A stretch of DNA of 64,000 nt from Paenibacillus sonchi (GTDB lineage Bacteria > Bacillota > Bacilli > Paenibacillales > Paenibacillaceae). Position numbers and translations under genes: made by a program. Shown one piece after another: positions 1 through 64,000 of this stretch. The first letter of the stretch is position 1. Each line of letters starts with the position of its first letter. The stretch is taken from contig NZ_CP068596.1 of assembly GCF_016772475.1 (NCBI RefSeq), positions 124,001-188,000 on the forward strand. Direction: 5' to 3'. The notes beneath the pieces were generated by a model, which worked only from the letters and a program-made list of their open reading frames with translations, did not search any database and was not told the origin of the DNA.

Positions 1-48
1 CGCATCCGCAGCTTCGACTCGTCCAAATGGGAGACGGAAGAAGTCATC

Positions 49-2909
49 ATGGATCAGCTGGTGATCGAGGGAGCCAAACATCATAATTTGAAGGATGTTC
101 ATCTGAAAATACCTAAAAACCGGATGGTTGTCTTCACCGGGCTAAGTGGTAGCGGCAAATCGTCCTTGGTGTTTGATACGATTTATGCAGAGGCGCAGCG
201 GAGGTTTATGGTCGGCATGTCGCCCTATGTGCGCAAATACATGGATAAAGTGGAACGGCCCAAGGTAGATTCCATACATGGACTCAGTCCTGCTATAGCC
301 ATTGAACAAAAAACATTAAGCAATAATCCCCGCTCAACCGTAGGGACCGTTACGGAAGTTTCCAGTTATCTCCGGCTGCTGTACTCGCGGATTGGGCTCC
401 GTGAATGTCTGAAGTGCGGCACTGCAATATACCCGCAAGGACCTGCGGATATTGCAGCAGCCTTGTACGGCTGCCTGTCCTCACGTGATACGTTCCAGTT
501 GTTTGCGCCTGTGCTGGTTCAGTTTACCGGAGATATAAGCTATATCGTTCAGGATTTGCAGAAGAGAGGCGTAACTGAACTTCGGGTGAACGGAGAACGG
601 CTGCCCGTCGGTGATCTGGATTCGTCTCAAACCGTCAAGGATTGGAATATTGAGCTAATCGGCGAACGATTCACTGTTCCCGAAAAGTCGCCTGCTTCTG
701 CTGTGGAACGGGAGGCGTTCATCCAGCGGCTGACCGGTTCCATCCAGGAGCTTCTGAAAGCGGGGAAGTATACGATCTCCGCTGAAGCGCAGGGAGCCGC
801 CTACCTGTTCACAACGAAGACAATCTGTCCCTGCTGTCAAACAAGTTTCCCGGAGCTCAGTTCCCAGCATTTCAGCTTCAATACGCCAATCGGCATGTGC
901 CCGGAATGCAACGGTCTCGGAACGAAGCAGGACATCTCTCCGGAGCTTCTGGTGGATGATCCAAATTTGTCCATACTTGACGGTGCCCTGAAATGGTTCG
1001 GAAATCTGAGGGAAGGCAAGAAGACGACCTGGCCGACAGGTCCGCTGGATGTCATCTATGCCCACTATGGATTGGATATTGAGGCCGCTTGGAAGGATCT
1101 CCCGGAATGGTTTCATCGGATAATTTTCTACGGGTCAGGCCAGGAGAAAGTCAAGTTCCAGTCTACGCTGGGAAACAAGGAAACAGCGAAGTCGATCAAA
1201 GGGCTTGTGCCGGAGTTGTCCCGTCTCTATTATGAAACGGAATCGGAATTCTCTAAGAAGAAATACGGCACATATATGGAGTCTACGGAATGTCCCTGCT
1301 GTGGCGGAACCCGGCTGTGCAAGGAAGCAAGGTCGGTCCGGCTCAGAGGGAAGACCATATCGGAGGTAAGCTCATCCTCCATTGCTGAAACGCTGGAATG
1401 GATCAAGGGTGTATATGAATCTCTTGAAGCAAACATGCTGGACATAGGGGAAGAGCTGATTGTCGAAATATACAACCGTCTCTCCTTCATGATGAACGTC
1501 GGCTTGCACTATCTTACTCTGAACCGGACCGCTCCGACCTTATCCGGGGAGAAGGGCAGCGCGTGCGTTTGGCCAGCCATCTGAGCAGCGGCATGGTAGG
1601 CGTGCTTTACGTACTGGATGAGCCTTCTATCGGGCTTCATCCACGCGACATCCGGAAGCTTCTGCATACGCTGCTTAAGCTGCGGGATCAAGGCAATACC
1701 GTGCTTGTCGTTGAGCATGAGGAAGAAATTATGCGTGAGGCTGATTATCTGGTGGACATCGGGCCGAAGGCGGGGGTGCTGGGCGGACAAGTGATGGCAG
1801 TCGGTTCACCAGATGAGGTGATGGCCAATCCAGGGTCCATTACCGGGCAATACTTGAATGGAACCAAGTCAGTTCAGGCCCCGGCAACGTCTAGAATGAA
1901 CAGGCCAGTTCAAGATTGGCTTGTGCTTGAAGGAGCATCCCATAACAATCTGAAGGATGTAACCGTAAGAATCCCACTGGGCTCCTTCACTTGCGTGACT
2001 GGAGTCAGCGGCAGCGGCAAAAGCAGTCTGATTGGCGAGACCCTGGAACCGCTGCTGGAACAAAAACTGAACGGGAGCGATACCGATCCGGGACCATACC
2101 TGAAAATTTCGGGCTTGGATAAGGTAGACAAGGTTATCAATGTCTCCCAAGATCCCATTGGCCGCACGCCACGCTCTAATCCAGCGACCTACACCGATCT
2201 GTTCAACAAGATCAGGAAGCTGTTTGCCCAGACTGAGCAGGCGAGTGAGATGGGGCTGTCCTACGACAGCTTCAGCTTCAACTCGTCGGCAGGGCAGTGC
2301 GAGGTCTGCCACGGCCAGGGACAGGTCAAAATTGAAATGCACTTTCTGGCCGATGTGTGGATTACGTGCAGCGAGTGCAAGGGCAAACGCTTTAAGTCGG
2401 ATATTCTGAAAGTGACCTATGACGGTAAGAGCATAGCAGATGTACTGGAGATGGATGTCAAGGAAGCCGCCCAGTTTTTCGGCAAGCATAAAGACATCAA
2501 GCGGATTCTTGGAACGTTCCAGGACGTTGGACTGGACTATATTAAGCTGGGGCAAAGCGCAACCACGCTTAGTGGAGGTGAAGCGCAAAGAGTCAAGCTG
2601 GCCAAGGAGCTTAGTCAAGTCAAGAAGGGAAAAATGATCTATATTCTGGATGAGCCAACGACGGGGCTTCACTTCAATGACATCCAGCATCTGCTGAATA
2701 TACTGCACAAGCTTGCAGATGAAGGACACACGGTCATTGTCATCGAACATGATCTGGATGTGATTAAGACAGCGGATTGGATCGTGGACCTAGGACCGGA
2801 AGGCGGAAAGGGCGGCGGCCAGATCGTTGCACAATGCCCGCCGACTGAGTTGATGCTGGAGCAGCAAAGCTATACAGGCCAGGCTTTGCGAGCCAAGCTG
2901 AAGAAGTAG
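49..2909 (+). pseudogene. UvrA-like ABC ATPase, split by a one-base deletion
   Basis: Full-length UvrA-family protein of about 953 residues in two overlapping frames (49-1584 and 1563-2909). The first half has a Walker A (GLSGSGKSS, about residue 34) and zinc-type Cys pairs (CLKCG, CPCC, CPEC). The second half has another Walker A (GVSGSGKSS), CEVC/CSEC pairs, an intact LSGGEAQR signature and Walker B with DEPTTGLH. The break falls in the first signature: the G4 run at 1546-1549 gives LSGE, and a fifth G restores LSGGEGQRVRLAS into the second frame. The frame is also open upstream to base 1 and the ATG at 49 has only a weak ribosome site, so the true start could lie outside the window. UvrA paralogues next to antibiotic clusters can act in self-resistance to DNA-binding compounds. 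That role is inferred from the polyketide genes that follow. Confidence 0.85.
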
Positions 2910-2932
2910 AAGAACTGCAACTGGAAGAAGAA

Positions 2933-2979
2933 GATGCCGTCAACAACATGTATTCGTTGTGTGACGGCATCTTTGTTTG
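2933..2979 (+). terminator. Rho-independent terminator after the UvrA-like gene
   Basis: Perfect 10-base arms GATGCCGTCA (2933-2942) and TGACGGCATC (2962-2971), followed by a T-rich tract. It lies 23 bases after the UvrA-like stop and before the hydrolase gene. Confidence 0.7.
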
Positions 2980-3028
2980 CATAAGATCAGCTTTCAGCTT
3001 AATTCTACCGTTCAGTGGGAGGGGTTCC

Positions 3029-3706
3029 GTGGACCGGAGCTGCATCGTTTATTCAATCAGAACCAGCTATGCGGATTTTATCAATTATTGCTATCTTGTC
3101 GAGGATTTGCAGTCAAAAATGGCGTTTATAGTAGACCCGTCCTGGGAAATAGAGAAGATTGTCCGCAAGCTGGAGGAATTGCAAGTACAGCTGCGGGCTA
3201 TTCTGTTGACGCATTCTCATTTTGACCACATTAATCTGGTTGAGCCGTTAACCGATTTGTATAATCCGAAAGTCTATATATCACAGAGAGAAATCGATGA
3301 CTATCAGTACCGGTGCAGAAATGTTCGCGGACTGCATGATCTGGACGAAATTCACTTTGGTAATGTCAGGATCAAATGCCTGCTTACGCCTGGTCATACA
3401 TCTGGAGGCATGTGTTATCAAGTGGCGGACTATCTGTTTAGCGGTGACACGCTCTTCAGTGAAGGCTGCGGCTCGTGCTTTTGCAGCGGAGGCTCCGCTG
3501 ACCAGATGTTCGAGAGCATTCAAAAGATCAGAATGGTAGTACCGTCTGATACACGCGTTTTTCCTGGCCACTCTTACGGTATTGCTCCCGGACAGACGAT
3601 GAGGACACTGCTGAATCAGAATATTTATTTTCATTTAACAAGAAGAGAGGATTTTGTGCGATTTCGGATGAGGGACAATCAGAGTTCGTTGCTTCATTTC
3701 AAATAG
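3029..3706 (+). CDS. PksB/BaeB-like metallo-beta-lactamase-fold hydrolase
   Basis: 225-residue metallo-beta-lactamase-fold hydrolase. It carries the metal-binding THSHFDH motif, a later His in TPGHTSG, the Asp in FSGDTLF and a C-terminal His in FPGHSYG, all typical of glyoxalase-II-like enzymes. The GTG at 3029 is chosen because GGGAGGGG sits just upstream; an earlier in-frame ATG at 2948 lies inside the preceding terminator. Length and context match the Zn-dependent hydrolases (PksB, BaeB) of Bacillus trans-AT polyketide clusters, whose exact role is unsettled, with thioester or intermediate hydrolysis proposed. A PksD-like gene follows in the same direction. Not an antibiotic beta-lactamase: there is no signal peptide. 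Confidence 0.8.
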   Translation: MDRSCIVYSIRTSYADFINYCYLVEDLQSKMAFIVDPSWEIEKIVRKLEELQVQLRAILLTHSHFDHINLVEPLTDLYNPKVYISQREIDDYQYRCRNVRGLHDLDEIHFGNVRIKCLLTPGHTSGGMCYQVADYLFSGDTLFSEGCGSCFCSGGSADQMFESIQKIRMVVPSDTRVFPGHSYGIAPGQTMRTLLNQNIYFHLTRREDFVRFRMRDNQSSLLHFK

Positions 3707-3734
3707 ACCACACAACATTAAGGGAGATGAGAGA

Positions 3735-4103
3735 GTGACAGAACACAATCCTATCCATCTTATATCAGAGCATCTTGCAAACGGCGGGCAGTCCATTCAT
3801 TGTGATTTGGCAATCAGGATAACCTGTCCGCTGTGCGGCAAAGACATACGCGGTTATGTGCAATGTGCGCATAATATATTTCAGCAGGTTCATTTCCATT
3901 CCTGCACCTGCAGCCAGTCGGCACAGATGTGCCGATTGCTTGAACCGCTGTTCAGATCTGCTTCCATAGATGATTTATATGACGAGGCCTTTGTCCAACG
4001 GGTTACCGGGCAATTGTTCTCCTTCAGCCAGGAGCTGCGCGTTGCGGGATCAAGCTTTTCCGATAAAATTCTTTACGCATTCTACAATAAATATTTTACG
4101 TAA
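3735..4103 (+). CDS. small Cys/His-rich protein of the polyketide cluster
   Basis: 122 residues from a GTG start with an AGGGAGATGAGAG ribosome site. I do not recognise the family. Visible are a CPLCGK pair at about residues 35-38, then CAH, HSCTC and a further Cys, which would suit a structural zinc. No signal peptide or membrane segment. It lies between the hydrolase and the phosphopantetheinyl transferase and ends 17 bases before the latter, so it is very likely co-transcribed and part of the cluster. Its function cannot be read from the sequence. Confidence 0.65.
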   Translation: MTEHNPIHLISEHLANGGQSIHCDLAIRITCPLCGKDIRGYVQCAHNIFQQVHFHSCTCSQSAQMCRLLEPLFRSASIDDLYDEAFVQRVTGQLFSFSQELRVAGSSFSDKILYAFYNKYFT

Positions 4104-4120
4104 TGTATGAGAGGTGCAGG

Positions 4121-4894
4121 ATGAGTATAACTGAGCACTTGACGAATCGGATGCCGCTTACGGCTAAAATGTTATATGAACTGACCGCTGAGCGTGGGCG
4201 CTATAAATGTGGCTGGAGCATGTGTTACATGCCCAGTCCGGAATATTATCGGCCGATCATTCAACACCTGCATCCGAAGGAGCTTGACTATTTGAACAGC
4301 CTACAATACGAGGCGAGAATCCGAAGCTATCTGCTGGGGCGATATGCTGCGAAGTCGGCGGCGTCCCAACTGATCGGAGAACTGGATTTAAAGCAACTGC
4401 GGGTGAAGAACGGAATCTTTCAGCAGCCTCTGCTGATCTCCGGTGATGGCCGCAGTCATCCGGTCAGCATCAGCCATTGCGGGGATGTGTCGGCGGCGGT
4501 TGCTTTTCCGGTGGAACTTCAGATGGGAATTGATGTGGAAGCACTGGATGAAGCCAACTATACAGCTGTTGAGACCCAGATGACCGAACGCGAAAAAGCA
4601 ACCCTATCTAAGCTCCCTGTCTCTTATGAAAAAGGATTGATGCTGTTATGGACTGCCAAAGAATCCTTATCAAAAGCTGTAAAGACCGGAATGACCACGC
4701 CCTTCTCCATCTATGAAATCAATCAAATTGAGATGAGGTCGGCATATACGGTAAGCACTCATACTTATTTCACCCAATATATAACCATCTCTGTTCTGGG
4801 GAGCCGCTATGCGGTATCCCTGACTGTGCCCAAGCTTGCCAGGATGCCGGAAGCATTCGGGCATGAGTGCCAATCATTTCTTGCAAAGATATGA
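4121..4894 (+). CDS. Sfp-type 4'-phosphopantetheinyl transferase
   Basis: 257 residues. The Sfp/AcpS-superfamily signatures are present: a central GIDVEALD with the Mg-binding Asp, and WTAKESLSKA with the Glu-Lys pair. The enzyme moves phosphopantetheine from CoA to a Ser of acyl or peptidyl carrier proteins, giving the holo form needed by polyketide and peptide synthases. The ATG at 4121 has GAGGTGCAGG directly upstream; the alternative ATG at 4103 overlaps the previous stop and lacks a ribosome site. It sits between cluster genes in one direction, so it most likely primes the synthase whose tail lies left of the window. Confidence 0.9.
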   Translation: MSITEHLTNRMPLTAKMLYELTAERGRYKCGWSMCYMPSPEYYRPIIQHLHPKELDYLNSLQYEARIRSYLLGRYAAKSAASQLIGELDLKQLRVKNGIFQQPLLISGDGRSHPVSISHCGDVSAAVAFPVELQMGIDVEALDEANYTAVETQMTEREKATLSKLPVSYEKGLMLLWTAKESLSKAVKTGMTTPFSIYEINQIEMRSAYTVSTHTYFTQYITISVLGSRYAVSLTVPKLARMPEAFGHECQSFLAKI

Positions 4895-4911
4895 AAGGAT
4901 ACCCTTAACAT

Positions 4912-5871
4912 ATGAACAAATCCGTTGTATTTATGTTCTCCGGCCAAGGCTCTCAGTATTATCATATGGGAAGATGCCTGTACAATCAGCAGCCTGTTTT
5001 CCGCGAGTGGATGCAGACACTGGACCGGGTCGCCTGTGATATGCTCGGGGTATCCTTGATACAGATTATTTACGATGACGCCAAACCAAAGAGGAACGCG
5101 TTTGAGCGTCTGCAGTATACCCATCCTGCGCTTTATATGGTGCAATTTTCCTTGGCGCAGGTTCTGATTGAACAAGGACTCCGGCCCGACTTCGTTCTGG
5201 GAACCAGCCTGGGAGAAACGGTCGCTGCCGCTGTGGCCGGGGCAACGGCCCCTGAGGAAATGCTTCGGCTTGTCAACGGGCAGGCACGGTTGGTAGAATC
5301 CCTTTGCGAGCCAGGAGGGATGATCGCCATTTTGCATGATCCTCGGCTCTATGAAGAGGAACCACTGCTCTACTGCTTCAGTGAGCTGGCATCGGTGCAC
5401 TACCATTCGCACTTTGTTGTTGCAGGCTCCCACCGGAATCTGGAGTGCATCATGAAGTATTTGAAGGCGGAAGGCATCCTGTTCCAAGCACTTCCGGTTA
5501 CGCGCGCGTTCCATTGTTCCTGTCTTGAACCTGCGAGAGAACAACATGCGGAGATACTGCAACATGTAGTCTGCCAGCAACTACAGATTCCTTTGGCTTC
5601 GTGTGTCCATGGGGAGGTAATAAATCAGCTATCTCCCAGTTATTTTTGGGATGCTGCCCGGCAGCCGATCCAGTTTCCTGCCGCCCTGCATTCGCTTGAA
5701 TCAGCAGGCCCCTGCTTGTATCTGGATTTGGGGCCGTCTGGTACCTTGAATCATTTTGTAAAAAGTAATTTGTCCGCTGGTTCGCCATCGGAACATGCCG
5801 CTGTGCTGACACCGTTTCACCAGGATTTGAATCATCTTGAGGAAGTATTTAACCGCTGGAATTCAGGTTGA
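4912..5871 (+). CDS. PksD-like trans-acting acyltransferase / acyl hydrolase
   Basis: 319 residues of FabD/AT fold: FMFSGQGSQYYHMG at the N terminus, catalytic Ser in GTSLGE, catalytic His in RAFHCS, then LDLGPSGTL and a TPFHQ tail. The opening, the non-standard Ser motif (GTSLGE, not the malonyl-type GHSLGE) and the C terminus match my memory of Bacillus PksD and the PedC/BaeD group, which are acyl hydrolases that clear stalled carrier proteins. Malonyl transfer is the alternative and cannot be excluded by eye. It starts 17 bases after the phosphopantetheinyl transferase and ends inside the first terminator hairpin, so it is the last gene of the cluster. Confidence 0.85.
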   Translation: MNKSVVFMFSGQGSQYYHMGRCLYNQQPVFREWMQTLDRVACDMLGVSLIQIIYDDAKPKRNAFERLQYTHPALYMVQFSLAQVLIEQGLRPDFVLGTSLGETVAAAVAGATAPEEMLRLVNGQARLVESLCEPGGMIAILHDPRLYEEEPLLYCFSELASVHYHSHFVVAGSHRNLECIMKYLKAEGILFQALPVTRAFHCSCLEPAREQHAEILQHVVCQQLQIPLASCVHGEVINQLSPSYFWDAARQPIQFPAALHSLESAGPCLYLDLGPSGTLNHFVKSNLSAGSPSEHAAVLTPFHQDLNHLEEVFNRWNSG

Positions 5872-5889
5872 CGCTGTTTTTAGGCGTCA
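5869..5889 (+). terminator. terminator hairpin at the end of the polyketide cluster
   Basis: TGACGC and GCGTCA arms enclose TGTTTTTAG. The left arm includes the TGA stop of the acyl hydrolase gene. CTTTGTTTG follows. Confidence 0.5.
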
Positions 5890-5891
5890 GC

Positions 5892-5944
5892 TTTGTTTGT
5901 ATAAGACCCCCCCAGTCGAACTGGGGGGGTCTTATACAAACAAA
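5892..5944. repeat. perfect 25-bp inverted repeat, probable bidirectional terminator
   Basis: Arms of 25 bases (5892-5916 and 5920-5944) pair without mismatch around a CGA loop. The core is C7/G7 next to CAGT/ACTG, and the outer parts are T- and A-rich, so the hairpin can end transcription from both sides. It separates the polyketide cluster from the minus-strand HicB-like gene. Confidence 0.8.
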
Positions 5945-5946
5945 TA

Positions 5947-5974
5947 AACCGTTCCTGATGGGGAACGGTTTTAT
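5947..5974. terminator. terminator hairpin between convergent genes
   Basis: Arms AACCGTTCC (5947-5955) and GGAACGGTT (5962-5970), then TTAT. It lies 12 bases past the stop of the minus-strand HicB-like gene and closes a run of three hairpins. Confidence 0.65.
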
Positions 5975-5981
5975 AATAGGA

Positions 5982-6233
5982 TTAGATTGCTTTATACATT
6001 GCAGCTGGATTTGAAGTGATTAGCTGAGAGATATCTAAATTTATCATTTCAACTTTAGAGCTAAAGTTTTTTGGTTGGGATGTAGCTTCGTAGAAAGCCT
6101 TAATGGAATCTATCGTATTATCTCTGGCTTCTTCATAAGTGTCCCCTACCGCACTTATGCGTAACTCGGGAACATAAACCGTAACAACGTTATTTGATGC
6201 ATAATCTTCTTCATACAAAAAATGAAATTCCAT
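5982..6233 (-). CDS. orphan HicB-like antitoxin-fold protein
   Basis: 83 residues with the HicB-like fold signature: an N-terminal strand, VTVYVPELRISAVGDT, then an EEARDNTIDSI helix. No HicA-like toxin gene is adjacent and there is no C-terminal HTH or RHH domain, so it is not a standard toxin-antitoxin pair. The same signature occurs twice in the protein at 12194-12631. An AT-rich upstream region (6234-6300) probably holds its promoter. Role unknown. Confidence 0.65.
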   Translation of the reverse strand: MEFHFLYEEDYASNNVVTVYVPELRISAVGDTYEEARDNTIDSIKAFYEATSQPKNFSSKVEMINLDISQLITSNPAAMYKAI

Positions 6234-6414
6234 AAATAATTTCTTCCTCTCTAACCAGATGCAAAATCTGCGAATTTATGTACTAATTATAGTACAATTA
6301 TATAAGTAATTTTCCTTTTTGTGTGCGAATTAGCCTATTTGGTTGGTATTTATACCTAGATGGTAAAGAATATGTCGAAAAGTCCCGATATTTGATAAAA
6401 AGGAGTGAATAGTA

Positions 6415-7182
6415 GTGAGAAGACAATTATCGGTGATTATTGCTGAAGATAAGCCATTGGATAGAATGAAAATAGAACAATATGCTCATGAACTAAATTT
6501 AAAAATAGTCAGTTCTGTAGCCTCAGGGGAATGGTTTATCGATGAATGTGTTAAATATGAACCAGATATTGTGCTGGTAAATGTAGGTCTACACGGGACT
6601 GATGGCATATCTGCTTTTCGGAAAATTCAAGAAAAGGGCATCAAATCTCATTTGATTTTGGTCACCGGAACTCATGATTTAAATTTATTTCTTGAAGCAA
6701 TAAAATTAAACTGCGTGGATTTTATTCATAAACCGGTGGAACTTGATCGTCTTGCTGAAGCTATCAAAAAAGTCAAAGATATTATAGATAAAGAATTGCT
6801 CATATCTAAATCAATACCTGGCCGCATTCTCAAGATAATGTCACATTATAGAACCTTGTATATTAATGAGCGAAACCTAATTTATGCTACTAAAGTTAAG
6901 GGAGAACATAAAACCATTCTTTATATTGAAGGGGATAAGCAAGAAGGAGTAGAGACTAAAATGTCTCTCTCAGATATCCAAAATCAATGTTCTGAATGGA
7001 TATTTTCACCTAATCAGTCTAATTTGGTGAACATGAATTTTATTCACAAGGTTTATGCGAGCGAAAATTTTATGGGAAGTTACGTTATTCGATTACTTTT
7101 TAACGATACGGAGATAGACCTTACCCGGCGAAATAGAAAAAAATTTGACTATCTGTATTCAAAGCTAAATCTTGGAGTATAG
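6415..7182 (+). CDS. LytTR-type response regulator with Asn in place of the phospho-acceptor Asp
   Basis: 255 residues from a GTG with AAGGAGTGAA upstream. Residues 5-125 form a receiver domain: acidic pair E11-D12, switch Thr in LVTGT and Lys in HKPVE are present. The phospho-acceptor position reads VLVNVGLHG, with Asn56 where Asp is expected. Residues 145-250 resemble a LytTR DNA-binding domain. No histidine kinase is adjacent. The family normally activates promoters after phosphorylation; the Asn suggests a phosphorylation-independent regulator. It is transcribed toward the integrase at 7272-8390. Confidence 0.75.
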   Translation: MRRQLSVIIAEDKPLDRMKIEQYAHELNLKIVSSVASGEWFIDECVKYEPDIVLVNVGLHGTDGISAFRKIQEKGIKSHLILVTGTHDLNLFLEAIKLNCVDFIHKPVELDRLAEAIKKVKDIIDKELLISKSIPGRILKIMSHYRTLYINERNLIYATKVKGEHKTILYIEGDKQEGVETKMSLSDIQNQCSEWIFSPNQSNLVNMNFIHKVYASENFMGSYVIRLLFNDTEIDLTRRNRKKFDYLYSKLNLGV

Positions 7183-7207
7183 ATGAGCTAGTTTATAAAT
7201 CTTTCAG

Positions 7208-7240
7208 AGGGGGGGCCCACCATCCGGAGAACTCCCCCTA
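7208..7240. terminator. possible hairpin between convergent genes
   Basis: AGGGGG (7208-7213) can pair with CCCCCT (7234-7239). A partial T tract (GTGTTTTG) follows. It sits between the LytTR gene and the minus-strand integrase. Confidence 0.4.
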
Positions 7241-7271
7241 AGTGTTTTGTAATTCTGAAAATGATAAAAAT

Positions 7272-8390
7272 CTATAATCGATTCCAACCATTAAATCCAG
7301 GGATTGAAACGAAATCAGAAACATCATTTTCTTTCTTTAATTCTCGAGATAAATAATTTTCAGTGGTTTGAGTACTCTTATGATCAAGAGTTTTGGCGAT
7401 CATGCCAATTGAAGCACCATTATTAAAAGCTGCTCTGGCAAAATAATGTCTCAAAAAGTGAGCGGTTGCTTTATGATGTGATTCAGTACGTAAATTGGCT
7501 GCAGCTAATTTTTTTGAAACTAAGGCAGATAGGCTGGTGAGGGTATATCGCTTTCCATACCTATTGGGGTAAAAAGGAGTTTGATCCGTAGGATCGATTT
7601 CGGTCGCTAATCCTAGCCGTCTACGATATTCAGTTAATAACTGAAAAACTTCGTTTCTTATATGAGCATGCCGCTCTCCGTCTCGCTTCGTTTTAGTTCG
7701 TACATAATACTTTCTTCTTTCTTGGTCCCAATAAAGATCCTTCCAGTCAGGTGTGACCACTTCATTTAAGCGCAGCCCGGATGTAGCTAGCAAAAGAAGC
7801 AGGCCTTGAAATTTCGGATCATTGTCAAAAAAATGAAGGGAAGAGCTCAAGGCCTCTGGTGATATTTCTCGATCAGGGATTTGTGCTTTATCTAATGAAA
7901 CACCTGCAAGCCCACGAGTTAAATCTCTCTCCAAATAGTTCTCTTCAAAACACCACTTCAGAAATGAGGAAAGTATTGTGATTTTTTTAGCCTGAGTTTT
8001 CCTTTTCTCATATTTTTCCTCAAGCCATATTTGATAATCTTCCATCTGTGAACGTTTCAAAGATCTTATGTCAAAAATGTTGTGAAGCGTAAAATACTCA
8101 ATAAACTGTAATAATTCTCTACCATATTCCTTTTTTGTTTTATCTTTTCTCTTGCCCTGCTTCCGATGTATGTATAAGTAAATCATCCCAATATTGGAAA
8201 CCGAAGAGTAATCGTATTCTCCAAAATTATTTTCATACCTTTTCACCTCTGAGGAGATTTTGGAGTAGTAACTTTGATCAAGTAAAATTTGTATCATTTC
8301 AGTGCGATTTAGATTAAAAGCATAAGTATTTTCATTTAATGCATATAATCCTATTTCAGATAAATTTACCAAATTTCTCACGCCTGTCAT
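7272..8390 (-). CDS. tyrosine recombinase / integrase
   Basis: 372 residues. A SAM-like N-terminal core-binding domain (about 55-165) precedes a catalytic domain holding the tyrosine-recombinase residues: R207 in SGLRLNE, HFLRH (H311, R314), H337 in LDHKS and nucleophile Y346 in TENYL. All are present, so it should be active in strand exchange. It lies at the left side of the low-GC accessory island and is a candidate for moving it. I could not identify att sites by eye. The 8391-8580 gap upstream is AT-rich. Confidence 0.9.
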   Translation of the reverse strand: MTGVRNLVNLSEIGLYALNENTYAFNLNRTEMIQILLDQSYYSKISSEVKRYENNFGEYDYSSVSNIGMIYLYIHRKQGKRKDKTKKEYGRELLQFIEYFTLHNIFDIRSLKRSQMEDYQIWLEEKYEKRKTQAKKITILSSFLKWCFEENYLERDLTRGLAGVSLDKAQIPDREISPEALSSSLHFFDNDPKFQGLLLLLATSGLRLNEVVTPDWKDLYWDQERRKYYVRTKTKRDGERHAHIRNEVFQLLTEYRRRLGLATEIDPTDQTPFYPNRYGKRYTLTSLSALVSKKLAAANLRTESHHKATAHFLRHYFARAAFNNGASIGMIAKTLDHKSTQTTENYLSRELKKENDVSDFVSIPGFNGWNRL

Positions 8391-8580
8391 TTAAAATATT
8401 CAACCTGTAATAAATTTAATGCACATTCTATATTATAAAATACAAAATGAGTATTAATCAAAAATAATAGTTAATTAGTTTTGATTGATTATACAATTCA
8501 AAACACCTTAATATAATTTTGAGTGTGAATAAAAGTAAATGGTAGAATCGGAAAAATGATCAGCTGTTATTTGTTGATTG

Positions 8581-8614
8581 TATCTAATTAATATATTAAT
8601 ATAATAATTAGATA
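8581..8614. promoter_or_regulatory. AT-rich palindrome, possible operator
   Basis: TATCTAATTA (8581-8590) and TAATTAGATA (8605-8614) are perfect inverted arms 44 bases before the HTH gene at 8658. TATCTAATTA followed by AT-rich sequence also occurs near 63798. Confidence 0.4.
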
Positions 8615-8657
8615 TGAAGTTACCGTAAATTTTACCCAGTACAGAAAGAGGGATTAT

Positions 8658-9419
8658 ATGGATAAATATCTAACTGTAGTGGAAGTAGCGGAGATACTGA
8701 AATTAACCGTGTCTACTGTATATAAACTAATTGATCATGATAATTTAGATCAGACTAATTCAGCAAAAAAATTAAAACCAATAAATCCAACCACGTACCG
8801 AGGTGAAGGGGGATATCGCTTTTCACCGGAGGAAATCGAAAGAATCAAACCCTATTATGTTAAAGAGAAACTTACTCCTGCAGAAGCATCAAAAAAAATT
8901 GGTCGTTCGACTACTTACATTTATAAGTTGCTTAAGAAGGGATTGCCCTATGAACGAGCTGTATATCGCGGGAAGGAAACCTATTTAATTTCTCCGGGGG
9001 ATCTTGAACCATATGTAAACGAGAAAACCAATTTTGGCAAGTACGATACGATCTTTGACAAAAAAACCGGAGTGTATTTATTCCAGCTGTATACTTTAAA
9101 CAATCAAATCGGTCGCATTATTAGCATAAAAAGGGTAAACCACAAGCGAATCGAATCAGTTCTCCAGGTAGAAGGTAAACAGATACCTCTTGAAGAGGCA
9201 CTTTCAAAGGGGTGGGTTCCGGTAACAACAATAGGGGAGCGCAAAATAGTCACCAGTTACGGATATGCCTCATTTGTGTTTCCTATACCTATGGATATGA
9301 GTTCGATGATATACGAAACAATAAATATATTATTTGAATTGGCTGGACCTCTTAATCTTCGAGTGAGCGTTAGGGGAAGCAGTATTTATGTAGATGTCAA
9401 AAAATGTATTTACCAGTAA
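8658..9419 (+). CDS. double helix-turn-helix (MerR/excisionase-like) regulator
   Basis: 253 residues starting just after an AGAAAGAGGG ribosome site. Residues 3-35 (LTVVEVAEILKLTVSTVYKLI) and about 73-100 (LTPAEASKKIGRSTTYIYKLL) are two helix-turn-helix units of the excisionase/MerR kind, each followed by a wing-like YRG segment. The C-terminal 120 residues are not recognised. It opens a run of four more same-strand genes with short or overlapping junctions. A palindrome upstream could be its own binding site. Probably a controller of the island. Confidence 0.65.
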   Translation: MDKYLTVVEVAEILKLTVSTVYKLIDHDNLDQTNSAKKLKPINPTTYRGEGGYRFSPEEIERIKPYYVKEKLTPAEASKKIGRSTTYIYKLLKKGLPYERAVYRGKETYLISPGDLEPYVNEKTNFGKYDTIFDKKTGVYLFQLYTLNNQIGRIISIKRVNHKRIESVLQVEGKQIPLEEALSKGWVPVTTIGERKIVTSYGYASFVFPIPMDMSSMIYETINILFELAGPLNLRVSVRGSSIYVDVKKCIYQ

Positions 9420-9670
9420 CGCACCCTGAAATGATAACAACCTTGTTGCGTTGCTTGGAGGAAGGAGAGATTTCGAAACGAGCCAATGGCATTTTCATTA
9501 GTACAGGACTTTCTCCAATTACTTTTTATTTGAATGAGAACAAAAAAACGATGCTTCAAGAGTTGGCTAAGCAACAAGGGTTAACGTTACAGGTCTGGCT
9601 TGAGGATCACTTCAGCCAATTGCTAAATGAGGAGGAGGTTGAAAATAATGGGGGAGCAAACGAGTTATAA
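9404..9670 (+). CDS. hypothetical protein
   Basis: 88 residues. The ATG overlaps the end of the double-HTH gene by 16 bases, and the 3' end overlaps the AbrB-like gene by 23, so all three are translationally linked. Family not recognised. The sequence is acidic and mostly helical with no Cys pairs, signal or membrane segment. Confidence 0.55.
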   Translation: MYLPVTHPEMITTLLRCLEEGEISKRANGIFISTGLSPITFYLNENKKTMLQELAKQQGLTLQVWLEDHFSQLLNEEEVENNGGANEL

Positions 9671-9914
9671 AGCAATTGGATCGCTTCGCTCGGTTGATTT
9701 TATGGGAAGAGTTGGATTTCCTAAGGCTGTCCGACAAAACTACAACATTCAGCCGGGAAGTGAAATAGAAATGTATGTTGTTGGAGATAAAATTATCTTG
9801 GAAAAATACAAGCCTCAATGCTGCTTTTGTGGATCTGATCAGCGAATTACGACATTTATGGAAAAAGATATCTGTGAACACTGCATTGGAGAGCTTTACG
9901 ACATTAAAAGCTGA
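9648..9914 (+). CDS. AbrB-family transition-state-like DNA-binding regulator
   Basis: 88 residues. The ATG at 9648 has GAGGAGG seven bases upstream; an ATG at 9627 lies within that ribosome site. Residues 9-52 fit the swapped-hairpin AbrB/SpoVT fold (SLRSVDFMGRVGFPKAVRQ, then GSEIEMYVVGDKIIL). The C-terminal tail carries CCFCGS and CEHC, the zinc-type pairs seen in many Bacillota AbrB proteins. Proteins of this family bind DNA as dimers or tetramers and often repress stationary-phase genes. Here it sits inside an accessory-island operon. Confidence 0.85.
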   Translation: MGEQTSYKAIGSLRSVDFMGRVGFPKAVRQNYNIQPGSEIEMYVVGDKIILEKYKPQCCFCGSDQRITTFMEKDICEHCIGELYDIKS

Positions 9915-9962
9915 TAGAAGATAGCGTGAATCCCGCTCCTAACAAAATACAAGGAGGTCATT

Positions 9963-11051
9963 ATGAAGCAATCACTCATACCGATGCTTTCAACCCTTGA
10001 GATGTTTAAGAATCTGACTGATCACAAATTAAGTGAGAATCTGGTGAATCGGGCTAAAGGCCAAAGGAATAATACTAAATCCAGCTCCAAAAATGGATCG
10101 AACGATACGATTCGCAATATAGAAGAGGCAGAGGAATTGATAGATCATGCTTTGCTAGAGAATATGATTGCGGTAGTTGAAATCACAGATGATGGTCGAG
10201 TGCTGCAGCTTACTCCGGAGGGTCAACTTACTCTGGCCATTTACTGGACTGAGAACTTTTCTGATTCTTATAAGGTCTTTGCCGCGGAGTTTGAATCAAT
10301 GATGATTGAAAATAATCAATTACTTCCCCCAAAACTGCAGGTCATGAAGCATTATCATACTAAAGTAGAAATCACTGCGTTAAAAGATTTTTATACAACA
10401 CGGAGTACCGCCCAAAATTTGAATTCTGACTTTCATCAGCATGTCATCCGTGAAGTGGCAGGATTACCTGCCTTAGCTTGTGATGATTATGTCTTTCATT
10501 TTGCACCTATACTCTTTGCACCGGTGGACTTGCGAGGTTGTAAGGTAACCCTGGAGATTGATGGTTTTAATGCAGTTCCTGAACTGTTAGTGACTTCTCC
10601 ATATACCAATAAACGATATTATGTATCTGGTCTTCGAAATGGTAGAAGAAACACTGCCCATGGTTTTTACCCGATCATTGCTAAGAAGGAGACCTTCCCA
10701 TTACATAAGGATATTGTTCTCCACTGGAAGATAGATAATGAAATTAGGATTGACCATGTGCTAGAGTTGGATTTCAACTTTGGAAATCCTCTGGGTCAAT
10801 TGTTTTCAACCCAGCAGTTATTCACTCGCAGTATAGCAGGAACGCCGAGTTTATCTGTAATAACGAGTTTAGAAATGAAAAAAATCCATGAATCCCAGGC
10901 ACGCGTAATTACGCATGATATTTTTAATCATTTTAAAATACAACAAAGTGTAACGCTGACAAATTTCCCGATAGAACTGCATCACTTCATTGGGGCAAGC
11001 AAATATTATAGTACCTGGTATTCACAATGGAGAGGAACTGAAAAGGAGTAA
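9963..11051 (+). CDS. hypothetical protein (362 aa)
   Basis: Starts after AAGGAGGTCATT, 48 bases behind the AbrB-like gene, and overlaps the region just before the next gene (stop TAA at 11049-11051, next ATG at 11056). I do not recognise a family. The N-terminal 60 residues are polar with Ser/Lys/Asn runs; the rest looks globular, beta-rich and soluble, with no signal or membrane segment. Part of the regulator operon of the island. Confidence 0.6.
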   Translation: MKQSLIPMLSTLEMFKNLTDHKLSENLVNRAKGQRNNTKSSSKNGSNDTIRNIEEAEELIDHALLENMIAVVEITDDGRVLQLTPEGQLTLAIYWTENFSDSYKVFAAEFESMMIENNQLLPPKLQVMKHYHTKVEITALKDFYTTRSTAQNLNSDFHQHVIREVAGLPALACDDYVFHFAPILFAPVDLRGCKVTLEIDGFNAVPELLVTSPYTNKRYYVSGLRNGRRNTAHGFYPIIAKKETFPLHKDIVLHWKIDNEIRIDHVLELDFNFGNPLGQLFSTQQLFTRSIAGTPSLSVITSLEMKKIHESQARVITHDIFNHFKIQQSVTLTNFPIELHHFIGASKYYSTWYSQWRGTEKE

Positions 11052-11055
11052 TGGG

Positions 11056-11496
11056 ATGAAAACAAATTGTTTTTGTAAAACCAAAGAAGAAGACTGGACT
11101 TATGATCGAGAACTTGGGTGTTGGTATGTCATTCGGACATGCGATACTTGTAGTTATTATTGGGAAGGCCCTGATCATACAAAAACTAACCTAAGTGTAC
11201 TCCCAACAAAAGATACACCGAGACCGGTATATAATTATAATGATCCTCCTGTTGAATCCTTAAGAGAGAGAAAGGGGAAATATAGAATTTATTGTTATGA
11301 TCATCTTGGGAACTACGGAAAGCCTGTAAGATGTGATGAATTCAACGACATCTTCGAATTTTGTGAACTAAATAAATTCTCTCATTCTAGGATAAATGTT
11401 GTTACAACAAGCGATGAAATATGTATCCAGGTTAAAACGGGTTTGTATGAATTTCCGCCGGAGTGGAAAATGTTTAATCCTCAAGTTACAAAATGA
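11056..11496 (+). CDS. hypothetical protein with N-terminal Cys motifs
   Basis: 146 residues. The ATG at 11056 follows AAAAGGAGTAATGGG, so it is coupled to the preceding gene. The first 35 residues hold CFC, CW and CDTC, which could bind zinc. The remainder is not recognised. It appears to be the last gene of the 8658-11496 run. Confidence 0.6.
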   Translation: MKTNCFCKTKEEDWTYDRELGCWYVIRTCDTCSYYWEGPDHTKTNLSVLPTKDTPRPVYNYNDPPVESLRERKGKYRIYCYDHLGNYGKPVRCDEFNDIFEFCELNKFSHSRINVVTTSDEICIQVKTGLYEFPPEWKMFNPQVTK

Positions 11497-11670
11497 ACTG
11501 ATAAAAGCAATTTTTGAATAGAGATTGTAATATATTGACGAGAATTCGGGGATGTGGTAAAAATATTATATTAACGATGGTAATTTTTTCTCTGCCGTTA
11601 TAATTCCGACAGAGTTGGGGAGCTGTTTTTACAGCAATAAAATTAGGGGTTTTTATACCTTGGAGGGCAT

Positions 11671-11695
11671 AGACACTTATTTTAGGTGTCTTTTT
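11671..11695 (+). promoter_or_regulatory. leader hairpin with T tract (possible attenuator)
   Basis: AGACAC (11671-11676) and GTGTCT (11686-11691) enclose a short loop, followed by TTTTT. It stands 50 bases before the GTG of the next gene, not after a stop codon, so it may attenuate transcription. A hairpin of similar shape precedes the gene at 17083. The 11497-11670 stretch also holds a CTCTG...CAGAG pairing and no gene. Confidence 0.4.
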
Positions 11696-11744
11696 GTGCT
11701 TTCCTTTTTTTATGCTCAAATTCTGAAAGATCGGAGGAAATGAC

Positions 11745-12128
11745 GTGCACCAGTTACAGTTTAAAGAAAATCAAATTCAAAAAATTCAACCAGATATGCT
11801 TCAACGAATGGAGAAAATCGTTCGTACAGGTATTCGGCATACCAAATTTTATTCTGACTTTTATCTTGATCTGAACTTCATGCGAAATTACAATCTCAAT
11901 TTATTCGTGTGGTTTGTATACGATTGTGGTACAAACTTAATTCCCTTTACTGAAGTAGATATCGGTAGTTTTCAGAATGAATGGTTGAGTACAATTGATG
12001 ATTTCAAGATTCAAAAGAGCAATGATTCCGGCAGGCTATATTTATGTAACGTTCAGGAAGGATCAATTACGCGCATAAATGGATATAAAACTGGTAATTT
12101 ATATTTAAAACTCAAGGCATTAATTTAG
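11745..12128 (+). CDS. hypothetical protein (127 aa)
   Basis: GTG start with GGAGG eight bases upstream. Family not recognised. The N terminus is basic and helical; the rest is aromatic-rich and likely soluble. It follows the leader hairpin and precedes the double HicB-like gene in the same direction. Confidence 0.55.
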   Translation: MHQLQFKENQIQKIQPDMLQRMEKIVRTGIRHTKFYSDFYLDLNFMRNYNLNLFVWFVYDCGTNLIPFTEVDIGSFQNEWLSTIDDFKIQKSNDSGRLYLCNVQEGSITRINGYKTGNLYLKLKALI

Positions 12129-12193
12129 TAATGCTCCATATTTAATAGTGATTTACAAAAAGTAGACTCATGAAAACAAGGAGGATTCACCAA

Positions 12194-12631
12194 ATGGAAA
12201 ACACGTTATCTTTACAAATTTTATTCGAAGAAGATAAAGCTGATATGAACGTCTCTGCATACATTCCGGGGCTGGGACTTCAAATAATCGGTGATACCAT
12301 AGAAGAAGCACGAGAGAATGCCAAGGATTCCGTTCACGCGGAATTGGAAAAAGAAATGTCTATTGGAAAGGCTGTTAGACTAGCTCATTCCATTGTTCAA
12401 TACATTGATTCATTTAGCGTACTATATGAGGACGTTACATCCGACAAAGTTTCGGCTTATGTTCCAGCGCTTAGACTCGGAGTTTGCGGGAAAGATTTAA
12501 CGGAAGCTGAAGAGAATGTGAAAGAATTGATTGGTGTCGAGATTGAGAAATTGAGATTGTGTAAGAGAAGTGTCCCGAAAGACACCGCGGTGTATGAGTT
12601 CCTAACAGTTCAAGTGCCCGTTATATCATAG
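12194..12631 (+). CDS. tandem HicB-like double-domain protein
   Basis: 145 residues; the ATG follows CAAGGAGGATTCACCAA. It contains two copies of the HicB-like unit: VSAYIPGLGLQIIGDTIEEARENA at its core (residues about 18-42) and VSAYVPALRLGVCGKDLTEAEENV (about 88-112). The second is especially close to the unit in the orphan at 5982-6233. No HicA partner is next to it. A strong terminator follows. The tandem form suggests domain duplication, possibly giving a built-in dimer. Confidence 0.65.
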   Translation: MENTLSLQILFEEDKADMNVSAYIPGLGLQIIGDTIEEARENAKDSVHAELEKEMSIGKAVRLAHSIVQYIDSFSVLYEDVTSDKVSAYVPALRLGVCGKDLTEAEENVKELIGVEIEKLRLCKRSVPKDTAVYEFLTVQVPVIS

Positions 12632-12650
12632 TTGATATTGCATAGGATGA

Positions 12651-12690
12651 AGTAAAGGAGCCTCACAAGTGCTTTTGAGGCTTTTTACTT
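12651..12690. terminator. bidirectional terminator
   Basis: GCCTCA (12660-12665) pairs with TGAGGC (12676-12681). Outer AGTAAA and TTTTTACT extend the stem and supply T tracts on both strands. It ends the double HicB-like gene. Confidence 0.75.
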
Positions 12691-12699
12691 CTTTTTATC

Positions 12700-13540
12700 A
12701 AGGATTGACTGTCATGCATGAAACTAAAGCTTGCTGACCAAGGCTGGCGAGGTTCAAGTTTTGCTGTGCTTCAACTGCTAGTTACTCTACTGAAATAAAT
12801 CCCCCACACTTCTGAATGTTTCTGTCTCCAGCGTGGTGTTTGGCTGTACGTGGAAAGGCCCAGCCTCTCTAATAATTTGTCTCCTGAAGCGTTCCCCCCT
12901 CCTGGAAGTCATTAGTGCCGGCTTTGCACCCCTTTAGTGAGCATTTATTAAGAGTGTATGAAGAAAATAAAGTATTAGACCGGAGTTGTTGATTTTACGC
13001 GGTTTTCGGTAATGAAAATCGTCAGGTAATAAAAAATAAGTATTAGACTGAGGTATCAAGAGAGAGCCCAAAAAAGAATCAAACCAGAAAATAAAGTATC
13101 AGACTGCAGCTTGCAAAGCAGCTGGCCACCGTAACCAGCTGCCAATTGCAGTCCGGCGCTTCTGGAGAACCAAGAGCACGAGCTGAAGCTTGCGAAGCGG
13201 CTGGTCGCCGTAACCAGCAACCAATCGCCGCAGGAGTTTTTTTACCTGGTCAAAGACTTTTTCAATACTGTCCCTGCAGTTGGCCAATCACAACACATTT
13301 TTTTTCGTCGCACGTACCGCGGTCCGCTCGGCGCACAACTGGTCGCTATCGCCGGCATACCCCTCGCAGTTCACACGGTGCGTCCAGAAGAACCTGGAGC
13401 ACGAGATGTGGTTTTCCGCACTGTCGGTCGTACAGCCCTCTCCGATGCATTACTAAGAGAACGAGTTGTAGGTTAGCTGCGCAGCCGAACGCACTGACCG
13501 AAAGCTATTTATGTTAAGTAATCTTGGCTTTATGTTTTAA
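12700..13540. other. gene-less stretch with dispersed and direct repeats
   Basis: No open frame here has a ribosome site or a recognisable product. Copies of an AATAAAGTATTAGACTG-type motif lie at about 12963, 13040 and 13089. An imperfect direct repeat of about 45 bases built on CTTGCRAAGCRGCTGG and CCGTAACCAGC spans 13104-13150 and 13186-13233. The 13259-13500 part resembles 42262-42450, sharing TGTCCCTGCAGTTGGCCA and CAGAAGAAC. It looks like a decayed repeated element. Confidence 0.5.
12961..13060 (+). repeat. dispersed repeat, copy A
   Basis: A unit of about 100 bases opening with AAGAAAATAAAGTATTAGAC and containing GTTGTTGATTTTACGCGGTTTT and AAAATCGTCAGGTA. The same order of blocks recurs at 42109-42210. 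Confidence 0.55.
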
Positions 13541-13544
13541 ATTA

Positions 13545-14411
13545 CTACACCCGATTCCAAACTTGACATACCCGAATAATTTCAGAGCGTGTTTTATTCG
13601 CTTCATTTAACCGCTTATTTAAGAAAGCTTCTCTTTTTTCACTTGTACTTTGAATAGCTAATTTTCGCGCCAAGCGAAAGTCAGGATCCTTTTCGTCAAA
13701 TTCAGGTGTAACAATTTTTCCATCCCAATACTTAGAAATGTAATAGTGTGAAGTTCCCGTATGCTCATGCAGTGGAATAGCTGAATCATAATTCCTCCAC
13801 AAATCAAAAAATGCATATTGATATGCGTAGCAAGCCTTTGTTTTATCAATTGGGCACTCCTTGTCATAAATTCGATAATCTTTTCCCAAAGATTCTGGTA
13901 ATACAGCGCGAATAGGAGTTACACTTTGCTCGGCAAGCTGTACGATTAAATCTGCTTTCGGTATCACCCACTCGGAGTAATACTTACCACGTGTAATCAG
14001 AACCTTTTTGTAGTCAGCATTTTTTTCAGACAAACCAGCAATAACTAGCAATGCTACTGCCATTAGTTGAACTGTGGCTAAGTATCCTTCCCATGAATTA
14101 ACTTTTGGCATGAGGTTTTCAATAATGGTAGTTGATTCTCCATACAATTCGTCAAGGATTTCAAAATCTCTTGTGTTCTCAAATTCAAAAAATCGTCTTG
14201 TGATACTCCTGGAAGAAGCCAAATCACGCTCAAAAAATGCATCATCGATTATCTTTTGTACTCTTGCGCATATTTCCTCAACTGATTTTCGAAATAAATC
14301 TCCAGATATTCGTGCAGCAAGACCTTCAACGACCTCACTAATAATAATTTCAGCTGCTTTGGCACCAAATGCTTCAGCTGCCTTCTCTAATACAAATATC
14401 AGTATTGGCAC
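13545..14411 (-). CDS. hypothetical protein (288 aa)
   Basis: A clean open frame of typical Bacillota composition with an AAAAGGAGTAAACATTG-type ribosome site before the ATG. The N-terminal 30 residues are Ala-rich and helical (EKAAEAFGAKAAEIIISEV), followed by a long helical region and a C-terminal soluble part with scattered Cys. Family not recognised. It stands alone between two repeat-rich gaps on the minus strand, which is common for accessory or defence cargo, but nothing proves that role. Confidence 0.55.
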   Translation of the reverse strand: MPILIFVLEKAAEAFGAKAAEIIISEVVEGLAARISGDLFRKSVEEICARVQKIIDDAFFERDLASSRSITRRFFEFENTRDFEILDELYGESTTIIENLMPKVNSWEGYLATVQLMAVALLVIAGLSEKNADYKKVLITRGKYYSEWVIPKADLIVQLAEQSVTPIRAVLPESLGKDYRIYDKECPIDKTKACYAYQYAFFDLWRNYDSAIPLHEHTGTSHYYISKYWDGKIVTPEFDEKDPDFRLARKLAIQSTSEKREAFLNKRLNEANKTRSEIIRVCQVWNRV

Positions 14412-14778
14412 AATGTTTACTCCTTTTATTGTTGTGTATTTTTATAATTAAAATATCCTCAGTGAAGTTTTTTATTCACTTTTTTGCACCGTTATTATTC
14501 TACCTTCAACGGTGTCAACCGATCTGTATTCTATAAGAAAATGAAAAATATGGGCCGATCGGCGGTGCTATCGCTCTGTGTTCCGGATCTCGAAAGAAGA
14601 TAAAGTCATAAACTGGATTTAATAGAGTTTGAAAATCGTCAGCATGGTAGAAATAAGTAGTAGACTGACCACGCCGGGGCCGCACGGTTCGTTCCGCCCG
14701 ACTTTGTTCGATACACCAGGTGTGCTGTTTTGCAGCGGTTGGCCATGCTACCGATCATTCAACTCCAAAACGCTCTGC

Positions 14779-14870
14779 CAGTCTACAAGTTTAATTTCTC
14801 AGTCTGCATACTTCATTTTCCGAGTCTAATACTTTATTTTTCAGTCTACTACTTTATTTTCTTTCAACAA
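14779..14870 (-). repeat. four tandem copies of a 21-base motif
   Basis: Read on the minus strand, four successive units of 20-23 bases each end in AGACTG or a close variant and contain AATAAAGTAKTAG or a relative. They are degenerate copies of the motif dispersed elsewhere in the window. There are no spacers of constant length, so this is not a CRISPR array. Confidence 0.6.
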
Positions 14871-14934
14871 AGAGAACTTCTGCAATCCTCACTTTAGGTA
14901 GTCTTCGGACATTCAAACATCTCTCTTCAAAATA

Positions 14935-15576
14935 TTAGCGAGATTGTGATAATGTTTTTACCATTGTCACCTTTAATTCTCCAAGTCCAAGTGAGAAATC
15001 CTGTTGCATCTTACTGAATTCAATATTTTCATAGATGATAGATACTCTCAGTTCCCTGTTTGCATAATCGTGTTTTAAATGTGCAGTCCACGATGCATCC
15101 GCTAATTCGTCTCCGACATAAGGCATTATTTCAAATTCCTTCGTCTCCCCTGCCTTTAAACTCATCATGCGACGATCTGCTTTAAACACTACGGAAAAAT
15201 CACTCGTTAATGGAAACGGTTCTAAATCAATATTCATAGCCGTTCCGTTACCAATATTAGTTACAAGTAGTTGATATCCATTTCTCACACCACTTTTAGG
15301 TTCTACAACGAGTAGAGGCATTATATTGAATGCCGAATCTTTACGCTGAAGTTCAAATGTTCTCACTTGAAGATTCAATGTATAAATGACACCGGCAAGC
15401 GCGAGTCCAGAGAACAAAGCGTTTAGTACGCCGAAAGAATCTCCAAATGTTCCACTTTCACCCCAATCCTTGACAAATAAATATAAGAACAAAGTAAAGA
15501 GGATATAAATAACTACAACAGCTAGCAAGAAATATGTTGCAATATTTACTGAATTAAATCGCTTTTTCATATTCAT
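14935..15576 (-). CDS. membrane-anchored protein resembling 'putative phage abortive infection' proteins
   Basis: 213 residues. Two N-terminal membrane segments (about 13-35 and 50-68) flank WGESGTFGDSFGVLNALFSGLA, a signature I associate with the uncharacterised membrane family often labelled putative phage abortive infection protein. The rest is a cytoplasmic beta-rich domain. No partner is obvious; the neighbouring minus-strand gene at 13545 is separated by repeats. A defence role is only suggested by the family label and the island setting. Confidence 0.55.
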   Translation of the reverse strand: MNMKKRFNSVNIATYFLLAVVVIYILFTLFLYLFVKDWGESGTFGDSFGVLNALFSGLALAGVIYTLNLQVRTFELQRKDSAFNIMPLLVVEPKSGVRNGYQLLVTNIGNGTAMNIDLEPFPLTSDFSVVFKADRRMMSLKAGETKEFEIMPYVGDELADASWTAHLKHDYANRELRVSIIYENIEFSKMQQDFSLGLGELKVTMVKTLSQSR

Positions 15577-15579
15577 TAC

Positions 15580-16960
15580 CCCTCAGATATTTAGTCTAAG
15601 AAGTAATTCGGCAAACAGTGATTATACTCCTTTGCCACTTTTACCGGACTGCTCAAAGGACTTCCCAATGGCCCGCGCCATTTGTCACTCTCCAGCCTCG
15701 CAAGCAATCATCCTGGCAACTGGACAGTAGATCAGTTCAGCGACAGTCAGCCGGATGCGCTGTTCTCTAATGCAATCGGTTTTCAGAACTTCCCTATCGA
15801 CAACATCAAGAGAGGCAGTTCAAGTGGGGCACAGCGTGGATTGTCGGCAGATTCCCGTAGAAGTTAGATGGGGACGGCTGGTCGAATTCTCCTGGGATTT
15901 TCAGGCGTTGCCGACAGTTCCTGCACACGACGGGGGAGCAGACTGCAGCTCCCGTACTCTCGGGACTTCTGGACGTTACATGCTCCGGCTGAAGCGTGGC
16001 GAGGAAGACTACCAGATCAAACAGCGGCTCCTCTCCTGGAGCTTCCGATTGTGCTGGCTGCGACGGAAAACGCTGCATAAAGTCTTGGTTGGATCCGCAA
16101 CGTTTCAGAGACAATAAAGTAGTAGACTGGAGCTGTCGCTGCCCGATCTGACTGTAGTCCACGCTTCATTGATGCCGTAGCAGGGAAAGATCTGAAAGTA
16201 TCAGGAGTGTGAGCTGCTATCGCTCGATCCGGCGTACCAGAATACAATTTTTTTCCTGACACCCCGTTCGTCTGCGTCCAAATGTTAATGGTGCACGAAG
16301 CTGCGGGCTGTTCATCCCAAACTTCCCACCTGTTCACGCCGTAGGCAAGCGGCGGACTACTGTCTGCCGCAGGTAGTTCCGCTTGGCTCTTCCAAGTGCA
16401 CAGAGCTGAGAACTGCAGCTGGTCCGGCTAGTTACAGACGCAACTAAGCAAAACTGGCCTTTATCTGGATTTACACGAATCGAAGATTGCGGCTTTGTAT
16501 TTCGGGATAAATGGAATGAAAGAAGATCAAGCTATCTGGCTCAGTTAACTCATTGGAAATATAAGAGTCGTCAGACTTTTTATAATCAAGAGCATGGGCT
16601 GATGAGCAGTCTATAACTGGTAGCTGCTGTCTATCAGATTTTCCGTAAGCTGAACTGGTCTCTGAAAAACATCTAAGAGTACAACAAAAGATCGTCCTGC
16701 AGTTGACGGGATGGCAGACATTCGGATTTCCACGTGTCGGTCTGTTGCAAGAAGAACATTCATCAGCAATGTGATGCTTAACAGCCTAGATGTACAGAGA
16801 GGTTACTTTTTTGTATAGTAAGTGAGCTATTTTTCGTTACCAGATAGCATCCAACTTAATTTACTGGGATCTATCGTATTGTTATTTTAATTGTGATATA
16901 CTAATGACATTAATTAATCTATTTTTTTCTTCGTTGATATTTTTCAGCTGAAGAGTGGGT
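15580..16960. other. gene-less stretch
   Basis: I see no convincing gene here. A copy of the AATAAAGTAGTAGACTGGAG motif lies at about 16112-16132. The remaining sequence looks like decayed, mixed-origin DNA with short frames lacking ribosome sites. Confidence 0.4.
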
Positions 16961-16961
16961 G

Positions 16962-17034
16962 TTCGGTGATTCACCGAAGAAAAAAGATGAAATGACCAGG
17001 AGACGGAAGTGTACCTATTTAGGTGCGCTTTTTT
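16962..17034 (+). promoter_or_regulatory. structured leader before the ubiquitin-like operon
   Basis: A palindrome TTCGGTGATTCACCGAA (16962-16978) is followed by a second hairpin, GTGTACC (17009-17015) with GGTGCGC (17022-17028), and then T6. GACCAG near 16994 can also pair with CTGGTC near 17042. This leader precedes the operon start by about 50 bases and resembles the one before 11745; it may control entry into the operon. Confidence 0.45.
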
Positions 17035-17082
17035 CGCGTTTTCTGGTCTTTTTTTCGTCAATATTAGGGAGGAGATGCAGAG

Positions 17083-17418
17083 TTGAATATCAATTTAGCT
17101 CGATTAAAAGAAGGTTTACCTGAACAGAAGGAATATCTTCTGACTTACACAACCGGATTGTTTCAGGTTATTGACTGTGCCCATAACTGCTACAACAGTG
17201 CAGACGTGGACTGGTCGAGTTTCACTTCAAATGACGTAAAGGTTGCTCTGGAAATGGCGATGGATTACTTGGATTATGATTCTATTTATCCTGAGGATTA
17301 TGATATTCCTCCGAATGAAGGAAACGCGATTCACGAATATCTTCTTAATGTAGAAATTATCTATCAGATCCGGAATGCTAAACCGGAGAAAATGTATCAA
17401 GACTTAACGTTCTTTTAG
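17083..17418 (+). CDS. first gene of the PRTRC-like operon, unknown (111 aa)
   Basis: TTG start behind AGGGAGGAGATGCAGAG. A small acidic protein with many Asp, Glu and Tyr and no Cys pair motif, membrane segment or signal. I do not recognise the family. It is 23 bases upstream of the next gene and opens a five-gene run ending with the ThiF-like gene, so it is probably an accessory part of that system. Confidence 0.6.
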   Translation: MNINLARLKEGLPEQKEYLLTYTTGLFQVIDCAHNCYNSADVDWSSFTSNDVKVALEMAMDYLDYDSIYPEDYDIPPNEGNAIHEYLLNVEIIYQIRNAKPEKMYQDLTFF

Positions 17419-17441
17419 TAGAGCTCGAAGGGGAGGAAACG

Positions 17442-18179
17442 ATGGAAACATCCTATTACTGTTTTGATCAGGTAAACCAAATGAGGGCAACCCTTGACAA
17501 CATGGCCATGATTAAGATGATTGCAGAGGCGGGAATTGATGTTATAACCGCTCCGATTGAATTCAGCTCTAATTATATTGGTGACCAGGATGGCATCTTT
17601 TTGATGTGTCTTGAGAGAGTATTTGGAACTGTAGAAAACGAGTGGAGCATTATTGATGGGGGATATGAGATCAGTAAGTATCGCGTTCCTTTTATTGAAC
17701 TCAAAAGCCTATATCCACTCTTTACGGGTGAAAAACGGATTGAGTATATCCGGAACCTAACGCTGTTGCTCGATGTCAAAGTTGATGACTATTACTTTTA
17801 CAGTGATGTAGCAATGGAAGGGGAACTTTCGAAAGACTGTTTTTTCATTAGGATTATGAACGGAGCAGGGGTCTTTTCCCCGTTGTTGGAAAAGATCTTA
17901 TTCATGCGAAACGAAGTAATCAAAACCATTCGTCTCCAAAAAATGCAACTCATAAATAATCTAAAGCGAATATTCATTGCTAAATTGGCAATTGAATCAG
18001 ATATTGAAGTCGATTTTAAATCGGATCAACCTTGGGAGGCCATTTATTCCGGAGTACGCGTTCAGCTCCAACGATCGGTTGGAACGGACAGTTTAGTGTA
18101 TGAGGAATTGATTATGCTATTACAGCAAGAGCGGAGAAAGAAGCTACAAGGCTCAACGAACTCAGAGGAGGCAGCTTAG
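17442..18179 (+). CDS. second gene of the PRTRC-like operon, unknown (245 aa)
   Basis: ATG with a GGGGAGGAAACG ribosome site. The protein is soluble, with a mixed N-terminal domain and a helical, basic C-terminal third (about 150-240). Family not recognised; it could be a divergent version of one of the poorly characterised PRTRC proteins. Its stop is one base before the ATG of the E2-like gene, which implies tight co-expression. Confidence 0.55.
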   Translation: METSYYCFDQVNQMRATLDNMAMIKMIAEAGIDVITAPIEFSSNYIGDQDGIFLMCLERVFGTVENEWSIIDGGYEISKYRVPFIELKSLYPLFTGEKRIEYIRNLTLLLDVKVDDYYFYSDVAMEGELSKDCFFIRIMNGAGVFSPLLEKILFMRNEVIKTIRLQKMQLINNLKRIFIAKLAIESDIEVDFKSDQPWEAIYSGVRVQLQRSVGTDSLVYEELIMLLQQERRKKLQGSTNSEEAA

Positions 18180-18180
18180 G

Positions 18181-18879
18181 ATGAATATAAACTGCGAAGA
18201 TAAAGGGATGAAAATGGTAGTCACTCTCCGCGACAATGCGCTTCCTGTAATCGAAGAGTATCACGATGGAGTCATCATTGGTAAAGGTACATATACGCAT
18301 GAAGCTTATGCTAACGCAGTGCTTCAATCGTTAGACTATGATGCTATTCGAACCCCGGTATTACCGAGAAATACGATTTATTATTCAGAGGGGCCAGCGA
18401 AAATAAATCTATTTTTTGAGATTCCAGCACATTCGCGCAGAGTATATTACCATGAGGCAGTCATTGAGGATGTTTCTTACCCGTCCTTGATATTTGGAGT
18501 GTCTCTGATTACACGAGATGAAAAGAAGGTTGTTCAGGGAGTGTTTATTGCTGCAATTGAAGAGCAATTTAGCATCAGCGAAGAGACAGAGATGTTTTGT
18601 TATCCATTTACCAATGTCTCAGCATCTTCGCACAAGGTGTGCTGGGGTACACAAAAGCTCCCTACTATCGAAAAAATGTCCCAATTATCTTCTATTCCGG
18701 ATCTCTTTTTTAATACTCCAAACTCGGACAGCTATTATTCCGAGTCAATTAATACAAGATTGACTTTTCGTGAACTGATGGAAGAGATAAAAGGGAAATC
18801 GTTTCCGGAGAAATATCTGAAGCCAATAGGTCAAAACTTAAAAGAATGGATACACGAAGTTACTCATTCGATCTATTAA
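18181..18879 (+). CDS. PRTRC protein B-like / prokaryotic E2 family D-like protein
   Basis: 232 residues, ATG directly after the previous stop, with GAGGAGG upstream. The region YPFTNVSASSHKVCWG (about 141-156) matches the pattern around the candidate catalytic Cys in PRTRC protein B, assigned to prokaryotic E2 family D: a P-F-x-N-V-S block followed by V-C-x-G. C154 would be the acceptor Cys and C140 is nearby. The N-terminal half is beta-rich, as expected. With E1-like and Ub/JAMM genes downstream, an E2-type ubiquitin-like transfer role is the best inference. Similarity is by motif and order, not by search. Confidence 0.6.
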   Translation: MNINCEDKGMKMVVTLRDNALPVIEEYHDGVIIGKGTYTHEAYANAVLQSLDYDAIRTPVLPRNTIYYSEGPAKINLFFEIPAHSRRVYYHEAVIEDVSYPSLIFGVSLITRDEKKVVQGVFIAAIEEQFSISEETEMFCYPFTNVSASSHKVCWGTQKLPTIEKMSQLSSIPDLFFNTPNSDSYYSESINTRLTFRELMEEIKGKSFPEKYLKPIGQNLKEWIHEVTHSIY

Positions 18880-18929
18880 ATGATGACCAGTATGTAGGGC
18901 ATTAAATATAACTATTGGAGGAATTGTTC

Positions 18930-20327
18930 ATGACAAATCAAAATCCTGGTGACTTATTCTCGCTCTTTATGCCGAAATCTACAAAGGGTTCTGAATCAGA
19001 TGATCATTCGACGGACCTGAAAAACTTGGGAGATCAGACCCAACAAGGAACGGAAAAATGTATTGGTAACAAGGGAGAGGATTCTAAGAGTCTTGACGGT
19101 CTTTCTGCAACAACTTCATCGGTTGGAGAGGGGAAGTCAGATATTAGTATTGAAGCTTCTGAACTGGAGCAAGGATCCGATTCTACACGATTTGACCATA
19201 CAGATGGAGAGGAACCAGGTGCTGGAAATGTAGTGACAACCAGAAATGAAAATGAGCCTCAATTATTCTCACTTTTTAGAGGTAGAAATGCTGCAAAGTC
19301 TTCTACTTCACAGAATGAGCGAAATGGTTTCAGCTTGATAGGGAGCGGGGATGATCCGGAATGTGAGTGCAAGGAAAGTTCTGATCCTGAGGAGCTAGCA
19401 GATGAAGAGCTTGACGTTTTCGCTGAAGAGGATGAGGTAAGTGAAGAAGATCTTAATAAGTTAGAGCTTGCCGGCAAGAGTAATGTTACGGCGCCAAAAA
19501 GTACCACGTCAAATAGCAAAGGTGAGAAGAAACCTGAGATTAACCGGGGGACATTTATAGCCTACGCTGGAAAAACGATATCAATTACAAAATTATTTAG
19601 TGATGAAGCGTTGCCAACCTTAGAGATGGATACCATACGGAAACGGTTAGAAAAATACTATCCGGAACTTTCCAAACAGCGGACAACTATGGATTGGGAC
19701 GATAAGAAGAATTTAATATGCCCGATCGTAACCAAAGGTAAAAAAGGTTCTTTTTTTTCTGAGGGAATAAAAGGATTCTTCTTTAAATCGAAAGATCTTT
19801 TTGAAAATATGGAATCTATAAATGTCCTAGCGGCAAAGGATGGCTATTATGAAGTTCGCGAGAATCCAATTGGTGTTTTTGTCACTAAAGTCGAAGAAGT
19901 AGAGGAGCTGGAAAACTGCTGCCAGGGCTTTAAATTGGCATTACCAAAGATTCCGAATCAGTTATTTTCTCAATTAATAACCTTTTTTGCGGATTACTCC
20001 ACTGAATTCGAGGTTGAGGTCTTGGGGGTTTTTTACTGGGACAGTTTAAAGCTTGAGTATGTTCTTGATATTCCTACTCAACGGGTTTCGAAGTCCAGAG
20101 TGTTTCCTCAATATAAACAATTTCCGGCACATATCTTTAAGGTCGCCGAGGTGCACTCTCATAACACGATGAGAGCTTATTTTAGCGACATCGATAATGA
20201 GGATGAGGCGGGAACGATGTTATATGGTGTCATCGGGAAGATACAAAAGGCCAAGGAGGTTACCTTTGAGATGGTTGTTCGTGCAGGAGCGGCTCGACAT
20301 TTTATCCCCTCATACCCGATATGTTGA
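18930..20327 (+). CDS. ubiquitin-like + JAMM (PRTRC C-A fusion) protein, 3' end frameshifted
   Basis: 465 residues from the ATG at 18930 (TTGGAGG upstream). Residues 1-200 are acidic, Ser/Glu-rich and probably disordered. Residues about 206-275 resemble the PRTRC C ubiquitin-like domain: a strand pair FIAYAGKTISI, a YYPELSK helix end and a KGKKG stretch. Residues about 285-465 hold a JAMM metallopeptidase motif: HSH, seven residues, then SDID (H409, H411, D422). The frame stops at 20327, but adding one C to the C4 run at 20306-20309 continues it as IPLIPDMLIEGF and on to 20431, right at the ribosome site of the ThiF gene. Role inferred: removal or maturation of a ubiquitin-like tag. Confidence 0.7.
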   Translation: MTNQNPGDLFSLFMPKSTKGSESDDHSTDLKNLGDQTQQGTEKCIGNKGEDSKSLDGLSATTSSVGEGKSDISIEASELEQGSDSTRFDHTDGEEPGAGNVVTTRNENEPQLFSLFRGRNAAKSSTSQNERNGFSLIGSGDDPECECKESSDPEELADEELDVFAEEDEVSEEDLNKLELAGKSNVTAPKSTTSNSKGEKKPEINRGTFIAYAGKTISITKLFSDEALPTLEMDTIRKRLEKYYPELSKQRTTMDWDDKKNLICPIVTKGKKGSFFSEGIKGFFFKSKDLFENMESINVLAAKDGYYEVRENPIGVFVTKVEEVEELENCCQGFKLALPKIPNQLFSQLITFFADYSTEFEVEVLGVFYWDSLKLEYVLDIPTQRVSKSRVFPQYKQFPAHIFKVAEVHSHNTMRAYFSDIDNEDEAGTMLYGVIGKIQKAKEVTFEMVVRAGAARHFIPSYPIC

Positions 20328-20438
20328 TTGAAGGATTTCAGCCAACTCAATCTGCGTATTCCATTTTGGTGGAAGATTACCCGTCAGATTGGCATGAACA
20401 GGTTCAGGTGAAAACACAAAGGATCGTTTAGGAGGAGA

Positions 20439-21290
20439 ATGATGATTCAATTATCCAATTTTCATCCAGAATACACTAAAATTATGTACTACATAGTTTT
20501 GATCGGAAGCGGTGGAACAGGCGGATACGCTGTACAACGCATAACGAAACAGATGAGTGCATTCAGTGATGTTCGCTCATACCTGATGCTTGCAGATCCG
20601 GATGTTATTGAAGAGCGTAACCTTTTACGACAACCCTTTATCACTCGTGATTTGGGGCTCAAAAAATCGGAGGTGTTATCCTCTAGGTATGGCTCTACTT
20701 ACGGATTGAAAATTGGTTCCTCTGCAGAGAAGTATATTGAGTCAGTAGAGGAGCTGGAGAGCTTATTCTCCCATACGAGTTATTTACACTCACAGAGGCA
20801 GTATATTCAGAAAGTATTGATAGGGGCAGTAGATAATGACTTTTCCCGGAAGATCATGAATGATTACTTTAATCATAGTGATGATCTTGTCTATATTGAT
20901 GCAGGGATTGAAGGTATTTACTTGCCTGAGAATGGAGATAAGCAGGAAGATGAATGGACGGATACAGAACTTGAAGATCACTTAGAAAGTGGTTATTCAG
21001 GTCAAGTGGTGGTTGGCCTAAAAAAGAAGGGGGAGGTTATTCTTCAGCCGATTCACGGAATCTACCCCATTGATTCGAATGATCTAATACCTCCATCCCA
21101 TAACTGTGGTTTGGAACCTTCTCAACCTCAACGAATGATTGCGAATGAAATGGCAGCTCTACAGATCAGCATATTAATGAATGAGTTGTTTGCCTCCAAT
21201 TCTATTCGCACACACGTTATTAATTTCAATGCTCAATTGGGAAATTCACGTGCGGAAGCAGCACCGGATGTCCCTCTCCCAATTAATTAA
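20439..21290 (+). CDS. ThiF/E1-like adenylyltransferase of the PRTRC-like operon
   Basis: 283 residues (ATG at 20439, or 20442 with better spacing to TAGGAGG). N-terminal nucleotide-binding loop VLIGSGGTGGYAVQRI, LADPDVIEERNLLRQPF (the acidic and Arg residues that contact ATP in E1/ThiF/MoeB proteins), AVDNDFSR, and a late Cys in SHNCGLEPSQPQRMIANEMAA that fits the active-site position of PRTRC ThiF proteins. Such enzymes adenylate the C terminus of a ubiquitin-like protein. Size matches PRTRC ThiF. It is the last gene of the operon, with a terminator 75 bases later. Confidence 0.8.
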   Translation: MMIQLSNFHPEYTKIMYYIVLIGSGGTGGYAVQRITKQMSAFSDVRSYLMLADPDVIEERNLLRQPFITRDLGLKKSEVLSSRYGSTYGLKIGSSAEKYIESVEELESLFSHTSYLHSQRQYIQKVLIGAVDNDFSRKIMNDYFNHSDDLVYIDAGIEGIYLPENGDKQEDEWTDTELEDHLESGYSGQVVVGLKKKGEVILQPIHGIYPIDSNDLIPPSHNCGLEPSQPQRMIANEMAALQISILMNELFASNSIRTHVINFNAQLGNSRAEAAPDVPLPIN

Positions 21291-21365
21291 GCAGCATTTG
21301 AATATTTTCAATTAACTATGAATATACTGAAATATAAGGCCATCCTGGTATAAAAGCTGCTGCAA

Positions 21366-21410
21366 AAACGAGACTGTACTCTATATTGAGTTACAGTCTT
21401 GTTTTTTTCT
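21366..21410 (+). terminator. terminator of the ubiquitin-like operon
   Basis: AAACGAGACTGTA and TACAGTCTTGTTT form a stem of 13 positions (one G-T pair) followed by T7. It is downstream of the ThiF-like stop. Confidence 0.8.
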
Positions 21411-21484
21411 TAATATCGGTTTGAGTGTCATATGCTGAAATAACCTAATTACTAATGATAGTAAGATAAGTTGTTTCGTATTTA

Positions 21485-21700
21485 TGGGATATCTGAAGGA
21501 AAAAGTGCTCTAATGATCTTTGAGAAGCATGCCCAACTAAAGTATAAATATGGGAATCGAAAACATTAGGCGGAAGGATACTATGTGAGAACCGTGGGTT
21601 TAAATTAAGCCACCATGCAAAATACATTCGTGAACAAGAAGCACCTGACATAGATAAACAGAGTGTAAAAGTGTACGATAACCCATTCGGTTTGCAACAG
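21485..21700 (+). pseudogene. IS200/IS605-family TnpA C-terminal remnant
   Basis: Translated with frame jumps, the stretch reads GKSALMIFEKHAQLKYKYGNR, AEGYYVRTVGLN, KYIREQEAPDIDKQSVKVYD and NPF, which is the C-terminal part of IS200-type TnpA, the single-strand HUH transposase. Stops and shifts interrupt it and the N-terminal catalytic half is missing, so it cannot be active. It marks an old insertion behind the ubiquitin-like operon. Confidence 0.75.
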
Positions 21701-21719
21701 GGGGTTTTACCCCAAGAGC

Positions 21720-21747
21720 AACCCACCCGTTGGACGGGCGGGTTTGA
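21720..21747. terminator. terminator-like hairpin
   Basis: AACCCACCCG (21720-21729) and CGGGCGGGTT (21735-21744) pair with one mismatch, followed by TGATTT. It lies after the TnpA remnant and beyond the stop of the minus-strand XRE gene. Confidence 0.5.
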
Positions 21748-21775
21748 TTTGATGCTGATCGACTAAATGGGGCCT

Positions 21776-22150
21776 TTACTGCTTAGGTTCAGGGGCTTTT
21801 TCCAGATGCTCCGGCTCCAGCAGCTCTTTGAGTATCCGGTAAGCGTGATGCTGTTTTTCATGACTGTGACGCAGCAAGAGCAACACGCTTTCCCACACCC
21901 ATTTCTTGTTGATTAACACTCCCTCTTGTTGTTCATTGTCGAACACTTCATAGACGCTCATGCCAAGGGCAGTCGCGACTTTCTCCAAGGTTTGTATCCG
22001 GACGTCCTTTTCTCCGCGTTCGAGTTGCCCAATGTAGGAGGCAGTCGTACCGCTTTTTTCCGCAAGTTGCTCCTGTGTCCATTTTTGACGGCTTCGATGC
22101 AGCCGGATTTTTGCCCCTATCTGTTCTGCAAATGTTGTCAAGGCTACCAC
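21776..22150 (-). CDS. XRE-family HTH regulator
   Basis: 124 residues. HTH_3 domain at about 10-65 (IRLHRSRQKWTQEQLAEKSG, then SYIGQLERGEKDV), followed by a short helical C-terminal tail. It is divergent from the Alo-like receptor gene and related to the XRE protein at 24023-24385 on the other side of that locus. It probably binds the shared intergenic region, but no operator is evident. Confidence 0.85.
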   Translation of the reverse strand: MVALTTFAEQIGAKIRLHRSRQKWTQEQLAEKSGTTASYIGQLERGEKDVRIQTLEKVATALGMSVYEVFDNEQQEGVLINKKWVWESVLLLLRHSHEKQHHAYRILKELLEPEHLEKAPEPKQ

Positions 22151-22406
22151 AACCTCTCCTTCTTATAAAGTGTAGAGGAATGACAGGAGTCAGTGGAGGA
22201 CTCTATTGCGACTATTTATAAGTAGAGTTGTCGCAATAAAATTTGCATGTTATAATTTCCCATAACGCATTGATCTACAAATAACCTCTCAATCTTCCAG
22301 TGATAATTTTGTCACTTTAATTTAAATATTTTTATTCATCGTTTAACTCTGAATATAACTGGAAGAAAGAGAAGGGAGATCGTTGAAGCGAAGAGGGAGG
22401 GGTATC

Positions 22407-23876
22407 ATGATCGAATGCATTAACCTCAATTCCAATCTTGATCATATGGAGAATAGAGGCTACTCCTTACATACACTCATTGAACATCAACTTCTTCGAC
22501 AAGAGATCACTTTACAGGAGCTGGCAAAGCAGTCCGGGATTAACCGCGGGGTATTAAGCGCGTTTTTTTCACGTCACCGGCCAAAGTCCATGTCCATTCG
22601 TCAACTGGATCAGATCGCCAAAGCCTTGGGACAAGCTGAAGGTTGGTTATATGATGCTTATGTTATGGAATGCTTTACAGACGGCAAGATTCACTGGAAG
22701 CAATTGAAAACCTTCCTGATTCGCTGCGTGGATCTGAAACGGGAGGATTTGATTGCAACCATATTGTCGTTGCTGATGGAGAAGCCGGTCCACACTCAGG
22801 ATGTATTTCTTTTGGCAGAGACGCTGTTTGCTGAGGGGAAGTGGGAAGCTTCGATCCCTTTTTATCGGTTTGTCTGCGATACTGAAATTAAGCAGCATAC
22901 AGAACGTTTGGCCATCAGTCAGTATAAATGGTTTCGGGCGCGGTTGGGGATGGATCTGAAGGCCAACTTTGAAGCGACTGTACAGTTTGCACCTTTCCGA
23001 AATCGACTGGACGAACATCACCAGCTCGATGCACTTCTGCAGATGGCTAATGTGTATTTCACCCTTCAACAATGGGATGAAGTACTGCAAGTCGCAGATG
23101 AAATGCGAGCATTGGTTATTGTTCTGCTCCAACAGCAAAGAGAGCGCGTACGCCGGGGGCTGGTCAAAAGAACACGACTACCCACAGAGCGTCATTTGGT
23201 CGTATACTACGGACAAAGTTACATGCTTAAAGGCAATGCTTTGGTATGGTTGGAACGCTATGAGGAAGCTTTTCCCTTTATTGCCCAGTACCAGGACCTG
23301 AGCTGGTTCGATGAGTTAGACGAAACCGGTTGGCAAGAAGTCAAACGTTTTACTCTGTTTGCCGAGGGAAATCGATTCGATTTGCTCATGCTTCTGGGAC
23401 ATGCCGAGAAGGTGCCAGATTACGTTGATTTTTTGGACAAGAATATGGAAGAGTGGCTACCGGGATTTTTGAGTATAATCACTGCAGCTAATCGGTTTCG
23501 TTTTGATGTAGACGAAGTAATTTTGCATTACACTAAACCGCTGGAGGCGCTTCGACAGCCACAAGTATTGGAGAATCATTCCTACTACCATTCCTCCAGC
23601 TCATTGCGCCGATATACTCTTCTCTGCTGTCAACTGGCCACATATGAACTCGAGCGTGGCAGGTACCACCTTGGGATGGACTGGTTGCTACAAGGGATGA
23701 CTTACTCCATCTCCACAAATAACCGCGATGTGATGTTAACCTGTACGGCCTACATGGATACATACCGGCACAAGGCTGGTCCTGAACATTTGTATGCCTA
23801 TGAATCTCTGATGAAGGAGGTGATCGAAGATGCGAAAACGTCTCATGTCTCTCTTGCTGGCTACAATTCTTGGTAG
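22407..23876 (+). CDS. AloR-like HTH-TPR peptide receptor (RRNPP family)
   Basis: 489 residues. Residues about 20-75 form an XRE helix-turn-helix (ITLQELAKQSGINRGVLSAFF), and the remaining 400 residues are helical repeats of the TPR kind (for example FAEGKWEASIPFYRFV, WDEVLQVADEM). This matches RRNPP quorum-sensing receptors such as NprR, PlcR and the Paenibacillus Alo receptors. The ATG at 22407 has GGGAGGGG upstream; a TTG at 22383 is a possible alternative. The gene overlaps by 47 bases a small exported peptide gene, the typical receptor-signal arrangement. Confidence 0.85.
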   Translation: MIECINLNSNLDHMENRGYSLHTLIEHQLLRQEITLQELAKQSGINRGVLSAFFSRHRPKSMSIRQLDQIAKALGQAEGWLYDAYVMECFTDGKIHWKQLKTFLIRCVDLKREDLIATILSLLMEKPVHTQDVFLLAETLFAEGKWEASIPFYRFVCDTEIKQHTERLAISQYKWFRARLGMDLKANFEATVQFAPFRNRLDEHHQLDALLQMANVYFTLQQWDEVLQVADEMRALVIVLLQQQRERVRRGLVKRTRLPTERHLVVYYGQSYMLKGNALVWLERYEEAFPFIAQYQDLSWFDELDETGWQEVKRFTLFAEGNRFDLLMLLGHAEKVPDYVDFLDKNMEEWLPGFLSIITAANRFRFDVDEVILHYTKPLEALRQPQVLENHSYYHSSSSLRRYTLLCCQLATYELERGRYHLGMDWLLQGMTYSISTNNRDVMLTCTAYMDTYRHKAGPEHLYAYESLMKEVIEDAKTSHVSLAGYNSW

Positions 23877-23967
23877 TGTGCTTATTATCGGATATCTGCA
23901 GCCCGTCCCTCCGGAAGCTAGCCTGACGGCGCTGGTAACACCGCTAACGCATGGGGACGGATCCTAA
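23830..23967 (+). CDS. AloP/Phr-like signal propeptide
   Basis: 45 residues, too short for usual gene calling. AAGGAGG lies nine bases before the ATG. The N terminus MRKRLMSLLLATILGSVLII is a signal-peptide-like charged and hydrophobic stretch; the remainder runs PVPPEASLTALVTPLTHGDGS. Propeptides of RRNPP receptors are exported and trimmed, and the mature signal usually comes from the C terminus, so THGDGS or a nearby fragment is the candidate. I recall a similar His-Gly hexapeptide in a Paenibacillus Alo system. Its reading frame overlaps the receptor gene in another phase. Confidence 0.8.
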   Translation: MRKRLMSLLLATILGSVLIIGYLQPVPPEASLTALVTPLTHGDGS

Positions 23968-23985
23968 AATTGGATAGCAAGTAAT

Positions 23986-24018
23986 AAGCCCTCTGCATTC
24001 AGTTGCCGAGGGCTTTTT
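23986..24018. terminator. terminator after the signal peptide gene
   Basis: AAGCCCTC (23986-23993) and GAGGGCTT (24008-24015), then T tract. It separates the peptide gene from the convergent XRE gene. Confidence 0.75.
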
Positions 24019-24022
24019 CAGT

Positions 24023-24385
24023 TTAATCCTTTCGAAACATTTCTCTTAAGACGAATAACGCTCGGCGCTGATCGTTCACCTCATGAGCTTGCAACAGAAG
24101 GTGGATGGCTAGTAAGTATTCTGTAGTTTCGCTCCCCATGCTGGCCGGCTGCAGCAAATCAAAAAAATCGATCTGCAAGGCGGATGCAATACTTTCAAGC
24201 GTATCCACTGTCATATTTCGTTCTCCCCGCTCCAATGCTCCAATATAAGAGAAGGAAGTCCCCACGCGTTCGGCCAATTGCTCCTGTGTCCATCCCGCCA
24301 TCTTGCGGTGCAGGCGAATGAGTTCGCCTACCCGCTTTTTCGCTTGTTGTTGCACCATCAGTTTCTGTCTCCTGCCATTCGACAT
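24023..24385 (-). CDS. XRE-family HTH regulator (second copy)
   Basis: 120 residues, ATG with GTGAGGAAC upstream. HTH at about 18-72 (ELIRLHRKMAGWTQEQLAER, SYIGALERGERNM). It resembles the XRE protein at 21776-22150 in the HTH and overall size. The two bracket the receptor-peptide pair, one divergent and one convergent, and may be part of the same regulatory locus. Confidence 0.85.
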   Translation of the reverse strand: MSNGRRQKLMVQQQAKKRVGELIRLHRKMAGWTQEQLAERVGTSFSYIGALERGERNMTVDTLESIASALQIDFFDLLQPASMGSETTEYLLAIHLLLQAHEVNDQRRALFVLREMFRKD

Positions 24386-24600
24386 TGTTCCTCACTAAAA
24401 AAGTGTAAAGAAGGAAGGACAGAGAAGGGAGTATACTATATAATTCATATTATGATAATATTGTCTCCATGAGATTCATTATTTATATTTCTTGCCCCTT
24501 TTGTTCACATATTTGGCACAACTTGAAAATGAATTTTTTCTTGGAGTTCGCTAACCCCAAGTAAAATGGAGAAAAATATAAAATGTGGGAGAAGTTTAGA

Positions 24601-24828
24601 ATGGGATTAATCCATCAGAACATAGAGCGGAAACGGGCGGAGCTGAACCGCTTAGCTGAAAAATATGGAGTGTCGGATCGACAGGTATTGATCAAGTCCC
24701 AGGAATTGGACCGATTGTTAAATGAGTATGAGGTGAAGAAAGACTATTATAAAAGAAAAAAAGAAGTTGGATCCAATAGATGTGAAGTCGGGTTTTCGTG
24801 GCGTCTTCGGGTATGCAACAAACAATAA
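24601..24828 (+). CDS. Spo0E-like aspartyl-phosphate phosphatase
   Basis: 75 residues. It contains the Spo0E signature IERKRAELNRLAEKYG and SQELDRLLNEY, with the SQELD catalytic motif. Family members remove phosphate from Spo0A~P and so delay sporulation. The ATG at 24601 has GGGAGAAG upstream; an ATG at 24583 is less likely. The C-terminal 25 residues are basic and not typical, and could be extra sequence. Its place beside an RRNPP receptor is consistent with a sporulation or competence decision module. Confidence 0.85.
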   Translation: MGLIHQNIERKRAELNRLAEKYGVSDRQVLIKSQELDRLLNEYEVKKDYYKRKKEVGSNRCEVGFSWRLRVCNKQ

Positions 24829-24845
24829 ATATGGAAGGAGCGGCT

Positions 24846-25043
24846 ATGTTTATTCCGGTACTGCAACAATTATCCACTTCGGAAACACTATGGCTCATGA
24901 TTTTTCTTGGAATAAATCTGGGATTCATTTTTCTGGTCTTGTGTAGGACCGATGCTCAGGGGAACTCTAAATCAACCTCGAACCCACCTAAAGACGAACT
25001 GGCCAGCGTTTCCCGTCTAGAGGAATCAACTGATGAGCACTAG
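24846..25043 (+). CDS. small single-pass membrane protein
   Basis: 65 residues. The ATG at 24846 follows GGAAGGAGCGGCT. One membrane helix (LWLMIFLGINLGFIFLVL, about 13-30) is followed by a polar, Ser/Glu-rich tail. Family not recognised. It starts 17 bases after the Spo0E-like stop and is likely co-transcribed. Confidence 0.55.
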   Translation: MFIPVLQQLSTSETLWLMIFLGINLGFIFLVLCRTDAQGNSKSTSNPPKDELASVSRLEESTDEH

Positions 25044-25073
25044 GAGAGGACAACCTGGAGCCTATGAAGCATC

Positions 25074-25113
25074 AAAAAGCCCGTCAACCTTCACTGGTCG
25101 GCGGGCTTTTTTT
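25074..25113. terminator. bidirectional terminator
   Basis: AAAAAGCCCG (25074-25083) and CGGGCTTTTT (25102-25111) with T tracts on both strands. It lies between the membrane-protein gene and the convergent integrase. Confidence 0.8.
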
Positions 25114-25129
25114 ATTGCTTTTTTACGGA

Positions 25130-26056
25130 TTAATCATAATTCGGCATGTTCAAACCTTCACACGGATTACAGTTGTCATATGCTGAATTTATATCTATTC
25201 CCCATAGCCTCACATACCTGTCCGTCATTTCAACAGTCGAATGCCCAAGGATTCGGGCTAATGCTATCGAGTTCCCTCCCTTAACAACCCACCTCTTTGC
25301 AAATGTGTGGCGTAGGGTGTGGGGGCTTAACCTAATGAGATTGATCCCGAATGAATTTCCAAGGCACTTCTTAATGTCCCTTAAAGCATCTCTAAAAGTC
25401 GATTGGGCCATTGGATTACCAGTATGCGTTGCCCACAAATATGAATTTTGTTCTACTTGATTTTCTTCTATGTATTTTTGCATGAGGTAAGAAAGTTCAA
25501 AGCCAAATGGAACTTCTCTTTCACGGTCCCCTTTGCCATTAACAGTAACAATACGACGATTGAAGTCAAAATCTATTGGTTTTACAGGAAGTGCCTCACC
25601 TACACGTAATCCAGTACTTGAAATCAAAAATATTAACAGTGCAATTCTTTCCCGCGATGCTTTGCTTATTCGAATTTTCTTAACGGTTTGAAGCACTGCA
25701 TGGAGTTGTTCTTGGCTAAGACTATTGATGACCTTATATCGTGGTCTTGGACGTTTTATCCCTAATGTTAAATGGCATTCAATAACGCCTATCTCATTAA
25801 GGAAGCGTGAGAAGACGGTTAGGAAATCATAGTGCTTAGCTCTGGTTGAGCTCGAAAGCTCTCCACCTGTTTGATAATTGGGCCTTTCAAGCAAGAAAAC
25901 CATGTACTTCCGTGACAACTCAACATTCAGATCTTTAACATCTATTCCTTCTGTATTACAAAATTTCATGAACTCCCTATATCGAGAAGTCCAATATGGT
26001 ATTGTACTTGGTGCCGCGCTTTCTGAACGTACCCAGTTTATGAACTCTACTTCCAA
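25130..26056 (-). CDS. tyrosine recombinase / XerC-D-like integrase
   Basis: 308 residues from a TTG start with a GAGGGAG ribosome site. Core-binding domain at about 1-105; the catalytic domain has R151 in TGLRVGE, K175, HTLRH (H246, R249), H272 in LGHST and Y281. All catalytic residues are present. It is the last gene of a minus-strand set (27721 to 25130) that looks like a small mobile element or phage-derived block. Confidence 0.9.
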   Translation of the reverse strand: MEVEFINWVRSESAAPSTIPYWTSRYREFMKFCNTEGIDVKDLNVELSRKYMVFLLERPNYQTGGELSSSTRAKHYDFLTVFSRFLNEIGVIECHLTLGIKRPRPRYKVINSLSQEQLHAVLQTVKKIRISKASRERIALLIFLISSTGLRVGEALPVKPIDFDFNRRIVTVNGKGDREREVPFGFELSYLMQKYIEENQVEQNSYLWATHTGNPMAQSTFRDALRDIKKCLGNSFGINLIRLSPHTLRHTFAKRWVVKGGNSIALARILGHSTVEMTDRYVRLWGIDINSAYDNCNPCEGLNMPNYD

Positions 26057-26124
26057 AACAATTACACTCCCTCAAATGGAAACACTGCTAGGCATGTACC
26101 GAGCAGTGTTTTTTCTAATTAATC

Positions 26125-26586
26125 TTATACCTTTGGATTAGGCTGATTCTTGGCAATGACCCATGTTTTACCAATCTTGCGAGCTTGGAGTTTACCTTCG
26201 GCACAAATGTTTTTTATTCTTCCCGGAGATAACCCCCATAGTTCCGCCGCCTCTTCAACACCCATTACATCATTTAGAGCGTTTTGTTGGGTGTAAAACG
26301 AATGCAAGTATCCACTACCCAATGGGTCATTTGTGAACTCTTCAAGGTTTAAACTGGACATAATCTCTCCGAACATGTCCAACAAAACCATTTCTTCCGG
26401 CCCGAACTTGTGGGTGTAATCCAATAATTTGCGATGGATTGCCTCAATTGTTTTTTCTGGCTGACGGGCAATTTTGTCCAGGTATTGTGAAGAGATAGAG
26501 GGGACGCCTTTATCAAGCACCCGATCCCCCAACACATTTGCTATAGCTATCAGGCGGCCAAATGCTATGCTGCGATTATCACTCAT
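26125..26586 (-). CDS. Cas8c C-terminus-like domain fused to an excisionase-like HTH
   Basis: 153 residues; the ATG overlaps the previous stop (TAATG). Residues about 5-105 (AFGRLIAIANVLGD, QYLDKIARQPEK, FGEIMSSLN, GYLHSFYTQQ) follow the pattern of the helical C-terminal part of Cas8c/Csd1, which can also act as a separate small subunit. Residues about 108-150 form an excisionase-like HTH (VEEAAELWGLSPGRIKNICAEG). No cas genes or CRISPR repeats are nearby. The resemblance is by memory of the family and needs a profile search. It may be an element-encoded regulator. Confidence 0.45.
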   Translation of the reverse strand: MSDNRSIAFGRLIAIANVLGDRVLDKGVPSISSQYLDKIARQPEKTIEAIHRKLLDYTHKFGPEEMVLLDMFGEIMSSLNLEEFTNDPLGSGYLHSFYTQQNALNDVMGVEEAAELWGLSPGRIKNICAEGKLQARKIGKTWVIAKNQPNPKV

Positions 26587-26753
26587 TAGGAGTCGCACCG
26601 CCAGTTCTGGATGATCTGTAACATGTTATTTTCTGCCTCTTCTTCACTTTCAAACTCTCCTTTTTCGTTAACTCCATCACTAATTGTCCAGTATTCTTTC
26701 CCGAACTCATTCGGCCAAGAGGATATTGCTACTTTAAAATTTTGAATATCCAT
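26586..26753 (-). CDS. small hypothetical protein (55 aa)
   Basis: The ATG at 26753 follows AAAGGAGAATAGAC; an open frame extends further upstream without a ribosome site. The sequence is short, acidic at the C terminus and not recognised. It is coupled to the Cas8c-like gene through a TAATG overlap. Confidence 0.55.
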   Translation of the reverse strand: MDIQNFKVAISSWPNEFGKEYWTISDGVNEKGEFESEEEAENNMLQIIQNWRCDS

Positions 26754-26800
26754 GTCTATTCTCCTTTTGCCCGACACCTTTGCGTGTCTGCGTCTATTAT

Positions 26801-27292
26801 TTATTGATTTGTTAGCGGGGACCATTTGCGGACCTTAACAGATGTATATAATTGATCTTCGCTAGTTTGTGGCGGTACTCCGGTATAAATACCGCTATAG
26901 CTTTTACCCGGAAGATGAATAAATTCACCATAAGAATCACGACCAACGACCCGCCCGATTCTCTCTTCTTCTGAGACCATCAGGATGGTGAAATCCCTCA
27001 ACCAGTCTATCTCGTGGTCAATGGACAAGGTCCATTGGGCCTCAATGTCCCTTGGAAAACATCCATCCCCCGGTGATATTACAAAACGTTTGATAAAATT
27101 AATCTTATTATTTTTAATGGTGTCGTAATCTGCCAAAACCCCTGGTCGATCACATTGAGACAAAACCAATTTTCCATTAGGAAGTACTACAGCACTGTAG
27201 TATACTCCGTCAACCTCCAATAAACTATAGTATTTACCACACCACTCGAATCCGGTCTCTTTGATTGTTTTTACAAATTGTTCTCTGTTCAT
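26801..27292 (-). CDS. hypothetical protein (163 aa)
   Basis: ATG with GAGGAGCAGG upstream. A soluble protein with aromatic-rich, beta-like segments and no recognisable motif. Part of the minus-strand set downstream of the operator-promoter at 27740-27794. Confidence 0.55.
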   Translation of the reverse strand: MNREQFVKTIKETGFEWCGKYYSLLEVDGVYYSAVVLPNGKLVLSQCDRPGVLADYDTIKNNKINFIKRFVISPGDGCFPRDIEAQWTLSIDHEIDWLRDFTILMVSEEERIGRVVGRDSYGEFIHLPGKSYSGIYTGVPPQTSEDQLYTSVKVRKWSPLTNQ

Positions 27293-27352
27293 TTCCTGCT
27301 CCTCATGCCCGGCTCCTTGTTGAGCCTGCAGCGTTTATCTTTGTCAGCTAGT

Positions 27353-27721
27353 TTATTTAGAGTTAAATTCTGCTCGCATCGCATTGCGTTCTTCTTCAGT
27401 GAAGAGAGCTAACATCGTTTTCAATTCTTTGTTTAGATCCGATGCCAAGACGGCTGCTTTTTCAAGTTTGATTTGCATAGCAGGACCGAACTGCGTTGTT
27501 TTTCTAGCGTTGTTTAACTCATGGTAAGCAGTCGCGGCTTCTTTCGTTCTTTTTACGAAATCGAATACTACAAACTTACTTGGTTTCAATACAGCCACTC
27601 CTTCCTTAACTTCCTTCCAAGCCATAGCAAGAGCTTGGGCGAAGTATTCCTTTACTTTGCCACCAAATCGTACGACAGCACCTCTTGCAATTTCCCAAGC
27701 TCTTACCATGACCTCTTTCAT
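27353..27721 (-). CDS. hypothetical protein (122 aa)
   Basis: ATG just after AAGGAGGAAACGAAA. Largely helical and Ala/Lys-rich, with amphipathic segments. Family not recognised. It is the first gene behind a consensus promoter carrying two palindromic operators, so it is probably tightly regulated. Confidence 0.6.
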   Translation of the reverse strand: MKEVMVRAWEIARGAVVRFGGKVKEYFAQALAMAWKEVKEGVAVLKPSKFVVFDFVKRTKEAATAYHELNNARKTTQFGPAMQIKLEKAAVLASDLNKELKTMLALFTEEERNAMRAEFNSK

Positions 27722-27739
27722 TTTCGTTTCCTCCTTAAT

Positions 27740-27794
27740 AGTGCGTTATCGCACTTCTTGAATATAATATATCACGTGCGATAACGCATGTCAA
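27740..27794 (-). promoter_or_regulatory. sigma-A promoter with two palindromic operators
   Basis: On the minus strand, TTGACA (27794-27789), a 17-base spacer and TATATT (27771-27766) form a near-consensus promoter for the gene at 27721. Two copies of TGCGNTANCGCA lie in it: one fills the spacer (27777-27788), the other is downstream of the -10 inside AGTGCGTTATCGCACT (27740-27755). A repressor bound here would block polymerase at two points. Confidence 0.8.
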
Positions 27795-27819
27795 CAGAAA
27801 CAGATAGATTATTTTTCCA

Positions 27820-27849
27820 TTGCTTAAAAATTCCTATCGTGGTTATAAT
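27820..27849 (+). promoter_or_regulatory. possible promoter of the phage-like cluster
   Basis: TTGCTT (27820-27825), 18-base spacer and TATAAT (27844-27849), about 37 bases before the ATG at 27886. It is divergent from the minus-strand promoter just to its left. Confidence 0.55.
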
Positions 27850-27885
27850 ACAAACAAACGTTCTTATTTTTTGGAGGCGATGAAG

Positions 27886-28083
27886 ATGAAAATGGCAATA
27901 GGGCAAACCATCGAAATCGTATATGTTGATAAAGCAGGGAAAATCACACAGAGGAAGATAGAGGTTAAGGGAGTCCGTGACGGCCGCATTCGGGCAACCT
28001 GCCTGACCACCGGCGCGCCCCGGGTTTTTCTGGCCGTAAACATCCTCGCCTGGCAACCGGTGCAGGAGCGGAGATATGCTTGA
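27886..28083 (+). CDS. small WYL-like protein
   Basis: 65 residues; the ATG at 27886 has TTGGAGG eight bases upstream (ATG at 27880 is too close). IEIVYVDKAGKITQRKIEV, a Cys, and PRVFLAVNILAW resemble the strands of WYL-type ligand-sensing domains. Short stand-alone proteins of this kind are common in phage-derived blocks. It overlaps the next gene by 8 bases. Confidence 0.55.
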   Translation: MKMAIGQTIEIVYVDKAGKITQRKIEVKGVRDGRIRATCLTTGAPRVFLAVNILAWQPVQERRYA

Positions 28084-28375
28084 TGATACTCCACGCAAGC
28101 TGCTGCGGATCATCGCACAGTTTCGTTATCACTTCAGGCGGATGCCGACGCTCCCGGAGTTAAGGCGGTTAAGCGGGCGGCGGCCAGCGGATATTATAAA
28201 GGGGTTTAAAATACTGGCTGCTGAAAATTACATATCATGGGAAGCGTCTCAGCCTATCGAGACAGCCGTCATTCTTGAGGGATGGGAAAGGGGTGTACCT
28301 TATGACAGTTATCCGCAGAGAGGCGTGCAGAGTGGTAGGGGCGGCACCAACATAGATTACTGGCTTTATCATTAA
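28076..28375 (+). CDS. winged-helix-like protein
   Basis: 99 residues; the ATG overlaps the WYL-like stop. RKLLRIIAQFRYHFRRMPTL, then ELRRLSG and IIKGFKILAAENYI resemble a LexA-type winged helix. Probably a small DNA-binding protein; no ligand domain is visible. Confidence 0.55.
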   Translation: MLDDTPRKLLRIIAQFRYHFRRMPTLPELRRLSGRRPADIIKGFKILAAENYISWEASQPIETAVILEGWERGVPYDSYPQRGVQSGRGGTNIDYWLYH

Positions 28376-28387
28376 GGAGGGGTCACC

Positions 28388-28858
28388 GTGTCCAAATTGG
28401 AGGGGAACGAGCGATGGAAAACAAAAATGATCATGACCGAGCATACTGATCAATTTGAGGCGCAGCAGCATGCCAGGAATAATATGATAACGATTGATGA
28501 AATGACGATGGTCCGCGACCTCATCTTGCTCCCTTACATAGACACCATGGTTGGCAAGAGCCTCAAGGAGATCGAGCACTCCGGCAACATTCTGCAACGG
28601 GCCTATTCGCTGGCCGGGCAAGCCATCCAGCGACGGATAATGCAGGACATCTATCAGTTGCGAAAGGAGCTGAAGAAGCGCAATATCAAGGTGCTGGAGG
28701 ATGAGCAAGACGATTTTATATCTAATTACATAATCTTTTGCCGGGGCTACGAGGGGCCATTTGGCATGACGCGCGATGTAATGCGTACCGAGATCAGCCT
28801 GCGGTTGACTAAGTATACCTCGGAACTTGGAAACTCATTGAAAGATTATTTTAAATAA
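28388..28858 (+). CDS. hypothetical protein (156 aa)
   Basis: GTG start with AAGGAGGGGTCACC upstream. A helical, charged, soluble protein, not recognised, at the end of the three-gene run 27886-28858. A terminator follows at 28876. Confidence 0.6.
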   Translation: MSKLEGNERWKTKMIMTEHTDQFEAQQHARNNMITIDEMTMVRDLILLPYIDTMVGKSLKEIEHSGNILQRAYSLAGQAIQRRIMQDIYQLRKELKKRNIKVLEDEQDDFISNYIIFCRGYEGPFGMTRDVMRTEISLRLTKYTSELGNSLKDYFK

Positions 28859-28875
28859 ATGATCCAGCATAACAA

Positions 28876-28900
28876 AACCCCAGGAGATTACCCTGGGGTT
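28876..28900. terminator. terminator between convergent genes
   Basis: AACCCCAGG (28876-28884) and CCTGGGGTT (28892-28900). It sits just past the stop of the minus-strand nuclease. Confidence 0.7.
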
Positions 28901-28904
28901 CGTC

Positions 28905-29624
28905 TTATTCACACGCGATTCCATCACCATCCCGGTCCAACTTTTTAGAGTAGCCCGGTTCACCCTTATGGAGCGGTGCTGCGCCGGCTGCTCTTACTGC
29001 TGAACAATTCTTATAATACACATTTTCAGTCGGATTCTTTGTTGCAGCGGGCTTATTAGTGGCCGATGGCTTTGTAGTTGCTTTTGGTTTAGTTGTAGGT
29101 TTTGGTGTAGCTGTTGGTTTATCAGTAGCGTAATTTTCGAGGCTCCAAATCCCTAATTTCGCAGCTTGTGCTTTTTTCTGGATTTTCCTAAATTGTTCCA
29201 CATACTTTACATTTGGCTGGAAGACCACCACGCGGGCATAACCCTTTTCCAGCAAAAGTTCATTTAGCATTTTGTCGCCTATGTATACATAAGCCAACAG
29301 ACGTCCATACTTATCCCTTTGAGCCACATCAAACTCAAGCTCGACGGTTTGTCCTTTTAGAATCTTGGTTGTATAGGCGCTGGCTTCCGGACCAAACGGC
29401 TGCACTGGTTTGTCAGGGTGTTTTGTCTCGGGAGTATCAACGAGCAGAAGTCGAATTTTTTCCTTTTTGCCATCGGGCATTTTAACGGTAAAGGTATCGC
29501 CATCAGTCACCGCCGTGACCTCCGCTTCAATCTTCATTCCCTCGGCTGTTACGTGTCTGAATGGTATTGAAGATAAGAACAGAACAACTACCAGCCATGA
29601 AAGTAATCTCTTAGTTTTAAACAT
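28905..29624 (-). CDS. secreted thermonuclease-like protein with Excalibur domain
   Basis: 239 residues. Signal peptide at 1-27 (LLSWLVVVLFLSS, then VTA). The staphylococcal-nuclease fold covers about 30-165: VTDGDTFTV, RLLLVDTPE (Arg and Asp of the active site), RDKYGRLLAYV. A Thr/Lys/Pro-rich linker (166-200) precedes a C-terminal Excalibur calcium-binding motif (DRDGDGIACE). It degrades extracellular nucleic acids. No partner gene is needed; it stands alone between terminators. Confidence 0.9.
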   Translation of the reverse strand: MFKTKRLLSWLVVVLFLSSIPFRHVTAEGMKIEAEVTAVTDGDTFTVKMPDGKKEKIRLLLVDTPETKHPDKPVQPFGPEASAYTTKILKGQTVELEFDVAQRDKYGRLLAYVYIGDKMLNELLLEKGYARVVVFQPNVKYVEQFRKIQKKAQAAKLGIWSLENYATDKPTATPKPTTKPKATTKPSATNKPAATKNPTENVYYKNCSAVRAAGAAPLHKGEPGYSKKLDRDGDGIACE

Positions 29625-29908
29625 TTCTAGTTTGCTCCTCTGCTAGAATATGAGAACATTTTAGCAGCATTAAGAAAATGATACTATACGTTTTTGAACC
29701 GACAGAGTAACTCTGAGTGATTATACTGGCGGGGTTTCTTGCAAGGTCAGAAATACTGCATTTCAGATATAAAACGGGGCTAACTCCCCATCAAATCCCA
29801 CCAGCTCACCGGTGGCCAGCAGTGAAATCAATTCTTCACCTGTCATTAGATAGACAACCATTTTGAAGCAATTTGATGATCGTCCCCGGATCCACTTCTT
29901 CTGCTCTA

Positions 29909-30088
29909 TCATCCTCTGTCATTTTCTTCATTCATTTTTACGTTCCTTTCCACAGGATTAGATGTAGTAATCTTTCGTCCTGTCCCGGTACTTCCAATGA
30001 TTAGATCATGTAATTGACGGGACCGAGAATCCTTACGTTCTTCTCTTTTTTTAATGAGTTCTTTAATTACAGGTAATTTCTTCAGCAT
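29909..30088 (-). CDS. possible small basic protein
   Basis: 59 residues from the ATG at 30088 with AAGGGATGGG upstream (an ATG at 30100 is possible). The N terminus is Lys/Arg-rich and helical (KELIKKREERKDSRSR). Composition is plausible but there is no family evidence. The 29640-29900 gap beside it holds a short minus-strand frame that could be another small gene broken by a shift (MTGEELISLLATGE), which I cannot confirm. Confidence 0.3.
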   Translation of the reverse strand: MLKKLPVIKELIKKREERKDSRSRQLHDLIIGSTGTGRKITTSNPVERNVKMNEENDRG

Positions 30089-30189
30089 TCTGTGACCCAT
30101 CCCTTGTTTTTATTTTTAAATTTTTTGCTTTTGGAGAAAAATGATCAACGCATACCTGAAGAACAGGGAAGGGAACCGGCTATCCAAAT

Positions 30190-30489
30190 TTAACTCTGCA
30201 AGTCTCTTTCCCGTTCCTTGAGATACAACAACTCAAAGCGTTCATCATTTTCCTTATAGAGCTCCGTGTCGGTGAGCCCAAAAGAGATGAGCAAATCATA
30301 GATGCATCTGCGATAGCCTTCGCCTTTGCCGGAACAAAATTTCACATCTTCTTTTTTGCCTTCAATAGCAAAAAATTTAAGATCCTCGAAATTGTCCTGG
30401 CGCTTCTTAAAAAGTTCCGTTAAATCCTTCATTATTTTTTCGATTCGAATATGCGTTGTTGCAATGGAAGAGTGAAAGCCGTATTCCAC
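30190..30489 (-). CDS. hypothetical protein (99 aa)
   Basis: The frame opens with GTG at 30489; an internal ATG at 30432 is also possible, and neither has a strong ribosome site. The protein is charged and helical (LTELFKKRQDNFEDLK) with two Cys. Family not recognised. It is divergent from the broken integrase at 30546. Confidence 0.4.
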   Translation of the reverse strand: MEYGFHSSIATTHIRIEKIMKDLTELFKKRQDNFEDLKFFAIEGKKEDVKFCSGKGEGYRRCIYDLLISFGLTDTELYKENDERFELLYLKERERDLQS

Positions 30490-30545
30490 CGTTTGATAAG
30501 AGCGGATTTTTTCGACGTGTTATATAATTGGAGAAGGAGATACAT

Positions 30546-31446
30546 ATGCTTGAAGAATTTCTACATCATCTAGAGAAAAAAGGGCTTTCCCATAAAACGG
30601 TAAAAAGCTATAGTGTGAGCTGGAAACGATTTGAAACCTGGATGCAGTCTACTTCACCGGATCATCCGATCGAGGTTGCCTATGCGACCCAAAGGGACAT
30701 CGCTGATTTCAAACGGCATCTGTTGGTTGCAGGGGGAAGAGGAGGCAAGCCGGCTTGGCCGGCAACCAATCAGCTCACCTTCGTGCACCTCAACGCCATC
30801 TTTCGTTTTTTTGCCGAACAAGGGTACATCCTGACAATCCGGTCGGATCGATCAAAAAGCCAGCAAGAGCTCGCCGTGCTCCAAAGTGGCTTACCCGCAA
30901 TGAGCAGAATGCGCTGCTGTGGGAAGTTCGGAACCTAGCGGGGAAACGGGAGAATGCGATTGTGCTAACCTTTCTTCGCTTAGGGCTCCGCGTGCATGAG
31001 CTTTGTGATCTGCAGATTACTGATCTCACGTTAAGCGACAGGAAGAAAACAGCCTACATCCGGGGAAGGGGGATAAGGATCGGGAGCTGCCCATAAACTC
31101 TGAACTGCGAGCTGTGCTGCAGAACTACCTAAAAGAGAGGGATTCCTCCAGCCCGTACCTTTTCGTGTCAAGGAGATCCGATAAATGTTCGGAACGCGGA
31201 ATACAGCATATGATCAAAAAATATCGGCAGCGGACTCAAATCCCTCACCTTACCTGTCATGCCTTAAGGCACACCTTTGGGCATGACCTGGCAACTGCGA
31301 AACCGCCGGTTCCCCTGGATCGAGTGGCCATGCTCATGGGCCATTACAAGGAAGATGGCAAACCGAATATCGAAATGACTATGATTTATACGACTCCTGG
31401 TGTTGAGGATTTGGAAGCAGCTGTCGAGTCGATCAGCTGGACCTAA
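30546..31446 (+). pseudogene. tyrosine recombinase broken by two one-base deletions
   Basis: ATG after GAGAAGGAGATACAT. Three frames give one integrase: core-binding part (MLEEFLHHLEKKGLSHKT), then DNPVGSIKKPARARRAPKW with the catalytic Arg in LGLRVHEL, then RELPINSELRAVL and CHALRHTFGHDLA, LMGHYK and MIYTTPG with the Tyr. One extra base near 30830 and one near 31065-31070 rejoin all frames. The last 60 coding bases recur three more times downstream. Either a recent pseudogene or an intact gene with consensus errors. Confidence 0.8.
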
Positions 31447-31447
31447 T
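31381..31447 (+). repeat. integrase-tail repeat R1 (parent copy)
   Basis: 3' coding end of the integrase: it encodes MIYTTPG...AAVESISWT and the stop. The block GAGTCGATCAGCTGGA is shared with R2 and R3. Confidence 0.75.
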
Positions 31448-31505
31448 GAATTGTAGACGCATATTGATCATTAAATTACAGCATTTAGAGTTAAGGGGGA
31501 GAGTT

Positions 31506-31949
31506 ATGGGCACTTCATGGGAATATTTTAAGCGTTATGAAATTAAACCCGATGAGGATTATGGTGACGACATTATTCACTACATTGATAATGACTCACT
31601 TAATATTACCTATTCGACGTCCAGTCAACTTGCTTCAATAATCGAACATTTTGGAATCCAACTACCGGTATATGATGTTTATGAACCGCCTAAATCAAAA
31701 ATATTAAATTTAGTTGATCCGCTTATGGTAGCGCGGGCAGCCAGTAAAGGAATTGAATTGCTTGAATCCGAAATCAATCCATTTGTTAAAAGCTTGGGCT
31801 CGTCAAATGATCTGGAGCACTTGTTTTCCCCTAATGATATCGATGAGTACCATACAGCTGAGAGTTTAAATGAAAGAATAAGTTCATATCTAAAGAAGAT
31901 GGTCACTCTCTCCATCAGCGGACACTACTTTGTGAGAAGTAACGACTAG
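31506..31949 (+). CDS. hypothetical cassette gene (147 aa)
   Basis: ATG after TTAAGGGGGAGAGTT, 60 bases behind the integrase stop. A soluble acidic protein, not recognised; residues 60-110 look helical. It is the first gene in a run of genes separated by copies of the integrase tail. Confidence 0.55.
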   Translation: MGTSWEYFKRYEIKPDEDYGDDIIHYIDNDSLNITYSTSSQLASIIEHFGIQLPVYDVYEPPKSKILNLVDPLMVARAASKGIELLESEINPFVKSLGSSNDLEHLFSPNDIDEYHTAESLNERISSYLKKMVTLSISGHYFVRSND

Positions 31950-32049
31950 ATCGAACTCCAGGAGAAAATCTTTGGATTTATTGCACAGCGCGAAGATTAT
32001 ATGAATTAAGGTTTGTCAAAAAAGATATAAATGATGGAGAGGTTACAAT

Positions 32050-32976
32050 ATGAATAATGAATTATTGAATGATTTAGTGTTGTCCGTAAAAAGTCAGAAT
32101 CTTCATGTGCTGAATGTAATTGTTAGACAAGATGGTAATATAATTGCTAAACATGATTTTAAAGAAGAAAAGCCTACTCTCTTGTATTCAGTAAGTAAGA
32201 CGTTTACATCAATGGCAGTCGGTATTGCTATTAGTGAAGGTTACTTTAAAATTAGTGACCTCGTTATAGATTTTTTCCCAGATATTCAACATGTACCAAT
32301 AAATGAATATCTAAAAGAGATGACTATTCATGATTTGCTCTGTATGGGAACTGGACATGCAGAATGCCCAGTTATGAAGGCAGATTGGAGTAATGGTAAA
32401 GAATGGGATATTTCTCAATTGTTCTTTTATGAACCGATTATATTCAAACCAGGTACTCACTTTACATATAACAATGCTTCAACATATATGCTTTCAAAAA
32501 TCATAAGCAGTACTACGGGGAGTAACCTAAATGAATATTTGGATGAAAAAATATTCAGACATTTAGATATACCGAAACCTAAATGGGATACATGTCCAAA
32601 AGGAATTTCTCAAGGATTTTCAGGGCTATATTTAACAGCGGAGCAATTATCAAGATTTGGACAATTGATTCTTGATAAAGGAATTTGGAAGGGTAAGCAA
32701 CTTATTCCTTCAAGTTATATTGAACAAGCAACATCTGTCCAAATAAAAACCAATGATTTTACTCCGTATTTTGCTACGGCAGACCATCATCAAGGTTACG
32801 GTTATCAAATATGGATGAACTCATATTCTAATTCATATCGTATGGATGGTTTATATGGTCAATATGTTGTAATGCTACCAGAGAAGAATGCAGTTATAAC
32901 ATATATTTCAGATGAACCACAAAATATGACAGGGGTTCTTGAACTTACATGGGATACTTTAATAGAGAAACTATAA
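32050..32976 (+). CDS. serine hydrolase of the class C beta-lactamase / PBP4-like fold
   Basis: 308 residues. Catalytic SxxK at S47-VSK50 and YxN as Y140-NN; a C-terminal HHQGYGYQIW fits the third motif region. ATG with GATGGAGAGG upstream. No signal peptide, so the protein is probably cytoplasmic and not a resistance beta-lactamase. Family members include esterases, peptidases and amidases, and the substrate cannot be told. It lies between integrase-tail repeats R1 and R2 and is AT-richer than the flanking core genes. Confidence 0.8.
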   Translation: MNNELLNDLVLSVKSQNLHVLNVIVRQDGNIIAKHDFKEEKPTLLYSVSKTFTSMAVGIAISEGYFKISDLVIDFFPDIQHVPINEYLKEMTIHDLLCMGTGHAECPVMKADWSNGKEWDISQLFFYEPIIFKPGTHFTYNNASTYMLSKIISSTTGSNLNEYLDEKIFRHLDIPKPKWDTCPKGISQGFSGLYLTAEQLSRFGQLILDKGIWKGKQLIPSSYIEQATSVQIKTNDFTPYFATADHHQGYGYQIWMNSYSNSYRMDGLYGQYVVMLPEKNAVITYISDEPQNMTGVLELTWDTLIEKL

Positions 32977-32999
32977 TATTATTGAGAACTAGGTTTAGC

Positions 33000-33548
33000 C
33001 ATGATACAGATTCAAGCAAAACGGCTCATTGGCTCTATTGAATAGTTCGAAGATACTGAAACGTAGTCTCATATTGTTCAGGAAGGGGGCGGAGTTATGA
33101 AATGGGTTTGGTTAGGAGTTTGCCGTATACGTATGAATTTGAATTGGAAAGCGATGATAGATTAGAACTTAAACTATCATGTCGTGAATAAGAGATCGTA
33201 CATATGCTGCGTTTAACGTTTGGGCGTGATGTTGTGGCCGATTTGAGCATGTTAGAGTCGGAATGATAGGCGCATATAGCGCAGAAAGGAGAATGCGTAT
33301 GGCCTGTTATAACTGTATTGCTGGTGATTTGGTTCAGGTTAACGGGATGGGTGAAACGGACGAATATCGGTTTGGATCATTTAGTGAAAGAAGGCCATGC
33401 CGTTGTTCCGCCGCAAGTTGGATCAAAGTCCTTTTTTGGAATGCCACAAATGATTGAATTTTTGAAGCTATACGCAAACAATCCAGATTATAAAGTATTT
33501 GAAGTTAGCCCACTAGGTATCAGTGAAATTAACGATTTCAATAGACAT
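33000..33548 (+). pseudogene. degenerate gene remnants
   Basis: Short frames at 33103-33190 and 33318-33551, the latter encoding KEGHAVVPPQVGSKSFFGM and FEVSPLGISEINDFNRH, look protein-like but are broken and have no clear ribosome site. Probably one or two decayed cassette genes before repeat R2. Confidence 0.3.
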
Positions 33549-33612
33549 TGATTTATATGACTCTTGAAGTGGAAGGTTTAGTAATTGCCGTGGAGTCGAT
33601 CAGCTGGACTTA
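33549..33612 (+). repeat. integrase-tail repeat R2
   Basis: Translates in frame as LIYMTLEVEG...AVESISWT and stop; GGAGTCGATCAGCTGGAC is shared with the parent copy. Confidence 0.75.
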
Positions 33613-33630
33613 AAATGAAGGAGGGCAAGC

Positions 33631-33969
33631 ATGGCAAAGGCAAGGTATCAAGTAAGTTCTGACAAAGGTGCCACCTGGAAGTGTCGCTGGATTGATCGAA
33701 CGAATTTTGATCCTCGGAAAAGTGTACTTAAGCCAGGTGATTACATTCAAACGCCCAAAGGGACTGTTGTTGTAAGTATCATAGAAGGGAAGCTATCCTC
33801 AGCGCCTATAGATGATACATTCCTGGTTGAATATAGATATACCTTTGAAGGAGAGGTCTTCAGCATTATTGCTTCATCAGATAGCGAAGCTGACTATTTC
33901 TTTGCTCAAGAACTATTGAACAAAGGAATTGTTGTCAGAACTGAGATTGGAACGCTGGAAAATAAATGA
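33631..33969 (+). CDS. hypothetical cassette gene (112 aa)
   Basis: ATG after AAAATGAAGGAGGGCAAGC, directly behind R2; its stop codon lies inside R3. A small, soluble, probably beta-rich protein (YQVSSDKGATWKCRW, KPGDYIQTPKGTVV) of unknown family. A cassette-like layout: repeat, gene, repeat. Confidence 0.6.
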   Translation: MAKARYQVSSDKGATWKCRWIDRTNFDPRKSVLKPGDYIQTPKGTVVVSIIEGKLSSAPIDDTFLVEYRYTFEGEVFSIIASSDSEADYFFAQELLNKGIVVRTEIGTLENK

Positions 33970-34030
33970 TTTATATGACACCTAGTGTTGAGGCCCAAAA
34001 GGCTGCGGTGGAGTCGATCAGCTGGAAGTA
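33966..34030 (+). repeat. integrase-tail repeat R3
   Basis: Translates as MIYMTPSVEAQKAAVESISWK and stop: the same length, phase and stop as the integrase end. Confidence 0.8.
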
Positions 34031-34065
34031 ATGAAAATACAATGTTTTTATAGGGAGGGCGAAGG

Positions 34066-34275
34066 TTGGAAGAATTCTATAGAGAGCAATCTGAAAAAGC
34101 TTTAAAAGAAATTGAACGGCTGAAAACAATGTATTTACATCAAATGCAAGAGATTTCAGATCTTAAAAACGAGAACAGATTTCTAAAGGATCAAATTGCT
34201 GGTAAGCCAATGACCGAGAGGGAGCAGCTGCTACTCCAGGTGGCCAACCAGATCATCAAAGAATTGGGTAAGTAA
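34066..34275 (+). CDS. small coiled-coil protein
   Basis: 69 residues from TTG with AGGGAGGGCGAAGG upstream. Nearly all helical with heptad spacing (EIERLKTMYLHQMQEISDLK, ENRFL), so a coiled coil. Its stop overlaps the start of repeat R4. Function unknown. Confidence 0.6.
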   Translation: MEEFYREQSEKALKEIERLKTMYLHQMQEISDLKNENRFLKDQIAGKPMTEREQLLLQVANQIIKELGK

Positions 34276-34278
34276 CAG

Positions 34279-34309
34279 CTGCTGCATTGGAATCATCAGC
34301 TAGACTTAG
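34279..34309 (+). repeat. integrase-tail repeat R4 (decayed)
   Basis: GCTGCATTGGAATCATCAGC then TAGACTTAG aligns with the last part of R1-R3 with several changes and no longer keeps the reading frame. Confidence 0.5.
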
Positions 34310-34353
34310 AAATAACGTATTATCAATAATAAATGAAGGTTGAGGTTATTCAT

Positions 34354-35535
34354 GTGAAAAAGAAGTTAGTTAGTTTCATTGTAGCAACCTTCGCTTTTGC
34401 TAATGTGACCGGGGTGGTTGCTGCAAAGAACTATGATTCGCTACCACAAGCAGTTTGGTCCCAGACGACAAATGCAGATTACATACCTATCCAGGAAGAG
34501 AGCTTCTTTGTCCCTGGTAAAGAAACATTGTATCTACATGTGGGAGAAGAAAGAGCTTCAGAGACTAAGGTTTGGTCACCCGATACACTTCGAGCCGTAG
34601 ATCCCAAAACGGGCAAGGTTAAATGGGTATTCTCCTTTGCTAAGGCGGGATATGGATGGCCAAGTACAGAAGGCCCTTTTGCTTATGCACCCGATGGCAC
34701 GGTATACGCCTATTTCTCGTCTGAGGGACTCCTTTATTCTGTGAGTCCTGACGGTAAGGAAAACTGGAGCAAACGCATAGGACGAGAGCTAGCGCTCTCT
34801 GATGGCAAGTTATATCGTATGGGGGATGGGACCTTAATCATAGCAGCTCAGAAATCAATGAAAATTGGTGCAGAAACGGTTCAATTCCTATCTTTCGATA
34901 AAAATGGTAAACAGAAAGTGAGTAAGGTGGTATCCGGAAAGTTAAATACAGTGACGAAGAATCAGATCGCCATAGAAGTAGTAACAAAGGAAGGCGATAC
35001 TCAAAAAGTCGATGTGTATAATTCGTCCTTACAGCGCTCATTTCAATACAACTTCCCCAAAGGAACATATGTGAACTTTTACACAGCCTTTGCACTCGAT
35101 GATGGTACCTTTATTTTTTCCGTAATTCCTAAACCTAAAACACAAAAACTGATAGCTGTATCACCACAAGGAAAAACCATATGGGGAAGAATTATCGATC
35201 AATTTGGGTTTGCTTTTAAAGCGGGGTCTGAATATTTGGTATTTAATACTCATACCAAAAAAATAAGTTTATTTAATCAGGAGGGTTTAGTAAAGGAAAG
35301 AATATTAGCAAATTTAACCTTGCCAGAGGGAGACGGTCTACCTACAGCGAACAAAACAGCGGATGGGAAGTTACTTGTGAATTTGCTTAGCAAACAATAT
35401 ATTTTTGATGCTAAAACGCTGTCCACAATACACGAATTTAATCAAATAAAAGGGACTATATTGGATTACCGACAGAACAGTGTAATTGTTTTTTCTTGGC
35501 AAGAAAATAAGATCTCTATGCATTTATTAAATTGA
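34354..35535 (+). CDS. secreted PQQ-like beta-propeller protein
   Basis: 393 residues from GTG at 34354 (GAGGTTATTCAT upstream); an ATG at 34333 is less likely. Signal peptide: VKKKLVSFIVATFAFA, then VVAA. The mature part repeats propeller-type blades (LRAVDPKTGKVKWVFSF, LYSVSPDGKENWSKR, LIAVSPQGKTIWGR). No PQQ cofactor role is implied; many such Paenibacillus proteins are exported and of unknown role. It is the last gene of the cassette run and has a terminator. Confidence 0.7.
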   Translation: MKKKLVSFIVATFAFANVTGVVAAKNYDSLPQAVWSQTTNADYIPIQEESFFVPGKETLYLHVGEERASETKVWSPDTLRAVDPKTGKVKWVFSFAKAGYGWPSTEGPFAYAPDGTVYAYFSSEGLLYSVSPDGKENWSKRIGRELALSDGKLYRMGDGTLIIAAQKSMKIGAETVQFLSFDKNGKQKVSKVVSGKLNTVTKNQIAIEVVTKEGDTQKVDVYNSSLQRSFQYNFPKGTYVNFYTAFALDDGTFIFSVIPKPKTQKLIAVSPQGKTIWGRIIDQFGFAFKAGSEYLVFNTHTKKISLFNQEGLVKERILANLTLPEGDGLPTANKTADGKLLVNLLSKQYIFDAKTLSTIHEFNQIKGTILDYRQNSVIVFSWQENKISMHLLN

Positions 35536-35564
35536 AGTGATAATAGAAAGATATTAAATTTCAG

Positions 35565-35600
35565 GCCGCTTGCAGAGAATCATTCTGTAAGCGGCTTTTT
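35565..35600 (+). terminator. terminator after the beta-propeller gene
   Basis: GCCGCTT (35565-35571) pairs with AAGCGGC (35589-35595), with GCAGA/TCTGT inside, then T5. Confidence 0.8.
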
Positions 35601-35609
35601 AATATGTAC

Positions 35610-36249
35610 TTTGGTTACATAATTATAACTTCACAGAAATCCAATCTGAAGCTCAAAGCCTTTGCTGATATTATGAAGGATCCAAAATCGGAAAAAGCTG
35701 TCTCCCGGCTGCCGTAGCTGCAGATCGAGGGCCACTGACTTCTCCGATCGCCATAGCCGCCCCTGGGAATACAAAGCAAAAGCTTACGTACCGGCATTAT
35801 CCAGAGAAACACCAGGAGCGATAATTGTCTTTCGGCGGCGGTAATCCCCGTGGCCACGCTGATGAATTCAGAGCCAAATGCGGACGAGAATCACAAATAT
35901 CTGGGAGGTAACGATTCTATCAAAGTTGTTTGAAAGGTTGGATAGCTTCCGCTCCCCGTAAGTGAAGCATTGGCTGAGGCTCTTCAAGATCCCGCACATA
36001 TTTTGAGTACGCCGAAACCGCAGACTTCAGAATGTTTTCGAATACAAATGGCTTTGTGCCGAATTGAAACGCACCTATACCCGCAAAGAAGACCGTAAAA
36101 TGGTCGAGAACTTTGAGCTCTACAGCAATAGATTTGGGGCAGGATTGTTTGCGTGTTATGGTACGTCCTACTTGCACAGAATGAATAATGACCATGAACG
36201 TTTCCTCCGCCAAACCAAGACCCGCTACCGCCGAATGACGGGACTCCGG
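35610..36249. other. gene-less stretch
   Basis: No frame here has both a ribosome site and a recognisable product. It may include the decayed 5' part of the SLH protein gene that follows. Confidence 0.35.
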
Positions 36250-37578
36250 AGTAGGAATTGCCGCGCAGGTTGTCGTTACGCAGGAAGCGCTTAATGAGGC
36301 GCTTGCGCTGGCGGCCGCTGAAGGTGGGACAGTAAGCGGGTAGTCATTGCAGTGAATCAGGCCGCAGGTGCCGCAGCCTATGAGGTGTCGCTTCTCTCAG
36401 CAGCCTTGAGCGCAGCTGCGAATGGGCAGAGCCTGGAGATCCAAACCGCGGTTGGAACCGTTGTGCTTCCCGGAGGCATGGTGACTGCGGAGCGGGCAGC
36501 GCAGAATGCAGCGGTAGTACTACGGATTTCCGCAGCAGACGCCGGGTCTCTGCCCGCAGAAATGACTGCAGCGAGCGGAGGAAGACCGGTGGTTAAGCTC
36601 AGCCTCAGCATCGGCGGTAAGGAAATAAGCTGGCAGAAATCCCCGGCACAAGTTCAGGTCAATATTCCTTACCAGCTCACCGTCGCTGAGCTGTTGAATT
36701 CTGACAATTTGACAGTCCAATATAAGATCAGGCCGGAGTAAGCCATCCGGTTGCCAGCGGCAAATACGATCCCGTATCCGCAGCGGTTACGTTTATAGCC
36801 CGGCATTTCAGCACTTATGCAGTGGTGATGAACCGTATATCGTTCAACGATCTGGACGCTTCGCATTGGGCGAAGAAGCCGGTGGAAGTGCTGGCGGCCA
36901 AAGGGATAGTGAACGGCGTTTCCGCCGGTTCCTTCGCCCCGGCAGCGCAAATCACCCGTGCCGATTATGCGGTGATGCTGGTCCGTGCCTTTGGCCTGAA
37001 CGGCAGCCCGGAAGCGGCAGCAACCAGATTTACGGATGTGCTGCCCGGAAGCTACTACTACGAAACTGTAAATACTGCCAAGGCATTGCCAGCGGTAATA
37101 CCGATGGAAGATTCAACCCTGCTGGAATTATCACCAGACAGGAAATGATCGTAACGACTGACCGGGCATTGACTGCTGCCTGAGTTCAACTGCGGCTACC
37201 GATGGCAGCGGCACTGGAGACGCGGCAGCAGCGGCTGGAATCCGGGGCCTTACCGCTGTGGCGGATTATGCGGCTGAAGCAGTGAACCGCATGCTCCAGA
37301 TCGGCTGGCTGCAGGGGAATAGCGGACTGATTCAACCAGAGGGCACAGAGCTGCAAGTGGAAACGAAAAATGATACAGCAGTTATCACAGACCACGAATT
37401 TGTAGAGACTGCTGCTTGCGGCCAAGCTAAACAACCCGAGGTTATGCTACGAATCATCGAGCGGTTTCAGGGGGATATTGAAACCATCAGTCAACGTATA
37501 CGCATCCCGCGGGAGGATGCGGTTTCCCATATTGTGACGGAGCTTTTTGCCTACATTTATGTAGAAGACACATCATGA
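36250..37578 (+). pseudogene. SLH-domain surface protein fragment with several one-base deletions
   Basis: Joined frames give TQEALNEALALAAAEGGTVS, a Ser/Ala-rich region, KYDPVSAAVTFIARHFSTYAV, then SLH modules (FNDLDASHWAKKPVEVLAAK with GSFAPAAQITRADY, and FTDVLPGSYYYETVNTAKGI with NTDGRFNPAGIITRQEM). SLH modules bind pyruvylated secondary wall polymers. Each break (near 36335, 36739, 37083, 37180) is fixed by adding one base to a short run. The N-terminal part and signal peptide are missing, and the last 50 residues are not SLH-like. A terminator follows. Confidence 0.7.
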
Positions 37579-37580
37579 AA

Positions 37581-37610
37581 AAGCGGGCAACGTCTTGACG
37601 CTGCCCGCTT
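37581..37610 (+). terminator. terminator used as intron target
   Basis: AAGCGGGCA (37581-37589) and TGCCCGCTT (37602-37610) with inner CGTC/GACG. The group II intron begins one or two bases after it. Confidence 0.75.
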
Positions 37611-37611
37611 T

Positions 37612-39510
37612 GTGTGGTGCCCCGGCATGGGCGATAACTAGGCGGTGAAAGTCCGCTACAGGCTTGGCAGTAGGAACTGTTAGCCGAAGGCAAGGGTGTC
37701 GGTCGCGAGGCCGAATCTGAAGGAAGCCGGAGGCAAACCCTCGGTCTGACGAACAGAAATCACATATAAGGCATGATGAGACGGACGAGCTTGCCATGCA
37801 AAGTAAAGTCCAATACTGCCCGAATCTCATGATGTAGATGTGGCAGATAGATGAGGGGAAAGTTATCGCTCTTACCCGGGGAGGTCTCACAGACGTGCAA
37901 TAGGGAAAAAAAATCCGAAACACGGAGTAAAGCTTGCTGTGAGAAGTCAGCAGATGCCATAGTACCGGTTTTTTTTGGGGGAAGGGCTGAACAATCGTAA
38001 GTCTTGAGTACAGACTGAAAGGAGATCGGTGCGATGAAAGCAGAATACCGAAAGGGCTGCCGGCAAAGAGATAGCGTGGAACGCGAAGGGTATGCAGGAG
38101 CGCGGAGCATCGAAGCTCGGGAAGGGAAAGAAAGGGACGGTGCAAAGGGCCAGATGGAACGCATCCTGAGCAGAGAAAATCTGAACAGGGCGTATAAGCA
38201 GGTCAAACGTAATCATGGAGCGCCCGGAATCGACGGAATGACCGTCGAAGCGGCACTTCCGTGGCTGCGGGAGAACAGAGACGAACTCCTGCAAAGTATC
38301 CGGGAAGGAAAGTACAAGCCAAGCCCGGTGCGGCGCAAGGAAATCCCCAAACCGGATGGAAGCGGCGTGAGAAAGTTGGGCATCCCGACCGTAGTAGATC
38401 GGGTGATTCAGCAAGCGATCGCGCAAGAACTGCAACCGTTGTTCGAGCCGACCTTCTCGGAAGGAAGCTACGGCTACCGCCCAGGACGAAGCGCCCAGCA
38501 AGCCATACGAAAAGTAAAGGCCTATGCGGAACAGGGCTATGGACATGCGGTCGAGATCGACCTATCAAAATACTTTGACACGTTGAATCACGAGCTTCTT
38601 TTAAACTTGCTGCGCAAGCGAATCCAGGACAACCGCGTCATCGACCTGATCAAGAAGTACCTGAAAAGCGGAGTCATGGAGAATGGCGTACGCCGGGCAA
38701 CGGAGGAAGGATCGCCTCAGGGTGGACCGCTGTCACCGCTTCTAGCGAACATCTATCTGAACGAATTTGATCAGGAGATGGAAAGCCGGGATGTGACGAT
38801 CATCCGCTATGCGGATGACATTGTCGTACTCGCGAAAAGCAGACGAGCAGCGCTGCGACTGCTGGAATCCAGCCGGACGTATTTGGAGAAGAAGCTCAAG
38901 CTCCACATGAACACGCAGAAGAGCAAGGTGGTCAGCGTCGTGGCACAGAAACATTTCAAATTCCTTGGATTTGCGTTAGGAAAGAACGGAAACGGCGTCT
39001 ATATACGCGCGCACCGTCAATCTCTAGCCAAGGCAAAGAAGAAGCTGAAAGAACTCACGAGTCGAAAACAAGGCAGAAACGCCCGAGAGGTCATGGAGAA
39101 CGCAAAGGTCTATATTCTCGGATGGATCGGCTATTTCTACATAGCGGACATGAAACGAATTCTGCAAAGCTGGAATGAATGGCTGAGAAGACGAATGCGG
39201 ATGTACATCTGGAAACAGTGGAAGAAGCCTCGAACAAAGGTGCAAAACCTGCGAAAACTGGGGATACCGGAGTGGCAGGCTTACCAATGGGGGAACACAA
39301 GGCTGGGCTACTGGCGAATAGCCGGAAGCGCATTATTGAATCGCTCTGTAACAAACGAAAGGCTCGCACAGGCAGGGTATTATGACTTCCCTGCTCAGTA
39401 CGAGCGCTTGCGTCAAGTGCACTCAAGCGATTGAACCGCCGTGTACCGAACGGTATGCACGGTGGTGTGGAAGGTCGGCTACTCAACTAATGGGTAGCCT
39501 CCTATCCGAT
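37612..39510 (+). mobile_element. group II intron
   Basis: The 5' end GTGTGGTGCC fits the GUGYG consensus. A structured 400-base region precedes the maturase gene. After it, GAACCGCCGTGTACCGAACG followed by GTATGCACGGTGG looks like domain V, and GGCTACTCAACTAATGGGTAGCC like domain VI with its bulged A. The 3' boundary near 39510 is approximate. It sits directly after a terminator hairpin, the usual target of class C introns. Confidence 0.85.
38034..39434 (+). CDS. ltrA: group II intron reverse transcriptase/maturase
   Basis: 466 residues, ATG after GAAAGGAGATCGGTGCG. Reverse transcriptase blocks: HGAPGIDGMTVEA, KLGIPTVVDRVIQQA, YGYRPGRSAQQA, GSPQGGPLSPLLANIYL and the catalytic YADD in IRYADDIVVLA. 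A maturase (X) domain follows (GWIGYFYIADM, IPEWQAYQWGN). No HNH endonuclease is visible, as in many class C enzymes. The enzyme helps the intron splice and copies it into new DNA sites. The frame is intact. Confidence 0.95.
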   Translation: MKAEYRKGCRQRDSVEREGYAGARSIEAREGKERDGAKGQMERILSRENLNRAYKQVKRNHGAPGIDGMTVEAALPWLRENRDELLQSIREGKYKPSPVRRKEIPKPDGSGVRKLGIPTVVDRVIQQAIAQELQPLFEPTFSEGSYGYRPGRSAQQAIRKVKAYAEQGYGHAVEIDLSKYFDTLNHELLLNLLRKRIQDNRVIDLIKKYLKSGVMENGVRRATEEGSPQGGPLSPLLANIYLNEFDQEMESRDVTIIRYADDIVVLAKSRRAALRLLESSRTYLEKKLKLHMNTQKSKVVSVVAQKHFKFLGFALGKNGNGVYIRAHRQSLAKAKKKLKELTSRKQGRNAREVMENAKVYILGWIGYFYIADMKRILQSWNEWLRRRMRMYIWKQWKKPRTKVQNLRKLGIPEWQAYQWGNTRLGYWRIAGSALLNRSVTNERLAQAGYYDFPAQYERLRQVHSSD

Positions 39511-39520
39511 TGGAAATGTT

Positions 39521-40435
39521 TTAAGATTTGTTCTCTTCCGGAATGTCAAAAAACTGATTTAAATTCATCCCCTTTGTCCCCAGGGTCTTGACTTCTCCGT
39601 TAGGCTCAACGAACCCGTAGTTTGCTTCTCCGACATGTCCCATAAATTCAAAATAAACTACACGACTCGTGATTTTTGGAAGTTCGCCGTCCTGGTTAGT
39701 GATTTTTAGAGGCAAAAAGAACAGGCCGCTGGAGGCTTTAACCGAATCAAAGGTAGCTGTCCATTTTTCCTCGCTGTGGTTTCCCACAACTTCGTAATAT
39801 GAAATGCTGTTGCCGCCACCTAAGAAGAACTGGTCCGCTTTTCCTTCTGGGAAGTAATAATATTGGACACCACCGCCTTCGCTAGTGACTTTGAAGGCTT
39901 CCAAAGAGCTAACTTGGGGGAATTTCAGAGCTGCGCTTCGGGCTTCAGCCAGACTGGAAGAAGCCAGTTGTTTCGTTAGCTCTTCACTAGTCTTGGCGAC
40001 GAACACGACCCGCTGTTTAGGATTCCACAGGACATACGCCCCCGTCGATTCTGCGATAAAACGCAAGGGAACCATAACACGGCCTTGTTTTAGGGTAGAG
40101 GCCGCTTCTAATTTCACTTCTTTATTCCCGATCTTTGCTGTTTTCTGACCCGCCACTAAGGTGATGGTTTCCCCGTCCCGGGTAAGGGTGACGGTCTTGG
40201 ATGCGTTATTCCATTGTATCGAGCTGCCGGGTATTTTTTGAGCCACCTGTAAAGGCACCATGGTAGTTCCATTGGTAATATACGGGGCTGCATCCGTATC
40301 CGCGAAACGATTATTTATCCTAATTTCGATGGCTGAGGAAGCTGCGGAAGCCGTTCCCGTAGTCAAGGCGCTTCCTGCGATCAGCAGGGATGCGATGAAA
40401 CATCCAATGACGCTCGTTTTCAAAAGCTTTTCCAT
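39521..40435 (-). CDS. copper amine oxidase N-terminal domain surface protein
   Basis: 304 residues; the ATG at 40435 has AAGGAGGATATAATAAG upstream. Signal peptide (LLKTSVIGCFIASLLIAGSA, cleavage after ASA). Residues about 35-130 hold the copper-amine-oxidase-N fold: RINNRFADTDAAPYITNGTT, MVPLQVAQKI, VMVPLRFIAESTGAYVLWN. Paenibacillus has many such exported proteins, without oxidase activity and with unclear substrate. The C-terminal 150 residues are not recognised. The group II intron is inserted close to its 3' end. Confidence 0.85.
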   Translation of the reverse strand: MEKLLKTSVIGCFIASLLIAGSALTTGTASAASSAIEIRINNRFADTDAAPYITNGTTMVPLQVAQKIPGSSIQWNNASKTVTLTRDGETITLVAGQKTAKIGNKEVKLEAASTLKQGRVMVPLRFIAESTGAYVLWNPKQRVVFVAKTSEELTKQLASSSLAEARSAALKFPQVSSLEAFKVTSEGGGVQYYYFPEGKADQFFLGGGNSISYYEVVGNHSEEKWTATFDSVKASSGLFFLPLKITNQDGELPKITSRVVYFEFMGHVGEANYGFVEPNGEVKTLGTKGMNLNQFFDIPEENKS

Positions 40436-40513
40436 CTTATTATATCCTCCTTGTTCCATTTTTGGTCATTCACTCCCTGCGATTTAGACGCACGGAAATC
40501 CAAAATGTTACTA

Positions 40514-40558
40514 AAAACAAAGAAGAAACTTTTATAAAGGAAGTTTCTTCTTTGTTTT
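40514..40558. terminator. bidirectional terminator with perfect 18-bp stem
   Basis: AAAACAAAGAAGAAACTT (40514-40531) and its exact complement (40541-40558) around TTTATAAAG. It lies upstream of the copper-amine-oxidase-N gene and downstream of whatever minus-strand gene occupied 40557-41102. Confidence 0.8.
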
Positions 40559-41102
40559 AGATATGCCTGCTTCGGTTAGGCTGGGTCAAGTTTGGTAATG
40601 AGTGGGGCGAAGTTATAATGGTGAATTTGTCGGCGCTGGTGGGATCAGCAGGAGCCTTCTTAGTGCTGATTACTACGCGACTGGTGGAAGACAGATTGTC
40701 CGTCCACGTATTGTAAACCGCTCCCGCGGTGCCCATGCGCAGTTGGGTTTGCGAGAAGCTAGCCTGGCTGTACGAGCTGCCGCCCTGATCCTGCACGCCA
40801 TTAATCATTTTGACTTTGTTATAGGTGCCCAGCAGTTTTTGGGTAGTGAGATCCCGCATGCAACTGATCTGCAGAGGCTGGATGCGCTGCGCCGGCGGCT
40901 GGTCCCACGGATCTAGCGGGTGCTGGGAGATCCGAAATATCTGCAGGAGATAGCCAAGCCGTGCCGGCAACGCAGATCCTATAACCCGGAGATCAGGAGA
41001 ATCCTCACCGGCAGGCGGATCTTTGGAGCAATCATTACTGGTGAATCTGGAGCACGAGGTAACTACAAATAGCTTTTCTCTGCAACATCTTCTTTTTCCC
41101 AT
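40557..41102 (-). pseudogene. possible decayed minus-strand gene
   Basis: An open minus-strand frame whose C-terminal half looks protein-like (QKLLGTYNKVKMINGVQDQG, SQTQLRMGTAGAVYN, VVISTKKAPADP) and ends at the strong terminator at 40514. The N-terminal part is Cys/Arg/Pro-rich and unlikely to be real. It may be the tail of an old gene. Confidence 0.3.
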
Positions 41103-41144
41103 CGTATCACCAATATATCTGATTCAATTGAAAGGATGATTTTA

Positions 41145-41912
41145 ATGACGGTGACAAATCAGGATATTTTTAATTTGCTTAAACAGGAGAATGATATTTT
41201 TAAAGAGTTGCAAACCAAGTCCAAAACGTTTTCTGACTCCATCCGCAATACTTCTTACATCTCTTTTATAATCATGGCTTTCCTTTCTGTGATATCTATT
41301 CTTCCTGTAGTTTTCATTTCTAATCCGGAAAATAAATGGGTTAAGTATTTGGTCATAGGTCAATTTGTTTTAACCTTTCTTTTTTTGCGGATAGCTTATT
41401 TCGCTCAAGTTTATTTTGCCCGTAAAAAGTACTCTCACTTCGTATGCTTATTGGATACAGAAAGTATCTTTTCACGGGTAATCTTTTCAACGAATCTCGC
41501 CCCTATGCGAGAAGCATATTTGTCAAAAGAATTACTGCCTACCATCTTGAGTCTGCCTGCTTCACAGAGAAAAACATTAATCAATGTGTATCTAAAAAAA
41601 GGAGAGAAGATTAAAAATAGTAACTGGTATATCATCACGCTTTTGGGTGTTATGCTGTTTGCCGTTTGGACAGGCTTTATCGGTGCCGTCATTGAACATG
41701 AGGAGTCATTTAACGGAATGATAGCATTATTATTCATTTTTTTGATTATCTCTATGGTTTTAACTGTTTTCGTGAGTGTGTACAAACACAACCTGGAACG
41801 GGCATTCTTAAAAAAGACATTTGACTATATGCTGCTCGCTGATATTATTACCAGGATTGATGCCTTAGCAGCTGCCGATAATCAGACCGATCCGTTACCT
41901 CCTACTCCATAA
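41145..41912 (+). CDS. four-helix membrane protein of unknown function
   Basis: 255 residues from ATG at 41145 (GAAAGGATG upstream; ATG at 41136 is the alternative). Hydrophobic helices at about 38-58, 68-88, 163-187 and 192-214; the N and C termini and the middle loop are charged and cytoplasmic. Family not recognised. It stands alone, with a terminator 55 bases downstream. Confidence 0.65.
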   Translation: MTVTNQDIFNLLKQENDIFKELQTKSKTFSDSIRNTSYISFIIMAFLSVISILPVVFISNPENKWVKYLVIGQFVLTFLFLRIAYFAQVYFARKKYSHFVCLLDTESIFSRVIFSTNLAPMREAYLSKELLPTILSLPASQRKTLINVYLKKGEKIKNSNWYIITLLGVMLFAVWTGFIGAVIEHEESFNGMIALLFIFLIISMVLTVFVSVYKHNLERAFLKKTFDYMLLADIITRIDALAAADNQTDPLPPTP

Positions 41913-41967
41913 TTTTTGTCGGTATATCGGTTTCTAAAAATATGGCCGTGAAACCCCGTCACCCCCT

Positions 41968-42009
41968 AAAAGCCCAAGCGACCAGCCATGTCGTTATATT
42001 GGGCTTTTC
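41968..42009. terminator. terminator after the membrane-protein gene
   Basis: AAAAGCCCAA (41968-41977) and TTGGGCTTTT (41999-42008), with inner CGAC/GTCG pairs; A and T tracts on the two sides let it work in both directions. Confidence 0.75.
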
Positions 42010-42108
42010 TGATGCGCTTATGCTGTGCAACCGGTGGTACCCCGCGGCACAGAAGATCGAATGCAGCGGAAAAGGGAGCCTTCGGGCTGCGCCGGAAGCC
42101 GCTGTTTG

Positions 42109-42450
42109 AAGAAAATAAAGTAAAAGACTGAAGTTGCTGATCTGACGCAGTTTTTTGGTTACAAAATCGTGAGGTATTGAGAAACAAGCTTTAGACTGAA
42201 CAAACAGGAGAAGGTGTCCTACTACAAACAGATACTTATCATAGAAAATAAAGTAGTAGACCGAGTAATGTCCCTGCAGTTGGCCATCGGCGAACACATT
42301 ATTGCCGTCAGCATGCCGATCCCGGACAGCCCGGTGCATCCAGAAGAACAACCAGGTACGCGAGCTGCAGGTTTGCCGCCGCACAGCCAGCCGATCACGC
42401 GGAAAGAACCAGGAGCACTAGTTGCAGGTTCGCTGCGCAGCCGTTAGCTA
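42109..42450 (+). repeat. dispersed repeat region, copy B
   Basis: Opens with GAAGAAAATAAAGTAAAAGA, then TTGCTGATCTGACGCAGTTTT and AAAATCGTGAGGTA, matching 12961-13060 block by block. GAAAATAAAGTAGTAGACCG follows at 42243, and ATGTCCCTGCAGTTGGCCAT and AGAACCAGGAGCAC repeat parts of 13259-13480. No gene is supported here. Confidence 0.55.
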
Positions 42451-42459
42451 ATCGGATCG

Positions 42460-43430
42460 TAATTAGCTTGTAATATCACAAAGTTCCAAAGTGGCAGATA
42501 GCCCCGTTCTTTCGTCTGGATAAGCCTGGAATCGCTACAACTGGCTTAAGATCGAAGATGACATGGGGTTCCGCAAGTCAGCGGCTCTATTTGAGAAGCT
42601 CCGGAACCAGTCCGGCCCTGAGCAGCTAGAAACATTGATTTATCTCCGGACTAATGGCATGCAGAACAGTGCCAGATTCGCATTATCGTCTTTATTCACA
42701 ATAGCTTATTGGCCACATAATGCAAACTGTCCAATAGCTCACAAAAGATGCTTTACAAAGAAGGAGCGAAAGTAAATGAACATATCAAAATTTTTAAAAG
42801 GTATCAATCTCCTTGATAGTACGGTTGTAGCCGCGGCATATAACGAAGCGATTAAAGAGTTTCTGTTTGGTCGATACGGCAGGCCCGCAGGGTAGTGGTG
42901 AATCGCACCTTCCGTTTGCTAATCACCAAATGCTGAAAGGTATGCCTGTGCTCGACAATCTGCAGTACTGGGCAGGATGAAGTCAATGTAACGGCGCGCC
43001 GCTGGAGCAACCAGGAAGAGCCGTAGGATCGGGTGGTGGCCGGAACGCCGCAGTGCTAGATGTGCCAAGGGGGCAACATTCTCTTGTTATGTCCGTCGTG
43101 GCGGATTACGTCGGGTAGCGCGGACGGAAGTCGATTGTACTTTGAAGCAATAGTCATTGCCTTGCCGAAAATGGACAAGAGAATTGTACTATTGCAGAGT
43201 GATGCATATTAATTGGCCACACAATTCATCTCACATTCGAGAATTAGTAGAGTGCGTAACTGCTTGAGCTCCGCAAACATACCAGTGGCGATCAAACGCG
43301 TACTGAACTGCCTCTTAAGTATCACCCACGTTAAGGCAGAGATCGATGAAAGAGTCACCACCTATTGATCTTAAACCTTAAAAGTAGACAAGGCGAAATA
43401 ACCTAGTACCTTGACCGCTTTAGATTTCAG
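42460..43430. other. gene-less stretch
   Basis: Short frames only, none with a ribosome site plus a recognisable product. Adjacent to the IS630 remnant, so it may include transposon debris. Confidence 0.35.
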
Positions 43431-43432
43431 GG

Positions 43433-43966
43433 TTACAAATGTTTTAATTTGCCCCTGGCTTCCTCGGATGTGAAATGCCACTGGACCGATTTTTGATCCA
43501 GGTTGCGCTTGACTTTCCAAGCCGTTACTTCTTGCTGTAATTGTTCAATCGAGCTAATTCGACGGTGCAGACATTGTATCGTCATTGCGCTCAATTCAAT
43601 TTCAGCAATGTTTAGCCAGCTTCCATGCTTCGGTGTGTAGTGAATCTCCAAACGCTTTGCTAACGAGAGCGCTACGTCAGCAGAAAACGTTTCATACAGC
43701 GATGAGAGGGTGTGCGTGTTCAAGTTATCCATGACAAGTCGAATACGCTTCGCCTTTGGATAGTGGACGTCGAGCAATTCGCGGATCTGTTCTGCCCAAT
43801 CCGATTTGGTCCGTCTTTGGCTCGCACAAACTTGGCGCCAACCGGCCAAAGGTTCTGTGAATAAAAACAGGGTGCAACTACCTTTACGCTCGTATTCATA
43901 GTCTTCCCGGCGTACCTTCCCCGGTTTCATCTTCTCCGGCGGGCGGGCATGATCAAGCAGTTGCAC
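43433..43966 (-). pseudogene. IS630-family transposase, C-terminal part
   Basis: 177 residues of the DDE domain: MKPGKVRREDYEYERKGSC, LVMDNLNTHTLSSLYE with the second catalytic Asp, and HYTPKHGSWLNIAEIELSAM with the catalytic Glu. The N-terminal HTH and first Asp region (expected before QLLDHARPPEK) are missing, so the element is truncated and inactive. I could not find terminal inverted repeats. Confidence 0.85.
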
Positions 43967-44239
43967 AGGCTGATCACCAGTTGATCATGCAGGCCGCCAG
44001 CACGTTACAAAGCCTGCGGGACTCTCGGGTCGAGGAAGCGCAGAACGAAAATTGTGACATTGACACTACTGAATTGCTCATTTAGGAGAGGAAATTGGCC
44101 GTCACCGCTGCTTGTAAGTTGTGCACGTCCTGATTGTCGGATGTCGCTTGACGTTCCATGAGCACCAGAAAGCTCAGCTGATTGGCAATTGTTCCGTCGC
44201 AGGCGTAGGAAGTTAAAGAACCAGATGGTATTGCTGCAT

Positions 44240-46231
44240 TCAAGCAGTCATCTGTATCCCATTTTCTTCAACGAACCTCTGCAGGGCTGAAAAATCCTCG
44301 GTTACATTTTTAAACGGCAAGGCATCTAACACTGTGTCACGATAATCCCTGTTAGCTGCAGTGCAAAGACGCGAGTCGAGAATGCTTAGTACACCTAAGT
44401 CACTTTCACTCCGAATCAGACGCCCTGTACCCTGCCTTAATCGAATGAGCATGTCTGGCAGAAAAATTTCCTTTTGTGGATCCTTGGATGTTGACGCTTT
44501 ATACTCGTACACAGGATCAGCTGGGACAGGGAAGGGTAACCGAAAAATGATAACCTGAGATAAGTCAGGCCCTTCTATATTAACACCTTCCCAAAAGACG
44601 CCAGTCCCGAGCAGTACCCCTTTGTTTGCTCGAAATTCCTCAATCACTTCATCCTGGGATGACCCTTCTTTTTGAACATGCAGTGACCAGGAGAGTTGTT
44701 CATTGCTTAGTTTTTCAAAGATGCATTTCATATCTTCCTTCGCAGAGAAGAGGACGAGCGTTCGACCCTGGGTAAGATCGCAAAGCTTGATCAGTTCTTT
44801 ATAAGCAGCTTCGAGATATGCCTCCTTATTCTCATGATTGTAGTAAGGAATACAGTCAGCGATGTATAGCATTGCGTGATTGTCATAATCAAAAGGTGAG
44901 ACCTGGCGGTCCATGTATTCCCCTATATAACCGAGAGTTTCGGTCATATAGGCGTACTGTTCATCCAACTTGTCTCCGCCTTGGCACAACGTCGCGGATG
45001 TTAAGACGACAGGAGTAGTGCCATTAAAGAGGGAGTACCGAAGAAGTTGACTAATCTCTTTGGGACAGATACTTATAGTAGCCACACGTTTGGAATTACT
45101 CGCCCAGATGATGTAGTTTTCCTCCACTCCGGCCAGTATATCGAATAGGTCGATCAATTCATTTATTTCCTCAATTGCATTGTCCACTTCCCGATCTTCC
45201 CGGGTAGTAATAATGGACAGGCCTATGTTAGTATCCCTTAGATACTGGGAGATCCGGTCATATGAAATTTTTTTCATCTCTGAAACTTTGATTCGATCAT
45301 TATCCTGCTTGGCCATGCAACGAAGGTCCTTTTCTACCTGCTTAAAAACATAATCACAGCACTCTTTCAGGAATTTAAAACGAGAGAAAAGGCTACGGTC
45401 TCCTGTATGCTTAATTAGAATCTGCAATGTGTTATCTAGGATGCGACAAGCGCTGCGCAGAGTGAATTCGACCGTTCTCGCATCTCTAACCTTCGATTCT
45501 AGGTTATGGGCTTCATCGATAACAATTAGAGCAGTGCGTTCTGTAATCAATCCTTTTGAACTTTCTTTTTTCTTAATAAGGTCTCGGATTAAAAGATCCT
45601 GGTTCACGATGATAAAATCGATATCTCCAACCCTAGCATTTATTTTGGTTCTCATATCATAGAAGGAGCAGATGTTTTTATAAAAACACCTTTCAAAAGT
45701 GCAGTTATTTACACAAACCTTTGACCATTCAGAATCATTTACTCCGCCCTGAATATCCGATCTTTCATGAAATTCCATGTCCATGATTCCTTGTATAATC
45801 GTAGAGAGAGTGGACTCCGTTTTATCTTTGGGATCAAAAAGCTCGGTAGCTCTGTGACGGCATGCATATTGTCCCATGCCTTTACCTACAACGGAGCGGA
45901 TCTTTACGAAGCCCAAACGGTTAGCAATTCTCCTCAAATCTTTGTGTATTTGTTCAGAAAGTTGTATAGAAGATGTCGCGATAATGATAGGTTGATTCAC
46001 CATGAAGTTAATGTAAAGGCTGGGAATGAGATAACCATAGGACTTGCCAATGCCGACACCAGCCTCGATCATGGCGTTTTCACCATTCAAGTATGCGTAA
46101 GCAATGTCCAAGGACATATCTTGCTGGCCTATACGATCTTTGAGTCCATAACTTTTGTAATTATTAAAAATTCTAAATATTGCATCAATAAGAGGCTTTT
46201 CCATCCCTTTCATTTTTTCCCGCTTCCGCAT
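44240..46231 (-). CDS. DinG/XPD-like superfamily 2 helicase
   Basis: 663 residues. Walker A EAGVGIGKS (57-64), DEAH box (239-242), and Cys at 124, 173, 177, 182 and 188 in the position of the Fe-S cluster of DinG/XPD helicases. The helicase C-terminal motifs VLLGTGVFWEGVNIEGPDL and RLRQGTGRLIRSESDLG are intact. The family unwinds DNA, R-loops or forks in the 5'-3' direction. The exonuclease domain of Bacillus-type DinG is absent. A second protein of the same type is encoded at 56710-58683. It stands alone, upstream of an IS630 remnant on the same strand. Confidence 0.85.
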   Translation of the reverse strand: MRKREKMKGMEKPLIDAIFRIFNNYKSYGLKDRIGQQDMSLDIAYAYLNGENAMIEAGVGIGKSYGYLIPSLYINFMVNQPIIIATSSIQLSEQIHKDLRRIANRLGFVKIRSVVGKGMGQYACRHRATELFDPKDKTESTLSTIIQGIMDMEFHERSDIQGGVNDSEWSKVCVNNCTFERCFYKNICSFYDMRTKINARVGDIDFIIVNQDLLIRDLIKKKESSKGLITERTALIVIDEAHNLESKVRDARTVEFTLRSACRILDNTLQILIKHTGDRSLFSRFKFLKECCDYVFKQVEKDLRCMAKQDNDRIKVSEMKKISYDRISQYLRDTNIGLSIITTREDREVDNAIEEINELIDLFDILAGVEENYIIWASNSKRVATISICPKEISQLLRYSLFNGTTPVVLTSATLCQGGDKLDEQYAYMTETLGYIGEYMDRQVSPFDYDNHAMLYIADCIPYYNHENKEAYLEAAYKELIKLCDLTQGRTLVLFSAKEDMKCIFEKLSNEQLSWSLHVQKEGSSQDEVIEEFRANKGVLLGTGVFWEGVNIEGPDLSQVIIFRLPFPVPADPVYEYKASTSKDPQKEIFLPDMLIRLRQGTGRLIRSESDLGVLSILDSRLCTAANRDYRDTVLDALPFKNVTEDFSALQRFVEENGIQMTA

Positions 46232-46722
46232 TTGATAAATGTCCTCAAGCCAGCTAATATTGATCGCCCCTTTACCAATGTTTTCTATAAATCTATTATA
46301 GCATATAAAAGTACGTATGTTCTCATGAACAATAAAAATAACACCATATATAGAAATAAAAATATGATAATGTATCTATATATTGATCATGGAGGCGAAG
46401 TGATCTATTTACATACACACCAAGATTACAGGTTGTTATCGAACGAAAAAAAGACTGGCGACCCCAAATCCGCCAAGGATCAGCGGTGAACTGGGAAGCA
46501 GAAATCATCGCGCTTGCAGTTCACCACACGCTGGAAAAAGTCGATTAACTTTTCAGCTAAAGGCGGATCTTTGTGCGGCGCTGTATCGTTTTGTCAGGGA
46601 ACAGGAAGCGTACACACCCTGCTGGTTGTTTGGTGGACAGGTGAACCTCGGAACCGTGCACTCGGAGTAAACCTGTTCCTGGAAGTGGTTGGCATCCAAG
46701 AGAGCGTCGACAAAGGATCTGC

Positions 46723-46753
46723 GTGCTGCCTGAGCCAAATGGCCAGGCAGCAC
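46723..46753. repeat. perfect 10-bp stem hairpin
   Basis: GTGCTGCCTG (46723-46732) and CAGGCAGCAC (46744-46753). No T tract follows, so it is not a clear terminator. The 46270-46850 stretch around it holds no gene I can support. Confidence 0.45.
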
Positions 46754-46857
46754 CAAGTTATGCTGGTTGCGATGTCAATCGAGGTCTCAATATCGTTGCG
46801 GTATTTTTTAAAGAATATTGCGGATCATATATATTATTAAATGAAGAGGTAATACCA

Positions 46858-47196
46858 ATGAGAAAGGGCTTTTTGGTTTTAATCATGCTTTGCTTTACTA
46901 TGATCTTTACCCCAGGTTTTAGTCATCCAAAAGCAGAAAATAAAGATGCTATTGCTGAATTACAGGAATTTCCAACGAGATTTTTGCATAAAGAGATCAA
47001 CAATGCTATATACGAAAAATATGGTACAGATTGGATTTTCAATCCTGTGAAAGTCTGTGGAGTAAAGGAACATATTTTTATTGAAGGAGTCCTACACCGA
47101 AGAAATAAAGTTAAAAACATTAAGATTAACCTTCAGAAACAAATATCCGAGTATAAGATGATTGATATATCAGAAGTATCAGCCAAAGAAAATTAA
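46858..47196 (+). CDS. small exported protein (112 aa)
   Basis: ATG after ATGAAGAGGTAATACCA. Signal peptide (KGFLVLIMLCFTMIFTPGFS). The mature part has a charged core with one Cys and a Lys-rich segment; family not recognised. Possibly linked with the large unknown genes that follow 100 bases later. Confidence 0.55.
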   Translation: MRKGFLVLIMLCFTMIFTPGFSHPKAENKDAIAELQEFPTRFLHKEINNAIYEKYGTDWIFNPVKVCGVKEHIFIEGVLHRRNKVKNIKINLQKQISEYKMIDISEVSAKEN

Positions 47197-47302
47197 AGTT
47201 GTAGAATGCCTTTCCGGATGCGGATTGGTAAGTGATCCGTAGGCCTGGTACCATCAACTGCAGGGCTATTACCGTCCACGCTCAGTCTCCTTACCTTATT
47301 TT

Positions 47303-49360
47303 ATGGATGCCTTGTTAACCGCTGAACAGGATGTCGGGTATGACTCAACTGGGAATATCTCAGCTAGCGCCATTCAAGTTTTTCATGTCAAAGGTTCTCC
47401 GTTTTCCCTGGATCAAAATGAAATCCGAGTCCACCCGCCTAACAACAGCAAAGGGAATTTTGGAAATATTCTGCCGCATTTGACCGTCACCAGAACGGGT
47501 ATGCTGTGGGAGAAGAAGCTTAATCTTCCTGACAACGCCGGGGAGAACCTGCCTTGGCTTGCGCTGCTTATGCTCAGGGAAAGCGAATGGCCTGGAGACG
47601 GTAAGCCGATGAAGGGAACAGTCAATCAGTTTCAGCATAGTTCGGATACAACTCTCTACATCCCTCAACTAGAGGATGTGCTTTCGGAAGAAGCGGATAC
47701 ACTCTGTCAATATATCGAAATTACGGTCCAGCAGTTCCAGGAACTCATGCCGGACACGGACATCCATTCTCGAGGCCTCCGTTATTTTGTCGGCGCACGT
47801 ACTAATCAAACAGATGAATCTCAGGGAATGTCTGTGATCACGGCGCACCGCTTCCCGCAAGTCGATCAGGACAAGAAGGACGGTAACCAGTTCAGAGTGT
47901 ACCTGGTCTCCCTCGAAGGCTTAGAGTGTTGTCTCCAAGACAAATGGCCTTCAGGGATAGTAAAGGTTCGAATGCTGTGTTTGTATCACTGGTCGTTCAC
48001 TTCAATTCCTAGCAATGGTGAGAGTTTTCATGAATTGATGGAACAGTTACTTCAACATACCTCTGGAAGCGATACCTGGCTGAGATATCCGCAGCTCATG
48101 CAGACAAGCGGAATTGAGCACATCGAGAACAGACGAAACGATGGTTATGTGCCGCATGTCTATCATACGAGATCGGGAGAGGAGACGCTTGCTTGGTACC
48201 GAGGACCGTTCGTACCCGTAAGCAATCCGCCCGAGCCAGTTATTAAATCCAGCAATACTTCCCAAGAAGCGATGGTTTATGACGGTGAGTATGGGACGTT
48301 TGATCTTTCCTATGCCGTAGCTTTCGAATTGGGGAGATTAATGGCTTTGGCCGATACCCAGTTTACAGTCAACCTCATGAAATGGAGGAAAAATCTGACC
48401 TCTTTATTTACCAAACATTACTTAACGGACGATGATGATACCCAAATCAACGATCGGTTTGAAGACATATTTTCAAATTCAGATTGGGCTAATAATGTGC
48501 AGAAAGCGCTCAAATATAATACCGAACAAACTGTCTTGACTCAAAAGCGAGTGGCTTGGAGAAGGGAAAGCCGCAGGCACAGACCGAACCCAATTAAAGT
48601 CATCGAACGGATAATGGACCGCAGGGATCTTTCATACTTTAACACCTTACGTTCAAGTGAGGAACAACAGAAGGTTACTGATTGGATCAGCGAAGCGGCC
48701 GAACATGTGGATATCCCGCTCTCACACATGGTACCTATGGATCAGATGCTACCCACCGAACATATGAGAGTGTTCCGGATCGATCCATCATGGATCCGTT
48801 TTTTTATCGAGGGAGCGACAAGTATCGGCGTGCAAACCAAGTTTGATGTATTCATGAATCAGAGGATTCGAAATGTAGCGACGCCTGGAACAGAACATCT
48901 TTTTGGTATGCTGTTAAGATCCGCGCTGGTTTCCGGCTGGCCTGCGCTACAGATTAAAGGCTATAACGATCATGGTGATGATGCTGGCACGGAAAACCCT
49001 CTGCGGCTGCAGGAGCAAGTTATGTTGACGATTTTTCGGGAAGTCCCGAAGAGAATCACAATTACGGAACCCCATGAAGGACTCAGCTACGGGATGAATG
49101 ATGAAGGAACTATCACGGTCAGACATATTGAACCTCGCCAGATCGGAGACATTGTCAATGATAGCACAGGGCAACCGGTGAAAGTCCCCATCAAGAATTA
49201 TATTGATCCAAACAATGGAGTCCTGAACGCTAATGAATGTATGTCTGAGCTGATTCGTAACATACCCGAGGCCACAGATGATGACCAGTGGATGCCGACT
49301 CACTTTAACCTGCAATTACTGAACGGAGCCGATCAAGGCGTATTTGAAATTCAACCCTGA
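47303..49360 (+). CDS. large unknown protein (685 aa), N terminus uncertain
   Basis: The ATG at 47303 has no ribosome site, and the same frame is open back to 47240 and reads like protein (WYHQLQGYYRPRSVSLPYF), so the real N terminus may be upstream or lost. The protein is soluble and has no signal peptide or membrane segment; blocks such as HLTVTRTGMLWEKKL, VFRIDPSWIRFFIEGAT and FRLQEQ-like stretches are not ones I can assign. It is followed within 20 bases by another giant protein and they look like one functional pair. I do not know the function. Confidence 0.6.
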   Translation: MDALLTAEQDVGYDSTGNISASAIQVFHVKGSPFSLDQNEIRVHPPNNSKGNFGNILPHLTVTRTGMLWEKKLNLPDNAGENLPWLALLMLRESEWPGDGKPMKGTVNQFQHSSDTTLYIPQLEDVLSEEADTLCQYIEITVQQFQELMPDTDIHSRGLRYFVGARTNQTDESQGMSVITAHRFPQVDQDKKDGNQFRVYLVSLEGLECCLQDKWPSGIVKVRMLCLYHWSFTSIPSNGESFHELMEQLLQHTSGSDTWLRYPQLMQTSGIEHIENRRNDGYVPHVYHTRSGEETLAWYRGPFVPVSNPPEPVIKSSNTSQEAMVYDGEYGTFDLSYAVAFELGRLMALADTQFTVNLMKWRKNLTSLFTKHYLTDDDDTQINDRFEDIFSNSDWANNVQKALKYNTEQTVLTQKRVAWRRESRRHRPNPIKVIERIMDRRDLSYFNTLRSSEEQQKVTDWISEAAEHVDIPLSHMVPMDQMLPTEHMRVFRIDPSWIRFFIEGATSIGVQTKFDVFMNQRIRNVATPGTEHLFGMLLRSALVSGWPALQIKGYNDHGDDAGTENPLRLQEQVMLTIFREVPKRITITEPHEGLSYGMNDEGTITVRHIEPRQIGDIVNDSTGQPVKVPIKNYIDPNNGVLNANECMSELIRNIPEATDDDQWMPTHFNLQLLNGADQGVFEIQP

Positions 49361-49376
49361 AAGGAGTACTTGTTCC

Positions 49377-52274
49377 ATGTTGAAGAATGGATTGTGCGTG
49401 CCTATGCTGCTGGATGCGCTTGTAGTGAACGATTATATCCGGCAAAACCGGCCTTTTCGGAGGCATCGAATGGATTATGCTATGCTGGATCAGTGGGACT
49501 CTCCTGAGCCGCCTCCTTTCGGAGATCTGGAAGACGACTTCCGCAATAATCCGGACAATAACGGGATTTACTTGCAGTGGGAATTGCCAAGCGGATTCAC
49601 TCAAGTCATTTTGTCAAAGGACAAGCCGGATATTCGTTATCCGCTAGTTCCCAACCGCTGGCTGATTACCCGTAAGCTACATGGAGTTGATAGCTCCCCG
49701 TATGACGAATCGTGGATTGTTGTTAGCGATAAATTATGGCGTATTTCGTCAAAGGGCAGTCCCTATAGAACCCTCAATGAGGATTTTGAACGATTAAATT
49801 CCATCGGAGAGAAGAAGCGGTTAGAAGATTGGGAGGAGCTGCGTTTTCCCTCAGACTTGTTTTTAACAGCCGACGGTTGCGGCGACTTCACCTTCTCGGC
49901 TTTTCAACCGGGTAATGAAAATGTTTTCTCTATCCATGATCGGTTGGAGGGTATTCCGGCAGATACTGAAGTCGATCTCAATTATACGGTACTGGGGTGG
50001 TTCTCCAGTTCTCATGAAGATCCGTTACATCATGTTCGTTCGCGGGAGCAGCTACTGTCGATATTGAATAGGTATCAATGGGTGATCGATGATTCCGGTC
50101 AACTCCCTCGCCGAACCTTGCTGAAGGGAAACATTGAGCAGGTCCGTTGGGTCAGATCTGGCGACCCTGCCCGTACGCCACGTAATGAGAACCCCAATCA
50201 TACGGTGACGATTGGTATGACATCAACCGACGCAATATGTGAGTTAATGGGAAGTATCAGTGGATCAAACTCCCAGTCATTTAGTCAACTGCTGGAAGTC
50301 TTTCTGTATGGACAGTTGGACGCACTGGGAGAGGCAGGAGGGGAGGAAACGATTGATGATGTTATTCATAAAACGGGCTTCCGCAGCTCACGCGGTGGTA
50401 TTGTGTGGAAACTGGTTGACCGGAAGGAGTCTCAAGAACTACGCCCTCCTGCAGCTGTTACTCAGACGGATGATAGCTTTCAACTTCGTCATTTGTTAGC
50501 ACAGCTTAATGTTCTTCAGCTTGCACTGGACGAAACATGCCGCAACGTATCTACCAGACAGCAGCAACTCTACGAAGCCTGGTGGAAATGGAAGAAGAAA
50601 TGCCGTAGAGACGGATGTGCGGAGGCGGTTCAATTATCCAGGTTATTTGAAACCTTAGACGACCAGCTTGGGCAGCGAGATCGGCTGTCTGAGGATGTTA
50701 AGGAATTCGTGGCTATAATCAACGACCATCTGACTCAAACAGGGAGCACAAAGCAATTAACATGTGAGGATATGCCCCGTTTTTGGTCGCCGAGTGATCC
50801 TGTGGTGTTGATCTCCGGTTACCACAAACAATTGAATCTGCCAGCGCGTCCAAATATCAATTGCGTGGTCTATGAATTTAGCGAAAACTTTACCGAAACA
50901 TCAGCAGGAAAGTTGCCTGAGTTTGTGTCCGAGGGTCTTTTGCTCCCCATCCCCGATGAAAGAAAGCAGATTTGGGAGCAACCCTGGAAACCGCTTTTTT
51001 TGGAGTGGGAGGCAGAGTGGACAGCGATACCTTACACAAGCGCCAATTGGCAATTCGACGGACGAGAGCTGCGTTGCGCCGATCACCCAACAATGCAACC
51101 GTCTCAAACCTTTTGCGGCCGTACCTATTTGGGAGCACACTCCGCATTCTCAATCAAAGATAGGCTGCAACACTATGTGGACCATCATCCGGAACCGATC
51201 AGCATTCCATTAATGCTTAGAGAATTCATTGCAGGCATGGAAGAGTGGGATGTTCTGTCACAGACACTTGGTGGGCTACATCGTCAACTTTTGCAACACA
51301 ATCCCCAAATGCATCCCATCCCTATAGGGGAGGAGGCGGAGGATATGGCCCCTCTGCTGGAAAACCAAAGCACAGCCATGCCCTTTGCAGCCAGTATTTT
51401 GGACAGCAGTCGGGAGTCTTTGTTCCAACCGATCCGCAGCGGTCACCTTAAGCTGAAACGACTGGCAATAGTCGATGCTTTTGGACAAGTTGAGGAGATT
51501 GAGATGCCCTTAACGCCGACCTTCATTGCCGAATCCTTGCGCACCGACAGCGAAACGCTGGGCATTGCAGAACTGAAGCCGCGTATTGTTCAAGGTGCCC
51601 GGCTTCAGTTTCACTGGGTGTCGTCCGAACGTGATGAAGATGAGTTGAACATGTCTCCAGAGGCACAGCCCGTTTGTGGATGGGTACTTCCGAACCATTT
51701 GGACAGGGGGCTGACGATATATGATCCGTACGGTAAGATCCTCGGGGAAGTGAGGTTAAATGGACGGGTGGGATCTCCGGGAACGACTGTTTGGGAACCT
51801 GCTCCCGAAGTTGTTTCCTTGTCTGATCTTGCTTGGCGCGAGCGCAACCGGCATTTGGAGCGTTTCATCCATGGTCTGACCCATGCGCCGGACCAGGGCG
51901 GAGCATTAAGCGCATTATTGCCAGCGATTGATGAGACGTTGTGGGTGATTAACCCAAAGGGGCGTTCATTCGACAAATCGTTAAGCGTCTTAATTGGCAG
52001 GCCCCTTGTTCTGGCCAGAGTTAAGTTATCTTTGGAGTTGGATGGAGAATACTTATTTCATCCTAAACACTTCCCACTGTTTCGCAACCGCCCAGATTAT
52101 GTAAAGAAGAAATTTAAAGTAAAACTGGGCAACCTGTACTCTCCAAAGGATGGGTTAATTGGTTACTATTTAAACGACGATTATACAAAGTTCTATTGCG
52201 TTCACAAATCCAATCGAACTAATTCGCCATATCTGGAGGAGATTGGAGAAGCTTCTTTTTTGAGTTACCACTGA
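49377..52274 (+). CDS. very large unknown protein (965 aa in this frame), C terminus frameshifted
   Basis: ATG after GAAAGGAGTACTTGTTCC, 17 bases after the previous gene. Soluble, with a long helical middle (about 380-460) and blocks such as IRYPLVPNRWLITRK, ESWIVVSD and YTVLGWFSS that look like repeated globular parts. The frame ends in EASFLSYH; with one more T in the T6 run at 52256-52261 it continues as EASFFELPLTNRPIYATLLF and on to 52654 (about 1,090 residues). Large size and pairing suggest a structural or toxin-delivery role, but this is a guess. Confidence 0.65.
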   Translation: MLKNGLCVPMLLDALVVNDYIRQNRPFRRHRMDYAMLDQWDSPEPPPFGDLEDDFRNNPDNNGIYLQWELPSGFTQVILSKDKPDIRYPLVPNRWLITRKLHGVDSSPYDESWIVVSDKLWRISSKGSPYRTLNEDFERLNSIGEKKRLEDWEELRFPSDLFLTADGCGDFTFSAFQPGNENVFSIHDRLEGIPADTEVDLNYTVLGWFSSSHEDPLHHVRSREQLLSILNRYQWVIDDSGQLPRRTLLKGNIEQVRWVRSGDPARTPRNENPNHTVTIGMTSTDAICELMGSISGSNSQSFSQLLEVFLYGQLDALGEAGGEETIDDVIHKTGFRSSRGGIVWKLVDRKESQELRPPAAVTQTDDSFQLRHLLAQLNVLQLALDETCRNVSTRQQQLYEAWWKWKKKCRRDGCAEAVQLSRLFETLDDQLGQRDRLSEDVKEFVAIINDHLTQTGSTKQLTCEDMPRFWSPSDPVVLISGYHKQLNLPARPNINCVVYEFSENFTETSAGKLPEFVSEGLLLPIPDERKQIWEQPWKPLFLEWEAEWTAIPYTSANWQFDGRELRCADHPTMQPSQTFCGRTYLGAHSAFSIKDRLQHYVDHHPEPISIPLMLREFIAGMEEWDVLSQTLGGLHRQLLQHNPQMHPIPIGEEAEDMAPLLENQSTAMPFAASILDSSRESLFQPIRSGHLKLKRLAIVDAFGQVEEIEMPLTPTFIAESLRTDSETLGIAELKPRIVQGARLQFHWVSSERDEDELNMSPEAQPVCGWVLPNHLDRGLTIYDPYGKILGEVRLNGRVGSPGTTVWEPAPEVVSLSDLAWRERNRHLERFIHGLTHAPDQGGALSALLPAIDETLWVINPKGRSFDKSLSVLIGRPLVLARVKLSLELDGEYLFHPKHFPLFRNRPDYVKKKFKVKLGNLYSPKDGLIGYYLNDDYTKFYCVHKSNRTNSPYLEEIGEASFLSYH

Positions 52275-52654
52275 CGAATAGACCGATCTATGCGACTTTG
52301 CTTTTTGATCCAGGTGCATCGATTTTCTCCTATACAGACGTGGTTCCAGCCAAAGCACTGAACTTGCCGGAAAAATACTATACCCAAGCGTTACAACGAA
52401 TGGAAGTCTTCTTCCGGGTCGGACCTGTACTTACAACTGTACTTGAGCGAACGCCCGATGCCAGTCGTATCATCATGCCGACGCCGCATTTGACCTCCGG
52501 AGAGTGGACCTGGTTTGAAAGAAGTCGCACGGATGAAAACAATTGGGAGCCTATGATTCCGGTAGACGAGGAGCAGAAGGAACTGCCTAGCCGAGAAGCT
52601 CCTACAATAAGAGATGGGCTGCTGCGGCTTAAGCTCGGCGAAACACAGTCATAA
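52264..52654 (+). pseudogene. C-terminal continuation of the large unknown protein
   Basis: Open frame of about 130 codons with no ribosome site of its own; encodes TNRPIYATLLFDPGASIFSY and later MPTPHLTSGEWTWFERS. It rejoins the 965-residue protein after a single T insertion, so it is best read as its lost tail. Confidence 0.7.
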
Positions 52655-52659
52655 TAGTC

Positions 52660-53670
52660 CTAGATGTTTGAATTAACGCATCGGTAAGTAGAGCGTATCT
52701 GTCCGTCAATACCAAGCCCAAAAGGTAATAGGAGCGATAAAGACGTAGAGGGAGGAGAAACGAGAAGGGGCGCTTAGAGTTGGGTGGCGGCTAGACCCTC
52801 ATATGAAGGAGCGGGTCATGGCTACGTCTGCTTGATCCGCGGCAGCGCGGCTGGAGAGCGAGGAAGTAAAACATCGCGCGGCCAAGGAACCACGAAGGGC
52901 GGTAGGGAACGTTAACGGTCGGATCGCGGCAGGAGGACGTGCCAAGTGGCTACGTCCTCTTAGTCCGTGACAGCACTGCAGCGGACGCTGCTGACAGTCC
53001 GGGGAGAATCATCCGAATGCAGCCGGATCGCCGATAGAGCGCGCATAGGTACCAGGACGCCATCAATTCGCTCTGGAAGGAAGGCAATAAAAGAGGCCGG
53101 CGCGTCGCTGGGTAACTAGAAAAGGCGAGAGTTAATAGGAAAGTCAGTGGGAGCCGGGCCAGCTCGGAGAACAATGTGGGGGACCTCCTCTTTTTCAGCT
53201 TCAGCGGTCTGCGCCTCTACGATCACCGCAGTACGGATCGGGCGCAGCAAAATTGACGGCGCACGGCCTTATTGTCAACAGGTCTGGTTCGGCGCAGACC
53301 TCCCGGACGCCACACCTTCTATTGCATGCCTAGGCATCTGGAACATTAACACTGGGAAAATATCAAGGGCAGCCGGTCGAAAGTGCATGCAATAGAAACG
53401 AGGCGCTCGTACTATAAGGAAAGAACACGCGTTGGACGAAGGGTTTCTTTTGGACAGAACGATACGGGAACATAAGTTCTTATTCAGACATATGTACAAA
53501 ATACGCCTTTTGTGTATATGTTGACAAAGACTAATTCTAAATCATCTGCCGGACACCTAGCTTGCTTGCGAGTCGTCGTCTCTTGTCAAACATTATACTG
53601 TTGACGCACTTATAAAATATTAAACTGGGGTAGGCCGTACTTTTATATTTATGTGCCCTGACTCGGAAGA
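52660..53670. other. gene-less stretch
   Basis: GC-rich, stop-rich sequence with no supported gene. A 13-base inverted pair TTCTATTGCATGC (53317-53329) and GCATGCAATAGAA (53385-53397) frames a 55-base gap. Confidence 0.35.
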
Positions 53671-53677
53671 AGCAAAC

Positions 53678-53717
53678 ATAAAGGACATCGTGCCGAATTG
53701 GCCCGATGTCCCTTTAT
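53678..53717. terminator. terminator of the PLD-like gene
   Basis: ATAAAGGACATCG (53678-53690) and CGATGTCCCTTTAT (from 53704) form the stem, just past the stop of the minus-strand gene. Confidence 0.7.
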
Positions 53718-53723
53718 ACATTA

Positions 53724-54472
53724 TTAGAACTGTTTTTTGAACAAGCGCATAAATTCATCAGCAAATTTTTTTACATAGTCTTTGTCTAATGCTGTTGCAA
53801 GTGTTTCCTCATTATGATTTGCAGTTGGTGTCCAATTATAAGAGCCATGCATTACATAATCCAAATCAATGATACAGAACTTATCGTGCATTCGGTTATA
53901 ATTGTTCCACCCATGCCTCGAAATAACAGTTAACTCAAAATTAGCTTTTAAATTGGGAAGCAATTTGCTATTTGTTTCTTCATCAGAGATTGCGATACGG
54001 ATGTTAAGTCCCTCTTCTTTTTCTTCAGCAACTCATCGTATATGGTTTTATTGGTAAACCATGCAACCGCTGCCCATATTAGAAATCTTGCATCTCGAAT
54101 TCCTTGAATAATTGTTTCTTCAATTTCCGAGAAAACAACATCATGTTCCCTGTCTTCCTGAGTTTCTGAATAAAGCATTTGAGGCTTAATAAGAGTGGAA
54201 CCTAAAGCATAATCATCAGATTCTTCGTATACATATCCTACTAAACCAGCTATATGATCTTTTAATTTGTTCGCTTCATTTATCAAGGGGATAGGTACTC
54301 TTAACTCTACATCTTCATAATGCTGTCCTGGACGTATAGCAAAAGCATATTTAGCAATTGAATTTACTTTTGAACGCCTGATAATTGGTAGTATTTTATC
54401 TCTATGTTCTTTAAATTTCTCATCAAATTTTAGTGTCTCGATCATTGTATTCACAAAAACCTGATAATCCAT
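53724..54472 (-). pseudogene. phospholipase D-family protein split by a one-base deletion
   Basis: Two frames (54472 down to about 54020, then to 53724) form one protein of about 250 residues. The C-terminal frame has the HKD catalytic motif HDKFCIID and GSYNWT of the PLD superfamily, as in PLD-like nucleases. Adding one A to the A5 run (plus strand T5 at 54018-54022) rejoins KKKEEGLNIRIAIS with SKLLPNLKANF. The upstream half is helical and ends in AVAWFTNKTIYDELL. A single HKD motif suggests a dimeric nuclease or lipase. Confidence 0.75.
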
Positions 54473-54539
54473 AAATACCCCCACATCACACCAATATTTT
54501 CTATAACTAATTTATCAGATTATATCATCGCGGTATTAC

Positions 54540-55160
54540 GATATCAATTTAATGAAGGAAGTTTTTGTATGAATGAAAAGGATAACTATCTGAAAAACGC
54601 AAAGCTTTCCACCGAACAGAAGCCTAATATTGCTACGCTACCCACTTTACTAGGCGTGATCAAAGTTGCAGATCGTACCCGACTCCGGACGGGCGCCGTT
54701 GTCCGTTCGGAGTTATGCGGAACTGCCACCGCTGTTTGCCGGGGTGTACGAAGATGCCGCTGGCGCAGGTCATTCCGCTAGGCTGCAACCATCTGCGCGG
54801 ATGGTTGCAGCCGGTTCTGATCATTCCAACGGTCCGTCGCAATCTGCCAACAGGTGAGCGGAGTGGTCACCTGTTGTGGTTGTCTCATGACATCCGCTTG
54901 CAAGTGGGTGAGTTGAAGCCGCCGTTTACTCCGGTCTGTGGCCGTTCCATCTCCAAATGTGAATAGGCGGCACGTTAGCAATATGGGGAAGATTATTCAC
55001 GCTTCGGCGTTGCATGAATAGAAGTTCTTTTACAAGTGCAAGGTCAACATTTACGGCATATCCATCAACCATCATTTTGCGGATAAGTCACTAAGCTAGG
55101 TCATACCCCTGCATCCAGCATGCTGCTGAAAAGCGCATTGCCACCCAAATTCGATCTCTT
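54540..55160. other. gene-less stretch with two perfect hairpins
   Basis: GGCTGCAACCATC (54781-54793) pairs with GATGGTTGCAGCC (54800-54812), and CAACAGGTGA (54848-54857) with TCACCTGTTG (54867-54876). Neither is followed by a T run. No supported gene. Confidence 0.4.
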
Positions 55161-55163
55161 TCA

Positions 55164-55640
55164 TTAGATCATTTCATTTCCTATATTTTCACAAGCTAAC
55201 TGGTTGATACTTGCAAACACACTGTCGTTGTGATGAAAGGTAGACTCTTCAGCTTTTATCGCAGCTTGAGCGATTTCCTGCATGATGAAAGCTGCATTTC
55301 CAAGAGTGAGTTTTGTATTCGTGATTTTTACTAATGCCGCTTGTTTCTGTTTTATGATTTCTTGTGCCTGCTCTAACCGTATCTTTGTGTGCTTCCTGGC
55401 TTCTCGGAAAATATCAAGGGTCTCCTTGTCAAACTCCTTTTGTCGATCTCTCTGATAAATTTCAAAATGCGCTGCATCTATTGTTAGAAACACATCTTGA
55501 AGTATTGCTTCAGGTTTTACGGGGTGAGTGACACCATTTGAAGATGAAACTCGAAACAGTTCCCTGGTGTTGCAGTTCATAATCAAAGTTGATCCGTCCA
55601 GCAGGGTGACTTTGATCTCTCTCGCCGGTTCTTCTTTCAT
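55164..55640 (-). CDS. hypothetical protein (158 aa)
   Basis: ATG after AAAAGGAGAGAACAGAA. An N-terminal strand-rich part (IKVTLLDGSTLIMNC) followed by a long charged helix (LDIFREARKHTKIRLEQAQ) and a helical tail. Family not recognised. It lies 19 bases downstream of the LuxR-type gene on the same strand. Confidence 0.55.
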   Translation of the reverse strand: MKEEPAREIKVTLLDGSTLIMNCNTRELFRVSSSNGVTHPVKPEAILQDVFLTIDAAHFEIYQRDRQKEFDKETLDIFREARKHTKIRLEQAQEIIKQKQAALVKITNTKLTLGNAAFIMQEIAQAAIKAEESTFHHNDSVFASINQLACENIGNEMI

Positions 55641-55659
55641 TTCTGTTCTCTCCTTTTGC

Positions 55660-55953
55660 TTAGATATGGTTCGGTTCGTAACCCTTAGGGTCAGTTTCAG
55701 AAAACATTCGGCAGAATACCAACGCCTGGAGCTGTCGCGAAGATTTTGTCGATGTTTTTTTTAGAATATTCCCAACGTGATTTTTAATTGTTTTTTCAGA
55801 TATCTTTAGAGAAGCAGCGAGGTCTCGATTATTGTATCCGTGAAGGGTCAAATTCTGGACGATCTCCAGCTCTCTTCCGGTCAATAAAAATTCATTTTCA
55901 AATCTCAAATAAAAATCATCTGCGACGATATTGCTAGCTGATTGTTGACTCAT
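55660..55953 (-). CDS. LuxR-type HTH DNA-binding protein
   Basis: 97 residues with the GerE/LuxR C-terminal HTH: LTGRELEIVQNLTLHGYNNR, DLAASLKISEKTIKNHVGNI. No receiver or sensor domain, as in small stand-alone GerE-like regulators. Likely a transcription regulator of the neighbouring minus-strand genes. Confidence 0.8.
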   Translation of the reverse strand: MSQQSASNIVADDFYLRFENEFLLTGRELEIVQNLTLHGYNNRDLAASLKISEKTIKNHVGNILKKTSTKSSRQLQALVFCRMFSETDPKGYEPNHI

Positions 55954-55959
55954 TTCTTA

Positions 55960-56691
55960 TCATCCTATTCTTATTGAATTTATATCTATGTTGCGGAAGA
56001 AAACAAACCAAAGGAGAACAAGTGTAAGACCGATACAGACGTTTTCAACGATAGTCCCGCTAAACTGTCCAGTGCTCATTAGACGTAGCTTTAGGCGGAA
56101 TTTGAACGGTGGTAATGGTCGTATGCCATGATTGGTAATCGCATCGGCCAGAAGATGGAGTAAATATGATAGTCCACCGGCAATCCAAAGTATCTGGTCA
56201 TATGAATGAGTTGAAAAATAGAGCAGGGCTGTCCAGCCAAGGACACCGTAAAATGTATGCGTTAATCCACGGTGCGGTACCAGCGCACAAACGATTAATA
56301 GGCAGCCGATTATGTAACCCCAGGGAATAAACACGTGGCCAAATAGAATCAGAGTGACTCCAAGAAGAACCATGATCACATTGCGGAAGGTGCGGGTAGG
56401 AACAAAGCTAATTAACAAAGCGAGTAGTGAGATAACCACATTCCACGGAGCCATTGCTGAACCAAAGAAAAAAGAGAAAGCTGCGAAACCAAGCACGAGG
56501 AGCTTGATCAAACGCACGAGCCCGGTAGGTATCGTTTTCGAGACGATTAATGAATTGGGTTCGTCAATGTCAGGCAGCAATGAACTAACGGCAGCCACTG
56601 CGATTACCGGTAAGGTAATGTGGGCATCAGCTAATCCTAAAACAGATAGGGTTACTCCTGTACTAATTGCCAAATGTGCCTTTCCCATCAT
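55960..56691 (-). CDS. YdjM-family membrane protein (LexA-binding/metal-hydrolase-like)
   Basis: 243 residues from the ATG at 56691; AAAGGATGCTGATTTAT precedes it. The family motifs are clear: MGKAHLAISTG, SSLLPDIDEPNS, HRGLTHTFYG, HLLADAITNHG, with His and Asp residues that would bind metal, between several hydrophobic helices. Often annotated as a membrane-bound hydrolase; the substrate is unknown. It overlaps closely with the DinG-like gene (19 bases) and so forms one minus-strand unit. Confidence 0.85.
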   Translation of the reverse strand: MMGKAHLAISTGVTLSVLGLADAHITLPVIAVAAVSSLLPDIDEPNSLIVSKTIPTGLVRLIKLLVLGFAAFSFFFGSAMAPWNVVISLLALLISFVPTRTFRNVIMVLLGVTLILFGHVFIPWGYIIGCLLIVCALVPHRGLTHTFYGVLGWTALLYFSTHSYDQILWIAGGLSYLLHLLADAITNHGIRPLPPFKFRLKLRLMSTGQFSGTIVENVCIGLTLVLLWFVFFRNIDINSIRIG

Positions 56692-56709
56692 ATAAATCAG
56701 CATCCTTTC

Positions 56710-58683
56710 TTAACACGGGAGAATATCAACAATGGCTTCAAGTTTTCTGGAATATTTGCATTTCGGAAGATTACGAATGATTCGCCCGCCATAACGTTTG
56801 CTATAAATCCGGCTATCTAAAATAATGACAGCTCCTTGGCATTGCATAGAGCGGTTGAGCCGGCCAAATCCCTGTTTCAATTTGACGATCATTTTGGGAA
56901 ACATAAAATCAAAGAAGCTGCTTCGATTGGCTTTTTGAAGGATCGCCATTTGAGCTTGCGTTAGTGGTTCATCCGGCTGCGGGTAAGGTAGTTTTACAAT
57001 CACAACGGTAGTAAGCGCATCACCGGCCACATCCACCCCGGTCCAAAAGCTTGTGCAGCCAAGAACGATGGTTCTCGGATTTGCCTTCAGCTGCTCAATG
57101 ATCTTTTCTCGATCACAACCGGGGAATTGAACAAGTAAATGTATTGACCGCTCGCGGCAGTATATTTCAAGCCTCCTGGCCACCTGGTTCATCATTTCAA
57201 AACTTGTAAATAAGACAAGCGTGCGTCCCCCTGTGTACATCAGAACTTCCTTTAGTTTGTTGGGGACGTAGGAGGTGAACTCCGGACTGTTTGGCTCAGG
57301 TGCATCGTCGGGGCAAATGATCATCGTTTTTTCCTCATAGTTGAAGGGGCTATCAACTACGATTGATCCGTACTCCTTAACGCCCATTCTGCCGGAAAAG
57401 TAGTCGAAGGTTCTTCCCTCCTTTGAGGTCGTGGACATCGTGGCACTTGCCAAGATCACCGGCACTGCACTGAACAAATGCTTGCTTAAAATGACTTTAG
57501 GATAGAGGGGAGCGGCATGGAGAACAACGTCTCCTTTCCCCTTTTGGGTAGCCCAGTACGCCCAAGAATCTCTTTCATGCGAACTGATAAAGTCAAGATC
57601 ATCGTTTCCTTCAAAGATTTTATCCATTAGATCGGAAACCTTTTTCATGTTGAGGCTCTTGATTTTTTCAATGAAGCTCGTGAGCGTACTGCAGACATGG
57701 CTCATTTCAATTTTGGAATCTAACAGTTTAAATGCGGTAGAGTTTCCTTCTTCGTCCCTCATTTCTCGTCCGACCTGATCATAGACTTCTGCGAGATCAC
57801 TTTCAAAGGTTTGGCGGTACTGTGCGAGGGTGAGTTGATTGCCATGATCCAAATCTAAATATCCAGCTCTTGTAAACAAATTCTCAAAAAGATTTTCGAA
57901 GCGATGAAGGTCAACTTTTTTTTCAAATACCTTGCAGCAAACATCCTCAATTTCATGAGCCTCGTCAAATATGACGGCATCATACTGCGGAAGAGATCCA
58001 TTACCCGTTTTCATGCGAATCTTGAGATCATTAAAGAAATAGGCGAAGTTTGTAACAATGATGTGAGAGGAGTACATTTTTTCTTTTAAATCTTCCAATT
58101 TGCAATCCCTCGGTTTTACTACGCTTGGGCAAAATGAAGCACTGATCTTGCTCCATAAGTTGTCGTCAATATCAAACCCCATTCCCGTCCGATCTCCGAT
58201 ATGTTCCCGATTGACTATGGAATGAATTTTTCGAATGGTTTTAGCTTCAGGGTCATTACTCTTCAGCTTCTCTTGCCAAAGGGCATCAAGCTTATGATGG
58301 CAAACATAATGGTCCTTTCCTTTAACCAGTTGATACTTCAACTGCATCTGTTCCATCAACAAAATCTTAGCGACTCGCGGAAGCTCGATATTGACGATCT
58401 GTGTCATCAGTGGAATCGTGTGAGTACAAACAATAACCGTTTTCTTATTAGCGACAGCCCAGCGAGCTGCAGGAACCAGATAGCCTAAAGATTTACCGGT
58501 TCCTGTGCCGGCTTCACAAATTAAATGCTGCCCTTGTTCAAGCGCCTCCCCCACTTTTCTGGAGATTGAGATCTGGGGGTTACGCGGGGTATAGCCGGTG
58601 ACTAACTTAGACAAATGGCCCGCTGTTCCAAAAGCGCGATCAATAAATGCTTCCAACGTTATCCCCTGCCTCATTTCTATCAT
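56710..58683 (-). CDS. DinG/XPD-like superfamily 2 helicase (second copy)
   Basis: 657 residues. Walker A EAGTGTGKS (57-65), DEAH (240-243), and helicase motifs IVLGCTSFWTGVDVAGDAL and KLKQGFGRLNRSMQC. Cys at 128, 185 and 194 lie in the Fe-S region; I see only three there, so a cluster ligand may be missing or supplied elsewhere. No exonuclease domain. The start codon lies in the left arm of a 16-base palindrome without a ribosome site, so the mRNA may be leaderless or the start later. It is only distantly similar to the helicase at 44240. Confidence 0.85.
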   Translation of the reverse strand: MIEMRQGITLEAFIDRAFGTAGHLSKLVTGYTPRNPQISISRKVGEALEQGQHLICEAGTGTGKSLGYLVPAARWAVANKKTVIVCTHTIPLMTQIVNIELPRVAKILLMEQMQLKYQLVKGKDHYVCHHKLDALWQEKLKSNDPEAKTIRKIHSIVNREHIGDRTGMGFDIDDNLWSKISASFCPSVVKPRDCKLEDLKEKMYSSHIIVTNFAYFFNDLKIRMKTGNGSLPQYDAVIFDEAHEIEDVCCKVFEKKVDLHRFENLFENLFTRAGYLDLDHGNQLTLAQYRQTFESDLAEVYDQVGREMRDEEGNSTAFKLLDSKIEMSHVCSTLTSFIEKIKSLNMKKVSDLMDKIFEGNDDLDFISSHERDSWAYWATQKGKGDVVLHAAPLYPKVILSKHLFSAVPVILASATMSTTSKEGRTFDYFSGRMGVKEYGSIVVDSPFNYEEKTMIICPDDAPEPNSPEFTSYVPNKLKEVLMYTGGRTLVLFTSFEMMNQVARRLEIYCRERSIHLLVQFPGCDREKIIEQLKANPRTIVLGCTSFWTGVDVAGDALTTVVIVKLPYPQPDEPLTQAQMAILQKANRSSFFDFMFPKMIVKLKQGFGRLNRSMQCQGAVIILDSRIYSKRYGGRIIRNLPKCKYSRKLEAIVDILPC

Positions 58684-58720
58684 ATATATTAACTAATATA
58701 TTAATTAATATATATGATAG
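58677..58720. promoter_or_regulatory. perfect 16-bp palindrome over the helicase start
   Basis: CTATCATATATATTAA (58677-58692) and TTAATATATATGATAG (58705-58720). It contains the start codon of the helicase and probably its -10 region. AT-rich palindromic sequence of the same kind is found at 8581-8614. Confidence 0.55.
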
Positions 58721-58792
58721 CAGAAAGAAGGGAGAAATCAATTTTTTTTGACTTCTCCCATTCAGGGTAAATAGCTTTCTAATGGATCGTGA

Positions 58793-59443
58793 TTATTTGA
58801 TCCGTAATAGGTAATTTGAAATCTCGAATTCGGGAATTTTCCGTTTATGGTGGGCTGGAATGTCATTAAAGCAGTAGATCATTTTATCACGCCTTAGATT
58901 GGGAACATGATTTAATAGCTCCCAATCTGCTTGAATTAATGGCTTTGAACATACCAGGCATATATGGCTTGTGAGGGCTCTAGGGTTGGTAGGCGTACTA
59001 CCATTTGGGGGTTCTGTGGAAAGCAAGTGGCTTAGAGCAGGATTGCTCCCCCACTCTTTCTCAGATGTCTTATGTGGAGCCAAATCTCGCCATCCCATTT
59101 GGAAGGAATCAAGAGCTTCAATAAAGGCGCTGTTCATGGCAAGGTCTACTGCATTGATTACTCCAGAAGGGTCTTGCTCAGGATCGCCTTTGATAATGGC
59201 CACACCGTAACCGTCCCTGGAATGTTCACCAATGGTGATCGTAACGATAGCCTTAACATATCGGTGGGTAACATTAATGTCCAGCTCCTTAATGACCTTG
59301 TTCCACTTGCTCTCCGTAGCGGATTCTAGCCGGTCAGTGTAAACCTGGTTAGGAATATACGGCCGTTTAGATCCCGTAAATTGAACGGTACCAATAGGAA
59401 ATTCTTCTTTTAACTTTTGAATGATGTCCAAATAATGTTCCAA
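58793..59443 (-). CDS. possible Rad52/Sak-like single-strand annealing protein
   Basis: Start TTG at 59443 (AAGGAGG ten bases upstream) or the frame up to 59464. IPNQVYTDRLESATESKWNK, GYGVAIIKG and INAVDLAMNSAFIEALDSF follow the order of conserved blocks in Rad52-like phage annealing proteins. The C-terminal part has CLVC and a further Cys that could bind zinc. Such proteins help recombine or repair DNA of mobile elements. The assignment rests on pattern resemblance only. Confidence 0.4.
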   Translation of the reverse strand: MEHYLDIIQKLKEEFPIGTVQFTGSKRPYIPNQVYTDRLESATESKWNKVIKELDINVTHRYVKAIVTITIGEHSRDGYGVAIIKGDPEQDPSGVINAVDLAMNSAFIEALDSFQMGWRDLAPHKTSEKEWGSNPALSHLLSTEPPNGSTPTNPRALTSHICLVCSKPLIQADWELLNHVPNLRRDKMIYCFNDIPAHHKRKIPEFEISNYLLRIK

Positions 59444-59524
59444 CCTCTTAATGCCTCCTTCCAAAACCGCATAGATCCCTGTTCAATTCATTTTGCAGGT
59501 CATCCGGATAAGTCGTCCGCGGTT

Positions 59525-59902
59525 TTACTCATATTTCAGAATGATCGACTGAAACTTCAGATAAACCTTCAGCGCAAGATCCACTCTCTCCGGCAAATCT
59601 CTTAGCAGCTGCTGAAAATACTCTAACCCAGATTCAGTAATTTCGTAATAACGGAAATACCGCTGATCACTATCCCAATAATCAGATACATGACCGAGAG
59701 AGGAAAGCTTCCTTAAACGTGTGCTCAAGTAACCATCGTTTACTCCAACGCCATCCAGGGCATGAATAATAGCCTGGTCCATTTGCTTGCCATAGCGCCT
59801 ACCCTTCTGCAGCTCCGCCAGTACCATAAAATCAATCACTTGCTGCACCTTAACCACATGGCCAAGGGACACATCTTTCTCTGTCGTATTTTGATTCCGC
59901 AA
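59525..59902 (-). CDS. PadR-family transcription regulator
   Basis: 125 residues from a TTG start with AGAGGAG upstream. Winged-helix part: VIDFMVLAELQKGRRYGKQM, GYLSTRLRKLSSLGHVSDYW, RYFRYYEITESGLEYFQQLL, typical of PadR (N-terminal HTH and short C-terminal helix). It probably represses its own promoter: an ATACTTGTTATCAAG palindrome lies about 165 bases upstream, and a near-identical site sits at 60620. Confidence 0.8.
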   Translation of the reverse strand: MRNQNTTEKDVSLGHVVKVQQVIDFMVLAELQKGRRYGKQMDQAIIHALDGVGVNDGYLSTRLRKLSSLGHVSDYWDSDQRYFRYYEITESGLEYFQQLLRDLPERVDLALKVYLKFQSIILKYE

Positions 59903-60066
59903 ATCATCAACTCCTCTCGGCTTTTACTGCCGGCAGCACCTCCACCCGCAGCCTCAAAAGCTGAAGGTAAGCCCCCGCTCCCAGAAGGGGAGGAGAGCCC
60001 GGGGCGCTGCACCTTTTATTCCAACTATACCACACCTTACTCTATAACAATATACTTGTTTACATT

Positions 60067-60084
60067 ATACTTGTTATCAAGCAT
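60067..60084. promoter_or_regulatory. possible PadR operator 1
   Basis: ATACTTGTTATCAAGCAT, a near-perfect palindrome of the form ATACTTG-N4-CAAGTAT. A further TATACTTGTT half-site lies at 60051-60060. Both are upstream of the PadR gene on its strand. Confidence 0.5.
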
Positions 60085-60289
60085 GTGCTTCCCTCCGCCG
60101 CAGCTACTACCCATTCTTGTTACTCCAGTCCCTTTTTCGCATCTCTTCCATCCTCACTGTACCTAGAAATGAATCTAGTAACAAAATTCAAATCTTCAAC
60201 TAGATCCGGATCTATCCATTGGCAAAGTACGTACTTAGTTTGATTCCAAAATTTTATACACTATATCCGGATCAAGCAACGATTTTAAA

Positions 60290-60580
60290 TTGTTTGGGGG
60301 CCTGGGGGCGCGCTCCGCGCGAAAAAAAGGTATAAAGGGTTGGACAAATCCATCAAGAAGTAGTTTAAACCGGCGTCGCAGTCATGCCGGGCGTTGCAAA
60401 TTTGACCCAGAACTGGGTACGCGACACCTGGGGGATTTAAAGAAAGAAAATTGTTGCCCGCTGAAGCGTAGGAGGAGATCGGGTGGTGAAACGAATGATC
60501 CCACCATGAGTGTGACTAGGTGCCGGCCGCCGACCCGGTCAGGACTGAGGAGTTAAGAGCAACAGGTGCAGAGCTGCAGG
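60290..60580. other. gene-less stretch with a GC-rich hairpin
   Basis: GCGCGCTCCGCGCG followed by A7 near 60308. No supported gene. Confidence 0.35.
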
Positions 60581-60619
60581 AATGGAAGAGCGGCGGAAAT
60601 GGGGACAGGAGCGGGACAC

Positions 60620-60637
60620 ATACTTGATAACAAGTAT
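60620..60637. promoter_or_regulatory. possible PadR operator 2
   Basis: ATACTTGATAACAAGTAT, a perfect palindrome with the same half-sites as operator 1. Downstream lies a short hydrophobic frame (60640-60788) whose real identity I cannot tell, possibly a decayed membrane protein. Confidence 0.5.
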
Positions 60638-60899
60638 ATCTATATTAAGTAAGTTTGTTTTGACTGTATTATTTTTTGGGTTATTCTTGCAGGCCGCGGC
60701 GCTTCTGATGAATGAGGGCGCATGGTTAAAGCCTGGCGGAAAATTTGTATTCGATCAGGCCTGGACTGTGCACATTAGCAATCCATGAGAAACCGGACAT
60801 GCTGTTGGATGGTAAAATGTAGACATAAAGGAGAATGCATATGGAACGTGTTGTCTTGGTGATGAATGTGCGAGAAAACGAGGGAGGAGAGTCAAACGC

Positions 60900-61436
60900 A
60901 TGGCAAAGATTGTTTTCGCTTTGAACCAGTCTCTGGACGGATTCGTCGACCACGACCACAAGGCATTTCAGCCCGACCCCGTGCTATTCCGTCATTTCAT
61001 CGACGACGTGAGCGGCCTTGCCGGCTGCCTGTACGGGCGCCGCATGTACGAGACCATGCGGTATTGGGACGGAGACCATTTTGAATGGGATGCGCCGGAA
61101 AGGGAATACGCAGCCGCGTGGCAAAGCAAACCGAAGTGGGTGGTGTCGAGGACGTTAAAGTCCGTCGGTCCGAACGCTTCTCTGATCGAGGGCGACCTCA
61201 CAGCGGCCATACGTGGGCTGAAGGCTCAGTATGAAGGGGAGATTGAAGTTGCCGGGCCGGAGTTGGCCCACAGTATAACGGAGCTCGGTCTCGTTGATGA
61301 GTATCGACTCTATCTCCATCCAGTCGTGCTGGGTCACGGCAAGCCGTTCTTCGCCGGTCCGCGGCCGCCGCTGCGCCTCGTGGCAAGCGATCGAATTGGC
61401 GAGAAGGTGATCAGATTGACCTACGTTCCAGCTTAG
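60900..61436 (+). CDS. dihydrofolate reductase-family protein (RibD-C-like)
   Basis: 178 residues with an AGGGAGGAGAGTC ribosome site. Fold signatures: ALNQSLDGFVDHD at the N terminus, GRRMYETM, KWVVSRT, GEIEVAGPELAHSITE, LVDEYRLYLHPVVLGHGKP. This group (YwjB/YyaP-like) is NADPH-linked and of unknown substrate, not classic DHFR. GC content is higher than its neighbours, which suggests a different origin. Confidence 0.85.
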   Translation: MAKIVFALNQSLDGFVDHDHKAFQPDPVLFRHFIDDVSGLAGCLYGRRMYETMRYWDGDHFEWDAPEREYAAAWQSKPKWVVSRTLKSVGPNASLIEGDLTAAIRGLKAQYEGEIEVAGPELAHSITELGLVDEYRLYLHPVVLGHGKPFFAGPRPPLRLVASDRIGEKVIRLTYVPA

Positions 61437-61593
61437 TTGTGCTGTTGACCCAGCAGCCTTAAGGGCACGTTACTTTAATAGGAATTCTCCGGCTGTAGCG
61501 GCAGTCAGAGGATCCCTTTTTCTTAATTTGTTCAGTTATGCGAAATGACATAGTATTTATGGAATTTACGATTGACTTAACGGGTACCATAGT

Positions 61594-61851
61594 TTAACGA
61601 ACAGGCAGCAATTGTACATTTATCACCCATAAAAGAACTCTCCAAAAGCGGAGATTTCTTACATTTTTGTCCGTGTGTTTGCGGGTGATGTCAGCTACGC
61701 TGGTACTACACCATACTTCCAATTCTATTTCCTTCATATTAATTTTAGACAATACAAAAGCCTTTGCTTCTAAAGCGGACTTTAGGCAAAGGCTCTCTGT
61801 GAAGATTGTACTGCAGGTACATTTTAATGGGAAATTCAATATATTACTCAT
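61594..61851 (-). CDS. small hypothetical protein (85 aa)
   Basis: ATG after AGGGAGTGGCCCA. Contains scattered Cys (CTC, LCL, WC) and no known motif. It begins a run of minus-strand small genes. Confidence 0.4.
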   Translation of the reverse strand: MSNILNFPLKCTCSTIFTESLCLKSALEAKAFVLSKINMKEIELEVWCSTSVADITRKHTDKNVRNLRFWRVLLWVINVQLLPVR

Positions 61852-61906
61852 TGGGCCACTCCCTATTAATTCTGAACTATTAACTATTTTGTCTGTTCGC
61901 CATCAG

Positions 61907-62140
61907 TTACATTTCATCTACATGTGTTAAGAATGGTTTTGATGGCATCCTCATCCATCTTCCAGGGGAAACTTCCAACCAGTTCGTATGAGCTGGGAAA
62001 AACTTAGACCACTTATCTTCATTGTCACAAGAATTACAAAGATATGTTAATACTTGAGAGTTTAAATTCAAAACTTCTTTCAATTCAGTTCCACAGCTAC
62101 AGTGATATCCGGAAAATCTCAGCTCTGTCGCCAGAGACAT
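61907..62140 (-). CDS. small zinc-ribbon-like protein (77 aa)
   Basis: CSCGTEL and LCNSCDNE at residues 14-39 form a likely zinc ribbon. The C-terminal part is aromatic-rich (WSKFFPAHTNWLEV). Ribosome site weak (GAGAAGTG). Unknown role. Confidence 0.45.
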   Translation of the reverse strand: MSLATELRFSGYHCSCGTELKEVLNLNSQVLTYLCNSCDNEDKWSKFFPAHTNWLEVSPGRWMRMPSKPFLTHVDEM

Positions 62141-62357
62141 CTAAATCACTTCTCTTTCTGGGTTTCCCCTTACTATTATCCCCCATAAAATCTAACCGAA
62201 CGGCCCTTAGCCTAAGGCTACTTTATAATGGCATCACCACGATATGTCCAAAAATGGAAAATCATATTAGTCTATTCTTTTATTGTAAGAACGAATGCCT
62301 CCAAATTGATTTTGACTTAGTTTCCCTTCGATCACTGCATGTTCAACTATAATATGT

Positions 62358-62648
62358 TTATGCAAAATCTTGAAGGGATTGTGTAGTCGTGTACGATCTG
62401 CTCCCCCTACATCTTTTTGCGATACTCTTCAAGAATTCATTAGTTTTTTTCCCAGACGGAAATACATATAAAATAGGCTTCATATTTTTCAATTCTCTGT
62501 ATCTCCTCCTTGCAAGCAGCTTGCGAGCATCACTATAATCCTTGACGGCTGCTTCCCTCTCTTCTGGTGTCATCAAAATCCAATTAAATTCATCTGCGTA
62601 CATTCTCACGTGCAGCTTCTCATTCTTTTTTCTTTGTCGCTTCTTCAT
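62358..62648 (-). CDS. small basic protein (96 aa)
   Basis: ATG after GAGGATTCT. Lys/Arg-rich, with many Tyr and no known domain. Plausible gene in the same minus-strand run. Confidence 0.45.
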   Translation of the reverse strand: MKKRQRKKNEKLHVRMYADEFNWILMTPEEREAAVKDYSDARKLLARRRYRELKNMKPILYVFPSGKKTNEFLKSIAKRCRGSRSYTTTQSLQDFA

Positions 62649-62778
62649 AGAATCCTCAATTTCGGATGAATGGCACGTTCCAAGTCATGAAAGTCCCATT
62701 GGTGTTGTTACTTCTTCACAAAGCCTTACACCGTATTCCTTCTAGCATTTCAGCATTAAATTTCTGATAATTCATCAC

Positions 62779-63198
62779 TCATCTGTCTTCTTTTAACGGT
62801 GCATATTTCAGTTTTACATCCATGTCATATTTGTCCTTACATATTGTACATCTACTCTCAATAGTAACCTTAGACTTGAAAAAGACCACATGACGATTAT
62901 GACTATCACAGAGGTAACGATATTTCTTTGGCTTCAATTTTTGCCCAGGCTTCTTTTTCTTTTGTGCTTCATTATCTGTAGTGATCTTTTCTTGTCTAAG
63001 AATAAAATGCGCACATAGGTGAGCAGCTGTTTTATCATTAACATAGGTTTGGCGGCCATTAGATATTTTAGCTATAATTCGGCACATACCCTTCTGGTAA
63101 TGCTTACAGTTCGAACAGTGTTTCGATCCTGGATCTATCTTCTTAGGACGTTTAATAATTGTACCCATTGATACACCAAAGTGCCCTTTGTGTCCCAA
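62779..63198 (-). CDS. Cys-rich hypothetical protein
   Basis: TTG at 63198 with GGGAGG upstream is the preferred start; the frame reaches 63243. CSNCKHYQKGMCRI, LCAHF, CDSHNRH and CTICKD pairs suggest two zinc sites; the middle is Lys-rich. Unknown family. Confidence 0.5.
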   Translation of the reverse strand: MGHKGHFGVSMGTIIKRPKKIDPGSKHCSNCKHYQKGMCRIIAKISNGRQTYVNDKTAAHLCAHFILRQEKITTDNEAQKKKKPGQKLKPKKYRYLCDSHNRHVVFFKSKVTIESRCTICKDKYDMDVKLKYAPLKEDR

Positions 63199-63260
63199 AA
63201 TATGCCTCCCTATGAATAAATTCCACTCCAATTCAAAAACCAAATTTACATAGAATCCTT

Positions 63261-63647
63261 CTATTCAATATTATTTATGCATGATTCATCTTCCTTCGAG
63301 CGAATATCCTCAGAACGTTTAACGAAAAATTCGACTGCCCATTCTTCAAGGGATATCCCGTGATTATGAATAAAATCGACACTCTCATCGCCGCCATCAT
63401 AGATGTGTAGCTCCTGGTCAGCTTCTTCGTCTACAATCTGTTTATTTGGAAGTTTCCCATAATTATATTCATTGGGAATGGCACGCAGTAAGCGTACATA
63501 CTCCCCTGACATAGCACAAGCAGCTCCAATTGCCGTGTTGTTTATATTCTCTGCAGTGATTGCTCCGTATATCGCGCAATGGGTAAGTTCGGTATTCATT
63601 TTTTCACACAACCGGCAGGTAGGGTAAATTTTTGGTTTTGTAGTCAT
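63261..63647 (-). CDS. Cys-containing hypothetical protein (128 aa)
   Basis: ATG with GAGAGGAATGAG upstream. CRLCEKMNTELTHC opens it, then a mainly acidic soluble part. Family not recognised. It starts the minus-strand run of small genes. Confidence 0.5.
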   Translation of the reverse strand: MTTKPKIYPTCRLCEKMNTELTHCAIYGAITAENINNTAIGAACAMSGEYVRLLRAIPNEYNYGKLPNKQIVDEEADQELHIYDGGDESVDFIHNHGISLEEWAVEFFVKRSEDIRSKEDESCINNIE

Positions 63648-63864
63648 TGTTAACTCATTCCTCTCTAAGATTTGGAAGTATCATACAACGTAAATGGAGA
63701 ATCTCCAAATATATTTTTTGGCTTTCTGAGTTTTCACATGGAATACGATTTGTATTTTTTCTTAAATAACCCTCTCAGCTCCATTAAAACCACAAGGTAT
63801 CTAATTAATTAAATAATATATTAACGTAAATCACTCTATTATGAAAGATCTCACACAAAACAAA

Positions 63865-63894
63865 AAAGAAGAAGGCGCGCCGGCCTTCTTCTTT
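63865..63894. terminator. terminator
   Basis: AAAGAAGAAGGC (63865-63876) and GCCTTCTTCTTT (63883-63894) pair perfectly. It follows the stop of the partial gene that enters from the right. Confidence 0.7.
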
Positions 63895-63897
63895 GGT

Positions 63898-64000
63898 TTA
63901 AAAATTAAATGCAAGTTGTCCTTCAGTAACCCGGAGAGATTTTTTAGTTTTCTCGCGTGCTGAACCAGTAATTACATGCACTTCCTTCTGCCATTCTTTC
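63898..64000 (-). CDS. 3' end of a gene running off the window
   Basis: Minus-strand frame without stops up to the window edge, ending in VTEGQLAFNF and TAA at 63898-63900, just before a terminator. Too short to identify. Confidence 0.45.
   Translation of the reverse strand, partial: KEWQKEVHVITGSAREKTKKSLRVTEGQLAFNF

Follow-up and report, generated by a model that had tools for sequence, protein, structure and literature searches.

Our results show that the five genes at 17083-21290 (+) of the window, the whole stretch of 64,000 nucleotides analyzed here, probably form a plasmid-borne ubiquitin-like conjugation operon of the PRTRC or Iyer type 6d kind, with a tag made as a precursor that is cleaved by a JAB protease. 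The operon encodes g1, g2, an E2 of family D, a fusion of a ubiquitin-like domain (UBL) with a JAB protease, and a ThiF-type E1. Its features are, on the strand given:

17083..17418, +, g1, 111 aa, first operon gene, conserved in Bacillales plasmids
17442..18179, +, g2, 245 aa, directly upstream of the E2
18181..18879, +, g3, E2-like (Prok-E2_D / PRTRC_B relative), from profile match and aligned relatives
18930..20327, +, g4, UBL-JAB fusion, 465 aa from ATG 18930, or 470 aa if it starts at TTG 18915
18951..18968, +, N-terminal DLFSLF of g4, the window's version of a conserved short motif
18969..19526, +, acidic tail of low conservation, leading from the N-terminal motif to the UBL
19527..19748, +, ubiquitin-like domain, residues 200-273, from model and profile comparison
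19743..19748, +, Lys272-Gly273, where the JAMM cut is predicted and the mature tag would end
19749..20324, +, JAB part, consisting of a linker region modelled at low confidence and the JAB/MPN+ protease core
20154..20195, +, JAMM motif HSH-x7-SDID, from the sequence and conserved alignment columns
20315..20431, +, homology to the C-terminus of relatives (..IEG..YPxxWxxRV..) in another reading frame
20439..21290, +, g5, E1-like (ThiF), from profile match and aligned relatives

The window belongs to a separate contig of 256,223 bp, which encodes a RepA/TrfA-like initiator and a sliding clamp of its own. This contig is a plasmid-like replicon; the island of the sequence-only reading, taken as a chromosomal island, is thereby ruled out. 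An overlap between the contig ends was sought and none was found, leaving the circularity of the plasmid-like contig unproven. The earlier statement that no ParB-like gene is seen agrees with our searches, as no PRTRC ParB (TIGR03734) was found on the operon's contig (C2); TIGR03734 matches were confined to contig C1 and were all below the cut-off.

As the earlier reading proposed, the operon carries a tag machinery, and E1, E2, JAB and UBL are present as judged by homology, with conserved active sites. The g3 protein passes the gathering cut-off of Prok E2 family D (PF14460; 44.3 bits, cut-off 25), and its Cys154 (18640-18642) is invariant in 24/24 aligned relatives. In g5, both the GxGxxG motif and Cys223 (21105-21107) are invariant in 20/20 aligned relatives. 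Among the 78 related loci, E1 is present in 77 and E2 in 74, the remaining four being contigs of 3.0-6.9 kb. The dedicated E2 with its invariant Cys and the E1's own conserved Cys223 argue against sulfur transfer, in which the UBL, ThiF-like E1 and JAB would serve thiolation or cofactor chemistry (ThiS/MoaD-like) rather than tagging. PAPS-reductase-family genes do lie downstream of the operon in four relatives (L003, L004, L020 and L112), but JAB-linked E1s have been argued to act by thioester transfer (Iyer et al., 2006; PMC1779556), and we consider such chemistry very improbable as the operon's role.

The operon is related to PRTRC as a sister that has diverged from it, and it corresponds to type 6d in the scheme of Iyer et al. 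(2006). PRTRC systems (NCBIfam TIGR03734-03738 etc.) have the order ParB-E-C-F-B-A-ThiF on proteobacterial plasmids. They share with the window the E2 (B), JAB (A) and E1 (ThiF) homologues in B-A-ThiF order together with a UBL (C), and they share with this operon type the location on large plasmids and a UBL ending in or close to Lys-Gly (KG). In contrast to the window, where the UBL is fused to the JAB, the PRTRC UBL is a separate upstream gene. The window's proteins are homologous to PRTRC_B (56.1 bits, cut-off 131.45), PRTRC_A (36.9 bits, cut-off 101.8) and PRTRC_ThiF (49.8 bits, cut-off 144.75) while scoring far below the NCBIfam cut-offs, and none matches PRTRC C, E or F. The label "PRTRC-like" is therefore apt, and PRTRC proper is not. 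Of the two front genes, which the earlier reading left without assignment, g1 has no match in Pfam or NCBIfam; g2 has none in NCBIfam, matches no Pfam family above cut-off, and as a query returned only itself and one relative. In most Bacillales relatives g1 ends in ..FF/FI, and PRTRC_F stands directly upstream of the E2, as g2 does. Profile-profile comparison, with few sequences, gave no detectable homology of g1 to PRTRC_E or of g2 to PRTRC_F, so these identities lack profile-profile support and the genes are tied by position alone.

The window also has the gene set given for type 6d, i.e., a UBL with C-terminal Gly, a JAB, E1-like and E2-like proteins and an extra protein, although its Gly ends the UBL inside the fusion and not the protein (Iyer et al., 2006; PMC1779556). 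B. cereus and B. thuringiensis already appear there among the type 6d operons, whose UBL is described as a small standalone protein; in the parts of that paper available to us, a UBL-JAB fusion is unmentioned for 6d. The His downstream of the E2 Cys, called absolutely conserved in 6d E2s (PMC1779556), is missing in the window's E2 and in several other Paenibacillus E2s.

The g4 protein has the signature of JAMM/MPN+ proteases (Glu...HxH-x7-SxxD, MPN fold), and its protease part is predicted to adopt a JAB fold. The PRTRC_A profile matches 43 of the 46 members of the fusion alignment, and the region ahead of the JAB core is modelled at a pLDDT of about 40. An N-terminal alpha+beta domain with conserved Arg and Trp was described for the 6d JAB (PMC1779556); the fusion alignment has a conserved Arg and Trp, which may or may not be the same residues. 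Of the folds anticipated earlier, the JAB fold was thus recovered, and the UBL model is closest to ubiquitins with a modest Z, its KG sitting near ubiquitin's C-terminus, while Foldseek alone returned no significant match for it. In the profile searches, E2, ThiF-type E1 and JAB were matched, and the window's UBL matched neither PF14454 nor TIGR03738. One relative reaches both families below cut-off (Prok_Ub, PF14454: 20.1 bits for an Alicyclobacillus relative, cut-off 25), and the tandem UBL of B. velezensis passes the PF14454 gathering cut-off with 48.5 bits. The PRTRC_C profile matches 1/46 fusion proteins, below cut-off, and the window-type UBLs align with PRTRC_C-type UBLs at a moderate level (hhalign probability 62%, E 8e-5, 24 columns). 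A sequence search for fusion relatives with a solved structure gave two chance-level matches and none that was real, and PHROGs gave two weak matches to families whose function is not annotated.

The PRTRC-like operon with fused UBL and JAB was borne out, and most of the Bacillales relatives found have the two parts fused; the fusion is widespread rather than a one-locus novelty, as it had first appeared. It occurs in 37/78 related loci, corresponding to 34 distinct proteins, since L008/L056, L015/L074 (one record) and L079/L081 share identical last 150 residues. The search for these relatives started from the fusion protein, a choice of query that may favour the fused form; in a search of genome contigs, a single-protein query returned nothing and an alignment query 32 loci. 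Among the 41 loci with the window's UBL type, UBL and JAB are fused in 37. This retention speaks for a reading in which the fusion is never cut; the UBL would then serve the JAB protease in regulation or targeting, and some other cell protein would be the conjugated tag. Unprocessed fused UBL domains do occur in some eukaryotic deubiquitinases. However, a second UBL ORF was found in the fetched flanks of 0/37 fused loci, and both the invariant KG at the junction and the use of the same domain as a free protein in classical PRTRC relatives speak against an uncut fusion, which we regard as unlikely.

The KG terminates 69/69 distinct cores of the window's UBL type (UBL_A) and 27/29 UBL_B cores, the other two being cut short in the alignment, with GKG immediately downstream. 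Because the segments used to build the UBL HMM end at KG, there is a bias in where matches end, but not in which residues occur there. In four unfused Bacillales relatives the separate UBL stops at KG or two residues later, which is a further point against the uncut fusion, and together with the free UBLs of classical PRTRC all of these end within five residues of KG. Tandem UBLs repeat the ..KG four times in B. velezensis and twice in Cytobacillus. In the unrooted E1 tree, the four unfused loci are nested in the fused clade and the starred branches force three label changes, which makes repeated splitting of the gene at the KG site more probable than re-fusion; the branch with L045 is weakly supported (85/74). 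In L045, a B. halotolerans plasmid, the UBL is encoded as a free protein ending in KG, and no JAB was detected in the whole 203,589-bp record. A tag that needs no cutting therefore seems able to do without the JAB, and L045 also argues that tag removal by the JAB is not always needed, or that the host does it.

Since KG is invariant and free UBLs stop at or near it, the comparison supports a precursor whose JAMM protease part would cleave it after Gly273, and the self-maturing tag suggested earlier is plausible. JAB processing of UBLs at the glycine was predicted by Iyer et al. (2006; PMC1779556), and the archaeal JAMM enzyme CsRpn11 is known to process a Ub precursor by cleavage precisely behind Gly-Gly (PMC6043591). 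In that Caldiarchaeum system, maturation after the C-terminal glycine is as proposed here, but CsRpn11 and CsUb are separate proteins, unlike the window's fusion (PMC6043591). The UBL-JAB arrangement is also known from an E. coli prophage, where TAPI is fused to JAB; the phage TAPI/TAPK proteins, however, belong to lambda-type tail clusters, a tail assembly context unlike the window, and the TAPI-JAB row of Table 1 lists neither E1 nor E2 (Iyer et al., 2006; PMC1779556).

In the proposed mechanism, the precursor would consist of the short N-terminal motif, the flexible acidic tail, the ubiquitin-like domain, Lys-Gly and the JAB metalloprotease, in this order. Cleavage by the JAB domain most likely falls after Gly273, either in cis or in trans. 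The freed glycine would then be activated by the E1 (g5), the E2 (g3) would hand the tag to lysines of target proteins, and the released JAB protein may later strip tags. We infer the cut and its position from the comparative evidence, and conjugation and tag removal from family and operon type alone.

The operon could instead serve in defence against phages or between plasmids, in the manner of CBASS Cap2/Cap3 or Bil, systems with a demonstrated defence role, yet this too is unlikely. The JAB resembles the bacterial Ubl-deubiquitinase 8tyx, presumably a protein of the Bil system, and a CBASS-like pair adjoins the operon in relative L017. PADLOC gave weak matches of the E1 to its E1-E2 models (best E 5e-6) and, at E <= 0.1, none for the other four operon proteins; a defence reading from PADLOC was rejected for the weakness of the E1 matches. 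Addiction, or a guard against invasive replicons, was put forward as speculation by Iyer et al. (PMC1779556), but replication genes adjoin the operon in many relatives. The protein families and operon order of Bil (BilABCD; PMC11354881) and of CBASS Cap2/Cap3 also differ from the window.

The frame of g4 changes near codon 463, and some 35 residues of its relatives are missing. The protein ends short by this stretch because the homologous C-terminal part lies in another frame; the window's copy may be impaired, or a base call may be wrong. The frame change could mean that the copy is decaying, the UBL-JAB gene having lost its natural end and the operon no longer functioning here. We find this rather doubtful, as the missing residues come behind the JAMM motif, and JAMM, KG, the active sites of E1 and E2 and the reading frames of the other four genes are intact.

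Beyond the conjugation machinery itself, many related UBLs carry an N-terminal motif resembling the clamp-binding QxxLF, which sliding-clamp clients carry in this form or as QL[S/D]LF, and many relatives have genes for replication (dnaN, dnaX, delta', exonuclease) next to the operon. Replisome-tethered tagging is a tentative possibility, in which the flexible tail of the Bacillales tag would carry the clamp-binding motif and, in cyanobacteria, the adjacent protein would do so; cyanobacterial systems have a QxxLF-like motif on the protein neighbouring the tag. The window has NPGDLF at this place, which lacks the Gln and is not a QxxLF. The strict motif is present in 24/54 family members and missing from 30/54 in the discovery set, and is missing from 31/36 validation tails, a set that includes near-duplicates. 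Nine Clostridia-type loci are without the strict motif, L067 alone fitting a relaxed pattern. No terminal QxxLF was found in three scanned proteobacterial loci or in the E and C proteins of two further ones, nor at the C-terminus of ORFs just upstream in viral-contig loci with a separate UBL (0/18). Across the loci in which UBL and JAB are separate (7 on plasmids, 21 on viral contigs), a terminal QxxLF occurs in 5/187 operon-span ORFs (two cyanobacterial, three on viral contigs) vs 1/413 outside. The motif co-occurs with plasmid-borne dnaN, a tally made by hand on related records with a rule chosen after the data were seen, so that the p-values of this test are descriptive; L018, counted as dnaN-positive, scores below the family's cut-off, and dnaN was not detected on four Bacillota plasmids. 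Docking of the tag on the DNA sliding clamp by the N-terminal motif, with tagging at the plasmid replisome, is a speculative candidate.

PRTRC-type operons occur on many large plasmids, and to our knowledge no experimental function is known for them. The fused form and its naturally unfused relatives define a testable cut site, for which nature provides a control in the JAB-free relative. With their clamp-like terminal motifs and their co-occurrence with dnaN on plasmids, these systems offer the plasmid replisome as a first concrete candidate target for a bacterial ubiquitin-like system. If true, this would mean tagging at, or recruitment of targets to, the plasmid's DNA clamp, the bacterial equivalent of what ubiquitin and SUMO do at PCNA.

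Five consecutive genes make up the operon in the window, and g1 and g2 gave no family match above the cut-off.

17083-21290, forward strand: the operon, genes g1 to g5
g3, forward strand: E2 family D protein (profile match)
g4, forward strand: ubiquitin-like domain (UBL) joined to a JAB protease
g5, forward strand: ThiF-type E1 (profile match)

The motifs that the sequence-only reading had named in these genes are all real; the ThiF gene falls just beyond the coordinates it proposed. Cys154 of the E2 is kept in 24/24 aligned relatives, G23, G25, G28 and Cys223 of the E1 are kept in all 20, and the JAMM residues are invariant or almost so in the UBL-JAB alignment. The JAB structure model resembles AMSH as well as Ubl proteases of bacteria and archaea. 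For the UBL, the model matches ubiquitin, at modest scores. Compared with its relatives, g4 has a frame change near codon 463, and their conserved C-terminal tail is found in another frame at 20315-20431. This represents either a shortened copy or a wrong base call.

The window (C2:124001-188000) lies on C2, a contig of 256,223 bp in a three-contig genome of 7.78 Mb. C2 encodes its own DnaN and a RepA/TrfA-like initiator (PF10134, E 2e-7; PF07042, E 2e-5), and shares one helicase and one hydrolase gene (63-66% identity) with plasmids of P. rhizovicinus and T. composti. Since no overlap was found between the contig ends, calling C2 a plasmid relies on its size and on the genes it carries. A search of C2 for the PRTRC ParB found none. 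Two DinG-like helicases, matching Pfam Helicase_C_2, are encoded on the reverse strand at 44240-46231 and 56710-58683. The latter shares 66% identity with the helicase that lies upstream of the operon in related plasmids; here it is 35 kb distant. A group II intron-type reverse transcriptase ORF is found at 38034-39434 (forward strand), and such genes also occur in or near the operon at related loci L002, L012, L013, L020, L057, L060, L069, L077, L079, L080, L081 and L086. In L057 such an insertion interrupts the JAMM HSH codons, and in L013 it interrupts the tail directly behind the N-terminal motif.

In a set of 5.8 billion proteins, g4 has 40 matches at E <= 0.001, its own included, and the named ones are almost all from Paenibacillaceae. 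Matches were also found in 35 plasmid records, mostly from Bacillota, and in 9/295 genomes of the family and 16/398 of the class, both counts including the window's own genome. Genes for dnaN, dnaX, delta', exonuclease or helicase are close to many relatives. The gene order on proteobacterial PRTRC plasmids is ParB-E-C-F-B-A-ThiF. On an Oscillatoria plasmid (L017:7607-10804), a CBASS-like pair of a DncV-like cyclase and a SAVED protein directly adjoins the PRTRC-like operon. A 2006 paper (PMC1779556) had already described this operon type and predicted that JAB processes the UBL at its glycine. Neither a UBL-JAB fusion for this operon type nor a clamp link was found in the literature searched, which lacked most subscription papers and did not yield the later papers by Burroughs and Aravind.

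Scanning 78 loci with local profiles placed UBL and JAB in one frame in 37 (34 distinct proteins), a separate Bacillales-type UBL gene in 4 and a separate classical-type UBL in 25. No second UBL ORF was found in the fetched flanks of the 37 fused loci. The remaining 12 loci gave no UBL match with these profiles, and nine of them are Clostridia-type. Because their JAB proteins have 450-488 residues and carry KKKG or KSKG 6 to 13 residues ahead of the JAB match, these nine probably carry a divergent fused UBL.

The tail ahead of the UBL shows little conservation apart from a short stretch, LFxxF, at the extreme N-terminus. In many relatives this stretch reads as a clamp-binding motif (DQLNLF, NQLSLF, KQIDLF, EQLALF, KQFDLF, QQMDLF), the bacterial consensus being QL[S/D]LF or QxxLF (PMC12309361). 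Strict QxxLF occurs within 40 residues of the start in 24/54 proteins (mean 0.4, maximum 4 in 2000 shuffles); at <50% identity, 7/16 carry the strict and 11/16 the relaxed form. A second sample of 36 tails, gathered irrespective of motif and including some near-duplicates, has 5 strict matches (shuffle mean 0.15, maximum 3 of 1000) and 21 to the relaxed pattern [QE]xx[LIM]F (mean 1.6, maximum 9). Of a further 125 proteins listed from these loci, one has the motif near its start, and this is itself a UBL under a second name. Cyanobacterial operons have a UBL without a tail; the protein directly upstream ends QLTLF-GI, QLSLF, QISLF or QITLF in 4/5 loci, and QMALL in the fifth. Additionally, dnaN is present on 20/22 plasmids with either motif form versus 0/8 without (30 plasmids; Fisher p 8e-6, post hoc and with related records). 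With the N-terminal rule alone, the first 25 plasmids gave 16/18 versus 2/7 (p 0.007). The window's own tag reads DLFSLF, without Gln; C2 carries a DnaN, and its initiator ends EQLTLL. Outside the window on C2 (L030:10341-12032, reverse strand), a 564-aa LPD1-domain protein has an N-terminus, MMNEQLAFNLFDYF, that resembles the UBL-JAB N-terminal motif.

The UBL itself ends in Lys-Gly (KG) in 69/69 distinct Bacillales-type and 27/29 classical-type domains. The protein stops there in L005, L014, L045, L043, L044, L047, L087, L088, L092, L093 and L112, and runs a few residues further in L012 (KGAL), L017 (KGVK), L109 (KGTT) and L111 (KGAHAQI). Tandem proteins have four copies (L016:2192-2929), two (L042:5016-5357) or at least two (L090), each ending KG; they are polyubiquitin-like and lie beside separate E2, JAB and E1 genes. 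An extra domain of about 75-115 aa follows KG in L046:3076-3498, L108:2349-2786 and L110:2431-2847, and likewise in L091, L094, L097-L101, L103, L104 and L106; several of the proteins with this domain come from viral contigs. A protein similar to this domain is separately encoded in Oscillatoria (L017) and Pseudanabaena (L109).

The four unfused Bacillales-type loci fall inside the fused clade of the E1 tree (65 rows), and require three changes even when starred branches alone are counted. JAB is the next gene after the separate UBL in L005, L012 and L014. The B. halotolerans plasmid (L045, NZ_CP114067.1) has E1, E2 and a free UBL, with E1 first in gene order, and no JAB was found across its entire 203,589 bp with the fusion profile and PF14464. 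The simplest reading of these sequences is that a fused precursor split more than once, always at or just past the same KG dipeptide, and that a free tag made loss of JAB possible. Repeated splitting and JAB loss of this kind would be expected if the mature tag ends in KG and JAB is the enzyme that uncovers that end.
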